From Halorubrum sp. GN11_10-6_MGM (lineage in GTDB: Archaea; Halobacteriota; Halobacteria; Halobacteriales; Haloferacaceae), in contig NZ_SGUC01000026.1 of NCBI RefSeq assembly GCF_005435165.1, forward strand, positions 1 to 42,893: a stretch of DNA of 42,893 nt. The letters are read 5' to 3'. The translations under genes and the position numbers were made by a program. Below are positions 1-42,893 of the stretch, piece by piece. The notes under the pieces are model-generated. The model ran no database searches. It worked only from the letters and a program-made list of their open reading frames with translations, and was not told where the DNA came from. Position 1 is the first letter of the stretch; each line of letters opens with the position of its first letter.

Positions 1-51
1 TCCCCAGCCTCGTCGCTCACGCCCTGCGGGCGTTCGCGACGAGGCTGGGGA
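1..51. repeat. Perfect 16-bp inverted repeat (nested hairpin)
   Basis: Positions 1-16 and 36-51 are exact reverse complements. The 19-nt spacer contains another 6-bp stem, acgccc / gggcgt, with loop tgc. The right arm is the conserved gcgacgaggctgggga block of the repeat family, so the left arm is probably the edge of an oppositely oriented copy that continues outside the window. Confidence 0.85.
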
Positions 52-310
52 GGCGTGAGGTGCGGGGCGGTGCTGTGCGGGGCGGGACTCGAAGGGGCAG
101 TCGCGAGGCGGGCGCAGGCGACGGCAGCACCGCAACGAGGGAGCGAAGCGACGGAGTGAGGAGCGCCCCGAGCGTGCGCCCGCCTCGCGACTGGGGCTTC
201 GGCGGTGTTCGTGTCGGCCAGCGCTTTATAAGTAAAACTGACCTCGTATGGCCGAGCGACTGGGGCTTCGGCGGTGTTCGTGTCGATCCGTCAGTAACGG
301 TTTATAAGCG
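1..310. repeat. Structured intergenic repeat, copy 1 (partial, with an inverted neighbour)
   Basis: This copy shares long blocks with 37082-37260 and 42840-42893, for example gaggctggggaggcgtgag and gcggggcgggactcgaa. Positions 1-16 and 36-51 form a perfect 16-bp inverted repeat, with a second 6-bp stem (19-24 / 28-33) inside its loop. This looks like the junction with an inverted partial copy. Positions 98-116 and 175-193 form a perfect 19-bp inverted repeat around a 58-nt loop. The right end carries a 30-bp direct repeat (187-216 and 256-285), each unit followed by a TATA-like TTTATAA (near 225 and 301). The long + strand open frame here is a composition artefact. I see no gene in 1-377. 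Confidence 0.85.
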
Positions 311-377
311 GACGACTGGGAATTTGGCAACGTTCTCAGCCGGTCCTGATCAGGGGTTTAAAATATCGACGGCGGGG

Positions 378-1694
378 TCAGTACGTCTCTTTCCCCCACC
401 TGAGGTCGTCGTACGTCGCCTGCTGGTCGCTGCCGAGCCGCTCTTCGAACTTCCGGCGGAGCGCCGCCTTCTCCGTGGCCGAGATCCGCGCCAGCTCGTC
501 CGCCTTCGCGACCGGCTCCGGCGGGCCGCGCGTCGCGGCCACCTCCGCGACCACTTGCCGGGTGAGCCGCTCGCGGGTCGCCGCGTCGCGCGTGAACGCG
601 TACGGCGCCTCCAGCTTGTACGTCACGTCGGTCCGCGGGTCGTAGACGACCATGAACGTCGGCTCGTACAGCTCCGGGTCGAGCTCGCGCTCGACGCCGA
701 GCGCGTCGCCGTCCGCGGCCATCGGCGCGTCCGCGCCGCCGCGGCTGCGGAACCACGTGGTGAACGTGAGATCGTCGTCGAGGCGGGCGCCGCGGTCGGC
801 GGTCGGGTCGTCGCGGTCGACGGCCAAGTCGCCGCCCCCGGTGCCGGCCACACCGGTGGCGTCCCCCTGCTCGCGTCGCTCCAGCAGGCGGGTGAAAAGC
901 GCCGTGTCGTCGGGCCACGGCGACTCGACGCCGGCGCGCGCGAGCGCCCGGACCGCCGTACCGCTCGCGGGGTTTTTGACGAACCCGGCGAGCGGCACGT
1001 CGCGGTTGACGAAGCGCTCGACGAGGCGGACGTACTTCTCGATCACCGCGCGGGGCTTCGCCTCGCGGGCGAGCGCGCCCAGTTCGGGGTCGCGGTCGGC
1101 CCAGGTGAACAGCTCCTTCGGGTAGATCGGCCCGTCGAGGACGAGCAGGTCGTCGACCGCGTCGGCGTGGTCGAGGGCGTGGGTTCCCTCCGCGAGGTAT
1201 AAGGCGAGCGCGTGGACGACGCGCTCCGCGTAGCGGTTCACGCGCGGGACGTGGAGGACGCGCTGGCGGGTGTGGCCCTCGTCGCGCTTCGTCCACTCGC
1301 TGTCGAAGCCCGCCGTCGAGTCCCCGGCGTGGACGGTGGCGACGATAGTGCGGTCGCGGTGGAGGTCGAGGTCCGTCGGCGAGCTCGCCATCGCCGCGTG
1401 CGCGACGTCGACCACGAGGCCGTTCTTGAACGTCGTGGGGTTGATCGTCCCCGAGTCGAGACCGTGAACCGTCTCGAACGGGCGCTCGGCGAGCGCGACG
1501 TCGTCGATGGCGGCCCGGCGGCGCTCGTGGTCGCCGAGCGCTTCGATCACGACCCGTCCGTCTCGGCGGAGTTCGGGGAGCCACTCGCGCCACACCCGCT
1601 CGGCGAGGTCGTCGTGGTCCGTCGCGTCCACGTCGCCGCCGATGCCGTACGCGAGCTGGGCGATGTTCTCGACGTGGATCGGATCGAGCGTCAC
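378..1694 (-). CDS. nurA: DNA double-strand break repair nuclease NurA (haloarchaeal type)
   Basis: The product is 438 aa. NurA is the 5'-3' nuclease that works with the HerA helicase and Mre11-Rad50 to resect DNA breaks. The sequence has the haloarchaeal NurA pattern: an N-terminal segment TLDPIHVENIAQLAYGIGG, the catalytic-region motif VHGLDSGTINPTTFKNG (Asp expected to bind Mn), LLVLDGPIYPKEL, FVKNPAS, and a C-terminal VYDPRTDVTYKLEAPYAFTRD block. The frame is open further upstream, but I chose the GTG at 1694 because homologues start near here and a TATA box (gatataaaag on the + strand, 1716-1725) lies 26 nt upstream, giving a leaderless mRNA. No herA or mre11/rad50 gene is in the window. 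A poorly conserved Gly/Asp-rich insertion lies near residues 280-300. Confidence 0.88.
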   Translation of the reverse strand: MTLDPIHVENIAQLAYGIGGDVDATDHDDLAERVWREWLPELRRDGRVVIEALGDHERRRAAIDDVALAERPFETVHGLDSGTINPTTFKNGLVVDVAHAAMASSPTDLDLHRDRTIVATVHAGDSTAGFDSEWTKRDEGHTRQRVLHVPRVNRYAERVVHALALYLAEGTHALDHADAVDDLLVLDGPIYPKELFTWADRDPELGALAREAKPRAVIEKYVRLVERFVNRDVPLAGFVKNPASGTAVRALARAGVESPWPDDTALFTRLLERREQGDATGVAGTGGGDLAVDRDDPTADRGARLDDDLTFTTWFRSRGGADAPMAADGDALGVERELDPELYEPTFMVVYDPRTDVTYKLEAPYAFTRDAATRERLTRQVVAEVAATRGPPEPVAKADELARISATEKAALRRKFEERLGSDQQATYDDLRWGKETY

Positions 1695-1715
1695 GGGCGT
1701 ACGGCGGACCGGACC

Positions 1716-1725
1716 GATATAAAAG
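1716..1725 (-). promoter_or_regulatory. TATA box of nurA
   Basis: The - strand reads cttttatatc, centred about 26 nt upstream of the GTG at 1694. This is the spacing of a leaderless haloarchaeal promoter and it decides the nurA start. Confidence 0.65.
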
Positions 1726-1930
1726 CCGTCGGCCGCGCGGTCAACGCCGCCCCGTAACTCCCGGTCGGCCGGGGTGATCACCCCCTCTCAGCGAATATGT
1801 TCGACTATCGCCGAAGAAGCAGCAAAACTGTCAGGGAATTTGACTCCTTCGGGATTTCCGGGGTGCGGCTTAATTCGGCCCGAATCCGTCGCTAAACGAC
1901 GGTATCAGCGATAATAGTTGGAGGCAACGT

Positions 1931-1940
1931 GTTTTTATAC
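1931..1940 (+). promoter_or_regulatory. TATA box of the chemotaxis transducer gene
   Basis: The sequence gtttttatac is centred about 24 nt before the ATG at 1960, which implies a leaderless transcript starting at that ATG rather than at the upstream in-frame start at 1918. The rest of the 1695-1930 gap holds the nurA promoter and a small inverted repeat (ccgtcg / cgacgg near 1887-1903). Confidence 0.65.
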
Positions 1941-1959
1941 AGTACGACAATCGACGCGT

Positions 1960-3867
1960 ATGGCAGAGACTGCGACCGGCGTCGACGCGGGGGGGTCGGA
2001 CGGGCTGGCGGCGAGCGTCCGGGACGTGATCCGGTACATCCCGGACGGCACCTCGATGCCCGAGGAGATGTGGAAGCCGCGGCATCGGAACATTCTGATT
2101 CTGACTGCGATTCAGGTGCCGGTGTTGATCGCGATGGGGCTGTACAGCGGGACCGAGCCGTTCACCGGCGCGCAGATCCCCGCGACGCCGCTGTGGATGC
2201 TCGGCGCGTTCACCGCCGCTATCCTCGGGACGGCCGCGCTGGCGAGTTGGTCGCGGCTCAGTCGCCGCCAGCGGACGGTGCTGACGGCATTCAGCCTCAT
2301 GACCGTCTCGATGGCGCTGGTGAAGCTGTCGGGCGGGTACATCGAGGCGCACTTCAGCTTCTTCGTGTTCGTCGCGGTCCTCGCGCTGTACGAGGACTGG
2401 CTCCCGTTCGCCGTCGGCGTCGGGTACGTGGCGATCGGCCACGGCGCGTTCAGCCTCATCGACTCGAGCCTCGTATACAACCACACCGCGGCGATCGAGA
2501 ACCCGGTGATCTGGGGGGCCATTCACGCGTTCTTCGTCCTCGGGCTCGTCGGCGCGCTCATGGTCAACTGGTACTCGATCGAGAAGTCGCGCGAGGCGGC
2601 GCGCGAGCAGCTCGAACTGGCGGAACAGAAGCAGTCCGAGATACAGGACGTCGAGGCGGCGAAGGCCGAAGTCGAGCAGCGCCGCGAGGAGGTCGAGCGC
2701 CTGAACAGCCACCTCGAAACGAAGGCGGACGACTACAGCGCCGCGATGGACCGCGCTGCCGCCGGCGACCTGACCGTTCGCCTCGACGCTGAGAGCGAGA
2801 GCGAGGCGATGGCGCAGATCGGCGAGGCGTTCAACGGGATGATGGACGACATCGACGAGGCGATGGGCGAGGTCCGGTCGTTCGCGCAGGAGGTGTCGAC
2901 CGCGAGCGACAACACCGTCGACGGCGTCGAGACGGCGGCCGACCGGAGCGAGGTCGTCAGCCGGTCTGTGGGGGAGATCGCCGAGGGCGCGGACGAACAG
3001 CGCGAGATGCTCCGGCAGGTGTCCGACGAGATGAACGACCTCTCGGCGACGATCGAGGAGGTCGCCTCCTCGACCGAGACCGTCGTGGACGTCGCCGAAC
3101 AGACCGCCGACATCGCCGACGACGGCGAGGAGACCGCGGAGGCCGCGATCGAGCGCGTCAAGGAGTCACGCGAGGCGCTCGACGCCGCCGCGGGGACCGT
3201 ACAGCAGCTCGACGAGCGGATGGAGGACATCGGCGAGATCGTCGACCTCATCGGCGACATCGCCGAGCAGACGAACCTGCTCGCCCTGAACGCGAACATC
3301 GAGGCGGCCCGCGCGAGCGGGAGCGGCGGCGGAAGCGACGGGTTCGCGGTCGTCGCCGACGAGGTGAAACAGCTCGCCGAGGAGACCCAAGACGCCGCCA
3401 CGGAGATCGAGGAGCTCATCGGCGCCACGCAGTCGCAGACCGAGGGAACGGTAACGGCGGTCCGGAGCGCCGAGGAGAACATCGCCGCGGGCGCCGAGGC
3501 GGTCGACGACGCCGCGGACGCGTTCGCGCGAGTGTCTGACAACGCCGCGGAGACCGGCGAGGGGATCCGCGAGATCAGCCGCGCGACGGACGATCAGGCG
3601 GCCAGCACGGAGGAGACCGTCTCGATGGCGGAGGAGGTCGCGGACATCAGTGTGTCGACCGCCGACGAGGCCGACGCAGTCGCCGAAGCCGCCGACGAAC
3701 AGCTGGCCGCGATGGACGAGGTGACCGCGGAGGCCGGCTCGCTCGCGGAGCAGGCGGAGCAGCTCGGCGCGCTCGTCCGGGACTTCGACGTCTCCGGCAG
3801 GGGGGTCGACCCCGACGGTGCGCCCGGCCCCAACGTCGCAGTCGGCGACGGCGGCCAGCCCGAGTAG
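1960..3867 (+). CDS. Methyl-accepting transducer with 6-TM N-terminal sensor (HtrVIII/aerotaxis-like)
   Basis: The product is 635 aa. About six membrane segments occupy residues 45-205, including the conserved block GGYIEAHFSFFVFVAVLALY followed by EDWLPF, with histidines at 131, 161 and 189. A coiled coil (206-255), a HAMP-like segment (about 256-300, AAGDLTVRLD) and a cytoplasmic signalling domain with the hairpin tip IAEQTNLLALNANIEAARA (about 434-452) follow. This architecture matches the haloarchaeal transducer HtrVIII, an oxygen sensor whose membrane part resembles oxidase-type haem-binding helices. It would signal to CheA/CheW, which are not in the window. Which histidines bind haem, if any, is inference. 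The tip has a short Gly/Ser insertion (GSGGGSDG). An alternative is a transducer for another membrane-borne stimulus. Confidence 0.85.
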   Translation: MAETATGVDAGGSDGLAASVRDVIRYIPDGTSMPEEMWKPRHRNILILTAIQVPVLIAMGLYSGTEPFTGAQIPATPLWMLGAFTAAILGTAALASWSRLSRRQRTVLTAFSLMTVSMALVKLSGGYIEAHFSFFVFVAVLALYEDWLPFAVGVGYVAIGHGAFSLIDSSLVYNHTAAIENPVIWGAIHAFFVLGLVGALMVNWYSIEKSREAAREQLELAEQKQSEIQDVEAAKAEVEQRREEVERLNSHLETKADDYSAAMDRAAAGDLTVRLDAESESEAMAQIGEAFNGMMDDIDEAMGEVRSFAQEVSTASDNTVDGVETAADRSEVVSRSVGEIAEGADEQREMLRQVSDEMNDLSATIEEVASSTETVVDVAEQTADIADDGEETAEAAIERVKESREALDAAAGTVQQLDERMEDIGEIVDLIGDIAEQTNLLALNANIEAARASGSGGGSDGFAVVADEVKQLAEETQDAATEIEELIGATQSQTEGTVTAVRSAEENIAAGAEAVDDAADAFARVSDNAAETGEGIREISRATDDQAASTEETVSMAEEVADISVSTADEADAVAEAADEQLAAMDEVTAEAGSLAEQAEQLGALVRDFDVSGRGVDPDGAPGPNVAVGDGGQPE

Positions 3868-3890
3868 TCGACGCCGGTACGGCGGTGGCC

Positions 3891-3895
3891 TTTTT
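3891..3895 (+). terminator. T5 tract downstream of the transducer gene
   Basis: A run of five T (ggcctttttacc) lies 24 nt after the transducer stop, in the 55-nt gap before the convergent gene. Archaeal transcription commonly ends at such T-tracts. There is no strong hairpin. Confidence 0.4.
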
Positions 3896-3922
3896 ACCTA
3901 GTTGAGTCGGTAACGCGGCAGC

Positions 3923-4327
3923 TCATGTCGATTCCTCGCCGTTCGGATCGTTCCGGATCGCTTCGAGGACGGACAGCGCTCGCTTCACGCCCGCGCCGTC
4001 CTCGACGAACACCAGCGTGCGCGGGGAGTGGGTCGCCTTCGGTCGGACGCGGAGGTCGGCGTCCGTCGCCGCCGTCGCGGCCGCGTCCGGGGCCGCGATC
4101 GCCTCGATCCGCGCGCGCTCCGGCTGGACGTACACCTCCGCGACGGGTTCGGCGGAGTCGTCACGCCCGCGGACGATCCGGTAGGCCCGCGCACCGTCGG
4201 CCGTCGGTTCGACGTCGGGGTCGGCGTCGACGACCGTCAGCCCGCGGAGGTCGCTCTCGTTGCCGGTCACTTCCGAGGCGAGCAGCTGTGCGATCCGGAC
4301 GCCGTCGGTGAGGCGGTCTGCGACCAT
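3923..4327 (-). CDS. Conserved haloarchaeal hypothetical protein downstream of DUF2240
   Basis: The product is 134 aa, acidic and soluble, with no membrane segment or signal peptide. The N-terminus (VADRLTDGVRIAQLLASEVTG) is helical, and the rest alternates short strands and charged loops ending RTLVFVEDGAGVKRALSVLEAI. The start ATG (4325-4327) is separated from the stop codon of the upstream DUF2240 gene by a single base, so the two genes are almost certainly one transcript and translationally coupled. I do not recognise a catalytic motif and assign no function. The close packing suggests it acts with the DUF2240 protein. Confidence 0.75.
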   Translation of the reverse strand: MVADRLTDGVRIAQLLASEVTGNESDLRGLTVVDADPDVEPTADGARAYRIVRGRDDSAEPVAEVYVQPERARIEAIAAPDAAATAATDADLRVRPKATHSPRTLVFVEDGAGVKRALSVLEAIRNDPNGEEST

Positions 4328-4328
4328 C

Positions 4329-4838
4329 TCAGGCCGCCTCCCCGTCGTCGACGTCGGTCGGGCCGGCGGCGTCGCTCCCGTCGTCTCCCGCCTCGGCGGC
4401 GAGTTCCTCGCGCACGTCGGCGGCGAGGCGGTCGACCGCGGCGCCCTGCTCGCGCGCGTAGAGGACCGCGGCGGCCTCGATGGTGACCGCCAGCGCGCGC
4501 TGGCGTTCGTTGATCTCGGCGACCGCGCGCTGTTTCTCGACGCCCGCGGCGACGATGGCGTCGAGCGCGCTCTCGAAGGTGGACTGCTCGCGCAGGACCG
4601 ACTCGTCCGGGGTGAACCCCTCGGGCACGGTCACCTCGGTCGGGTCGAACTGCGGAACGAGGTCGCCGTCCTCGGACGCGAGCAGCCCGCGCCCGACCGC
4701 GACGTCGACGAGTCGCTTCGCCTGATCGGGCGAGAACCACTCCCGCTCTAACGACAGCGCGACGACGAACTCGCCCTGCCCGAGCCGGTCCTGCGCTCGG
4801 GTCTTGAACGGGGCGGCGACGGCGACCTCCAGGCTCAT
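4329..4838 (-). CDS. DUF2240 family protein
   Basis: The product is 169 aa. It resembles the haloarchaeal DUF2240 family: an N-terminal MSLEVAVAAPFKTRAQDRLG, then FVVALSLEREWFSPDQAKRL in a winged-helix-like segment, then VPEGFTPDESVLREQSTFE and a helical part (VEKQRAVAEINERQRALAVT). The family has no established function. The winged-helix-like N-terminal half suggests nucleic-acid or protein binding, which is inference. The C-terminus is an acidic tail of about 20 residues. A TATA-like element (minus cgtttacg, near 4863) lies about 25 nt upstream of the ATG, so the mRNA is probably leaderless. It is followed 1 nt later by the small hypothetical gene. Confidence 0.8.
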   Translation of the reverse strand: MSLEVAVAAPFKTRAQDRLGQGEFVVALSLEREWFSPDQAKRLVDVAVGRGLLASEDGDLVPQFDPTEVTVPEGFTPDESVLREQSTFESALDAIVAAGVEKQRAVAEINERQRALAVTIEAAAVLYAREQGAAVDRLAADVREELAAEAGDDGSDAAGPTDVDDGEAA

Positions 4839-4901
4839 GTGAGACGGACGGCTCGGCTGGCGCGTAAACGTGTCGGACCCGGGGTCACGTCCCGCCGCGA
4901 C

Positions 4902-6215
4902 TCAGTCGGACGCGCGCGGAGCGACCGTTCGCCGGTCCACCGCGAAGACGACCGCCGCCCCGACGAGGACGAGCGCCCCGGCCGCGCCGAACGCGACCAC
5001 GTAGCCGACGGCCGCGAGCCAGCCGCCGAGGACGCTCCCGACGCCCCCCGCGAGCGCGCCGAGGGCGGCGTGCGCACCGAGGGCCTCGCCGCGGATCGCC
5101 GGCGGGGCGAGCCGGGTGACGACGACGCCGGCGGTGACCGCGATCACGGCCCACGAGAGGCCGACGGCGGCGAACGCGGCTCCCAGACCGACGAACCCGA
5201 GCGCTCCGGCGCCGAGCACCGGGGCGGCGACCGCCACCAGCGGGAGGACGGCGGCGCGCCCGACCAATCCGGCGACCTGAAGCCCCGCGACGCTTCGCTC
5301 GTTCGCGAGCCGGCCCGCGGTTCCGAACGCGACCGCGGCGGCGACGCTGTTGACCAGGTACAGCGCGAACGTCCCGCCGGAGCCGAAACCGACCTCGGTG
5401 AGGAACGCCGGGAGGGGGGCGAAGAAGGCCGCGGATCCCGAGAGGAACAGGAACACCGCGAGGAAGTACGCGGCGAGTACCGGAGTAAAGCGCGCCGCGA
5501 GCCGGCGCGGGTGGAGCCCGCGGAAGTCGGTCCGCGCGAGCGACCCCGGGAGCGTCGCGCCCCGTACCGCGAACCGGTCGGCCCGGCGGATGGCGCGACG
5601 GACGCGGCTCCCCGAGGGGACCTCGATCGGGCCGCCGGCGCGGTCCTCGGACGGGTCCGCCGGGAGCGTTCGGGCGGCGGCGACACAGGACAGCCCCCCC
5701 GCGACCGCCAGCGGCGCGAACAGCGAGCGCGTGGCGGCCGCGGGCGACAGGACCGCCGCGCCGCCGACGGTCCACGCCGTCCCGAGCAGGAGGCCGAGCG
5801 CCCAGCCGATCCCCTGATAGCGGTTGAGCGCCGCGATCCGTTCGCTCCACGCGGCCTCGGGTGCGCCGGCCACCGCGAGCAGCGTCAACACCGGCGTCGC
5901 GGCCGCGAAGGCGAACCAGACGACGGCGTTCGCCGCGATCACCGCGGGGATCCGGTCAGTGAGCGGGACGACCGCGACCGCGGCGGTGGCGGCGGCGAGC
6001 GCGCCGATGACGAGGCCGCGGCGCCGGCCCGTCCGGTCCGCGACTCGACCGAACCACAGCGCGCCCGGGACTCCGACGACGGCGGCGACGGCCGCGAGCA
6101 CGCCGAGGACGAACGGACCGCCGCCGAGATCGACGACGTACAGGGGGACGACGAGCGAGGCGCCGCCGAACGCGACCGAGGCGAGCCCCCACGCGTACAG
6201 CCATCGGTCGGACAT
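4902..6215 (-). CDS. Major facilitator superfamily transporter
   Basis: The product is 437 aa with about 12 predicted membrane helices. The loop between TM2 and TM3 carries an MFS motif A variant, WFGRVADRTGRRRGLVIG. A central cytoplasmic loop rich in Arg and Pro (about residues 190-240) separates the two six-helix halves, as expected. The substrate cannot be read from the sequence; drug or metabolite efflux is possible. The start chosen is the ATG at 6215 (SDRWLYAWG), because the open extension upstream adds only a short Arg/Pro stretch before the first helix. It stands 69 nt after the NhaC gene on the same strand and 63 nt before DUF2240, so readthrough is possible, but each seems to have its own promoter. 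Confidence 0.85.
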   Translation of the reverse strand: MSDRWLYAWGLASVAFGGASLVVPLYVVDLGGGPFVLGVLAAVAAVVGVPGALWFGRVADRTGRRRGLVIGALAAATAAVAVVPLTDRIPAVIAANAVVWFAFAAATPVLTLLAVAGAPEAAWSERIAALNRYQGIGWALGLLLGTAWTVGGAAVLSPAAATRSLFAPLAVAGGLSCVAAARTLPADPSEDRAGGPIEVPSGSRVRRAIRRADRFAVRGATLPGSLARTDFRGLHPRRLAARFTPVLAAYFLAVFLFLSGSAAFFAPLPAFLTEVGFGSGGTFALYLVNSVAAAVAFGTAGRLANERSVAGLQVAGLVGRAAVLPLVAVAAPVLGAGALGFVGLGAAFAAVGLSWAVIAVTAGVVVTRLAPPAIRGEALGAHAALGALAGGVGSVLGGWLAAVGYVVAFGAAGALVLVGAAVVFAVDRRTVAPRASD

Positions 6216-6284
6216 GGGCGAGATCGTTCGCCCGCGGGGCATAACGGATCCGGTCCCGGTGGGGCCGGACGTCCCCGCGACGCC

Positions 6285-7760
6285 TCAGTCGTCGCCCCCG
6301 GAGGCCACAGCGGCGGAGGCCTCCGCCCCGTCGGCGCCGGCGTCGGCCGAGGTCGGGCTCGCGTCGATCGTGTACCCGGTCAGAGCCATGCCGAACAGCA
6401 CGAGCGGCGAGAAGTACGCGAACAGGTAGTACGGCGCGTACTCCAGCGTCGGCACGCCGGTGGCGCTCGCCATGAAGACGGCCCCCGCGTGCCACGGGAA
6501 CAGCGCGCCGGTCGGCGTCCCGGCGGCCTCGACAGCGCGCGAGAGCTGGTCGGTGTCGAGTCCGAACTCGTCGTAGGTGTTCCGGAGCGTGACGCCGGGG
6601 AGGACGATGCTCATGTACTGCTGAGCGGTGAGCGCGTTGATGAAGATCGCCGAGACGCCGGTCCCGGCGACGAGCGCGCCCGGACTCCGCACGGCCGACG
6701 TGAACGCGTGGGCGATCACCGCGAGGACGCCCGTGCGCTCCAAGATCCCGCCGAGCGACAGCGCGGCGACGACGACCGTGATCGTCCACGCCGAGCCGGT
6801 GAGCCCGCCGGTCGCGAGGAGTTCGTTCACCGTCTCCGAGGCCGATTCCGGCGCGGTGCCGTACATGAACGTCTCCCACGCGGCGACGAATCCGACCCCC
6901 TGAAGCAGGATCGTCGTGAACGCGCCGGCGAAGACGCCGGCGACGAGGGTCGGGAGCGCGGCGTACCCGCGCAGCGCCAAGCCGAAGGTGACGACGAGCG
7001 GAATGAAAGCGACGACGGTGATCGCGTACGTCTCGGTGAGGCCGTTCTGGATATCGGTGATCTGGCCCGCCGGGATGGAGCCGCTGATCTGGAGTCCGAC
7101 CGCGGCGAACGCGATCACGGCGAGGCCGAACGCGACGGCCGTGCCGGTGCGCATCCGGCGGATGTGGCCGTAGAGGTCGGTGTTGGTGACCCCGGCCGCG
7201 AGGTTCGTCGTGTCGGAGAGCGGCGACTGCTTGTCGCCGGCGTACGCGCCCGAGAGGACCGCGCCGACCGTCATCGGCGCGGGGACGCCGAGCCCGGCGC
7301 CGATCCCGACGAACGCGACGCCGAGCGTCCCGACCGTGGTCCACGAGGAGCCGATGGCGAACGCGACGACGGCGGCGAGGACCGCGGCCGCCGGGAGGAA
7401 CGTCGTCGGCGAGAGGATCTCCAGCCCGTAGTACATCAGGCTCGGGATCGTGCCGGCGCTGACCCACGTCGCGATCAGCCCGTAGATGGTGAAGATGATG
7501 AGAAGTGCCTGCAGCCCCATCACGAGTCCGTTCGCGATGCCGTCGAACAGGTCGTCCCAGTCGTAGCCGAGCCACAGCCCGAACGCGCCGACGAAGGCGA
7601 TACTCCAGAGGAGCGGCGGGTGCGGGTCTAAGCCGAGAACGGCCGAACCGATACCGAGGAACGCCACGACGGCGAGGACCGGAACCAGCGCCGCCGCGAG
7701 GCTCGGGCGGCGGTCCGGGTCGAGGTCGTCGTACGCCGTGGGCGTGAACGAGCGTGCCAT
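6285..7760 (-). CDS. nhaC: Na+/H+ antiporter NhaC family
   Basis: The product is 491 aa and highly hydrophobic, with about 11-12 helices. NhaC-type motifs are present: GSSWTTVGTLG (residues 137-147) and GDKQSPLSDTTN (175-186), plus the repeat-half motif FINALTAQQYMSIVLPG and PTGALFPWHAGAVFMA. It would exchange cytoplasmic Na+ for external H+ (some family members exchange malate/lactate with Na+), a key function in a salt-in halophile. The ATG at 7760 was chosen over a much longer open frame because a TATA box (ggcataagta, 7781-7790) lies 25 nt upstream and the extension is low-complexity. The C-terminus is an Ala/Asp-rich tail of about 25 residues. Confidence 0.88.
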   Translation of the reverse strand: MARSFTPTAYDDLDPDRRPSLAAALVPVLAVVAFLGIGSAVLGLDPHPPLLWSIAFVGAFGLWLGYDWDDLFDGIANGLVMGLQALLIIFTIYGLIATWVSAGTIPSLMYYGLEILSPTTFLPAAAVLAAVVAFAIGSSWTTVGTLGVAFVGIGAGLGVPAPMTVGAVLSGAYAGDKQSPLSDTTNLAAGVTNTDLYGHIRRMRTGTAVAFGLAVIAFAAVGLQISGSIPAGQITDIQNGLTETYAITVVAFIPLVVTFGLALRGYAALPTLVAGVFAGAFTTILLQGVGFVAAWETFMYGTAPESASETVNELLATGGLTGSAWTITVVVAALSLGGILERTGVLAVIAHAFTSAVRSPGALVAGTGVSAIFINALTAQQYMSIVLPGVTLRNTYDEFGLDTDQLSRAVEAAGTPTGALFPWHAGAVFMASATGVPTLEYAPYYLFAYFSPLVLFGMALTGYTIDASPTSADAGADGAEASAAVASGGDD

Positions 7761-7780
7761 GAGCGAGCGTATTTCTCTGA

Positions 7781-7790
7781 GGCATAAGTA
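7781..7790 (-). promoter_or_regulatory. TATA box of nhaC
   Basis: The - strand reads tacttatgcc, centred 25 nt before the ATG at 7760. The remaining 7791-7957 gap between the divergent nhaC and NOG1 genes shows nothing else that I can name. Confidence 0.6.
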
Positions 7791-7957
7791 TGTCTCGAAA
7801 TATGCGCGAAGAGGATAACGATCGATCATCTCGATCGCGCCCGTCGGAGTCGGCGATCTCCCGGGGGACGCCCCTCCGACGATCGCCGCGCATCCCGCTC
7901 GGGAACCAGCCGCGTCCGACCGTGCGCCGGCGTGTCGCGGCGGTCCGCGAACGGACG

Positions 7958-7967
7958 CTCTTATACG
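7958..7967 (+). promoter_or_regulatory. TATA box of the NOG1-like GTPase gene
   Basis: The sequence ctcttatacg is centred about 29 nt before the ATG at 7992, consistent with a leaderless or nearly leaderless transcript. Confidence 0.6.
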
Positions 7968-7991
7968 CGTCGGCGGCGAACTCGGGGTAAC

Positions 7992-8975
7992 ATGATATTT
8001 GAGGGCCTCCCGACGACTCCGCGCGCGGAGGAACTCGTCGACAAGGCGTTCTCGCGGGCGGCGCGGGCCGGGCGCGCGAAGCGCGGCCACGAGGCGCAGG
8101 AGTCGATGCTCCGGACCGCCGGTAACGTGCTCTCGGACAACTTAGAGAACGTCGTCACCTCGTGGCCGGACTTCGGCTTCGACGTCGACCCGTTCTACTA
8201 CGAGCTCGCGGACGCCATCGTCGACGTCGACCGGCTCCGACAGGCGCTCTCGCAGGTGATGTGGGCCAGCCGCCAGATCGAAGACCTCCGCGACGAGTAC
8301 ACAACGAAGATCCGCAACTCGGACGTGGACACCGCGCGGAAACACCGCAAGCAGGCGTTCGCTCGCATGGCGGACGTGATGGACCAGATCGAGTCCGACC
8401 TCCGCTACATCGGCGACTCCCGCGACCAGCTGAAGGTCCTCCCGGACGTCAGGCCCGACGAGCCCGCGATCGTCGTCGCCGGCTACCCGAACGTCGGCAA
8501 GTCCTCGTTCGTCAACCGGGTCACCCGGGCGTCGAACCAGATCGCGGAGTACCCGTTCACGACGAAGGGCGTCCAGATCGGCCACTTCGACCGGAACCAC
8601 GTCCGGTACCAGATCGTCGACACGCCCGGCCTCCTCGACCGTCCCGAAGACGAGCGCAACGATATCGAGCGGCAGGCGGTGAGCGCCCTCGAACACCTCG
8701 CGGACGCCGTCGTCTTCGTCATCGACCCCTCCGGCGACTGCGGCTACCCCCTCGACGTCCAGCTGGAGCTGCGCGCGGAGGTCCGCGAGCTGTTCGGCGC
8801 GGACGTGCCGCTGCTCACCGTGGCGAACAAACACGACCGCTTCGAGGCGGTGAAAGCCGAGTCCGTCGACGCGACGATGAGCGTCACGGAGGACGAGAAC
8901 GTCGAGGCCGTCCTCAACATGGCCGTCGAGGCGGTCGGCTACGAGCCCGACCTCCCCACCCGCGACGGGGAGTAG
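7992..8975 (+). CDS. NOG1 family ribosome-biogenesis GTPase
   Basis: The product is 327 aa. An N-terminal helical domain (1-155) precedes an Obg-type GTPase domain: G1 GYPNVGKSS (164-172), G2 region PFTTKG (188-193), G3 DTPG (210-213) and G4 NKHD (279-282). The N-terminal MIFEGLPTTPRAEELVDKAF and the domain order match archaeal NOG1, which in eukaryotes acts in 60S subunit assembly; a role in large-subunit maturation is inferred for Archaea. The ATG at 7992 fits both the conserved N-terminus and the TATA box. Convergent with the SIMPL gene, with a 46-nt gap that contains an A5 run (T5 on the other strand). Confidence 0.9.
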   Translation: MIFEGLPTTPRAEELVDKAFSRAARAGRAKRGHEAQESMLRTAGNVLSDNLENVVTSWPDFGFDVDPFYYELADAIVDVDRLRQALSQVMWASRQIEDLRDEYTTKIRNSDVDTARKHRKQAFARMADVMDQIESDLRYIGDSRDQLKVLPDVRPDEPAIVVAGYPNVGKSSFVNRVTRASNQIAEYPFTTKGVQIGHFDRNHVRYQIVDTPGLLDRPEDERNDIERQAVSALEHLADAVVFVIDPSGDCGYPLDVQLELRAEVRELFGADVPLLTVANKHDRFEAVKAESVDATMSVTEDENVEAVLNMAVEAVGYEPDLPTRDGE

Positions 8976-9021
8976 CCGGGGTCGCGTCTCGGCGAACGGG
9001 TCTGAAAAATCGGTCGGTCGA

Positions 9022-9765
9022 TCAGGCCGAAACGGCCTCGTACACGACGTTCACCGTGACGCGCACGGTCACGTCGCCGGTCTGGACGCTCGTGGACGCG
9101 GCCGCGTCGCCGCCGTCCGCGGCCATGTACCGCTCCGTGACGAAGGGGGACGTCCCCGACTGCGCCGTGGAGGCCTCGTACACGCCGACCACTTCGAGGT
9201 CGCTTGCGTTCGCGAGGACGGCCGCGTCGTCGTCCGCGTTCGCCATCGCGGCGGTAATCGCCTCCTCGCGGAGCTCGCGCTCGCGCTCCTCGCTCAGTCC
9301 GAACTGGATCCGCTGAACTTGGTCGGCGCCGGCGTCGACCGCGACGTCGATCACCTCGCCGACGGCGTCGACGTCGTCGAGCTCGATCGCGTACTGGTGG
9401 ATCCCCTCGTACCGGGTCCGGTTGGGGTCGTCGCGGGTCTCGTAGCTCTCGCGGACGTCGTACCGTTCCGTCCGGATCGCGTCCTCGTCGAGCCCCCAGT
9501 CGGTCAGCGCCGCGTGGAGGTCCGATTCGCCCGTCGCCAGCTCGTCGCGCACGGCCCCGGCGTCGTCGCCGGTCGCGGTGACCGCGACGCGAAGGGTGGC
9601 GCGGTCCGGTGCCGACGTCGCCTCGCCGCCGGCCGTCACTTCGATGCTCCGCTCCAGTTGCGCGTCGTCGCCGCCGGTCGGAGTGGCGGTCCCCGCGAGC
9701 CCCGCACAGCCGGCCAGCGCGACGAGCGCCGCGATACCGATGAGTGCCGTCAGTCGCCTGTTCAT
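9022..9765 (-). CDS. SIMPL domain (DUF541) lipoprotein
   Basis: The product is 247 aa. It has an N-terminal signal segment with a lipobox-like end (RRLTALIGIAALVALAGC), so it is probably a lipid-anchored protein on the outer face of the membrane. The remainder matches the SIMPL/DUF541 fold: IEVTAGGEATSAPDRATLRV near the start, a central VGEVIDVAVDAGADQVQRIQF motif, and the terminal VTVRVTVNVVYEAVSA strand pattern. The family's function is not settled, although bacterial members have been linked to oxidative stress. A TATA-like cgttatacg (near 9790-9798) lies about 27 nt before the ATG at 9765. It precedes no other gene on its strand, so it is probably monocistronic. Confidence 0.85.
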   Translation of the reverse strand: MNRRLTALIGIAALVALAGCAGLAGTATPTGGDDAQLERSIEVTAGGEATSAPDRATLRVAVTATGDDAGAVRDELATGESDLHAALTDWGLDEDAIRTERYDVRESYETRDDPNRTRYEGIHQYAIELDDVDAVGEVIDVAVDAGADQVQRIQFGLSEERERELREEAITAAMANADDDAAVLANASDLEVVGVYEASTAQSGTSPFVTERYMAADGGDAAASTSVQTGDVTVRVTVNVVYEAVSA

Positions 9766-9825
9766 ACGCGACCCTTCGCTCCCGGGCCACGTATAACGCG
9801 CAGATAACACAAAGAGCCGTTTTCG

Positions 9826-12138
9826 CTATCGGCCGTCACCGCTCGCGTCGTCGCGGTCGGCGTCTTCGGCGTCCGCGTCTTCGGCGTCTTCGGCTTCGGC
9901 ATCCGCGGCTTCGGCGTCGTCGTCCCCCGCGTCCGCGTCTTCGGCGTCGGCTTCCTCCGCCGCCTCCTCGTCCGCCTCGTCGTGGTCCACGACGTACGTG
10001 TCGTCGAGGTGCGGCTGTTCGTCCGCCAGCGCGTCCTCGCCGCCGACCGATTCACCGGAGCCGACCGCCTCTTCGGCGTCGGCCGACTCCTCGCCCTCGT
10101 CGAGCGCGTCGGCGGCGACGGCGTCCGCCGCGTCGCGGTCGGCGGCACCGCCTTCGCCGTCTCCGTCGTCGGTGGCGGCCTCGCCGTCGCCGCCCCCGTC
10201 GCCAGCGTCCCCGGCGTCGTCGTCCGCCTCGTCGTCGAGCGCTCGCACGTCGGTCCCCTCGGACTGCTCCGGGTCGCGCTCGACGCCGCGCGACAGGTCG
10301 GTGGCGCGGCGACCGGAGCCGAACAGGCGCTCGCGCAGCGACCGGCTGCTCGGTCGCTCGGTGAGCAGCACCGAGGCGTCGACCTCGTGGATGACGTCGA
10401 GGTGGAGCGAGTTCGAGACGAGCCGCGAGAGCAGTCCCTTCTCGGTGGCGCCGATGATGACGAGCGTCTTGTCGGCGGCGGCCCGGCAGATCCCGCCCTC
10501 CACGTCGCCGCCGTCGTCGACCACGAGGTCGGCGTCTTCGAGGCCGTGTTCCGCGGCCCAGTTCGCGAGGAACGCCTCGCCGCGCCCCCTGTCGCCCGGG
10601 TGGTCGACCACGTGGAGCAGCGTCACCTCGGCGCCGGCAGTCTCGGCGAGCACCTTCGCCACCTCCGCGCTCAGGTCGGAGTCCGGGCCGCCCGAGGTCG
10701 GGATGAGGACCCGCGAGGTGTCGAGGTCGCGCTCGTTGAGGATGAGGAAGTCGCAGGGGAGCTGGTTGGTGAGCTCGTCGATCGGCCGCTCGGCGCGGGC
10801 GGCGCTCCACAGCTGGTCGTCGCCCCACCCCATCAGCACGGCGTCCGGGCGCGTCCGGCGCGCCATGTTGAACACCTCCTCGAACGAGCGGTGCGAGACG
10901 ACCGTGGAGGTCGACACGTCGACGTCGTAGTCGGTCGCGGTCGACCGGAGGTCGTCCATCCCCGCGGCGGAGACGTTCGCGATCCGCCGCCCCGCGTCGC
11001 CCGAGGACAGCGACATGCGCTCGGGCGCCTGAACGACGTGGACGATGTGGACGACGCCGTCCTCGTGGTTGCTCGCGAGCCGCGCCGCCAACTCGACGAT
11101 CGGCCCGTCGGTCCGGGGGTTCGTGATCGGCACCATGATCCGGTAGCCCTCACCCGCGAACAGCGTCGCCTCGGTGGCGTCCAAGATCGGGACGTACGAC
11201 CGCCCGGCCGCGCGACCGAACACCCATTCGGGGACGGTGAGACGGCGGCTCACGCCCTCGAAGCGCGCCTCTTCGAGGCGCTCCTCGCTGGTCTGGAAGT
11301 AGTTGACGAGGGTGACCAGCACGACCCCGCCGATCGTGTTCCCGAGCAGCACGGGGATCACGAAGCCGACGATCCCGGAGTAGAGGCTGATCTCGGCGCC
11401 GTACAGCGGGATGCCGTCCTCGAAGAACAGGAAGAGGACCTCAGTGAAGGAGACGACGACGTGGAACAGGTCGCCGAGCGGGATCGCGAGGAACGCGAGG
11501 TAGACGACGAGCATCCGGCTCACGGAGTCGGTGGAGGCGAAGCCGACCCAGACGACGCCGGCGACGATGAGCCCCGCCATCGCGGCCTTGAAAAAGAGCG
11601 GAACGAACTCGACCGTGAACCCGCCCTGCGAGATGTACCGCGCCGCATCGACGGTCTCACCGGTGAACACCCCGCCGTAGGAGAGCACGAGCGCGCCGAT
11701 CCCGCCGCCGACGAAGTTGCCCGCGAGGACGATCGTCCAGTGGCGGAGGAGCGTGGGGAGGCTCGCGAGCCGTTCGAGCGTGAGCGCCACCGGGGGCAGC
11801 GTGTTCTCGGTGTACAGCTGGTAGCCGCCGATGATGATGTAGATGAACCCGAGCGGGTACAGCAGCACGCTCAGTATCGGATGAGAGCCCGTCGCCGCCG
11901 TCAGCGACGCGTACAGCATGAACGTGATCGTGATCGCCAGCCCGGCGGCGAGCCCGCTGAAGAACAGTTCGCGGCTCCCCGAGGTCACCTCCTCGTCCGC
12001 GGCCGCGATGATCCGCTGGAACACCTCGTCGGAGGAGAACCGGTCCCGGACGGCCTCGCCGACCGCGGGCGCGCCGCTCCGGGACCGCTCGACGACCTCC
12101 CGCATCGAATCGTCGTCGGGGTCGGTTGCGTCAGTCAC
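9826..12138 (-). CDS. Formate/nitrite-type channel fused to two UspA domains and a hyperacidic tail
   Basis: The product is 770 aa and has three parts. Residues about 35-300 form a FocA/NirC-like membrane domain with six helices (FFSGLAAGLAITITF, WTIVLAGNFVGGGIGALV, IPVLLGNTIGGVVLVTLVNY). Residues about 330-600 are two UspA-like nucleotide-binding-fold domains (YRIMVPITNPRTDGPIVELA; SRVLIPTSGGPDSDL, ending TLVIIGATEKGLLS). Residues about 640-770 are an Asp/Glu/Ala tail with EDADAED-like repeats. The channel would pass small monovalent anions (formate, nitrite, or similar); the UspA part would sense ATP/AMP or energy state. Both substrate and control are inference. The start is GTG (12138), with a TATA-like tcctttttac 27 nt upstream. 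It follows the DUF389 gene by 75 nt on the same strand. Confidence 0.85.
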   Translation of the reverse strand: MTDATDPDDDSMREVVERSRSGAPAVGEAVRDRFSSDEVFQRIIAAADEEVTSGSRELFFSGLAAGLAITITFMLYASLTAATGSHPILSVLLYPLGFIYIIIGGYQLYTENTLPPVALTLERLASLPTLLRHWTIVLAGNFVGGGIGALVLSYGGVFTGETVDAARYISQGGFTVEFVPLFFKAAMAGLIVAGVVWVGFASTDSVSRMLVVYLAFLAIPLGDLFHVVVSFTEVLFLFFEDGIPLYGAEISLYSGIVGFVIPVLLGNTIGGVVLVTLVNYFQTSEERLEEARFEGVSRRLTVPEWVFGRAAGRSYVPILDATEATLFAGEGYRIMVPITNPRTDGPIVELAARLASNHEDGVVHIVHVVQAPERMSLSSGDAGRRIANVSAAGMDDLRSTATDYDVDVSTSTVVSHRSFEEVFNMARRTRPDAVLMGWGDDQLWSAARAERPIDELTNQLPCDFLILNERDLDTSRVLIPTSGGPDSDLSAEVAKVLAETAGAEVTLLHVVDHPGDRGRGEAFLANWAAEHGLEDADLVVDDGGDVEGGICRAAADKTLVIIGATEKGLLSRLVSNSLHLDVIHEVDASVLLTERPSSRSLRERLFGSGRRATDLSRGVERDPEQSEGTDVRALDDEADDDAGDAGDGGGDGEAATDDGDGEGGAADRDAADAVAADALDEGEESADAEEAVGSGESVGGEDALADEQPHLDDTYVVDHDEADEEAAEEADAEDADAGDDDAEAADAEAEDAEDADAEDADRDDASGDGR
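9849..9965 (-). repeat. Low-complexity repeat DNA encoding the acidic tail
   Basis: The + strand is built of irregular units such as tcttcggcgtc and gtccgcg. On the coding strand these are GAC/GCC/GAG codons giving alternating Asp, Ala and Glu. The repeats are degenerate and in phase with codons, so the tail probably grew by short in-frame slippage. Confidence 0.7.
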
Positions 12139-12160
12139 TGGCGAGACCCACGGCGCCCCC

Positions 12161-12170
12161 GTAAAAAGGA
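12161..12170 (-). promoter_or_regulatory. TATA box of the channel-UspA gene
   Basis: The - strand reads tcctttttac, centred 27 nt before the GTG at 12138. This supports the GTG start and an independent promoter despite the upstream DUF389 gene. Confidence 0.5.
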
Positions 12171-12213
12171 GTTCCTCTTCCGCTCACGTCCGCGCGGCGA
12201 GAGAACCTGTGGA

Positions 12214-13506
12214 TCAGGCGCGCTCGACGGTCACCGTGCGGGCCTCGACGGCGACCTCGCGGCCGACAACCGCCTCGATCCGCTCGTCGAGCGCGGGCGC
12301 GATACCCTCGACCGCCGTTCCGGGCGGGACGCCGACCCGGACCACCACCCGCTCGGTCACGAGGGGCGGCACCGTCCCGCTGCGCTCGACCGTCAGATCG
12401 AGGAGTTCGTACTCCGAGTCCAGCGCCGTCAGCTCGTCGCTCGCGGCGGCGCGGATGTCGGCCTCGGTGGTCGAGGCGACGTACGAGTCGTAGGTGACGC
12501 CGCCGAGGAACACGGAGAGGAGCGCGATGGCGACCGCCAGCACGGCGACGCGCTTGAGGAACGCGGCGCGCGCGTTGTCCTCGCGGAACCAGCGCTGCGG
12601 GCGGTACCCCTCGTACCACAGCACGACGAGCGCCGAGAGGTTGATGGAGAGGAGGTTGACGGCGACGATGACCCCGGCGCCGATCACGAGCCGCGGGATG
12701 GCGAAGGCGACGCCGATCCCGACCGCGGCCGCCGGCGGGATGAGCGCCACCGCGATCATCACGCCGACGAGCGTCGCGGAGACGCCGGTCATCAGGGAGA
12801 CGACGCCGGCGACCCCCGCGCCGATCGCGACGACCAACACCAGCACGTTCGGCGCGAGCCGCTCGGAGACCTCGGCGAGTTCGAGCGGGTCGAGTCCGGG
12901 CGGGACTAAGGCGAGCGAGCGCAGCGCGAACGCGAACGCCGTGGCCGCGAGGACCGCGACCGCGACGCCGATGACCTGCATCCGCACCCCACGTCGGAAC
13001 AGCGCCTCGTCGTCGACGACGGTGCCGATCGCGGCCGACATCGCTGGCCCGATGAGCGGCGCGATCACCATCGAGCCGACCACCGTCGCGGGCGAGTCGA
13101 GCAGGAGCCCCGCCGTGGCGATCACCGCCGAGATGACGGTCATCAGCACGTACGTTCCGAGCCCCGAGGCGAGGTCGTCCGCCTTCGCCTGGAGCTCCTC
13201 GCGCGAGATGCGGTCGCCGCCGTGCTCGGCGTCCTCCGCGTACTCCTCCTCCAACGCCTCGAACCGGCGCGAGATGACCGTCTCGGCCGCGACGATGACG
13301 GTGTAGGTGCTCTCGTCGATCCCCGCCTCCCGAAGCCGGTCGAGGACGGGCTCGACGGCGGCGGTCGGCAGCGGGAACGTCGCGACCGCGGTGTACTCGC
13401 GGCCGCTCGTCTCGTCGGTGACGACGTAGTCGACCCCCTCGTCGTCGAGCGCGCGGACGACCGCGGCCCGCTTGCCCGCCGGTATCATGACCTGAACGAG
13501 TCGCAC
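12214..13506 (-). CDS. TIGR00341/DUF389 family membrane protein
   Basis: The product is 430 aa. An N-terminal soluble part (1-115; RLVQVMIPAGKRAAVVRALDD and a ferredoxin-like pattern) precedes the DUF389 membrane region (about 115-330), with motifs SPATVVGSMVIAPLIGPAMS and TLVGVMIAVALIPPAAAVGIG and about seven helices. A soluble C-terminal part (345-430, ending VVGREVAVEARTVTVERA) follows. The family is widespread in haloarchaea but has no established activity; a transport or sensing role is guessed. The start is GTG (13506), because the TATA box ttataaggtc (13531-13540) lies about 27 nt upstream. It is the likely upstream neighbour of the channel-UspA gene (75 nt), so the two may be partly co-transcribed. 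Confidence 0.85.
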   Translation of the reverse strand: MRLVQVMIPAGKRAAVVRALDDEGVDYVVTDETSGREYTAVATFPLPTAAVEPVLDRLREAGIDESTYTVIVAAETVISRRFEALEEEYAEDAEHGGDRISREELQAKADDLASGLGTYVLMTVISAVIATAGLLLDSPATVVGSMVIAPLIGPAMSAAIGTVVDDEALFRRGVRMQVIGVAVAVLAATAFAFALRSLALVPPGLDPLELAEVSERLAPNVLVLVVAIGAGVAGVVSLMTGVSATLVGVMIAVALIPPAAAVGIGVAFAIPRLVIGAGVIVAVNLLSINLSALVVLWYEGYRPQRWFREDNARAAFLKRVAVLAVAIALLSVFLGGVTYDSYVASTTEADIRAAASDELTALDSEYELLDLTVERSGTVPPLVTERVVVRVGVPPGTAVEGIAPALDERIEAVVGREVAVEARTVTVERA

Positions 13507-13530
13507 GGTCGCCGGTCGCGCCGACGGCTC

Positions 13531-13540
13531 TTATAAGGTC
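13531..13540 (-). promoter_or_regulatory. TATA box of the DUF389 gene
   Basis: The - strand reads gaccttataa, about 27 nt upstream of the GTG at 13506, and fixes the start as GTG. Confidence 0.6.
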
Positions 13541-13626
13541 GGCACGCGACGCGGCCGCGCCGGCGTCTCCCCCGGCCGCGAGAAACGGAACTTTAATGCG
13601 CGAATCGCTCGGACCTTCGGACAAGA

Positions 13627-13875
13627 ATGCTCTCGCCGCTGGTCATCGACACGTTCCTGCTCGACTACCACCTCGGGCACGTCATACTGTTCGGGCTCGT
13701 CGTCTCGCTTCTGGGAGCCGCGCCGCTGAAGTCCCAGAAGATAATCGCGTCGATCTTGGCCGTGTTCGGAGTCGTCTTCCTGGCGGCGCCGTACACGACG
13801 ATGCCGCCGACCTTCATCCTCATCGGCATCCCGCTCGTGCTTGTCGGGACGCTGCTGTGGACGATGGCCCGCTGA
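13627..13875 (+). CDS. Small haloarchaeal membrane protein, unknown function
   Basis: The product is 82 aa with two to three hydrophobic helices (HVILFGLVVSLLGAAPL; IIASILAVFGVVFLAAPY; FILIGIPLVLVGTLLWTMA). There are no charged catalytic motifs and no Cys pair. It is preceded by an AT-rich element (actttaatgc, around 13590-13599) about 30 nt before the ATG, as for a leaderless mRNA. It is divergent from the DUF389 gene and 244 nt before thrB. The regular hydrophobicity and the promoter make it a real gene, but no function can be given. Confidence 0.75.
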   Translation: MLSPLVIDTFLLDYHLGHVILFGLVVSLLGAAPLKSQKIIASILAVFGVVFLAAPYTTMPPTFILIGIPLVLVGTLLWTMAR

Positions 13876-13957
13876 CGGCCCCGTCACACGAGAGATCGCC
13901 AACTGACCGGGACGCCCGGCCGAACTCCTCCCGACCCGGTCGGGTCGTGTCGTACGG

Positions 13958-14097
13958 TTCTCCCCGTCACCTCCTCCCTCCGCCGCCGCGACTCTTCTGT
14001 CGCCGCGGTCTTTCCCCCGCGACTTCTCTGCTGCGACCCTTCCCCCGCGACCTCTCCGCCGTCGTTCCGATTTCTGTTCGATCCCGCTCCTTTTTTG
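13958..14097 (+). repeat. Pyrimidine-rich tract with a 28-nt tandem period
   Basis: Between the small membrane gene and thrB, the + strand is almost all C and T apart from CG steps. The block ttcccccgcgacttctc at 14012-14028 recurs at 14040-14056 with one mismatch, and a weaker version starts near 13983. The tract ends in T6 (14092-14097), which may serve as the T-rich promoter element of thrB, about 26 nt before its ATG. No ORF fits. Confidence 0.6.
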
Positions 14098-14119
14098 CCC
14101 ACCGGAGATACTCCCCGCC

Positions 14120-15001
14120 ATGGTAACGGTACGGGCCCCCGCGACGAGCGCGAACCTCGGTAGCGGCTTCGACGTGTTCGGGGCGGCCCTCTCGCGGCCG
14201 GCGGACGTCGTCACCGTCGAGAAGGCGGCCGAGACGACGATCGAGGTCACGGGCGTCGGCGCGCAGTACATCCCCGAGGATCCCGAGAAGAACACGGTCG
14301 GCGCCGTCGTCGAGGCGCTCGACGCGCCCGCACGCATCCACATCGACAAGGGCGTGCGCCCGGCGTCGGGACTCGGTTCCTCGGCCGCAAGCGCCGCCGG
14401 CGCCGCCGTCGCGCTCAACCGACTGTACGACCGCGGGCTCTCTCGGGAGGAGCTGGTCCCGATCGCCGCGGAGGGCGAGGCGGTCGTCTCGGGCGTCGCG
14501 CACGCGGACAACGTCGCCCCCTCCATCCTCGGCGGCTTCACCGTGACGACCGCCGAGGGGACTCGGTCGGTCGACGCCGCGATCCCCCTCGTCGTCTGCC
14601 TCCCCGACGTGGCGGTCTCGACGCGCGACGCGCGCCGGGTCGTCCCCGAGACCGCCTCGATGGAGGACCTCGTGGAGACCGTCGGCAACGCGGCGACGCT
14701 CGCGATCGGAATGTGCCGCTCGGACCCGGATCTCGTCGGGCTCGGCATGAGCGACCCCGTGGTAACGCCCGAGCGCGCCCGACTGATCACCGGCTACGAC
14801 GACGTGCGCGAGCGCGCCTTCGGCGCGGGCGCGACCGGCGTCACCGTCAGCGGCGCCGGGCCCGCGGTGATCGCCGCTTGCCGCGAGCGTGACCGCCGAG
14901 ACGTCGCCGCCGCGATGCTCGACGCCTTCGCCGGCGCCGGCATCGAGGCGCGCGCGTATCAGACCCGGATCGGCCGCGGGTCGACCGTTCTCGACGCCTG
15001 A
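14120..15001 (+). CDS. thrB: Homoserine kinase (GHMP family)
   Basis: The product is 293 aa, the usual length of archaeal ThrB. It phosphorylates homoserine with ATP to O-phosphohomoserine, the step before threonine synthase. The GHMP features are all present: VRAPATSANLGSGFDVFGAA at the N-terminus, the glycine-rich ATP loop RPASGLGSSAASAAGAA (about 78-94), and the C-terminal motif GVTVSGAGPAVIAA. The ATG at 14120 is followed immediately by the conserved VTVRAPATSAN, so the start is secure. A ggag sequence lies 12 nt upstream. No other threonine genes are adjacent, so it appears to stand alone between the small membrane gene and the metal-uptake operon. Confidence 0.93.
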   Translation: MVTVRAPATSANLGSGFDVFGAALSRPADVVTVEKAAETTIEVTGVGAQYIPEDPEKNTVGAVVEALDAPARIHIDKGVRPASGLGSSAASAAGAAVALNRLYDRGLSREELVPIAAEGEAVVSGVAHADNVAPSILGGFTVTTAEGTRSVDAAIPLVVCLPDVAVSTRDARRVVPETASMEDLVETVGNAATLAIGMCRSDPDLVGLGMSDPVVTPERARLITGYDDVRERAFGAGATGVTVSGAGPAVIAACRERDRRDVAAAMLDAFAGAGIEARAYQTRIGRGSTVLDA

Positions 15002-15080
15002 CCGGCTCGCGGTCGCGCTCGACCGACCGAGACGAGTCGGCGACTGAACCGCCGAACAGCGACGGCGCCGACGACGGAAC

Positions 15081-15125
15081 TCATATATGCGCGTGAAACT
15101 CTAGGATTAGACGAGTCAAATAATT
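15081..15125 (+). promoter_or_regulatory. Promoter region of the metal-uptake operon
   Basis: Two AT-rich elements stand out against the GC-rich background: tcatatatgc (15081-15090) and caaataatt (15117-15125). The second is about 22 nt before the ATG at 15142 and the first would give a leader of about 30 nt. The stretch between them (ctctaggattagacgagt) has only a 4-bp symmetric core, so I do not claim an operator, although a DtxR-like repressor encoded in the operon would be expected to bind near here. Confidence 0.45.
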
Positions 15126-15141
15126 GGATGTGGTTCTTGAC

Positions 15142-16221
15142 ATGGAATCTGATCGAGACGACGACCGAGTAGTGACGCGACGTGACGCGGTGCGCGCCGG
15201 CGGAGCGACGGCGCTGGCCGGTCTGTCCGGCTGTACGGCCCTCCCGAGCGCGCCGGTCGGGACCGGGCGCGCCGGAAGCGACGACGAGGGGCCGGTCGCC
15301 GTGGCCTCCTTCTTCAGCTTCTACGACTTCGGGCGACGGATCGCCGAGGGGACCCCGCTGACCGTCGAGAACCTCGTTCCGACGGGGCTCCACGGCCACG
15401 GCTGGGAGCCGAACGCCAGCATCACCCAGCGGATCATCGAGGCGGACGCGTTCGTCCACGTCGGCGAGGAGTTCCAGCCGTGGGCCGACCGCGCGATCGA
15501 GACCGTCGAGGCCGACGGGACGGACACCGCGCTGATCAACGTCCGGGAGGGGATCGACCTCGTGGACCTCGCAGCGTCCCTCGACCGCGACGAGGAGGGC
15601 GTCGGCGCCGAGCGCGGCAAGGACCCGCACTTCTGGTTGGACCCGCTGCGCGCGAAGCGGTCGGTCGACAACATCGCCGCGGGGTTCGTGGACCTCGTCC
15701 CGGACCACGCCGAGACGATCCGCGAGAACGCCGCGACCTACAAAAGCGAGGTCCTCGACCGGATCGACGCGGACTACGCGGCGATCTTCGAGCGCTCCGA
15801 CCGCGACGTGGTCCAGCTGGCCGCGCACAACGCCTTCCAGTACATCGGGGTTCGCTACGGGGTTCGGATGCGGCCGCTCGTCACGAGCCTCGCGGCGAGC
15901 GGCGACGTCAAGCCGGCGGACATCCGCGAGGCGACGCGAGTCATCCGCGAGAACGACATCCGGTACATCGCCAACGGCGTCTTCGAGTCGCAGCGGCCGG
16001 CCCAGCAGCTCGTCCGGGAGACCGACGTCGAGGCCTACTTCCCCGTCACGCCGTACGCGGGGGTGCGCGAGGAGTGGGTCGCGGAGGACTGGGGGTACGA
16101 GGAGATCGCGTACAACATCAATATGCCGACCTTCGAGATCGTCTTAGGCAACGAGACGCCCGAGGACGCGGCCCCGACCGAGGGCTGGGTCGAACAGTGG
16201 CGGAACTTCGAACCGATATGA
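15142..16221 (+). CDS. Metal ABC transporter substrate-binding lipoprotein (ZnuA-like)
   Basis: The product is 359 aa. It captures a transition metal outside the cell for import. A twin-arginine signal (VTRRDAVRAGGATALAGLSGC) with a lipobox Cys at 31 shows Tat export and lipid anchoring, the usual haloarchaeal route. Cluster A-I metal ligands are visible: His in GLHGHGWEPN (84/86), His163 in DPHFWLDP and His229 in AAHNAFQY. The third ligand being His, rather than Glu, resembles zinc-type ZnuA more than manganese-type PsaA. There is no long His-rich loop. It overlaps the ATPase gene by 4 nt (ATGA) and heads the four-gene operon. The ATG at 15142 was chosen over the in-frame start at 15124 on the basis of the signal peptide and promoter. 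Confidence 0.88.
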   Translation: MESDRDDDRVVTRRDAVRAGGATALAGLSGCTALPSAPVGTGRAGSDDEGPVAVASFFSFYDFGRRIAEGTPLTVENLVPTGLHGHGWEPNASITQRIIEADAFVHVGEEFQPWADRAIETVEADGTDTALINVREGIDLVDLAASLDRDEEGVGAERGKDPHFWLDPLRAKRSVDNIAAGFVDLVPDHAETIRENAATYKSEVLDRIDADYAAIFERSDRDVVQLAAHNAFQYIGVRYGVRMRPLVTSLAASGDVKPADIREATRVIRENDIRYIANGVFESQRPAQQLVRETDVEAYFPVTPYAGVREEWVAEDWGYEEIAYNINMPTFEIVLGNETPEDAAPTEGWVEQWRNFEPI

Positions 16222-17147
16222 GCGCGAACGACACCGACGCCGCGAGCGACACCGGAAGCATCGACCGCGCGACCGACCGCGGGACCGACCACGCGACCGA
16301 CGCCGCCGCCGAGGCGAACGGGCCGGTCGTCGACCTCGCCGACGTCACGTTCGGTTACACGGCGACGCCGGTCGTCGAGGACGTGTCGCTGACCGTCGAC
16401 CCCGGCGAGTACGTCGCCGTCATCGGCCCGAACGGCTCCGGGAAGTCGACGCTGATGCGGCTGCTGCTCGGGCTGCTCGCCCCCGATGCGGGGACGGCCC
16501 GGCTGTTCGGCGAGGACGCGGAGCGGTTCGACGACGGGGAGCGCGTGGGCTACGTCGCCCAGCAGGCCAGCGCCGCGAAGGAGATGCCGATCACCGTCCG
16601 CGAGGTCGTGAAGATGGGTCGGTTCCCGTACGTCGGAGTCGACCGGCTCTCCGACGGGGACGAGACGGTCGTCGAGGACCTGTTCGACGAGCCGGTGCGA
16701 ACGGCGCGGCGAACGGCCAACGCGGTCTCGGGGCGGCTCGCGGCCGCAGACTGGGAGATCGTCGACGACGCGCTCGCGACCGTCGGGATGAGCGCGTTCG
16801 CCGACCGGCGCATCGGACAGCTCTCCGGCGGGCAGCGCCAGCGGGTGTTCATCGCCCGGGCGCTGGCGGGCGAGGCCGACCTGCTCGTGTTGGACGAGCC
16901 GACCGTCGGCGTCGACGCCGAGTCGGTCGACGCGTTCTACGACCTGCTCGGCGCGCTCAACGACGCGGGCATCACCGTGCTCCTCATCGAGCACGACCTC
17001 GGGGCGGTCGTCGAGCACGCCGACCGCGTCGTCTGCCTCAACCGCGAGGTGTACTTCGACGGCTCGACGGACGAGTTCGTCGAGAGCGACGCCTTAGCGC
17101 GGGCGTTCGGTACCGAGGCGCGCTTCCTCACGGGGGGTGCGGAATGA
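16218..17147 (+). CDS. Metal ABC transporter ATPase (ZnuC-like)
   Basis: The product is 309 aa. It hydrolyses ATP to drive the permease encoded next. The first 35 residues are a Thr/Asp/Ala-rich extension. Walker A is GPNGSGKST (70-78), the Q-loop is YVAQQASAAKEMP, the signature is LSGGQRQR (202-209) and Walker B is LLVLDEPTVGVD (222-233), with the H-loop in LLIEHDL. An insertion of about 37 residues (141-177, RLSDGDETVVEDLFDEPVRT) lies between the Q-loop and the signature and is not usual in ZnuC. The ATG overlaps the stop of the binding-protein gene (ATGA), and its own stop overlaps the permease start in the same way. Confidence 0.9.
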   Translation: MSANDTDAASDTGSIDRATDRGTDHATDAAAEANGPVVDLADVTFGYTATPVVEDVSLTVDPGEYVAVIGPNGSGKSTLMRLLLGLLAPDAGTARLFGEDAERFDDGERVGYVAQQASAAKEMPITVREVVKMGRFPYVGVDRLSDGDETVVEDLFDEPVRTARRTANAVSGRLAAADWEIVDDALATVGMSAFADRRIGQLSGGQRQRVFIARALAGEADLLVLDEPTVGVDAESVDAFYDLLGALNDAGITVLLIEHDLGAVVEHADRVVCLNREVYFDGSTDEFVESDALARAFGTEARFLTGGAE

Positions 17148-18310
17148 GCGATCCGCTGACGGCCGCGGTCGCCGCGTGGCTCGTCGCCGCCGTCGACCAG
17201 TCGCTCGGCGCGGCCGACCTGCCATTGACGCTCGCCGCGGTCGACAGCTCGGCGGCGCTCGCCGCGGTGAGGCACTCGGCAGCGATCGCCTTACAGGGCG
17301 GCCTCGCCGACGTCGGCCGGGCCGTCTTCGGCGTCCTCCTGTGGGTGTTAGACCAGTGGTACTGGCTGATGGACTGGGCGTACTACTTCACGGGACTGGA
17401 GATGCTGGACCCGCGCTACCGGTACATGCACCGGGCGCTCTTGGTCGGGCTCTGCGTCGGCGTGATGGCGCCGCTGATCGGGACCTTCCTCGTCCACCGA
17501 CAGCTCGCGCTGATCGGGGACGCGCTGGCGCACACGGCGTTCGCCGGGGTCGCGGTGGGACTGTTCCTGAACGCCGTCATCGACCTCGGGGTGTCGCCGT
17601 ACCTCACCGCGGTCGTCGTGGCGATGATCGCCGCGCTGTTCATCGAGCTCATCTCCGAGACGACGGACGCGTACAACGACGTCTCGATGGCGATCGTCCT
17701 CTCGACCGGCTTCGCGTTGGGGACGACGCTCATCAGTCTCAACGCGGGCGGGCTCGCGGTCGGCGTGAACCAGTTCCTCTTCGGGAACCTCTCGACGGTG
17801 TCGCCCCAGAGCGCGGCGATCCTGCTGGTGCTTTTCGCCGTCATCGTCGGGACGGTCGCGGTGACGCGCAACCAGCTCCTGTACGTGACGTTCGACGAGA
17901 CCGCCGCCGAAGTCTCGGGGATCTCCGTCAACTGGTACAACCGCGTGATGGTGATGTTGACGGCGCTGGTAGTCGTCGGCGCGATGCAGATCATGGGTGT
18001 CATCCTCGTCGCGGCGATGCTGGTCGTGCCCGTGGCGGGCGCGACGCAGGTGTCGCGCAGCTTCACCGAGTCGCTCGTCGTCTCGGTCGTCCTCGCGGAG
18101 CTCGCGGTCCTCCTCGGCATCGGCGTCGCCTACTACGGCGGCGTCACCGCCGGCGGGGTGATCGTGCTCGTCGCCGTGGGGATCTACGTCTGCGCGGTGG
18201 GGATCGGAAAGCTTCAGTCGGCCCGCGGCGAGCGTGAGATCACCGACATGGGGAGCATCGAAACCGACGGCGCCGACGGCGGCGCCGGAACCGGAGGTGA
18301 TCGACCGTGA
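17144..18310 (+). CDS. Metal ABC transporter permease (ZnuB-like)
   Basis: The product is 388 aa. The conserved permease core starts near residue 94 (YMHRALLVGLCVGVMAPLIG) and includes FLVHRQLALIGDALAHTAFA and GVILVAAMLVVPVAGATQ. About eight helices form the translocation path. The first 90 residues are an extension with one or two extra hydrophobic segments (GRAVFGVLLWVLDQWYWL), not typical of ZnuB. A short acidic tail follows the last helix. It overlaps the ATPase gene upstream and the regulator gene downstream (GTGA, 18307-18310). Confidence 0.88.
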   Translation: MSDPLTAAVAAWLVAAVDQSLGAADLPLTLAAVDSSAALAAVRHSAAIALQGGLADVGRAVFGVLLWVLDQWYWLMDWAYYFTGLEMLDPRYRYMHRALLVGLCVGVMAPLIGTFLVHRQLALIGDALAHTAFAGVAVGLFLNAVIDLGVSPYLTAVVVAMIAALFIELISETTDAYNDVSMAIVLSTGFALGTTLISLNAGGLAVGVNQFLFGNLSTVSPQSAAILLVLFAVIVGTVAVTRNQLLYVTFDETAAEVSGISVNWYNRVMVMLTALVVVGAMQIMGVILVAAMLVVPVAGATQVSRSFTESLVVSVVLAELAVLLGIGVAYYGGVTAGGVIVLVAVGIYVCAVGIGKLQSARGEREITDMGSIETDGADGGAGTGGDRP

Positions 18311-19122
18311 CGGCCGAGGAGAGCGGAGCCGGCGGCGGCGGAGACGAGGCCGACCGCGACGGGGGATCCGGAACCGAGGGCGGCGAGAGATCCGGGGCCG
18401 ACGCCGGCGACGACGGGTCCGGCCCGAGGGCGTCGTCGGACGTGATCAGCGCGGTGATGGAGGATTACATCAAGTCGATCTACGCCATCGAGCGCGACAC
18501 CGGGGAGCGGGTGTCGACCTCCGCGCTCGCCGACTACCTCGACGTCACCGCGCCGACGGTCTCCTCGATGATCAAGAAGCTGGAGGAGCGCGGGCTGGTC
18601 GACCGGGAGGAGTACAAGGGCGTGACGCTCACCGAGGAGGGCGAGGTCGTGGCGCTCGAGATCCTGCGACACCACCGGCTCCTGGAGGCGTTCCTGACCG
18701 AGCAGCTCGACTACAGCTGGGTCGACGTCCACGACGAGGCCGACCGGCTCGAACACCACGTCTCGGAGAAGCTGAGCGATCGAATCGCCGAGGCGCTCGG
18801 GAATCCGCCGGTCGACCCGCACGGCGACCCGATCCCCGACGCCGACCTCTCGCTCCCGGAGGCGGGCGAGACCGTCCGGCTGGTCGACGCGGACGAGGGC
18901 GACCGCGTGATCGTCCAGCGGATCCGACACCAGGGCGACGCGGAGCTGCGCTACCTCGCCGACGCCGGGGTCCGGCCGGGCGCCGAGCTCACCGTCGTCG
19001 ACGTCGCGCCGTTCGGCATGGTCACCGTCGAGACGCCGTCGGACGAGCAGAGCCTCCCGGCCGAGATCGCGCGCCTCATCGAGGCCGAGCCCGCCGACGG
19101 CGCCGAGGGAGACGGCTCCTGA
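18307..19122 (+). CDS. DtxR/SirR-family metal-dependent transcriptional regulator
   Basis: The product is 271 aa if translation starts at the overlapping GTG (GTGA with the permease stop). The first 43 residues are Gly/Asp low complexity; the conserved protein begins around ISAVMEDYIKSIYAIE. A winged helix-turn-helix (about 65-110, VSTSALADYLDVTAPTVSSM), a metal-binding dimerisation domain (LEILRHHRLLEAFLTEQL, DEADRLEHHVSE) and a C-terminal FeoA/SH3-like domain (LADAGVRPGAELTVVDVAPF) follow. The family represses metal uptake when its metal is bound, so autoregulation of this operon is likely. The residue matching Glu11 of MntR is Lys here, so the metal site is not MntR-like in full. The next gene is convergent. 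Confidence 0.87.
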   Translation: MTAEESGAGGGGDEADRDGGSGTEGGERSGADAGDDGSGPRASSDVISAVMEDYIKSIYAIERDTGERVSTSALADYLDVTAPTVSSMIKKLEERGLVDREEYKGVTLTEEGEVVALEILRHHRLLEAFLTEQLDYSWVDVHDEADRLEHHVSEKLSDRIAEALGNPPVDPHGDPIPDADLSLPEAGETVRLVDADEGDRVIVQRIRHQGDAELRYLADAGVRPGAELTVVDVAPFGMVTVETPSDEQSLPAEIARLIEAEPADGAEGDGS

Positions 19123-19173
19123 GCCCTCCCGTCCGCCGGAGTCACCGGTTTTGAACGAACGCGCTCGGCCGAC

Positions 19174-20863
19174 TCACTCGTTCTGAACGAACGGGCCCGA
19201 ACAGTCGTACTCGATCAGCTCGAATCGCCCGTCGGCCAGCACCGTCCCGTTGTAGGGGTCGGTCCGCTCGTACAGCTGGTAGACGGTGACGTTCTCGACG
19301 CCGGTCGCGTGAGTTCGGTTCCACTCCGCACAGAGGTAGTTCGCGAGGTACGAACGGTGATCCTCGTTTGCCCCCGACTCGACGTTAGAGAGGTACTTCC
19401 GCCAGCGGGCGGTCGGGTACGTCGCGTCGACGCTCGGCGGTCGATCCAGCGAGACCGGTGCGTCGTGTAACACGTCGCGCTCGCTCCCGTTTTCGAGGAC
19501 CCCGGGCGCCGCGAACCAGTGGGTCGTGCGGACGGGTTCCGGCGCGAACATCTGCCAGTGTTGGTCCATCTCGACGGTTTCGAGGACGTCTTCGCCGGGC
19601 TCCGGCACCTCGGCGTACCCGACCGACGCCGCGCTCGAAAGGAGGATCAACGCGACGAAGGCGGCGGGCACCACCGTCGCGAAGACGGCGCGGCCGCGTT
19701 CGATCCCCGAAGAGAGGGAGTCGCCGAGGCGGGCGCGATCGCTGCGGCGGACGCGGTCGCCGAGGGACGAGCGCGACGGCGACGGATCGAGCGACGCGAG
19801 CCTCCCCCCCGGCGGATTCGAGCCGCGCCCGCCAGCGATCGAGGGTCTCGGACGGTCCGAACCGGTCGAGTCCGCGCTCGGCGGCGTCCCAGACCGGCGT
19901 CTGGAAGAACGGAAGGAAGCCGACGACGGAGATGATCGGAAAGAGGTCGATCCGCATCGTGGCCGCCATCCCGAGATGAGTGCCGACGAACAGCGAGGCG
20001 AGCGCGGCGCGCGGAATCCCCGTGAGAACGACCAGAAGCGGCGAGGCGAAAAGCAGGGCGACCCACACGAACGTGGCCGCCCGCAGCAGGGCGGGGAACT
20101 GGCCGAGGTGGTTCCCGAGGTGGTAGGTGAAATGGTCCGCCTGCATGACGTACGCGACCGCCTCGCCGCCCAGCCAGAGGTCGCCCTCCAGCTTGTGAAC
20201 GGCGTTCGTGACGTACATCACCAGTATCTGGAGGAGCACTCCCATCGAAGCGACGGTCGCCACCGCGGGACCGCGGCGGCGTCCCGTGTCGGCGTCGGAC
20301 GCGGAGTCGCCCGCGGCGGCCCCGTGATCGCTCGCGGAGCCGCCTCCGTGACCGCCCGCGGCGTCCGCTCGCCTGAGGGCGTCGACCGACCAGCGCGAGC
20401 CGAGCGGGAGGAAGAAGCCCCAGAAGAGCAGCATCGCCAGAAGGGCGTCGCCCGCGTTCAACACCATCGGGTTCCGGGCCTGAAGCGAGAGCAACAGGAG
20501 CCACGAGACGGCGGTGGCGAGCCGCGTTCGGTACCCCACGAGCAGCGCGAGCGCGACGACGCCCGCGACCGCGAACAGCGACGCGACGGCCCACGACTCG
20601 CCGGAGAGCGCGTGGAGCGAATACGCGCCCGAGTAGTCGGCGAACAGCGCGCGACGCGGGAGGACGCCGGCGTCGGTGTAGAAGGCGGTAAGGGACCGAG
20701 CGCGGCGGAGCAGGTCGGCGATCAGGATGGCTCCGAGTCCGATCCGGAAGGCGGCGAGCGCGCGCGTGTCCACCGCCGTCCGCGCGGCGAGGGCGGCCGA
20801 GAGCCGACGGACGGCCGCCGAGAGCCTCGATCTGAGCGTTCCGAGGAAAGAAGTTCGAGCCAT
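19174..20863 (-). pseudogene. HTTM-domain membrane protein, broken by a frameshift in a G7 tract
   Basis: The N-terminal frame (ATG 20863, about 350 aa) encodes an HTTM (vitamin K-dependent carboxylase-like) membrane domain: TRALAAFRIGLGAILIADLL, AFYTDAGVLPRRALF, ARNPMVLNAGDALLAMLLF. The C-terminal part lies in another frame (to 19174): a membrane helix, then VEMDQHWQMFAPEPVRTTHW, TYPTARWRKYLSN and NYLCAEWNRTHATG. The two meet at seven C on the + strand (19804-19810); six would restore one protein of about 560 aa. Past that point the original frame becomes Arg/Pro-rich, as noncoding frames do here. It is either a real inactivation or a homopolymer sequencing error. The domain is related to gamma-glutamyl carboxylase, but the substrate in Archaea is unknown. 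Confidence 0.85.
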
Positions 20864-20937
20864 CGTGCGATACCCGTTTTGTTGGAACAGCTCTGAAAAC
20901 GGCATAAGCCTTCCGTACGCCCGAACGGTGGCTCACG

Positions 20938-20992
20938 TCTCGGTGGCCGGTCGGCGGCGTCTTGGTGGCCGGTCGGCGGCGTCTCGGTGGCC
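20938..20992. repeat. 22-bp tandem repeat, 2.5 copies
   Basis: The unit tctcggtggccggtcggcgg plus cg occurs at 20938-20959, 20960-20981 (one mismatch) and 20982-20992 (partial). It lies in the spacer between the divergent HTTM and DCC genes, about 60 nt before the DCC start, where it could affect promoter spacing. Nothing else is visible in the 20864-21052 spacer apart from a TATA-like ggcataagcc near 20901-20910. Confidence 0.8.
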
Positions 20993-21052
20993 CGAACCGA
21001 AGCCGAGGCGACCGGAATCCTGAACTGCGCGGCCGTCCAAGTGCGGCCGGTA

Positions 21053-21469
21053 ATGGAGCGGGAGATCCCCGACGACGCCGCGGTCGTGCTCTTCGACGGC
21101 GTCTGTAACCTCTGTAGCGGGTTCGTACAGTTCATCGTCCCCCGCGACCCCGAGGGGAAGTACCGGTTCGCCTCGCTACAGTCCGACGTCGGACGGGCGC
21201 TGCTGGCGGAACACGGTCTCCCGACCGACGAGCTGGAGTCGATCGTCCTGATCGAAGACGGCGAGGCCTACGTGAAATCGGCCGCTGTCATTCGGATCGC
21301 GAGGGGACTCGGCGGCCGTTATCGGCTGCTCTCGCCGTTCCGACACGTCCCGGCGCCGGTCCGCGACCGCGTGTACGACTTCGTCGCCGACCACCGATAC
21401 CGGTGGTTCGGCAAGAAGGACCGGTGTATGATGCCGTCCGGCGACATGGAGTCGCGGTTCATAGAGTGA
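21053..21469 (+). CDS. DCC family thiol-disulfide oxidoreductase (DUF393)
   Basis: The product is 138 aa. The N-terminal VVLFDGVCNLCSGFVQFIV contains the CxxC redox pair and the DxxCxxC motif that names the family. The conserved DPEGKYRFASLQSD and SPFRHVPAPVRDRVYDFVA follow. It is predicted to be a small cytoplasmic thioredoxin-fold protein; the electron partner is not known. The ATG at 21053 was preferred over an in-frame start at 20987 because family members begin just before the DGVC motif. It is divergent from the HTTM gene. HTTM and DCC domains often occur next to each other or fused in other organisms, so the pair probably works together. Confidence 0.88.
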   Translation: MEREIPDDAAVVLFDGVCNLCSGFVQFIVPRDPEGKYRFASLQSDVGRALLAEHGLPTDELESIVLIEDGEAYVKSAAVIRIARGLGGRYRLLSPFRHVPAPVRDRVYDFVADHRYRWFGKKDRCMMPSGDMESRFIE

Positions 21470-21511
21470 GCGGGACGCCTCACGGGAGGTCGGCGACGCT
21501 GTTCTCGCCGC

Positions 21512-22066
21512 TCACGCCGCGTCGCGTCGCTCGTAGGTGACGAACGCGAGGTCGCCGTCGGTCTCCCGGTGGCGTTCGACCCACGCCTCGGCGTCCCACT
21601 CCGGGAATCTGGTGTCGCCGTCGGGACGCTCGGGGATCTCGGTGACGACCATCCGGTCGGCGCGGTCGAGGAACGCCTCGTACACCGTCGCGCCGCCGAT
21701 GACGTAGACGGCGTCGACGCCGCGGGCGCCGGCGTCGGCGGTCGCGCGCTCGACGGCGTCCTCGATGCCGTGGGCCACGACCGCGCCGTCGGGGAGGTCG
21801 TCGTCATCGATCGGGCGGGTAGTCAACACGACGCTGGTGCGGTCGGGGAGCGGGCCGCCGAGCCGGTCGGCGATGCCCGCGTACGTCTTCCGGCCGACGA
21901 TCACCGGGTGGCCGGTCGTGAGCCGCTTGAAGTGCGCGAGGTCCGCGGGGTAGTGCCACGGCATCCCGTCGTCGTCGCCGATGGTCCCGTCCTCGGCGAC
22001 CGCGGCGACGAGGACGAGATCGGGGTCGGCGGGCGCGCTCCCGTCGGCGCCGTCGGCGTCCGCCAT
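21512..22066 (-). CDS. folA: Dihydrofolate reductase
   Basis: The product is 184 aa. It reduces dihydrofolate to tetrahydrofolate with NADPH. Family motifs are VAAVAEDGTIGDDDGMPWHYP (15-40, including the M-P-W substrate loop), a catalytic acidic residue at about Asp42 (ADLAHFKRL), VIVGRKTY (55-62), and VYVIGGATVYEAFL for NADPH binding. A 15-residue Asp/Ala-rich N-terminal extension precedes the first strand. Its ATG overlaps the thyA stop by one base (TGATG), so it is translated by coupling with thyA. The pairing makes sense because ThyA produces dihydrofolate that FolA recycles. Confidence 0.93.
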   Translation of the reverse strand: MADADGADGSAPADPDLVLVAAVAEDGTIGDDDGMPWHYPADLAHFKRLTTGHPVIVGRKTYAGIADRLGGPLPDRTSVVLTTRPIDDDDLPDGAVVAHGIEDAVERATADAGARGVDAVYVIGGATVYEAFLDRADRMVVTEIPERPDGDTRFPEWDAEAWVERHRETDGDLAFVTYERRDAA

Positions 22067-23094
22067 CACTCGGCGACCGCGAACGAGATGCCGTCCGCGG
22101 AGTCGTAGTCGACGACCTCGACGTCCTCGTAGGTGAGCTCGTCGAGCGGCACGTCCGCGATCTCGATCCGCGGCCGGTCGCGGGGGGTCCGCGAGAGCTG
22201 TTCGAGGAGGCCGGGCACGTGGTCGTACTCCTCCTGTCCGTTCGGCTCGTCGGGGGCGGTGCGCTCGACCCAGCTCTTCACGTCGAGGTACCCCTCCTTG
22301 CGCTCGACGTTCGCGAGCCGCTCCTGAACGTACCGGAGGTTGTTCGCGTACCACTTTCCGCGGTCGCCGCGGCCGCAGTAGACGTGCGCGTCGACGACAG
22401 TGTGGCCGAACTCGCCGACCTCGAAGCCGGTCCGCTGGGCTAAGGCGTTCGCGAGCAGCGCGTACGCCGCGATGTTGAACGGGACGCCGAGCGCGATGTC
22501 CCCCGAGCGCTGCGTCAGGTGGAGGTTGAGCCGACCGTCTTGGACGTTCACCACGAAGGTGTAGTGACAGGGCGGCAGCGTCGAGACGGCGGCGTTCGCG
22601 GGATGCCACGCGTTCACGACCATCCGGCGGGAGTGGGGGTTCTCTTCGAGCGTGTCGAGGACGTACTGGATCTGGTCGAAGGTGCGTCGCGTCGTCCCGT
22701 CGGCGTCCTCCTCGACGGTGACCCAGCGCTCGGCGTCGTCGGGCCACGTCTCGCCGGGGAGCGCGGCGTCGTCGTCCGGAACCGGGTAGCGGCGCCAGAA
22801 CCGCCCGTACGCCGTGTCGAGCCTGCCCTCGTCGTCGGCCCACGCGTCCCAGATCTTCGTCTCCTCGCGGAGGTTCCGGACGTGCTCCTCGCCGGAGAGG
22901 TACCACAGCACCTCGTGGATGAGCGAGTTCCAGCGGTAGCCGTCCATCTTCTTGGTGGTTAAGAGAGGGAATCCCTCCGCGAGATCGACGGTGTACTGCC
23001 CGCTGAACGTCGCGATGGTGTCGACGCCGGTCCGGTTCGGCTTGTACGTGCCCGTCGAGAGCGCGTCGTCGACGAGGTCGAGGTACTGTTGCAT
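22066..23094 (-). CDS. thyA: Thymidylate synthase (ThyA type)
   Basis: The product is 342 aa. It methylates dUMP to dTMP using methylene-tetrahydrofolate. The catalytic Cys176 is in the LPPCHYTF motif. QRSGDIALGVPFNIAAYALL and the phosphate-binding HSRRMVVNAWHP are intact, as is the N-terminal FPLLTTKK. An acidic insertion (about residues 105-135) between the conserved blocks is typical of haloarchaeal enzymes. It starts at the ATG at 23094; the spacer up to 23236 contains AT-rich ataaca and ttattagg elements on the - strand, but no single TATA box at the leaderless distance, so a leader of some tens of nt is likely. Confidence 0.94.
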   Translation of the reverse strand: MQQYLDLVDDALSTGTYKPNRTGVDTIATFSGQYTVDLAEGFPLLTTKKMDGYRWNSLIHEVLWYLSGEEHVRNLREETKIWDAWADDEGRLDTAYGRFWRRYPVPDDDAALPGETWPDDAERWVTVEEDADGTTRRTFDQIQYVLDTLEENPHSRRMVVNAWHPANAAVSTLPPCHYTFVVNVQDGRLNLHLTQRSGDIALGVPFNIAAYALLANALAQRTGFEVGEFGHTVVDAHVYCGRGDRGKWYANNLRYVQERLANVERKEGYLDVKSWVERTAPDEPNGQEEYDHVPGLLEQLSRTPRDRPRIEIADVPLDELTYEDVEVVDYDSADGISFAVAE

Positions 23095-23236
23095 TGGTGG
23101 TGTCCCGCGCCGGGACGGACGGCCGCCGGCGCGGACTGTTATCGGGTGAAACGAGTCGGGACACCTAATAACGTTGATCCAACGGCCGACCTCGGCCGGG
23201 ACCCGAGCGGGTTTACGGGAGGATCGTTTGGTGGCG

Positions 23237-23833
23237 TCATCGGTACCGTTCAGGCACGTATGGGTCCAGTACCGCCGGTAATAGCGGGAAGAACACCGCG
23301 GCGGCGTCCGCGAGGCGCCGACGGAGGACCGCGTACACGGCGGCGACGATCACCGTGGCGACGACGAGCCGGCGGAGCGGCCCGTCGAGCAAGAGATACA
23401 GCGGGACCGACAAGGCGACGGAGAGTGCGAAGTCCTCGACTGCGCCGTCGTACCGGACGCCGCGGCGGGGGGCGATCCACCGCTTCCGGTGGTGGTCGTA
23501 CACCGCCTTGTTGGAGTTACCCTCCCACGGGCGGAGCTCCAGCCCGCCGCCGTACATGTCGGTGACGCTGTGGAACGCCGCGCCGAGGAGGAAGAACGCG
23601 ACGCCGACCGTGACCGGCGACGGCGCCAACACCGCGGCGAGCAGCGCCGGAGCCGCGATCACCGGGTAGTACACCGGATAGTGGAGCGTCCGCCGGTGGC
23701 CGACGTACATGTCTAGGTCCGGCGTGAGGCCGCCGAGGAAGCCGGCGGCGAATCCGATCGGTGCCAGCTCCGGCACCAGAAATGCCAGCGGAGCCGCGAG
23801 CAGCATCCCCGCCAGCACGTGGGTCGGAAGCAT
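23237..23833 (-). CDS. YdjM-like membrane-bound metal-dependent hydrolase family protein
   Basis: The product is 198 aa with about four to five membrane helices. It has the family pattern of histidines and acidic residues close to membrane faces: LPTHVLAGMLLA, GFLGGLTPDLDMYVGHRRTLHY and LLGAAFHSVTDMYGG. These could hold a metal, and members are annotated as putative hydrolases (LexA-regulated YdjM in bacteria). The substrate is unknown. The frame also allows a GTG one codon upstream (23836); a TATA-like gctcatatac (23861-23870 on the - strand) sits about 28-32 nt upstream of both, so either may be used. A 20-nt palindrome lies just upstream of this promoter. Confidence 0.8.
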   Translation of the reverse strand: MLPTHVLAGMLLAAPLAFLVPELAPIGFAAGFLGGLTPDLDMYVGHRRTLHYPVYYPVIAAPALLAAVLAPSPVTVGVAFFLLGAAFHSVTDMYGGGLELRPWEGNSNKAVYDHHRKRWIAPRRGVRYDGAVEDFALSVALSVPLYLLLDGPLRRLVVATVIVAAVYAVLRRRLADAAAVFFPLLPAVLDPYVPERYR

Positions 23834-23860
23834 CACAGTACACGAGTCGAGGCGACAAGC

Positions 23861-23870
23861 GTATATGAGC
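23861..23870 (-). promoter_or_regulatory. TATA box of the YdjM-like gene
   Basis: The - strand reads gctcatatac, about 30 nt upstream of the GTG/ATG start pair at 23836/23833. Confidence 0.5.
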
Positions 23871-23884
23871 GTGTCGCCCGTCGT

Positions 23885-23904
23885 GCGGCGTGTTTACACG
23901 CCGC
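23885..23904. promoter_or_regulatory. 20-nt palindrome, 9-2-9
   Basis: The arms gcggcgtgt and acacgccgc are exact reverse complements around tt. It lies 15 nt upstream of the TATA box of the YdjM-like gene and 32 nt beyond the stop of the small gene at 23936. It could be an operator for a dimeric regulator or an RNA hairpin ending the upstream transcript; there is no T-tract right after it on either strand. Confidence 0.5.
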
Positions 23905-23935
23905 TGCGCCGAGCGAGCGCGGACAGACGCGCCGC

Positions 23936-24322
23936 TCAGTGGAGGTACTCGAACGCGATCCGGACGTCGTCGTGTTCCTCGACGTCTTCCTTCACGCCGC
24001 GGAGCCCCTCCGCGATGTCGCGCCACTCCTCCGACCCGGACTCGGTCTCCTTGACGAACCGCCGTAAGACGGTCTCGGCGTCGGTCTCGACCGTCCGCGG
24101 AAGCAGCACGAACGTCTCGTCGCGGACTGCCGGTCCAATCTTGAGCCGGATCGCCTCCCCCTCCCGGATCTCGTGATAGAGGTCCCGTGCTATCTTCCGG
24201 TCCGGATGGTCGTAGCTGAGATCCTCGACCGCGTGGTGGAGCAGCCGCTGTATGGTGTCTCGGTCCGCGTTGTCGAACAGCGGCAGGGAGCGGCAGAAGA
24301 GCGTGTCCGGGGGAGTAGACAT
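23936..24322 (-). CDS. Unknown small acidic protein in the pentapeptide/phosphoesterase cassette
   Basis: The product is 128 aa, soluble, with no signal peptide and no membrane helix. The N-terminal STPPDTLFCRSLPLFDNADR is followed by a helical segment (DTIQRLLHHAVEDLSY), then HPDRKIARDLYHEIREGEAI, a strand-rich middle (RLKIGPAVRDETFVLLPR), and a charged helical C-terminus ending HDDVRIAFEYLH. I do not recognise the family. The ATG is 31 nt after the stop of the pentapeptide gene, with its own TATA-like sequence (- strand aaattaatacc) 27 nt upstream that overlaps the end of that gene. It can therefore be made with or without its neighbour. Local GC is lower than in flanking core genes by eye. 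Confidence 0.65.
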   Translation of the reverse strand: MSTPPDTLFCRSLPLFDNADRDTIQRLLHHAVEDLSYDHPDRKIARDLYHEIREGEAIRLKIGPAVRDETFVLLPRTVETDAETVLRRFVKETESGSEEWRDIAEGLRGVKEDVEEHDDVRIAFEYLH

Positions 24323-24344
24323 ACCGATTCCTGTTCGACCGGTG

Positions 24345-24364
24345 GTATTAATTTCACCGGTGAA
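24345..24364 (-). promoter_or_regulatory. Promoter of the small unknown gene overlapping a 12-bp palindrome
   Basis: On the - strand, aaattaatacc (24345-24354) is centred 27 nt before the ATG at 24322. Immediately upstream is the perfect palindrome ttcaccggtgaa (24353-24364), which also contains the stop codon of the pentapeptide gene. A site adjoining a TATA box could regulate TBP/TFB access; that is inference. Confidence 0.45.
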
Positions 24365-26507
24365 CGCTCCGCGTCAACGCGAAGATGAACAGTCCGATCA
24401 TGAACGCGCCGATGAACCCCTCGGTGGCCACGAGGAAGCTGCCGAAGAACTGCGGGACGCTCGCCGTCGACCCGAAGATGAGGGACGTGAACGACTGGAA
24501 GCTCAACAACAAGTATCCGAACTCGGTCTCGAAGGGCGGCGTCCCGACGGTTATCCGGAAGAGCAGCGCGTACCCGACGACGACCACGAGGGAGAACTCG
24601 AGGGTCCGCCGCGGCTTCTCGCCGTAGCCGCAGGTCAGCGAGAGGATCGCGTTGAGTGTCGCGAGGAACAGGAGCTTCAACCGCGTGCCTGTCGCCTCCG
24701 ACCGGTCGAGAACCCGGTCAACGTACGCTCGCCGGCGGTACCACATCTCCTTCATGAAGAACCGCGAGGCGGCCTGACTGTCCCCGCTCATCTCGGCCCC
24801 GTTCTTCGCGTTCAGATACGTAACCTCTAGGTCGGACGCGTTTGCGGTCCCGAGCAACCCCTCCGACGCGGACGAGAGCCGCCGTCGCAGGCGTTCCAAG
24901 AGCCCGGCGCGGTCGGCGGACCGATCGTCGCCGGCCGCCTCCTCGCCGTCGTCGCCGTCTGGATCCAGCGAGAACCGGTTCGCCTCCATCTCGTAGTCGC
25001 TCCGCGTGGAGCCGGAGAACGTGTGGAGGTTCCAGTCCGGCGAGAGGACGTCCCGGTAGTCGGAGAAGTTGAACTCCTCGAACTTCGTGCGGTAGACGTA
25101 GAAGTGGTCGAACACCCGTTCCGAACCACTCATCTCGATGTCGACGTCCCCGATGCGTCCGTCACGGAAGTCGTAGTAGGCCGTCTCGCCGTTCTGCTGG
25201 ACGAACGCCCCCGCCCGGACGTGCGCCTCCGTGAAATCCAGAGTCACGCTCGGTGCGGCCGTCTCGAGGTCTCGGAACTCCCCCCGCTCGATGCGGCTGT
25301 CGGCCAGAATCGCGCTCGCCTGGAAGGTCGTGCGCTCGAAGTGGGCCGTCCCCCCGAAATCGGCGTGGCGGAAGTCGGCGTCACCCTCGTAGACGACCCG
25401 GTCGAAGAAGGCGTCGTCGTGGAACGTCGCCTTCATGAAGCGGGCCACGTCCCCGAACGTCGAGTACCTGAAGTCGGCCAACCGGTCGAACGAACTCTCG
25501 TGGAACGACGCGTACTCGCCGAAGTCTACGTGTGCGAAGTACGTGGTGTTCCGGAACGCGCAGTACGACAGCACCGCTTCGCCGGAGAACTCGGCGAAGT
25601 GAAACTTCACCTTCCCCTCGAAGACGGTCTCGATGAAGGAGGCCTCGGAATGGAACTCCCCGTTCTGGTAGTGCGCGGGACCGACGAACTCGGCGTTCTT
25701 GAACAACGCCTCGGACTCGAACGCGGACCCGATGAACAGGACCGCGTCCCGAAACACGCTCCGCGAGAACTTCGCGGTCCCGTCGAACTCGACGGCGCGG
25801 AACTCGGCGACCTCCTCGAAGCGGCTCCCGTAGAAGTCGGCGGTCTCCCCGAACGACGCCCGCTGAAAGAGACACTCCCCGACCCATGTCGACTTCGTGA
25901 AGTCCGCCCGTCCCCCGAACGACGCCCGGTAGAAGTCGGCCTCGCCGCCGAACTCGGTCAACGCGAACCGGACGTCGCCCTCGAAGCGGGCGTCGGCAAA
26001 CCGACAGTCGTCCCTGAACCGAACCTTCCGGAGGTCGACATCCCCCCGGAAGACCGCGTGCGAGGCGTTGATGTCCTCGTCGAACTCGGCGTCCGAGAAG
26101 TCGAACGCGCCGTCGACGACCGCACCGCTCAGTAACACCGGCTGCTGGATGACGGTTTGCTCGGCGCGCACGTCACCGTCGACGGTCGCGTGTCGGAGGT
26201 CGATCGGCGTGTTCGAGCCTCGGTTGACGACGCGGTGCGAGAGGTCTACATCGCCGAAGTTCGCGCCGACGTACCGCGTCGGTCCCGCGTCCCGTCCGAC
26301 GAGGTCGTCCCGAAACGCCTTGGCAACCTCCGCGTCGGTGATCCCGACCTCTGAGCGCCGCTCGGCGGGCAGGTGGAACTCGCAGCGGTCGGTGCCCTCG
26401 ACGGCCTCCCGGGGGCAGCTCCACTCGGATTCGAGGTGGGCAGGTCGACCGTGCTCGGCCTCCCACTCCGCCGGAACGAACCGGTACGCACAGTGCTGTG
26501 ACGACAC
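24354..26507 (-). CDS. Pentapeptide-repeat protein with C-terminal channel-like membrane domain
   Basis: The product is 717 aa. The N-terminus (about 1-50) has Cys and His in a zinc-finger-like pattern: Cys6, then CPREAVEGTDRCEFH. Residues about 80-440 are pentapeptide repeats in ten-residue units (ADFYRASFGG, ARFMKATFHD), which form a right-handed beta-helix. A linker with an acidic segment leads to a helical region (SRFFMKEMWYRRRAYVDRVL) and the C-terminal membrane part (about 598-717): FLATLNAILSLTCGYGEKP, LEFSLVVVVGYALLFRI, a pore-loop-like GYLLLSFQSFTSLIFGS, and EGFIGAFMIGLFIFALTRSV. The last two resemble the pore and inner helix of two-TM ion channels, though the selectivity filter is not canonical. 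The start is GTG, because TATA-like ggataagc lies about 35 nt upstream. The ligand is unknown. Confidence 0.8.
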   Translation of the reverse strand: MSSQHCAYRFVPAEWEAEHGRPAHLESEWSCPREAVEGTDRCEFHLPAERRSEVGITDAEVAKAFRDDLVGRDAGPTRYVGANFGDVDLSHRVVNRGSNTPIDLRHATVDGDVRAEQTVIQQPVLLSGAVVDGAFDFSDAEFDEDINASHAVFRGDVDLRKVRFRDDCRFADARFEGDVRFALTEFGGEADFYRASFGGRADFTKSTWVGECLFQRASFGETADFYGSRFEEVAEFRAVEFDGTAKFSRSVFRDAVLFIGSAFESEALFKNAEFVGPAHYQNGEFHSEASFIETVFEGKVKFHFAEFSGEAVLSYCAFRNTTYFAHVDFGEYASFHESSFDRLADFRYSTFGDVARFMKATFHDDAFFDRVVYEGDADFRHADFGGTAHFERTTFQASAILADSRIERGEFRDLETAAPSVTLDFTEAHVRAGAFVQQNGETAYYDFRDGRIGDVDIEMSGSERVFDHFYVYRTKFEEFNFSDYRDVLSPDWNLHTFSGSTRSDYEMEANRFSLDPDGDDGEEAAGDDRSADRAGLLERLRRRLSSASEGLLGTANASDLEVTYLNAKNGAEMSGDSQAASRFFMKEMWYRRRAYVDRVLDRSEATGTRLKLLFLATLNAILSLTCGYGEKPRRTLEFSLVVVVGYALLFRITVGTPPFETEFGYLLLSFQSFTSLIFGSTASVPQFFGSFLVATEGFIGAFMIGLFIFALTRSVHR

Positions 26508-26577
26508 GGGTACCCTCTACCGAGCCAGCACTCGCTACCGGCTTATCCCTTGCGGCTTCTCGCGGAGCGCCGGTCCG

Positions 26578-27339
26578 TCAGTCCACGACGAAGGAGGTCT
26601 CCGTCCGGTCCCGGACCCGGACGTCGACGTCGATTCCGTCGCCGATCGTCACGACGCCGTAGGTCCCGGTGAACGCCTTCTCCGGCGTCTCCTTGCTGAA
26701 CGCGTTCACCGACACGTGGGACATGCCGTGGAACGTCGAGAAGCCGCTCTGATGAATGTGGCCGCTGATAGTCCCCCTCGCGTCCGCATCGTCTAGGAGT
26801 CGGAGCGCCTCCTTCCGGTCGTACAGGTAAGCTCGCTCGGGGTACTCGCTGAACCAGACGTTGCCTGACAGATCGAAGTTCCCGAATGGGTGGTGACAGA
26901 GCACGAGCGACCCGGGACGGTCCGCGAGCGCGCGGTCGAGCCACTCGCGCTGGTCAGACCCGAGCTCGCCGCGGGCACCGGCCGCGCGTGTGTGTGTCGA
27001 ATCTAGGAAGACCACCGCCTGCCCGCCAACCTCGCACGTTCCGTAGAACTGGTCCTGATCAAGCAGGTCGGACAGCCTGTCGTGGCCCAGGTTCTCGACG
27101 TCGTGGTTCCCTAGCAGGTACGTTGTCGGGAAGGGGGCGTCGTCGAACACCTCCCTGACCGTTTCGACGTGCGCCGCGTCGACGTCGGGGTCGTCGGCTT
27201 CTTGGATCAGGTCCCCGAGGACGAACGCGTGGTCGGGTCGATCGCCGAGGCCCGAGACAGCCTCCCGGAGCTCCGAGGCGATCCTGTCTGCGTGCTCCGA
27301 ACGGAGGTGGATGTCGGGAAAAATGGCGACCTGAGGCAT
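26578..27339 (-). CDS. Metallophosphoesterase (calcineurin-like)
   Basis: The product is 253 aa and probably cytoplasmic. All motifs for a two-metal centre are present: FPDIHL (Asp9, His11), GDL (42-44), GNHD (77-80), CHHPFG (148-153) and GHIH (193-196). Such enzymes hydrolyse phosphomonoesters or phosphodiesters, including cyclic nucleotides (3',5'-cAMP phosphodiesterase CpdA has a similar layout) and nucleic acids; the substrate here is not evident. A TATA-like aacctatagg (27376-27385) lies upstream, giving a 5' leader of around 13 nt. It is first in a same-strand run with the pentapeptide protein gene (70-nt gap) and the small unknown gene. Confidence 0.88.
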   Translation of the reverse strand: MPQVAIFPDIHLRSEHADRIASELREAVSGLGDRPDHAFVLGDLIQEADDPDVDAAHVETVREVFDDAPFPTTYLLGNHDVENLGHDRLSDLLDQDQFYGTCEVGGQAVVFLDSTHTRAAGARGELGSDQREWLDRALADRPGSLVLCHHPFGNFDLSGNVWFSEYPERAYLYDRKEALRLLDDADARGTISGHIHQSGFSTFHGMSHVSVNAFSKETPEKAFTGTYGVVTIGDGIDVDVRVRDRTETSFVVD

Positions 27340-27375
27340 GTGTGGGGCGTAAGCGAACCAACGCCGGTCCCCCGC

Positions 27376-27385
27376 CTATAGGTTT
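27376..27385 (-). promoter_or_regulatory. TATA box of the phosphoesterase gene
   Basis: The - strand reads aaaacctata, about 40 nt before the ATG at 27339. It could drive the whole three-gene cassette down to 23936. Confidence 0.45.
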
Positions 27386-27487
27386 TGGTTCGGCGGGGAG
27401 GGGGAGAGCCGACCGGTCCCGACGCGATCCGGGGACGCGGACGGGCCTCGTCCGGCGGGCCGCCGGCACGACGCCGTCCCACAGACC

Positions 27488-27496
27488 GTTTATATC
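27488..27496 (+). promoter_or_regulatory. TATA box of the aminotransferase gene
   Basis: The sequence gtttatatc is centred about 26 nt before the ATG at 27518, a classic leaderless arrangement. Confidence 0.65.
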
Positions 27497-27517
27497 CCGT
27501 CGCCCGAACCGAGGCGT

Positions 27518-28603
27518 ATGCTCATGACGCCCGGACCGACCGCGGTCCCCGAGCCGGTGCGCGAGGCGATGTCCCGCGAGCTGATAAACCCCGACGTGGA
27601 CCCGCGGTTCCGGGAGATCTACGACCGACTCACCGACCGGCTCGCGGCGGTGTACGGCGTCGATCCGGACGTTCCCGCCGCCGCCGGCGGCCGCGACATC
27701 GTCGCGCTCGGCGGCGAGGGAATCCTCGGGCTGGAGGCGGCGATAGCCTCGCTCGTCGAGCCCGGAACCGAGGTGCTGTGCCTGTCGAACGGACTCTACG
27801 GCGAGGGGTTCGCCGACTTCGTCGAGTCGTCCGGCGGCGAGGCGACGGTCGTCGCGGCCGACCGCGACGAGCCGCTCCCGCTCGACGCGCTCGACGACGC
27901 GTTAGCGGCCGACGACGCCGACTTCGACCTCGTCACGATGGTCCACTGCGAGACGCCGACGGGGGCGCTCAACGACGTCGACGCCGCGCTCGACCGCGTC
28001 GAGGCCGCCGACCCGGAGCTCCTCACCGTCGTCGACGCCGTCTCCTCGCTCGGCGCGGTCCCGGTGCCGACCGACCGGATCGACGTGTGTCTGGGCGCGT
28101 CACAGAAGTGTTTCAGCGCGCCGCCGGGGCTCGCGACGGCCGCGGTGAGCGAGCGCGCGTGGGCCGCGATGGAGGCGCGGGACCCGCACTCGCTGTACGC
28201 GAACTTCCTCCCGTTCCGCGACGTGAGCGACGGGTTCCCGTACACGCACCTCACCACCGAGGTCGTCGCGCTCGACGCGGCGCTCGGCCTCCTGCTCGAC
28301 GAGGGGATCGACGCGGTCCGGGAACGCCACGCGTCGGCAGCGGTCCGGTGTCGCGAGCGCGGCGCGGAGCTGGGACTGGAGACCGTTCCCGGTCCCGAGC
28401 GGAGCTCGCCGACGGTGACCGCCTTCGAGGTGCCCGGCCGGGCCGAGGCGCTTCAGGAGCGACTGCGCGAGGAGCACGACGTGATCCTCGCGACGGGGTT
28501 GGGGGAGGGAGCCGAAGACATCCTTCGGGTCGGCCACATGGGCCACAACGCCCGCGTCGACCGCGTCGAGGAGACGATGGACGCGCTCGCCGCGGTGCTG
28601 TGA
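27518..28603 (+). CDS. Class V aminotransferase (alanine-glyoxylate / serine-pyruvate type)
   Basis: The product is 361 aa. It is PLP-dependent: the Schiff-base lysine is Lys197 in CLGASQKCFSAPPG, and the pyridine-N ligand is Asp173 in LTVVDAVSSLG. The N-terminal MTPGPTAVPEPVREAM is the signature of the SgaA/AGT subgroup, which transfers amino groups between alanine or serine and glyoxylate or pyruvate. Phosphoserine or a related amino acid is a possible alternative substrate. An ATG two codons later (27524) could also serve, but the TATA spacing fits 27518. It is divergent from the phosphoesterase and stands alone. Confidence 0.9.
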   Translation: MLMTPGPTAVPEPVREAMSRELINPDVDPRFREIYDRLTDRLAAVYGVDPDVPAAAGGRDIVALGGEGILGLEAAIASLVEPGTEVLCLSNGLYGEGFADFVESSGGEATVVAADRDEPLPLDALDDALAADDADFDLVTMVHCETPTGALNDVDAALDRVEAADPELLTVVDAVSSLGAVPVPTDRIDVCLGASQKCFSAPPGLATAAVSERAWAAMEARDPHSLYANFLPFRDVSDGFPYTHLTTEVVALDAALGLLLDEGIDAVRERHASAAVRCRERGAELGLETVPGPERSSPTVTAFEVPGRAEALQERLREEHDVILATGLGEGAEDILRVGHMGHNARVDRVEETMDALAAVL

Positions 28604-28888
28604 GCGCGGATTGAGAACGCCCCGCACGCCGCCGGAACGTTGAATCATCACGTGGCGGGACGTTCACACATGGCGTCGCCACGCGAGGCGATTCGGGAGC
28701 GCGGCGCCGGTGACCGACAGCGACAGACCACAGGGGACCGCGCCGAGATAGCCGAGGGCGATCGACTCCACGTTCCGGATGTGCGAGCGGGACTGATTGG
28801 TCGCGTGCGCGAACGGCAACGGCGTGCTCCGGGACTCCTCACCGCGGCCGGAACGCCCTTGCGTCCGCCGCGATCATATCGGGTCGAC
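28604..28888. other. Intergenic region before the aldo-keto reductase
   Basis: These 285 nt hold no convincing gene. The frame of the following gene stays open from 28640, but the translated extension (Arg/Gly-rich) has no homologous look and is a high-GC artefact. The only AT-rich motif near the start, gatcatatcg (28871-28880), is just 13 nt before the ATG, too close for a leaderless promoter from that ATG, so the real promoter or start of the next gene is not settled. Confidence 0.5.
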
Positions 28889-29875
28889 ATGAATCACCGC
28901 GAACTCGGCGAGGTCGGCGCAGTCAGCGAGGTCGGCTACGGCGCCTGGCAGATCGGCGGCGACTGGGGCGAGGTGACGGAAGCGGAGGCGGTCGCGGCGG
29001 TCGAGGCCGCCCGCGACGCCGGGATAGACTTCTTCGACACCGCGGACGTGTACGGCGACGGGCGCTCGGAACGGATCGTCGGCGAGGTCCTGGCGGACGA
29101 CATCGCGGCCGGCGACGTGACCGTCGCGACGAAGGCCGGGCGCCGGCTCGACCCGCACGAGGCCGACGGCTACACGGAGGCGAACCTCCGGCGATTCGTC
29201 GACCGCTCGCGCGAGAACCTCGGGATGGAGACGCTCGATCTGGTCCAGCTCCACTGCCCGCCGACGGACGTCTACTACCGGCCGGAGACGTTCGACGCGC
29301 TCGAAACGCTCGCCGACGAGGGTCGGATCGCGAGCTACGGCGTCAGCGTCGAGCGCGTCGAGGAGGCGTTAAAGGCGATCGAGTATCCCGGCGTCGAGAC
29401 GGTGCAGATCATCTTCAACCCGTTCCGGCAGCGGCCGGCCGAGCTGTTCCTCGACGAGGCCGCCGCGCGCGACGTCGGCGTGATCTGTCGGGTCCCGCTC
29501 GCGTCGGGGCTCCTCACGGGCGCGCTCTCGCGCGACCACGAGTTCCCCGAGGACGACCACCGCAACTACAACCGCGAGGGCGAGGCGTTCGACGTCGGCG
29601 AGACGTTCGCGGGCGTCCCCTTCGAGGCGGGCCTCGACGCGGTCGACGCGCTCGACGAGCGCCTGCCGGACGACCGCCCGCTGCCCGAGTTCGCGCTGCG
29701 GTGGATCCTCGACCACGACGCCGTCTCGACGGTGATCCCGGGGTCGACGACGCCAGAGCACGTCCGGGCGAACGCCGCCGCGAGCGAGGCGCCCTCGCTC
29801 TCGGACGCCGAGCGCGACGCCGCGAGCGAGGTGTACGACGAACACGTGCGCGAGCACGTCCACCAGCGCTGGTGA
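28889..29875 (+). CDS. Aldo/keto reductase family oxidoreductase
   Basis: The product is 328 aa, a soluble TIM barrel using NAD(P)H. Catalytic residues are visible: Asp and Tyr in DFFDTADVYGDGRSER, Lys in VTVATKAGRRL, and His in LDLVQLHCPPTDVYY. C-terminal cofactor-binding elements are STVIPGSTTPEHVRANA. The substrate is not predictable; haloarchaeal members may reduce sugars or aldehydes. The ATG at 28889 (NHRELGEVGAVSEVGYGAW) matches family N-termini. The neighbours are the aminotransferase upstream (285-nt gap) and the convergent FAD/Fe-S oxidoreductase downstream (74-nt gap). Confidence 0.9.
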   Translation: MNHRELGEVGAVSEVGYGAWQIGGDWGEVTEAEAVAAVEAARDAGIDFFDTADVYGDGRSERIVGEVLADDIAAGDVTVATKAGRRLDPHEADGYTEANLRRFVDRSRENLGMETLDLVQLHCPPTDVYYRPETFDALETLADEGRIASYGVSVERVEEALKAIEYPGVETVQIIFNPFRQRPAELFLDEAAARDVGVICRVPLASGLLTGALSRDHEFPEDDHRNYNREGEAFDVGETFAGVPFEAGLDAVDALDERLPDDRPLPEFALRWILDHDAVSTVIPGSTTPEHVRANAAASEAPSLSDAERDAASEVYDEHVREHVHQRW

Positions 29876-29949
29876 GGCGAGCGGGCCGGCGGCGCCGGTG
29901 AGGGGCGGTGAGGGGCGGACGCGGCCGGCGGACACGTCGCGTCGCCCTC

Positions 29950-32900
29950 TCACTCGTCGAGCGCGGCCGCCAGCTTCTCGATCGGGTGCGGCGGGGTCTC
30001 GGCCCCCTCGCGGTCGCCGAGCTGCGACCGGCAGGAGGCGCCGGGCGCCGTCACCGCGTCGCCGTCGCTGTCGGCGACCTGCCCGAAGAGGATCCGCCCG
30101 ATGGCCTGCGAGAGCTCGTAGTGTTCGCTCTCGTAGCCGAACGAGCCCGCCATCCCGCAACACGAGGAGTCGAGGGGGTCGACCCCGTAGCCGGCGCGGC
30201 GCAGCACGCCGACGGCGTGGTGGTCCTTGTTCGTCGCCTTCTGGTTACAGTGGCCGTGGTAGGTGAGCGTCTCCGCCGGCGCGTCGAACGACAGCCGCTC
30301 GTCGGCCCGGCGGGCGTCGAGGTACTCGCAGACGCCCGCCGCGGCGGCCGACACCGCCTCGACCGCCTCCCCGTCGAGCAGGTCGAGGTACTCGTCTTGG
30401 AACATCACGGCGTCGGAGGGCTCGACGAAGAGGACGGACTGGCCCTCGCGGGCGCGGGGCGCGAGCGCCGCGACGTTGTCGGCCGCGCGCTCTCTGGCCG
30501 CGTCGAGGAAGCCCGTCGAGAAGGCGGCGCGGCCGGAGGGCGCGAGACCGTCGGGGACCTCGACGCGGACGTCGGCGGCCTCCAGGACGCGCACCGCCGC
30601 CTTCCCGGCCGCCGGATAGCTGTAGTTGGTGTAGGTGTCGGGGAACAGCGCGACCGTGTCGACCGCGTCTCTCGGGGCGACCGCCGGGCCGCCGCGGGCC
30701 GCGAACCACTCCTCGAAGCTCGTCGACCGGAACGTCGGCAGCGCGCGCTCCGGGGCGATGCCCGCGAGCGCGTCCATCGCCTTCCGGGCGCCGGGCACCT
30801 TCGCCGCCGCGTTCGACAGCGGCGCCAGCGCGCTTCCGAGCGCCGAGAGCCGGTCGATGTCGCGGAAGAGGCGCTCGCGCACTCCGGCCCCCTCCCGCTC
30901 GTGGTGGTCGTGTTTCACCTCCGCCTTCAGCTTCGCGAGGTCGACGCCGGTCGGGCAGTCGCTCTGACACCCCTTACAGCCGACACAGAGGTCTAACACC
31001 TCCGCCTGAAACCGGTCGGAGTGGATCTCCTCGTCGTCGAGCTCGCCGCTTATCGCGGCGCGGAGCATGTTCGCCCGTCCGCGGGTCGTCTGGATCTCCT
31101 CGCCGGAGGCCCGGTAGGTCGGACACATGACGCCCGAGTCCGTCTCGCGGCACGTGCCGCAGCCGTTACACAGCTCGACGAGTTCGGAGAAGCCGCCCTC
31201 GTCGGCGAAGTCGAGCGTCGTCTGCGGCTCGATCGACCGGTACGTCGGCCCGTACCGGAGGTTCTCGCGCATGTCCGTGTCGGCCGCGGTCTCCGGGTAG
31301 CCGCGCTCGGCCGCGGTGTCGCCGTCGACGTAGACCACCTTCCCCGGGTTCATGCGCCACTCGGGGTCGAACGCGGATTTTAGCTCTTGGAACGCCGTCC
31401 AGAGCTCCTCGCCGTACATCTTCGGGTTGAACTCCGTGCGCGCGAGGCCGTCGCCGTGCTCGCCGGAGAAGGCGCCGTGGTGTTCCAAGACGAGGTCGGT
31501 GACGTCGTCGGCGATGTCGTGCATCGTCTCGACGCCCTCCGACTCCTTCAGCGAGAGGATCGGCCGGATGTGGAGCGTCCCGACCCCGGCGTGCGCGAAG
31601 TAGGCGGCTGAGGTGCCGTGGTCGTCGAGGACCTCCTCGAAGGCGGCGACGTAGTCCGCAAGCTCCGCCGGCGGCACGGAGGCGTCCTCGATGAACGGGT
31701 ACGGCTTCGCGTCGCCGTCCATGCTCATCAGGAGGGGAATCGCCGCCTTCCGGAGGTTCCAGAGGTCCTCCTGAGTCCCCTCGTCGTACGCCTCGATGAC
31801 GTCGAACGCGTCGCGGTCGCCCTCGCCGAGGAAGCGGTCGTTCGCGTCGGCGACCGCCGGCTCGAACTCGTCGACCAGCTCCGAGTCCCACTCCAGCATG
31901 AGCGCGGCCGCGGCCCGGTCCGGGATCGGCTCCGCGTACTCGGCGTACTCCGGCGACCCCGCCGCCAGCTCGACGACCGCGTCGTCCATCAGCTCGACCG
32001 CGCTCACGGGGAACTCCAGCGCCTCGGGGACCGCCCGCATGGCCGCGTCGAGCGAGTCGAAGGCGTACAGCGCCAGCGCGGTCTCCTCGGGGCGGGTGAC
32101 GAGCGAGAGCGTCGCCTCGACGACGACGCCCAGCGTCCCCTCAGCGCCGACGAACAGCTTCGAGAGGTTGATGACTCGCTCGCCCTCGTCGTTCTCGGAG
32201 ATCACCTTGTGGAGGTTGTACCCCGAGACCGACCGCTTGAGCGTCGGGTACCGCTCCTCGATCTCGTCGGCGTTGTCCTCGACGAGCGCGCGGACCGTCT
32301 CGTACAGCGCGGCCTCCCGCTCGCCGCCCGCCTCGCCCGCGACGATCGCCTCGTACTCGGGCGAGTCGAGGACCACCTCGCGGGCGTGGATGAGCGAGCC
32401 GTCCGCCAGCACCACGCGCAGCTCCTCGGTGTAGGCGTCGGTGATCCCGTATCGGACGGAGTGGGCGCCGGTGGAGTTGTTGCCGATGCCGCCGCCGACG
32501 GTCGCGCGCGCCGAGGAGGCGGGGTCGGGCGCGAACTTCAGGCCGTCCTCGGCGAGCCGGTCGTCGAGGTCGTCCTGGACGACGCCGGGCTGGACCGTGG
32601 CGCGGCGCGCGTCGGGATCGACCGACAGGATCGAGTCCATGTGCCGCGAGCAGTCGAGGACGACGCAGCCGGGACCGACGGTCTGTCCCGCGAGCGACGA
32701 CCCCGCGCCCCGCGGCAGCACGGGGACGCCGTGGTCGGCCGCGACCCGCATCGCCGCCCGCACGTCGTCGACCCCGCGGGGGTACACCACGCCCGCCGGC
32801 CGGGCCTGATACACGCTCCCGTCCGTCGCGTACAGCACCTGCGCGTACTCGTCGAACTCGACGCCGCCGGCGACCGCGTCGCGCAGGTCGGCCGCGAGCG

Positions 32901-33114
32901 ACTGATACGCCTCGACGTCGGGTCGGTCGTGACCCAGCGCGGCCGCCGAGGCGGCCGAGCGGTCCGGAGCGGTCTCGGCCGCCCCGCCCGCCATGCCATG
33001 CGCGCGCTCCGCGGCGGTCCCGCCGTCCGACGCGGCCCGTCGCGCCCGGTCGCCGTCGGTCTCCCCACCCGATTCGCTCGGGCCGCCGTCGCCGGCGGGT
33101 TCTCCCCCTTCCAT
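29950..33114 (-). CDS. FAD-linked and Fe-S oxidoreductase (D-lactate/glycolate dehydrogenase type)
   Basis: The product is 1054 aa, combining what are two subunits (GlcD/GlcF-like) in other organisms. After a 60-residue Gly/Ser/Asp-rich N-terminus, an FAD-binding PCMH domain (VPVLPRGAGSSLAGQTVGPG) and the C-terminal FAD-oxidase domain span about 80-600. A two-cluster ferredoxin part follows: LCNGCGTCRETDSGVMC (about 645) and LCVGCKGCQSDCPTG (about 708). Two CCG-type domains close the protein, the last with DSSCCGMAGSFGY (about 988). It probably oxidises a 2-hydroxy acid such as D-lactate or glycolate and passes electrons to the membrane chain. The start is the ATG at 33114; a TATA-like ggatttatca lies about 30 nt upstream. 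It is divergent from the flippase gene. Confidence 0.88.
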   Translation of the reverse strand: MEGGEPAGDGGPSESGGETDGDRARRAASDGGTAAERAHGMAGGAAETAPDRSAASAAALGHDRPDVEAYQSLAADLRDAVAGGVEFDEYAQVLYATDGSVYQARPAGVVYPRGVDDVRAAMRVAADHGVPVLPRGAGSSLAGQTVGPGCVVLDCSRHMDSILSVDPDARRATVQPGVVQDDLDDRLAEDGLKFAPDPASSARATVGGGIGNNSTGAHSVRYGITDAYTEELRVVLADGSLIHAREVVLDSPEYEAIVAGEAGGEREAALYETVRALVEDNADEIEERYPTLKRSVSGYNLHKVISENDEGERVINLSKLFVGAEGTLGVVVEATLSLVTRPEETALALYAFDSLDAAMRAVPEALEFPVSAVELMDDAVVELAAGSPEYAEYAEPIPDRAAAALMLEWDSELVDEFEPAVADANDRFLGEGDRDAFDVIEAYDEGTQEDLWNLRKAAIPLLMSMDGDAKPYPFIEDASVPPAELADYVAAFEEVLDDHGTSAAYFAHAGVGTLHIRPILSLKESEGVETMHDIADDVTDLVLEHHGAFSGEHGDGLARTEFNPKMYGEELWTAFQELKSAFDPEWRMNPGKVVYVDGDTAAERGYPETAADTDMRENLRYGPTYRSIEPQTTLDFADEGGFSELVELCNGCGTCRETDSGVMCPTYRASGEEIQTTRGRANMLRAAISGELDDEEIHSDRFQAEVLDLCVGCKGCQSDCPTGVDLAKLKAEVKHDHHEREGAGVRERLFRDIDRLSALGSALAPLSNAAAKVPGARKAMDALAGIAPERALPTFRSTSFEEWFAARGGPAVAPRDAVDTVALFPDTYTNYSYPAAGKAAVRVLEAADVRVEVPDGLAPSGRAAFSTGFLDAARERAADNVAALAPRAREGQSVLFVEPSDAVMFQDEYLDLLDGEAVEAVSAAAAGVCEYLDARRADERLSFDAPAETLTYHGHCNQKATNKDHHAVGVLRRAGYGVDPLDSSCCGMAGSFGYESEHYELSQAIGRILFGQVADSDGDAVTAPGASCRSQLGDREGAETPPHPIEKLAAALDE

Positions 33115-33234
33115 GCGAAAGATGGGCGGGATGAGCGTGATAAATCCTTTGTGAACGATAATTATATTCATTTAGGGCGGGCGCGAAGCGGGCCGCTTTT
33201 TCCGGGGGACCGCGACCGACCGACGGAGACGACC

Positions 33235-34839
33235 GTGGAGCACGAACGCGAGGCGGGCGCGAGCGATTCCGGTTCCGGTGGCCGCGAGGGCGACCGCCAG
33301 CGCGGCCCCGACGACGAGTCCGGCGCGATTCCGGACGACGAGCGCGAGGCGCTGGAGACGATCGCCCACGGCGCGGTGCTCACCTCGGGCGGGGTCGCCG
33401 GCCAGCGCGCGCTGATCGCGGCGACGGAGTTCGCGCTGACGCGGGGGCTCGGGCCGACGGCCTACGGCGTGTACGCGCTGGCGTGGCGGATCGCCCAGCT
33501 GTGCTCCCGGCTCGTGACGTTCGGCAGCGTCCCCGCGCTCCAGCGCTACCTCCCGGAGTACGGCGACGACGCGCGCCGTCAGGGCGCCGTCGCCGGCCTC
33601 GCGTACGCGACGACCGTCGGGTTCGGGATCGCGATCGCGGCCGCCGTCTGGCTCGCGGCGCCGTGGATAAACGCCCGCACCGTCACCGAGCCGGCGTTCG
33701 CGGGGACGATGCGCGCGTTCGGCGGGCTCGTCGGACTGCTCGGGGTCGTGATGGTCGCGTCCGCGATCTTCCGCGCCGTCGGGTCGGCCCGCGGCGAGAT
33801 CCTGTTCAACAAGCTGTTGCGCCCGGGCGTCCGGCTCGTCGGCGCCGTCGGCGCGCTCGCGCTCGGCTACTCCGTCGTCGGCGTCGCCGGCGCCATCGTC
33901 GCCGCGACCGCGGTGCTCGCCGCCGCGGCCGTCCCGCTCTCCGCGTCCGTGACGGGGGTTCGTCCCTCGCTCCGGGGCGCCCGCGCGGAGGCGCGGCGGT
34001 TCTACGACCACGCGGCGCCCGTCGCGATGAGCAGCCTCGGGAAGGTGTTCCAGAACCGCGTCGACGTGCTGCTCGTGGGTGCGTTGCTGACGGCGACCGC
34101 GGCGGGCGTGTACAACGTCGTCCTCGTCGTGATCGCGGTCGCGTGGATCCCCCTCCTCTCTTTCAACCAGCTCCTCCCGCCCGTCGCCTCGGAGCTGTAC
34201 GCGGACGACAGGACCGAGACGCTCAACGCGGTGTACGGCTCCGTCACGCGACAGATCGTCACGGCGGTCGTCCCGATCCTCGCCGTGCTGGTCGTGTACG
34301 GCCGAGCGGTCCTCGGCCTGTTCGGCGACGCGTACGTCGCCGGCTACCTCCCGCTCGTCGTCTACCTCGGCGGCGTCTTCGTCGGGAGCGCGGTCGGGGC
34401 GACCGGCTGGCTCCTGATGATGACCGACCACCAGTACGCGCGGATGGCGCTCGACTGGCTGCTCGCGGTCCTCAACGTCGGACTGACGTACGCGTTCGTC
34501 GTCCGGTACGGACTGGTCGGGGCCGCGCTCGGCACGTCGCTCGCGATCGCGGTCCAGAACGCGATTCAGGTCCTCCTCCTGCGCCGCTTCGAGGGGCTGT
34601 GGCCGTTCGACCGCACCTTCCTCACCCCGCTCGCGGCCGGCGGCGTCGCGCTCGCCGCGATGTACGCCGTCCGGGCGGTTCTCGCGGGTCCCGCGGCGGT
34701 CCTCGCGGGGAGCGCCCTCGGGCTCGCGGCGTACGCGGCCTCGCTCCGACTGATCGGCGTCGACCCCCGCGACCGCTTCGTCGCGCGGCGGCTGGCGCGG
34801 CGGTACCGGGCCGCGCTCGCGGAGCGGGTCGGGCGCTGA
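33235..34839 (+). CDS. Polysaccharide/oligosaccharide flippase (Wzx/MATE-like)
   Basis: The product is 534 aa with about 12-14 membrane helices. The N-terminal soluble 40 residues are acidic. Helix motifs include ATEFALTRGLGPTAYGVYAL, SLGKVFQNRVDVLLVGALLT and LFGDAYVAGYLPLVVYLGG, as in flippases that turn lipid-linked sugars across the membrane for S-layer or pilin glycosylation or exopolysaccharide. The start is assigned to GTG at 33235, because the long + strand frame before it is antisense noise over the FAD oxidoreductase gene. No glycosyltransferases are nearby, so the cargo is unknown. Ends 55 nt before the aspartoacylase-like gene and may be co-transcribed with it. Confidence 0.85.
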   Translation: MEHEREAGASDSGSGGREGDRQRGPDDESGAIPDDEREALETIAHGAVLTSGGVAGQRALIAATEFALTRGLGPTAYGVYALAWRIAQLCSRLVTFGSVPALQRYLPEYGDDARRQGAVAGLAYATTVGFGIAIAAAVWLAAPWINARTVTEPAFAGTMRAFGGLVGLLGVVMVASAIFRAVGSARGEILFNKLLRPGVRLVGAVGALALGYSVVGVAGAIVAATAVLAAAAVPLSASVTGVRPSLRGARAEARRFYDHAAPVAMSSLGKVFQNRVDVLLVGALLTATAAGVYNVVLVVIAVAWIPLLSFNQLLPPVASELYADDRTETLNAVYGSVTRQIVTAVVPILAVLVVYGRAVLGLFGDAYVAGYLPLVVYLGGVFVGSAVGATGWLLMMTDHQYARMALDWLLAVLNVGLTYAFVVRYGLVGAALGTSLAIAVQNAIQVLLLRRFEGLWPFDRTFLTPLAAGGVALAAMYAVRAVLAGPAAVLAGSALGLAAYAASLRLIGVDPRDRFVARRLARRYRAALAERVGR

Positions 34840-34894
34840 TCCCGCCGGGCGCGGATCGCGACGATTTATGGGCGGACCGCGACGTACTGACGGT

Positions 34895-35833
34895 ATGCAA
34901 ACGATCGACCGCGAGTCTGCGGGGTCCGCCCGCGTCGCGATCGTCGGCGGTATCCACGGCGACGAGCCCGCCGGCGTCCGGATAGTGAAGCGGCTCGCGG
35001 ACGAGCTTAGCCCCTTCGAACCGGCCGACGAAGGCGGGACCGACGGCGTGGAGTCCGATGGGCTCGTCAGACTGATCCTCGCCAACGAGCCGGCGATCGA
35101 AGCCGAGACGCGGTACACGGACGCGGACCTGAACCGGGCGTTCCCCGGCGACACCGACAGCGACGAGTACGAGCGGGCGCTGGCGCCGCGGCTCGCGGCC
35201 GAGCTGGAGGGGTTCGACGCCGTGCTCGCGCTCCACACGTCACACAGCGCGCCGCCGCCGTTCGCCATCTTCAGCGACCTCACCGAGTCAGTCCGCCGGA
35301 CTGTCACCGGGCTCCCGGTCGACCACGTCGTCGACGCGAGCGGCCTGCGCTCGACGACGCTCGACTCCACGATCCCCCACACCGTCTCGATCGAAGTGGG
35401 AAGACAGGGGAGCGAGGAGGCCGTCGAGTTCGGCTACGAGGCCTGCCGCGCGTTCCTTCGCGTCCACGGCGCGCTCGCCGACGAGTCGCCGACGTTCTCC
35501 GAGACGACCGTCGTCAAGGGGAGCGAGGAGGTTCCGAAGGGCGGGGGAGAGCCGCACGTCCACTACGCCAACTTCGAGGCGATCCCGGAGGGGGCGGTGT
35601 TCGCCGAGGACGACGTGTACACCCACCGCGTCGAGGAGCCGGGCGTGGTCCCGATTCTCGCGAGCGAGCGCGGGTACGACGACATTTTCGGCATGTACGG
35701 TCGGGTCACGGGCGTGCTGCGGCCGCCGGGTGAGGGCGATACGCGGGTGTATCCGCGCGACGAACGCAGTCGCTCGGGCGGGGACGGGGCGGACGGGGAG
35801 AACGACGCGGACCGGTCGGAACGGGTGAACTGA
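34895..35833 (+). CDS. Succinylglutamate desuccinylase/aspartoacylase family protein
   Basis: The product is 312 aa. It is a zinc carboxypeptidase-fold amidohydrolase that removes acyl groups from amino acids. Zinc ligands are His21 and Glu24 in VGGIHGDEPAGVR and a later His in VLALHTSHS. The substrate-binding motif DADLNRAFPGD follows the usual LNR-x-FPG pattern, and catalytic Glu is probably in VSIEVGRQG. The last 35 residues are an Asp/Ser-rich tail. The ATG at 34895 was chosen because TATA-like acgatttatg lies 28 nt upstream. The true substrate may be neither aspartate nor glutamate derivatives. Convergent with the DUF5811-like gene. Confidence 0.85.
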   Translation: MQTIDRESAGSARVAIVGGIHGDEPAGVRIVKRLADELSPFEPADEGGTDGVESDGLVRLILANEPAIEAETRYTDADLNRAFPGDTDSDEYERALAPRLAAELEGFDAVLALHTSHSAPPPFAIFSDLTESVRRTVTGLPVDHVVDASGLRSTTLDSTIPHTVSIEVGRQGSEEAVEFGYEACRAFLRVHGALADESPTFSETTVVKGSEEVPKGGGEPHVHYANFEAIPEGAVFAEDDVYTHRVEEPGVVPILASERGYDDIFGMYGRVTGVLRPPGEGDTRVYPRDERSRSGGDGADGENDADRSERVN

Positions 35834-35853
35834 CTACGCTTCGGTCGGGCGGC

Positions 35854-36231
35854 TCACTTCGCGGTCGGCGTGATGTCGCCGACGGCGTCCATCACTTGGA
35901 CCGCCGCGCTGGCGGCGAGGCCGCGGGCGACTTCGTCGGTGTCGGACTCGGCGATGCCGGCGTCCAAGTCCTCCGGGTCGGGGGTGAAGCCGGCCGAGAC
36001 TGGGTGGCCCGCCGGGGGGTTGACGGCGACCGTGGCCTGCGGGCCGTCCGCGCCGACGGACAGCTCGGAGCCGACGGCGTAGCTGTCGGGGAGATATGAT
36101 TCCGTGCGCGATACGATTCCGGCGACCGCGCGCCGGAGCTGCCGTTCCTGGTCCGGAGAAAGGTCGACGGCCGCGGGCGAACCCGCGTCCGTCATACCCG
36201 GTGCCCCGGCGTACGGGTTGTTGCCGTTCAT
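35854..36231 (-). CDS. DUF5811-like haloarchaeal protein
   Basis: The product is 125 aa, starting NGNNPYAGAPGMTDAG after the Met, a start typical of a small haloarchaeal family that I believe is DUF5811. The middle (SPDQERQLRRAVAGIVSRTE) is helical, and the C-terminal half has ATVAVNPPAGHPVSAGFTPD and a final helix with AASAAVQVMDAVGD. It is soluble and acidic with no signal peptide. The function is unknown. The start is the ATG at 36231; an upstream in-frame start adds only 11 Arg/Val-rich residues. A T-rich tttttgac (36260-36270 on the - strand) is the nearest promoter-like element. Confidence 0.72.
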   Translation of the reverse strand: MNGNNPYAGAPGMTDAGSPAAVDLSPDQERQLRRAVAGIVSRTESYLPDSYAVGSELSVGADGPQATVAVNPPAGHPVSAGFTPDPEDLDAGIAESDTDEVARGLAASAAVQVMDAVGDITPTAK

Positions 36232-36366
36232 CGAAGACACGACACGTAGGCGGAGCCGAGTCAAAAAGGCGTCGGCGGCGGCGACCGCGATTTCGGGCGG
36301 TGCGGTCCGACGTCGCGCGGCGCCGGACCGATCGCTCCCGGACCGCGTAGCCGGGGTCGCTCGCGG

Positions 36367-36912
36367 CTACAGTACCGGCTCGGACTCCCCGTAGGCGGCG
36401 ATCACGACCGCGGTCGCGTACCGGTCCGGCTCGGCGGGGACCGTCTCGACGCGCGTCTCGCGGTCCGGGAGCTCCCAGTCACGGAGGCCGCCCCCCGTGT
36501 CGAGACCGGCGTGGATCCGCTCGCGCACGTCGTCGGGGTCCTCCCCTGTCACCTCGTAGAAGAGCCCCGGCCCGGGACCGGTCGCCCATCCCAGCCCCGC
36601 GACCGCGTCCGGATGCCGGCGGGGGGCGCGCTTCGACTCGGCGTCCTCGGCACCGGAGCGGCCGCCCTCGCGGAAGTCCACCTCGTCGCCCGGGCCGATC
36701 GTCCGGCGCGCCTCGACGACGGTGAGGCGGTTCCCGGCCGGGCCGAGGTCGGGTGCCTCGGGGACCGCCTCAACGGTCGCCTCGGCGGGGACGACCGACG
36801 AGACCGCCACGAGGTTGTAGTTGTGGAGGTTGGCGTCCGCGAGCGCGGCGTCGTAGGAGGCCATCGCCGTGTCGGCGACGCCGACGCCGCCGGCGACGTG
36901 GATGGTGTTCAT
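36367..36912 (-). CDS. pdaD: Pyruvoyl-dependent arginine decarboxylase
   Basis: The product is 181 aa. It decarboxylates arginine to agmatine with a pyruvoyl group made by self-cleavage of the precursor. The cleavage site is visible as NYNLVAVSSVVPAEA, with Ser38-Ser39 the expected break, producing a short beta and a larger alpha chain. A 20-residue Arg/Glu/Gly-rich insertion (about 83-103, GGRSGAEDAESKRAPRRHPD) lies between the core blocks and would form a surface loop. Agmatine is needed in Archaea for agmatidine in tRNA-Ile and for polyamines. Two TATA-like elements precede it: cttaccgg (about 25 nt) and a stronger atttatacca (36971-36980 on the - strand), which would give a 38-nt leader. 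Confidence 0.88.
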   Translation of the reverse strand: MNTIHVAGGVGVADTAMASYDAALADANLHNYNLVAVSSVVPAEATVEAVPEAPDLGPAGNRLTVVEARRTIGPGDEVDFREGGRSGAEDAESKRAPRRHPDAVAGLGWATGPGPGLFYEVTGEDPDDVRERIHAGLDTGGGLRDWELPDRETRVETVPAEPDRYATAVVIAAYGESEPVL

Positions 36913-36970
36913 TGACGGCGAATCGGCGACGGGTCCGGTAAGGGGTTACGAACCGGAGCGCCGGCGGAAA

Positions 36971-36980
36971 TGGTATAAAT
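36971..36980 (-). promoter_or_regulatory. Strong TATA-like element upstream of pdaD
   Basis: The - strand reads atttatacca. It lies next to an A6 run (36985-36990 on +), just outside the second repeat copy. If used, it gives pdaD an unusual 5' leader of about 38 nt. Confidence 0.45.
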
Positions 36981-36992
36981 CGAACAAAAAAG

Positions 36993-37276
36993 GCGGTGGC
37001 GCGCGCCTGCGAGCGGCCGCCCTCGGCGGCCGCGAGGAGCACGCGCGAGGGACGCCGCGAGCGACCGCAGGAGCGAGCGGCGAGGCTGGGGAGGCGTGAG
37101 GCTGCGGTTGCTGTGCGGGGCGGGACTCGAAGGGGCAGTCGCGAGGGGGGCGCAGGCGACGCGAGCACCGCAAGAACGAGCGAAGCGAGTGATGAGGAGC
37201 GCGGCGAGCGTGCGCCCCCCTCGCGCTGGGGCTTCGGTGGCGTTCGCCGCCGATCCGCCAGCAGCTATTTATAAAC
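36993..37276. repeat. Structured intergenic repeat, copy 2 (most complete)
   Basis: The left part (36993-37051) matches copy 3 at 42752-42810 with four differences; three of them fall in the loop of a 9-bp hairpin (37013-37021 / 37025-37033). The middle (37082 onwards) matches copy 1 from position 41. The long hairpin arms here are 37136-37154 and 37211-37228. Base pair C109-G182 of copy 1 is G37147-C37218 here, a double compensatory change, and one A is missing from the right arm. The right end contains tatttataaac, a TATA-like element in the same place as in copy 1. No coding potential. Confidence 0.9.
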
Positions 37277-37311
37277 AGGCCGCCGGAACTCCGGCCGCTA
37301 CAGCGCCTCGG

Positions 37312-37319
37312 AAAAAAAA
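37312..37319 (-). terminator. T8 terminator of pan
   Basis: Eight A on the + strand (T8 in the pan mRNA sense) lie 34 nt beyond the pan stop. This is the longest homopolymer of T in any gene's sense direction in the window and a good archaeal T-tract terminator. Confidence 0.65.
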
Positions 37320-37352
37320 TCGTACGTCAATCACGTGATCGTCGCCGTCGCC

Positions 37353-38576
37353 TCAGTACTGGTAGTTGATGACGCGCTCGTCCTCGGTGTCCGCGTCCTG
37401 AAGCTTGTCGCGGGCGTCTTCGAAGTCCGCCTGCGTCACCTCGGTGCGGCCGTCGCGGATGGCGAACATCCCGGCCTCGGTCGCCAGCGAGGCGATGTCC
37501 GCGCCGCTGTATCCGTCGAGGTCCGCGGCGACGGCGCCGAGGTCGACGTCGTCGGCGACGCTCATGTCCCGCGTGTGGATCTCGAGGATGCGCTCGCGGC
37601 CCTCGGCGCCGGGCTCGGGCACCTCGATGAGGCGGTCGAACCGCCCCGGGCGTAAGATCGCCTCGTCGAGCATGTCGAAGCGGTTGGTCGCGGCCATGAT
37701 CCGGACCTCGCCGCGGTCGTCGAAGCCGTCCATCTCCGAGAGCAGCTGCATCATCGTGCGCTGGACCTCGGCGTCGCCCGAGGTCTTCGAGTCCGTGCGC
37801 TTGGCCGCGACGGCGTCGATCTCGTCGATGAAGATGACGGCCGGCTCGCGCTCGGCGGCCAGCTCGAAGAGGTCGCGGACGAGCCGCGCGCCCTCGCCGA
37901 TGAACTTCCGGACGAGCTCCGAGCCGGCCATCTTGATGAAGGTGGCGTCGGACTCGTTGGCGACCGCCTTCGCGAGCATCGTCTTGCCCGTGCCCGGCGG
38001 GCCGTGGAGCAGGACGCCGCTCGGGGGCTCGACGCCGACCGTCTCGAACTGCTCGGGGTTTTCGAGGGGGTCCTCGACGGCCTCGCGGACCTCGCGGATC
38101 TGGTCGTCGATGCCGCCGATGTCGGCGTACTCAACATCCGGCGACTCGGAGACCTCCATCGCCTGCGCCCGGGAATCGGTCTCGTCGTCGAGCACCTGCT
38201 GGACCGCGAAGGAGTCGTTGATCGCGACGCGGTCGCCGGGGCGGAGGTCCTCGTCGAGCCGCGACGCGGCCTGCGTCAGCACCTCCTGATTGTTGCCGTG
38301 CTGTTTGATCACGACGCCGTCGTCGGTGATCTCCTCGACGGAGGCGATGTACAGCGAGGAGGTCTTCAGCACCTCGTTCTCGCGTTTCAGCTGTTCGACG
38401 TCGCCTTTCAGGTCGCCGCGGCGGCCCTCGGCGTCCGCGAGCCGATCCTCCAGTTCCTCGTTCACCTGAACGATCCGCCGGTAGTGCTGGCGGATCGCCT
38501 CCAGCCGCTCCGCGTCGCTCATCTCGGGGTCGAGCTCCAACCGCGGGCGGTCGGGGAGTGACGGGCTATGAGACAT
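37353..38576 (-). CDS. pan: Proteasome-activating nucleotidase
   Basis: The product is 407 aa. It is the hexameric AAA+ unfoldase that feeds the 20S proteasome. An N-terminal coiled coil (20-72), an OB domain (73-135, LYIASVEEITDDGVVIKQHG) and an AAA+ domain (150-400) are present, with Walker A GPPGTGKT (192-199), Walker B VIFIDEID (247-254), pore loop KFIGEGAR (224-231) and the second region of homology around AATNRFDMLDEAILRPGRFD. The last residues are INYQY; the usual HbYX gate-opening motif has Tyr as the penultimate residue, while here Gln is. A TATA-like acatttacgc (38601-38610 on the - strand) lies 29 nt upstream of the ATG. Confidence 0.93.
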   Translation of the reverse strand: MSHSPSLPDRPRLELDPEMSDAERLEAIRQHYRRIVQVNEELEDRLADAEGRRGDLKGDVEQLKRENEVLKTSSLYIASVEEITDDGVVIKQHGNNQEVLTQAASRLDEDLRPGDRVAINDSFAVQQVLDDETDSRAQAMEVSESPDVEYADIGGIDDQIREVREAVEDPLENPEQFETVGVEPPSGVLLHGPPGTGKTMLAKAVANESDATFIKMAGSELVRKFIGEGARLVRDLFELAAEREPAVIFIDEIDAVAAKRTDSKTSGDAEVQRTMMQLLSEMDGFDDRGEVRIMAATNRFDMLDEAILRPGRFDRLIEVPEPGAEGRERILEIHTRDMSVADDVDLGAVAADLDGYSGADIASLATEAGMFAIRDGRTEVTQADFEDARDKLQDADTEDERVINYQY

Positions 38577-38933
38577 TCGTTGTTCCCGGATAGGATACGG
38601 GCGTAAATGTGCCTTTGGGTCACGGAGAGACCGTGGGATCGACGACGCGCGACCGTCGCGGGCACAGCGCTCCGCCGAGCGCGAGCGCCGCTCAGTAGAC
38701 GGCGACGGCCGGTGCGGAGCGCGCGCGAACCGCAGGGGGCCACGGGGGACGGGAGGACCGCGAGGGAACCGCTGGGCAGCCGCGCGAGACGGGGGCGACC
38801 ATGTGAGACGGGGCCGGCCGAGGCGGGCGGGATTGACCCAGCAACATCGGTCGAGATCGGCGGCGCTTCACCCGATATCAGAATGGATAATCGAGGGTCA
38901 AGATTTTAACACGGAATGGACCAACTCCTTCGT
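38577..38933. other. Divergent promoter region between pan and the HalX gene
   Basis: This gap of 357 nt holds the pan TATA box (38601-38610, - strand) and the HalX leader TATA box (38902-38911, + strand). The middle is very GC-rich with several short G-runs. I see no gene, no repeat of the main family and no clear operator. Confidence 0.5.
38902..38911 (+). promoter_or_regulatory. TATA box for the leader ORF and HalX gene
   Basis: The sequence gattttaaca is centred 28 nt before the ATG at 38934, but over 100 nt before the HalX ATG at 39011. The leaderless position therefore points to the short leader ORF as the first translated frame. Confidence 0.6.
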
Positions 38934-39014
38934 ATGGACGCACGAACGGCGGGCGGACGCGCCGGTCCGACGCTCGCGAAACGCGAGACGCGGACCGGGA
39001 GGGCCCGCCCATGA
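38934..39014 (+). CDS. 26-codon leader ORF coupled to HalX gene
   Basis: The ATG at 38934 sits at the expected leaderless transcription start. The frame encodes 26 residues, rich in Arg (DARTAGGRAGPTLAKRET and so on), and ends at TGA, which overlaps the HalX start codon in ATGA. No other ATG lies between. Translation of this leader would deliver ribosomes to the HalX start by reinitiation. It may be an untranslated 5' leader instead, or a regulatory peptide; the peptide itself is not recognised. Confidence 0.45.
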   Translation: MDARTAGGRAGPTLAKRETRTGRARP

Positions 39015-39568
39015 CCGGGGATTCGGAGGCGACCGTTCTCGCGGTCGACGACGAGCCGGACCTCGCGGAGCTGTACCGGGTGTACCTCGACCCGAGCTAC
39101 GACGTGCGGATCGCGACCGGCGGCGAAGCGGCGCTCGACGCCATGGACGAGTCCGTCGACGTCGTCCTCCTCGACCGTCGAATGCCCGACATGTCGGGCC
39201 ACGAGGTGTTGGACGCGATCCGCGGCGAGGGGTACGACGCGCGCGTGGCGATGCTGACCGCGGTCGAGCCCGACGTGGACATCGTCGAGATGCCGTTCGA
39301 CGACTACAAGACGAAGCCGGTCACGAAGGAGGACCTGCTCACGCTCGTCGAGGTGTTGCTCCACCGCGCCGCCTTCGACGAGCGCAGCCAGGAGTTCTTC
39401 GCGCTCGCCTCGAAGAAGGCGGCGCTGGAGGCCGCGGGCACGACGAACACCGAGGAGTACGAGGAGCTCATCGAGCGGATGGAGGCGGTCCGCGTCGAGG
39501 TCGACGACACGCTCGATCACCTCTCCGCGCGGGACGCCTTCGTCGAGGTCCCCGGCGAAGTGCCGTAG
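39011..39568 (+). CDS. HalX-domain response regulator
   Basis: The product is 185 aa. A receiver domain (1-120) has the acidic pair Asp13-Asp14 (VLAVDDEPDLAELY), phosphoacceptor Asp55 (VVLLDRRMPDMSG), Thr83 (VAMLTAVEPD) and Lys102 (YKTKPVTKEDL). The HalX helical domain (about 125-175, SQEFFALASKKAALEAAGTT) ends the protein. HalX regulators are haloarchaea-specific; the output is unknown because no DNA-binding domain is attached. No histidine kinase is adjacent. The start overlaps the stop of the short leader ORF. The next gene is convergent. Confidence 0.9.
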   Translation: MTGDSEATVLAVDDEPDLAELYRVYLDPSYDVRIATGGEAALDAMDESVDVVLLDRRMPDMSGHEVLDAIRGEGYDARVAMLTAVEPDVDIVEMPFDDYKTKPVTKEDLLTLVEVLLHRAAFDERSQEFFALASKKAALEAAGTTNTEEYEELIERMEAVRVEVDDTLDHLSARDAFVEVPGEVP

Positions 39569-39638
39569 GCGGCGACCCGCTGACCGACTGCGCTGTTCGA
39601 CCGACCGTTCGACTCTCCCAGCTGTTCGATTCACCCGA

Positions 39639-39923
39639 CTACTCGATCTCCAGCTCGGCGTCCGCGCCCTCCGCACCGGCGTCTTCGTCCCACTCCAACT
39701 CGAACTCGACGCTCAGTTCGCCCGGTCCCTCGGCGGGGCCTTCGCGCTCAGCCTTCACCTCGAAGGTCGGCCGCGCGGGCGGGTCGAGCGTCGTCGACTC
39801 GTCGCCGCGTCTGAGCGTGATCGCGGTACCGGCGTCGAGCGAGTCCGCGACCGTTCGCAGGTACGCGGCGATCTCCTCGCGACTTCGGCGGCTCTCCGAC
39901 TCGAAGAGGACTTCCTCTGGCAT
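39639..39923 (-). CDS. amphi-Trp domain protein
   Basis: The product is 94 aa. The single amphi-Trp domain is read from PEEVLFESESRRSREEIAAY, a middle ITLRRGDESTTLDPPARPTF, and a final strand GELSVEFELEWDEDAG that supplies the conserved Trp. The C-terminus is Asp/Glu/Ala-rich. It is soluble and very acidic. The family has no defined function. The ATG at 39923 was chosen because a TATA-like cgtttatgtc (39945-39954 on the - strand) lies about 26 nt upstream and the extra nine N-terminal residues of the longer frame are not part of the domain. Confidence 0.85.
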   Translation of the reverse strand: MPEEVLFESESRRSREEIAAYLRTVADSLDAGTAITLRRGDESTTLDPPARPTFEVKAEREGPAEGPGELSVEFELEWDEDAGAEGADAELEIE

Positions 39924-40024
39924 GGGCGACGGTAGGACGGCACGAGACATAAACGCTACTCGGGGTTCGGGTTCGGCGCGTCTTCCCCCGATCGTTTTGT
40001 AGTGTCCGTGAGAACGTTCGGGTC

Positions 40025-40420
40025 GTGGAACTCCCCGACTCGCTCCGCACGGTCGTCGCCGTCGCCGTCTACTGGACGGCGATCGCGCTCGGCGGCAGCG
40101 TCCTCCTCCCCGATCCGACGAGCCCGCTCGTCGCGGTCCCCGTCCTCGGCGGCGGCGCGGTCGTCGCGCACGCGGCGCGCAACGGCCGACTGGTCCCGCT
40201 CGGCTACGCCGTCGGAACGATGTGGCTCGCCGTGCTAGCGCTGTCGGTCGGCACCGGCGTCGTCGACGTTCTCGCGACCCCCAGCGGCGAGATCGCGCCG
40301 CTGGCGGACTACCCCGGCGTCGGCGCGGTCGGAACGGTCGGACTGTTCGGCGTGCTCGTGGTCGCGTACGCGGCGTTCGTCCGACGGAACGCCGCCCGCG
40401 ACGCGGACGAGGGGCGGTAA
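40025..40420 (+). CDS. Small haloarchaeal membrane protein, unknown function
   Basis: The product is 131 aa with about four helices: LRTVVAVAVYWTAIALGGSV, PLVAVPVLGGGAVVAHAA, PLGYAVGTMWLAVLALSVG and VGAVGTVGLFGVLVVAYAAF. The tail is short, charged and cytoplasmic. There is no recognisable transport motif. The start is GTG, because a T-rich element (cgttttgtag, near 39992-40001) lies about 28 nt upstream. It is convergent with the aminopeptidase gene. Confidence 0.72.
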   Translation: MELPDSLRTVVAVAVYWTAIALGGSVLLPDPTSPLVAVPVLGGGAVVAHAARNGRLVPLGYAVGTMWLAVLALSVGTGVVDVLATPSGEIAPLADYPGVGAVGTVGLFGVLVVAYAAFVRRNAARDADEGR

Positions 40421-40436
40421 CGAGGGGGCGACGCGC

Positions 40437-40470
40437 TCAGAACCCGTCCTCGAACGCGAACGTCCCAGTC
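40437..40470 (-). pseudogene. Fossil copy of the aminopeptidase 3' end
   Basis: On the - strand this reads VTGTFAFEDGF followed by TGA. The real gene 131 nt away ends RDGTFVFEDEF followed by TAG. The matching 27 nt (40440-40466 versus 40571-40597) differ at only two positions. This is probably what is left of a tandem duplicate of the aminopeptidase gene after deletion of the rest. Confidence 0.6.
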
Positions 40471-40475
40471 ACACC

Positions 40476-40480
40476 TTTTT
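40476..40480 (+). terminator. T5 tract after the small membrane gene
   Basis: Five T (cacctttttccc) lie 56 nt after the stop at 40420, in the convergent spacer. Confidence 0.4.
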
Positions 40481-40505
40481 CCCGGCCTCGCTTCGCTCGG
40501 CCGAC

Positions 40506-40524
40506 AAAAATCTGTACCAAAAAA
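40506..40524 (-). terminator. T5 and T6 tracts after the aminopeptidase gene
   Basis: A5 (40506-40510) and A6 (40519-40524) on the + strand are T-tracts in the sense of the aminopeptidase mRNA, 44-62 nt beyond its stop. Together with the T5 at 40476 they form a bidirectional terminator zone. Confidence 0.55.
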
Positions 40525-40567
40525 CCGCATCGCCGAGGACGGCTACCGACCCGAAATCCGAGCCGTC

Positions 40568-41647
40568 CTAGAACTCGTCCTCGAACACGAACGTCCCGTC
40601 CCGCTGGACGACCTCGCCGTCGACCTCGATGACGGAGTCCTCGCTCATGTCGACGATCATGTCGACGTGTTCGGCGGACTCGTTGACCTCGTTGTCTCCC
40701 CCCACCGTCTCCGGGTACGCCGAGCCGACGGCCATGTGAACGGTGTCGCCCATCTTCTCGTCGAACAGCATGTTGTAGGTGAACCGGTCGATCTGGCGGT
40801 TCATCCCGATACCCAGTTCGCCGAGGCGCCGGGAGCCCTCGTCGGTGTCGAGGATACCGGAGAGGAGGTCCTCGTTGCGCTCGGCGGAGTGGGAGACGAC
40901 CTCGCCGTCCTCGAACCGCAGCCGGACGCCGTCGATCTCGCGGCCGTAGCGGTACAGCGGGAGATCGAAGTGGACCTCGCCGTCGACGCCGTCTCGCGTG
41001 GGCGCCGTGAACACCTCGCCGCCGGGGAGGTTCGCCTCGCCGTAATCGTTGAGCGTCGAGTTGCCCGAGACGTCGAGCGCGAGGTCGGTCTCCTCGCCGG
41101 ACTTGATGCGAACCTCGTCGGCGTCGTCGAGGATCTCGACCATGTTCGACTGGAACTCCCGCTGTTCGTCCCAGTCGAGCGAGACGGCGTCCCAGACGAA
41201 GTTCTCGTAGGCCTCAGTGCTCATCCCGGCCAGCTGGGCGTGGCTCGCGGTCGGGTACTGCGTGAGACACCACGTCTTCGAGAGCCGCGTGCGCTTGACC
41301 TCCTCCATCGCGCGGTTGTACGCGGCGTTGGTCTCGGGGTCGACGTCGGCGTCCTCGGTGGCGTTCGCGCCGCCGCGCGCGATGACGAAGACGTCCGCCT
41401 CCTCGTAGAGGGCGCGCCGGTGGCCCGGCTCGGAAAAGTCGTCCGACGAGCGCTTGAACGCGCGCTGGGCGCGCTTCGAGTAGTTGAGGTAGACCGGGTT
41501 CGCTCCGCGGTCGCCGCAGACCTCGTGGAGCGCGACCGCGAGGTCCTCGGCCTCCTTGGGCATCTGGATGACCACGTCGTCGCCCGACTGGATGTCGGTC
41601 GAGTGGTCGGCGATGATCTCGGCGTGTTCGCGTACGCGTGCGTCCAT
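40568..41647 (-). CDS. M29-like (thermophilic) aminopeptidase
   Basis: The product is 359 aa, close to the M29 family length. It would be a cytoplasmic two-metal exopeptidase that trims peptides, perhaps those made by the proteasome. Recognisable stretches are VREHAEIIADHSTDIQSGDD, SKTWCLTQYPTASHAQLAGM, FDLPLYRYGREIDGVRLRFE and LGELGIGMNRQIDRFTYNML with a nearby HMAVGSAYPET. The metal ligands (Glu, His, Tyr, Asp in the C-terminal half) cannot be assigned with certainty by eye. The ATG at 41647 fits a TATA-like cggtaattcc (- strand, near 41673) 26 nt upstream. A fossil copy of its own 3' end lies downstream. Confidence 0.85.
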   Translation of the reverse strand: MDARVREHAEIIADHSTDIQSGDDVVIQMPKEAEDLAVALHEVCGDRGANPVYLNYSKRAQRAFKRSSDDFSEPGHRRALYEEADVFVIARGGANATEDADVDPETNAAYNRAMEEVKRTRLSKTWCLTQYPTASHAQLAGMSTEAYENFVWDAVSLDWDEQREFQSNMVEILDDADEVRIKSGEETDLALDVSGNSTLNDYGEANLPGGEVFTAPTRDGVDGEVHFDLPLYRYGREIDGVRLRFEDGEVVSHSAERNEDLLSGILDTDEGSRRLGELGIGMNRQIDRFTYNMLFDEKMGDTVHMAVGSAYPETVGGDNEVNESAEHVDMIVDMSEDSVIEVDGEVVQRDGTFVFEDEF

Positions 41648-41730
41648 GACTTCCCGATTTCGCGGCCGGGGAATTACCGCTTTTCCTTCCGGCCGCAACG
41701 CGTTTGCCCCGCCGTCGCGTACTTCCGGGT

Positions 41731-42717
41731 ATGTCCCGGCTCGCGTTCCGCGCGGCCGCGGCGGCCGTCGGCGTCGTCCTGCTCGCCGTCTACCTGACCG
41801 CGGCGCTGTTCGTCGCCGACCTGCTGCGCGCGGTCTGGGCCGCTCGCCCCGACCTCCCGGTCCTCCTCGCGCTGCTGGTCGCCGGCGCGCTCGGGTCGAC
41901 GTTCCTCAGCTACCGGCTCGGCACCGCCCAGATCCTCGCGAACTTGGAGGGCGACCGCGTCCCCCGAGAGTGCGCGCCGGACCTCCACCGGCGGATCGAC
42001 GCGCTCGCGGCGCGGATGGACCTCCCGCGCCCGGAACTGTACGTCACCGACGCTCGCGCGCCGAACGCGTTCGCAGTCGGCGGCGGAGCGGACGGCGGCG
42101 CGCTGGTGATCGACCGGTCGCTGTTCCGGCTGCTCTCCCCCCGGGAAGTCGAGGCGATCCTCGCGCACGAGTTGGCGCACCTGGAGGGCAACGACGGCTT
42201 CGCGATCGCGATGGCGGACGGGGTCGGCCGTTCGCTGGTCGGGATCGCGACGGTCGCGGCGCTGCCCGCCCTGCTCGCGCTGTCGGGGCTCGCCGGCGCC
42301 TCGGCGTGGATACGCGGGCGCCCCGGCGACCGCTCCGGCCCCTTCGCGCGGCTTCACCGAGCGCTCGCCGGGGGGTTGTTCGCGGGGTTCGTCCTCGCGA
42401 CGCTCGTCTCTCGGTCGCGCTCGCGCAAGCGAGAGTTCGCGGCCGACGACCGTGCGGCCGAGGTGACCGGCGATCCGATCGCGCTCGCCCGGGCGCTCCA
42501 CCGGATCGAGCGCGCGGCGGAGCCGACGTGGCCGTTCGCGCCGCTCTCGACGCAGAAGCGGACCGAGGACGCGGCCGAGCGCTGGCTGTCGACGCACCCC
42601 TCGACCGACGAGCGCGTCGAGCGCCTGCGGGAGAAGTCCGAGTCGCGGGGTCCGACGCGACGGATCCCGGCCGGGCCGTCGCGGTCCGCCGCCCAAAAGG
42701 GGCGCTCGTTGCGGTGA
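41731..42717 (+). CDS. HtpX-like M48 membrane metalloprotease
   Basis: The product is 328 aa. Two N-terminal helices (LAFRAAAAAVGVVLLAVYLT; LLALLVAGALGSTF) anchor it, the zinc site is HELAH (146-150) and the third ligand is Glu235 in REFAADDRAAEVTGDP. Two further helices lie between (GIATVAALPALLALSGLAGA and LFAGFVLATLV). It degrades damaged membrane proteins. The C-terminal SSHPS-like motif LSTHPSTDERVERL is typical. The ATG at 41731 was chosen since the region upstream lacks homology and a TATA-like cgtttgcc lies about 28 nt upstream. It is divergent from the aminopeptidase gene and is followed by the third repeat copy. Confidence 0.9.
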   Translation: MSRLAFRAAAAAVGVVLLAVYLTAALFVADLLRAVWAARPDLPVLLALLVAGALGSTFLSYRLGTAQILANLEGDRVPRECAPDLHRRIDALAARMDLPRPELYVTDARAPNAFAVGGGADGGALVIDRSLFRLLSPREVEAILAHELAHLEGNDGFAIAMADGVGRSLVGIATVAALPALLALSGLAGASAWIRGRPGDRSGPFARLHRALAGGLFAGFVLATLVSRSRSRKREFAADDRAAEVTGDPIALARALHRIERAAEPTWPFAPLSTQKRTEDAAERWLSTHPSTDERVERLREKSESRGPTRRIPAGPSRSAAQKGRSLR

Positions 42718-42751
42718 ATGCGATCGAATCGACCATCGATCTAAACATCAT

Positions 42752-42893
42752 GCGGTGGCGCGTGCCTGCGAGCGGCCGCCGGTGGCGGCCGCGAGGAGCA
42801 CGCGCGAGGGAGTCGCGACCGCTTTTAAGCGGCCGCGACGAGGCTGGGGAGGCGTGAGGTGCCGTGCGGGGCGATGCGGGGGCGGGACTCGAA
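42752..42893. repeat. Structured intergenic repeat, copy 3 (cut by window end)
   Basis: The first 59 nt match copy 2 with four differences, three of them the whole loop of the hairpin at 42772-42780 / 42784-42792. A second small palindrome, ccgctt-tt-aagcgg, lies before the conserved gaggctggggaggcgtgag block (42840 onwards). The window ends at gcgggactcgaa, a point internal to the element in copies 1 and 2, so the copy continues outside. Confidence 0.88.

Follow-up and report, generated by a model that had tools for sequence, protein, structure and literature searches.

The 42,893-nt stretch of haloarchaeal DNA analysed here (the window; the entire contig C120 of a 3.3-Mb genome, G000) encodes a phosphoesterase, a pentapeptide-repeat protein with a membrane domain and a small soluble protein side by side, and the question is whether these three genes form one unit and what such a unit would do. 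All three lie on the minus strand: a metallophosphoesterase gene at 26578..27339 (253 aa; PF00149, class III cNMP phosphodiesterase/GpdQ-like), a gene for a pentapeptide-repeat, putative pore protein at 24354..26507 (717 aa, GTG start; PF13576 and a C-terminal two-helix pore domain), and an orphan soluble protein gene at 23936..24322 (128 aa). The gaps are 70 nt between the enzyme and pore genes and 31 nt between the pore and small genes, so that the same-strand arrangement given in a preliminary description of this DNA was confirmed at the level of the open reading frames. That description had also judged the GC content to be low by eye. Computation agreed, giving 0.655 for the cassette against a window mean of 0.706, the lowest value of all 3.4-kb stretches in the window, and the third-position GC of the cassette was also below that of most adjacent genes.

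Insertion sites and transfer of the cassette

We used window positions 22066-29875 as a DNA query against same-genus genomes. The left flank (ending near 23876) and the right flank (beginning near 27486) adjoined each other with 13-88 nt between them in 16 of the 52 genomes, and the junctions were read in nine of these 16. The complete inserted segment is 23877..27485 (about 3.6 kb, no strand assigned), and given that the flanks are joined in the 16 congeners where it is missing, the insertion contains only the three cassette genes. The acquisition suspected beforehand from base composition was thus borne out.

One of the 16 genomes with an empty window site, G395, nevertheless carries the cassette, on contig C94, with the same gene order and strand and 69% DNA identity to the window copy across the three genes; the flanking DNA of G000 and G395 is 86-89% identical. 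In G395 the cassette is placed directly after a tRNA-Thr gene, and the corresponding tRNA-Thr site in G000 (contig C179) is empty, with a gap of 63 nt. Since the window site is empty in G395 and the tRNA-Thr site is empty in G000, the two genomes provide reciprocal empty-site controls. A third copy was found in G023, which belongs to another family, in low-GC DNA with a DDE transposase on one side and a tyrosine recombinase (integrase) on the other. The proposal of one cassette therefore held, as all three genes are adjacent again in two further genomes, and their presence at different sites in relatives, together with the empty sites, marks them as a mobile gene cassette: the three genes are one mobile unit, transferred together as a block. 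Such block-wise transfer to different sites suggests that the three proteins work together. Mere chance adjacency of genes without shared function, which has on its side only the stand-alone homologues of two of the three genes, is ruled out by the reciprocal empty sites; with the three-gene set repeated at three unrelated sites, two of them empty in relatives, we consider its probability close to negligible.

In neither insertion do the two edges share direct or inverted repeats of at least 9 nt, and the cassette contains no recombinase gene; it has moved by means other than a recombinase of its own, perhaps by homologous or element-borne transfer. The tRNA-Thr site used in G395 is itself an insertion hotspot of the genus (L093-L094 in G331, L092 in G358 and L095 in G393), where the inserts measure about 29 kb, 10 kb and 1.6 kb; the largest encodes a type IIG-like restriction-methylase together with a pentapeptide protein.

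The three genes diverge to a similar degree. Protein identities for the enzyme, the pore protein and the small protein were 57, 56 and 58% between the window and G395 copies, and 45, 40 and 50% between the window and G023 copies. The dN/dS values between the window and G395 (NG86; rough at such distance) were about 0.45, 0.48 and 0.64 for the three genes, which indicates purifying selection on all of them. In all three copies the small gene follows the pore gene on the same strand after a gap of 31-38 nt. The enzyme gene also adjoins the pore gene in each copy and is on the opposite strand in G023, indicating that the adjacency persists without a common operon.

We then considered how widely the cassette is distributed. 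Searches with the small-protein profile gave two positive genomes each in the order (392 genomes searched), the family (170) and the genus (52), and two strong matches among 295 genomes of the phylum; these genome sets overlap, and the positive genomes were always G000, G395 and G023, in all three of which the enzyme and pore genes lie beside the small-protein gene. The small protein was absent from the plasmid and phage records searched. Pattern scans, which are weak evidence because the patterns were strict, returned nothing for the pore and small proteins in genome contigs and nothing for any of the three proteins in viral contigs. Relatives of the enzyme and of the pore protein occur in other genomes without the remaining cassette members, and the pentapeptide gene, which as a conserved core gene would have spoken against a cassette, was found not to be core.

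Pfam, NCBIfam and PADLOC gave no significant match for the small protein, and among the several hundred genomes searched it was found in the cassette context only. Its copies share an invariant core, LPLF..DRD..QRLLHHAVED..YDHPDRK.ARDLYH.IREG.A.RL, and a C-terminal YLH. One weak match, in G136, was antisense to a likely gene and missed by the profile, and was dropped. A 465-aa protein encoded in low-GC DNA of G006 (contig C9; L098 1303-2700) has an N-terminal part that weakly resembles the small protein, with a score of 20 bits where 2000 shuffles gave at most 7.7; it may, by this resemblance, be a remote relative, and no relatives of the 465-aa protein itself were found.

The invariant order and spacing of the pore and small genes, beside an enzyme gene whose orientation flips, would also suit a toxin-antitoxin-like pair, in which the pore protein would be the toxin, the small protein its neutraliser and the enzyme an accessory that tunes or repairs, so that the unit would persist by addiction and not by protecting its host. 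The mobility and rarity of the unit agree with this explanation. However, 717 aa is very large for a toxin, the candidate toxin gene lies upstream of its partner gene, and many relatives of the pore protein stand alone, with no partner of this kind. We regard the toxin-antitoxin-like explanation as a serious rival, although an improbable one.

The pore protein and its channel-like relatives

The 717-aa protein matched PF13576 pentapeptide at 6e-43 in 8 stretches (Pfam), and its assignment as a pentapeptide-repeat protein was tested on these. A Cys/His cluster (C6, C31, C42, H45) is located at its N-terminus. The C-terminal 178 residues (24354..24890, minus strand) comprise a conserved linker, TYLNAKNGAEMSGD.., and two hydrophobic helices, placed by hydropathy at about 636-654 and 691-709, with a degenerate filter. 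The pore-like membrane domain named in the preliminary description was thus found again as two hydrophobic helices, which are homologous to Ion_trans_2 domains of paralogues. At the position where K+ channels have TTLGYGD, the window copy has SFTSLIFGS, and the aligned position in the three cassette copies reads TSLIFGS, TSLIFGP and NAIILGV, none of which is a TxGYG-type filter.

Among the aligned relatives, those with a TTLGYGD-type K+ filter, two giant paralogues of G000 among them, formed one group; the other group, whose members have lost the filter, includes all three cassette copies and many stand-alone proteins. Four of the five filter-bearing domains tested scored above the cut-off of PF07885 Ion_trans_2 (best 4.6e-13), while the cassette pore domains gave no direct match to Pfam channel models. 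An hhalign comparison of the filter-lost and filter-bearing group profiles placed the filter positions opposite each other and gave a probability of 99.9%. The weak PDB matches of a profile built from the two groups together were all chains of the K+ or cyclic-nucleotide-gated channel type (best E 0.015). Judged by sequence, the cassette pore domain is derived from Ion_trans_2 channels, because the profile alignment, the PF07885 matches of the filter-bearing domains and the channel-type PDB chains agree on this origin. Single-sequence structure predictions were of low confidence (mean pLDDT 45 and 43.5).

Stand-alone pentapeptide-pore relatives occur in many haloarchaeal genomes; G000 alone has four paralogues, some with a normal K+ filter. 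The giant proteins of G000 are 1340, 1189 and 1355 aa long (L055 5747-14183 on C135; L056 5792-9859 on C119), and two of their genes stand in tandem around a 204-aa gene. In the alignment of their C-terminal domains, TTLGYGD is kept in two and TLEYVNG takes its place in one.

The genomic surroundings of the cassette consist of mobile-element or housekeeping genes, and no defence gene was found directly beside any of the three copies. A 1245-aa neighbour in G023, considered as a defence enzyme, was rejected, as it is a PAS-GAF-HTH_10 regulator. This lack of adjacent defence genes and the commonness of stand-alone paralogues in haloarchaea, some of the four in G000 retaining the K+ filter, would fit a second serious rival, an accessory module for osmotic, ion or envelope stress with no link to conflict, in which the pore protein would sense a cytoplasmic ligand or the state of the membrane, and the enzyme and partner would adjust it under certain salt conditions. 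On the other hand, a patchy distribution with reciprocal empty sites is less characteristic of basic osmotic control than of genes that serve conflict or a particular niche, and we hold a pure stress module to be possible but rather unlikely.

The phosphoesterase and its neighbourhoods

The enzyme matched PF00149 at 6e-11 (Pfam) and has an intact metal site. All its metal ligands (D9, H11, D43, N78, H79, H150, H194, H196) are conserved, and the motifs DxH, GD, GNHD, H and GHxH, as in class III cNMP phosphodiesterases, are invariant in A4 and A9. The best named enzyme matches were the SpdA and 3',5'-cAMP phosphodiesterase models and Rv0805, and the SpdA model was distant, at 45 bits against a cut-off of 400. 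The closest PDB profile match was the GpdQ-type phosphohydrolase 2zo9/2dxl. What had been called a nuclease/phosphodiesterase-like enzyme thus looks like one of the small-molecule phosphodiesterase type, and less like a nuclease.

In a nine-sequence tree, the cassette enzymes grouped with two non-cassette haloarchaeal enzymes. Given that the nearest non-cassette homologues stand alone or in an ABC-transporter operon, a metabolic phosphodiesterase also fits. The homologue in G076 (Halopenitus persicus) is at the end of such an operon, near a HAD phosphatase, and this neighbourhood, by analogy, favours a metabolic role of the enzyme family. Together with the GpdQ-type match, it raises the possibility that the cassette enzyme acts on glycerophosphodiesters or phosphonate-type compounds and merely travels with the other two genes. 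Its adjacency in all three cassettes, in both orientations and with a divergence equal to that of the other genes, argues against a passenger, and we consider this explanation quite unlikely.

A more distant branch of the enzyme family, in G023 and G107, adjoins a cyclase-domain fusion protein and a 3-TM protein, a neighbourhood which would favour, also by analogy, a nucleotide-signal role. The cyclase domain matched PADLOC PycC at 3e-18 and 2e-15, while the 3-TM protein of this Pycsar-like module had no PADLOC match. The module, which includes the phosphoesterase gene, occupies L053 5283-8952 in G023 and L052 7104-10776 in G107; in its fusion protein the class III cyclase domain is joined to a TFIIB repeat and a methyltransferase domain, and the 3-TM proteins are 206-215 aa long with 2+1 TM helices. 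In another genome (G060:C3, L050 7909-9926), a 405-aa ORF, seemingly an insertion sequence, interrupts a related phosphoesterase gene.

A candidate signal-controlled pore and its known counterparts

Our leading reading, which we put forward tentatively, is that of a rare mobile accessory haloarchaeal cassette, transferred as one unit, that would encode a signal-controlled membrane pore. The effector would be the 717-aa protein, with a cytoplasmic pentapeptide beta-helix joined to the Ion_trans_2-derived pore domain; given that the K+ filter is missing, the pore, if open, would be poorly selective. The small protein, encoded directly downstream of the pore gene in every copy, would bind the 717-aa protein as a dedicated partner or gate. 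The phosphoesterase would set the state of the pore by removing a phosphodiester signal, which would probably be a cyclic nucleotide. The haloarchaeal cytoplasm contains molar K+, so that growth would cease if the pore escaped regulation, in keeping with a role in conflict or stress. The reading draws on the co-transfer and matched divergence of the three genes, the constant pairing of pore and small genes, the channel homology and the enzyme matches. Against it count the blank PADLOC result, the PF00211 cyclase missing from G000 and G395, the surroundings of the nearest non-cassette enzymes, the lack of a direct Pfam channel match and the stand-alone pentapeptide-pore relatives of many genomes.

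A defence role is attractive because the cassette is rare and mobile; it is plausible but unproven. The preliminary description had recognised a layout of defence or signalling modules here, and its molecular part, a phosphodiesterase-type enzyme beside a pore-related protein, was retained. The functional part is kept as a candidate role only, in view of the blank PADLOC result (at E up to 1, none of the three proteins was assigned to a family), the mobile-element and housekeeping neighbours and the missing standard ion filter. Its statement that no known system has this content agreed with our searches, including PADLOC, and no description of the gene combination was found in the literature searched, whose coverage leaves out most subscription journals. 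A bolder reading, to which we assign a low probability, would be an undescribed archaeal immunity module: a non-selective pore tethered to the pentapeptide part would be controlled by the phosphodiesterase and a dedicated small gate protein, with the trigger coming from the cyclic nucleotides of the cell itself or from their disturbance by a virus.

For work on archaea, the cassette is of use as a small unit of three genes open to experiment: its borders are sharp, genomes with empty sites serve as natural controls, and its orphan protein is seen in this context only. It also directs attention to a family of channel-derived domains in which the K+ filter has been lost. Should pore and enzyme prove to be linked, the cassette would represent an archaeal pore module under a nucleotide-type signal, possibly a stress or virus-defence switch. 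In that case it could also supply a haloarchaeal cyclic-nucleotide phosphodiesterase; in Halobacterium salinarum, cAMP has been measured and an adenylate cyclase gene is present, and no phosphodiesterase had been identified as of 2007 (PMC1906763).

Compared with the Ion_trans_2 (PF07885) K+ channels, the cassette protein has the same two TM helices around a pore segment, with homology traced via the paralogue domains, whereas it differs in its SFTSLIFGS-type filter, its beta-helix and its zinc-finger-like N-terminal part. The stand-alone haloarchaeal pentapeptide-pore proteins share its architecture, the N-terminal C..WxCPR..DxCxFHL motif and the TYLKAKNGA linker, but in the neighbourhoods examined have no small protein or phosphoesterase alongside. 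The enzyme belongs to the calcineurin-like phosphoesterase family together with GpdQ and the class III cyclic-nucleotide phosphodiesterases Rv0805 and SpdA, with which it has all metal ligands in common; in contrast to them, it is distant in sequence and encoded with a pore protein. Pycsar consists of a class III nucleotidyl cyclase and a TIR/TM effector, whereas none of the three cassette genes encodes a nucleotidyl cyclase, class III cyclase (PF00211) is absent in two of the three hosts (G000 and G395), and the effector would be a pentapeptide-pore protein, in which neither Pfam nor PADLOC found a TIR or PycTM domain. The cassette, as we read it, would share with Pycsar the idea of a cyclic-nucleotide-type signal coupled to a membrane effector, and in G023 and G107 a PycC-like cyclase and a 3-TM protein do have a related phosphoesterase as their neighbour.
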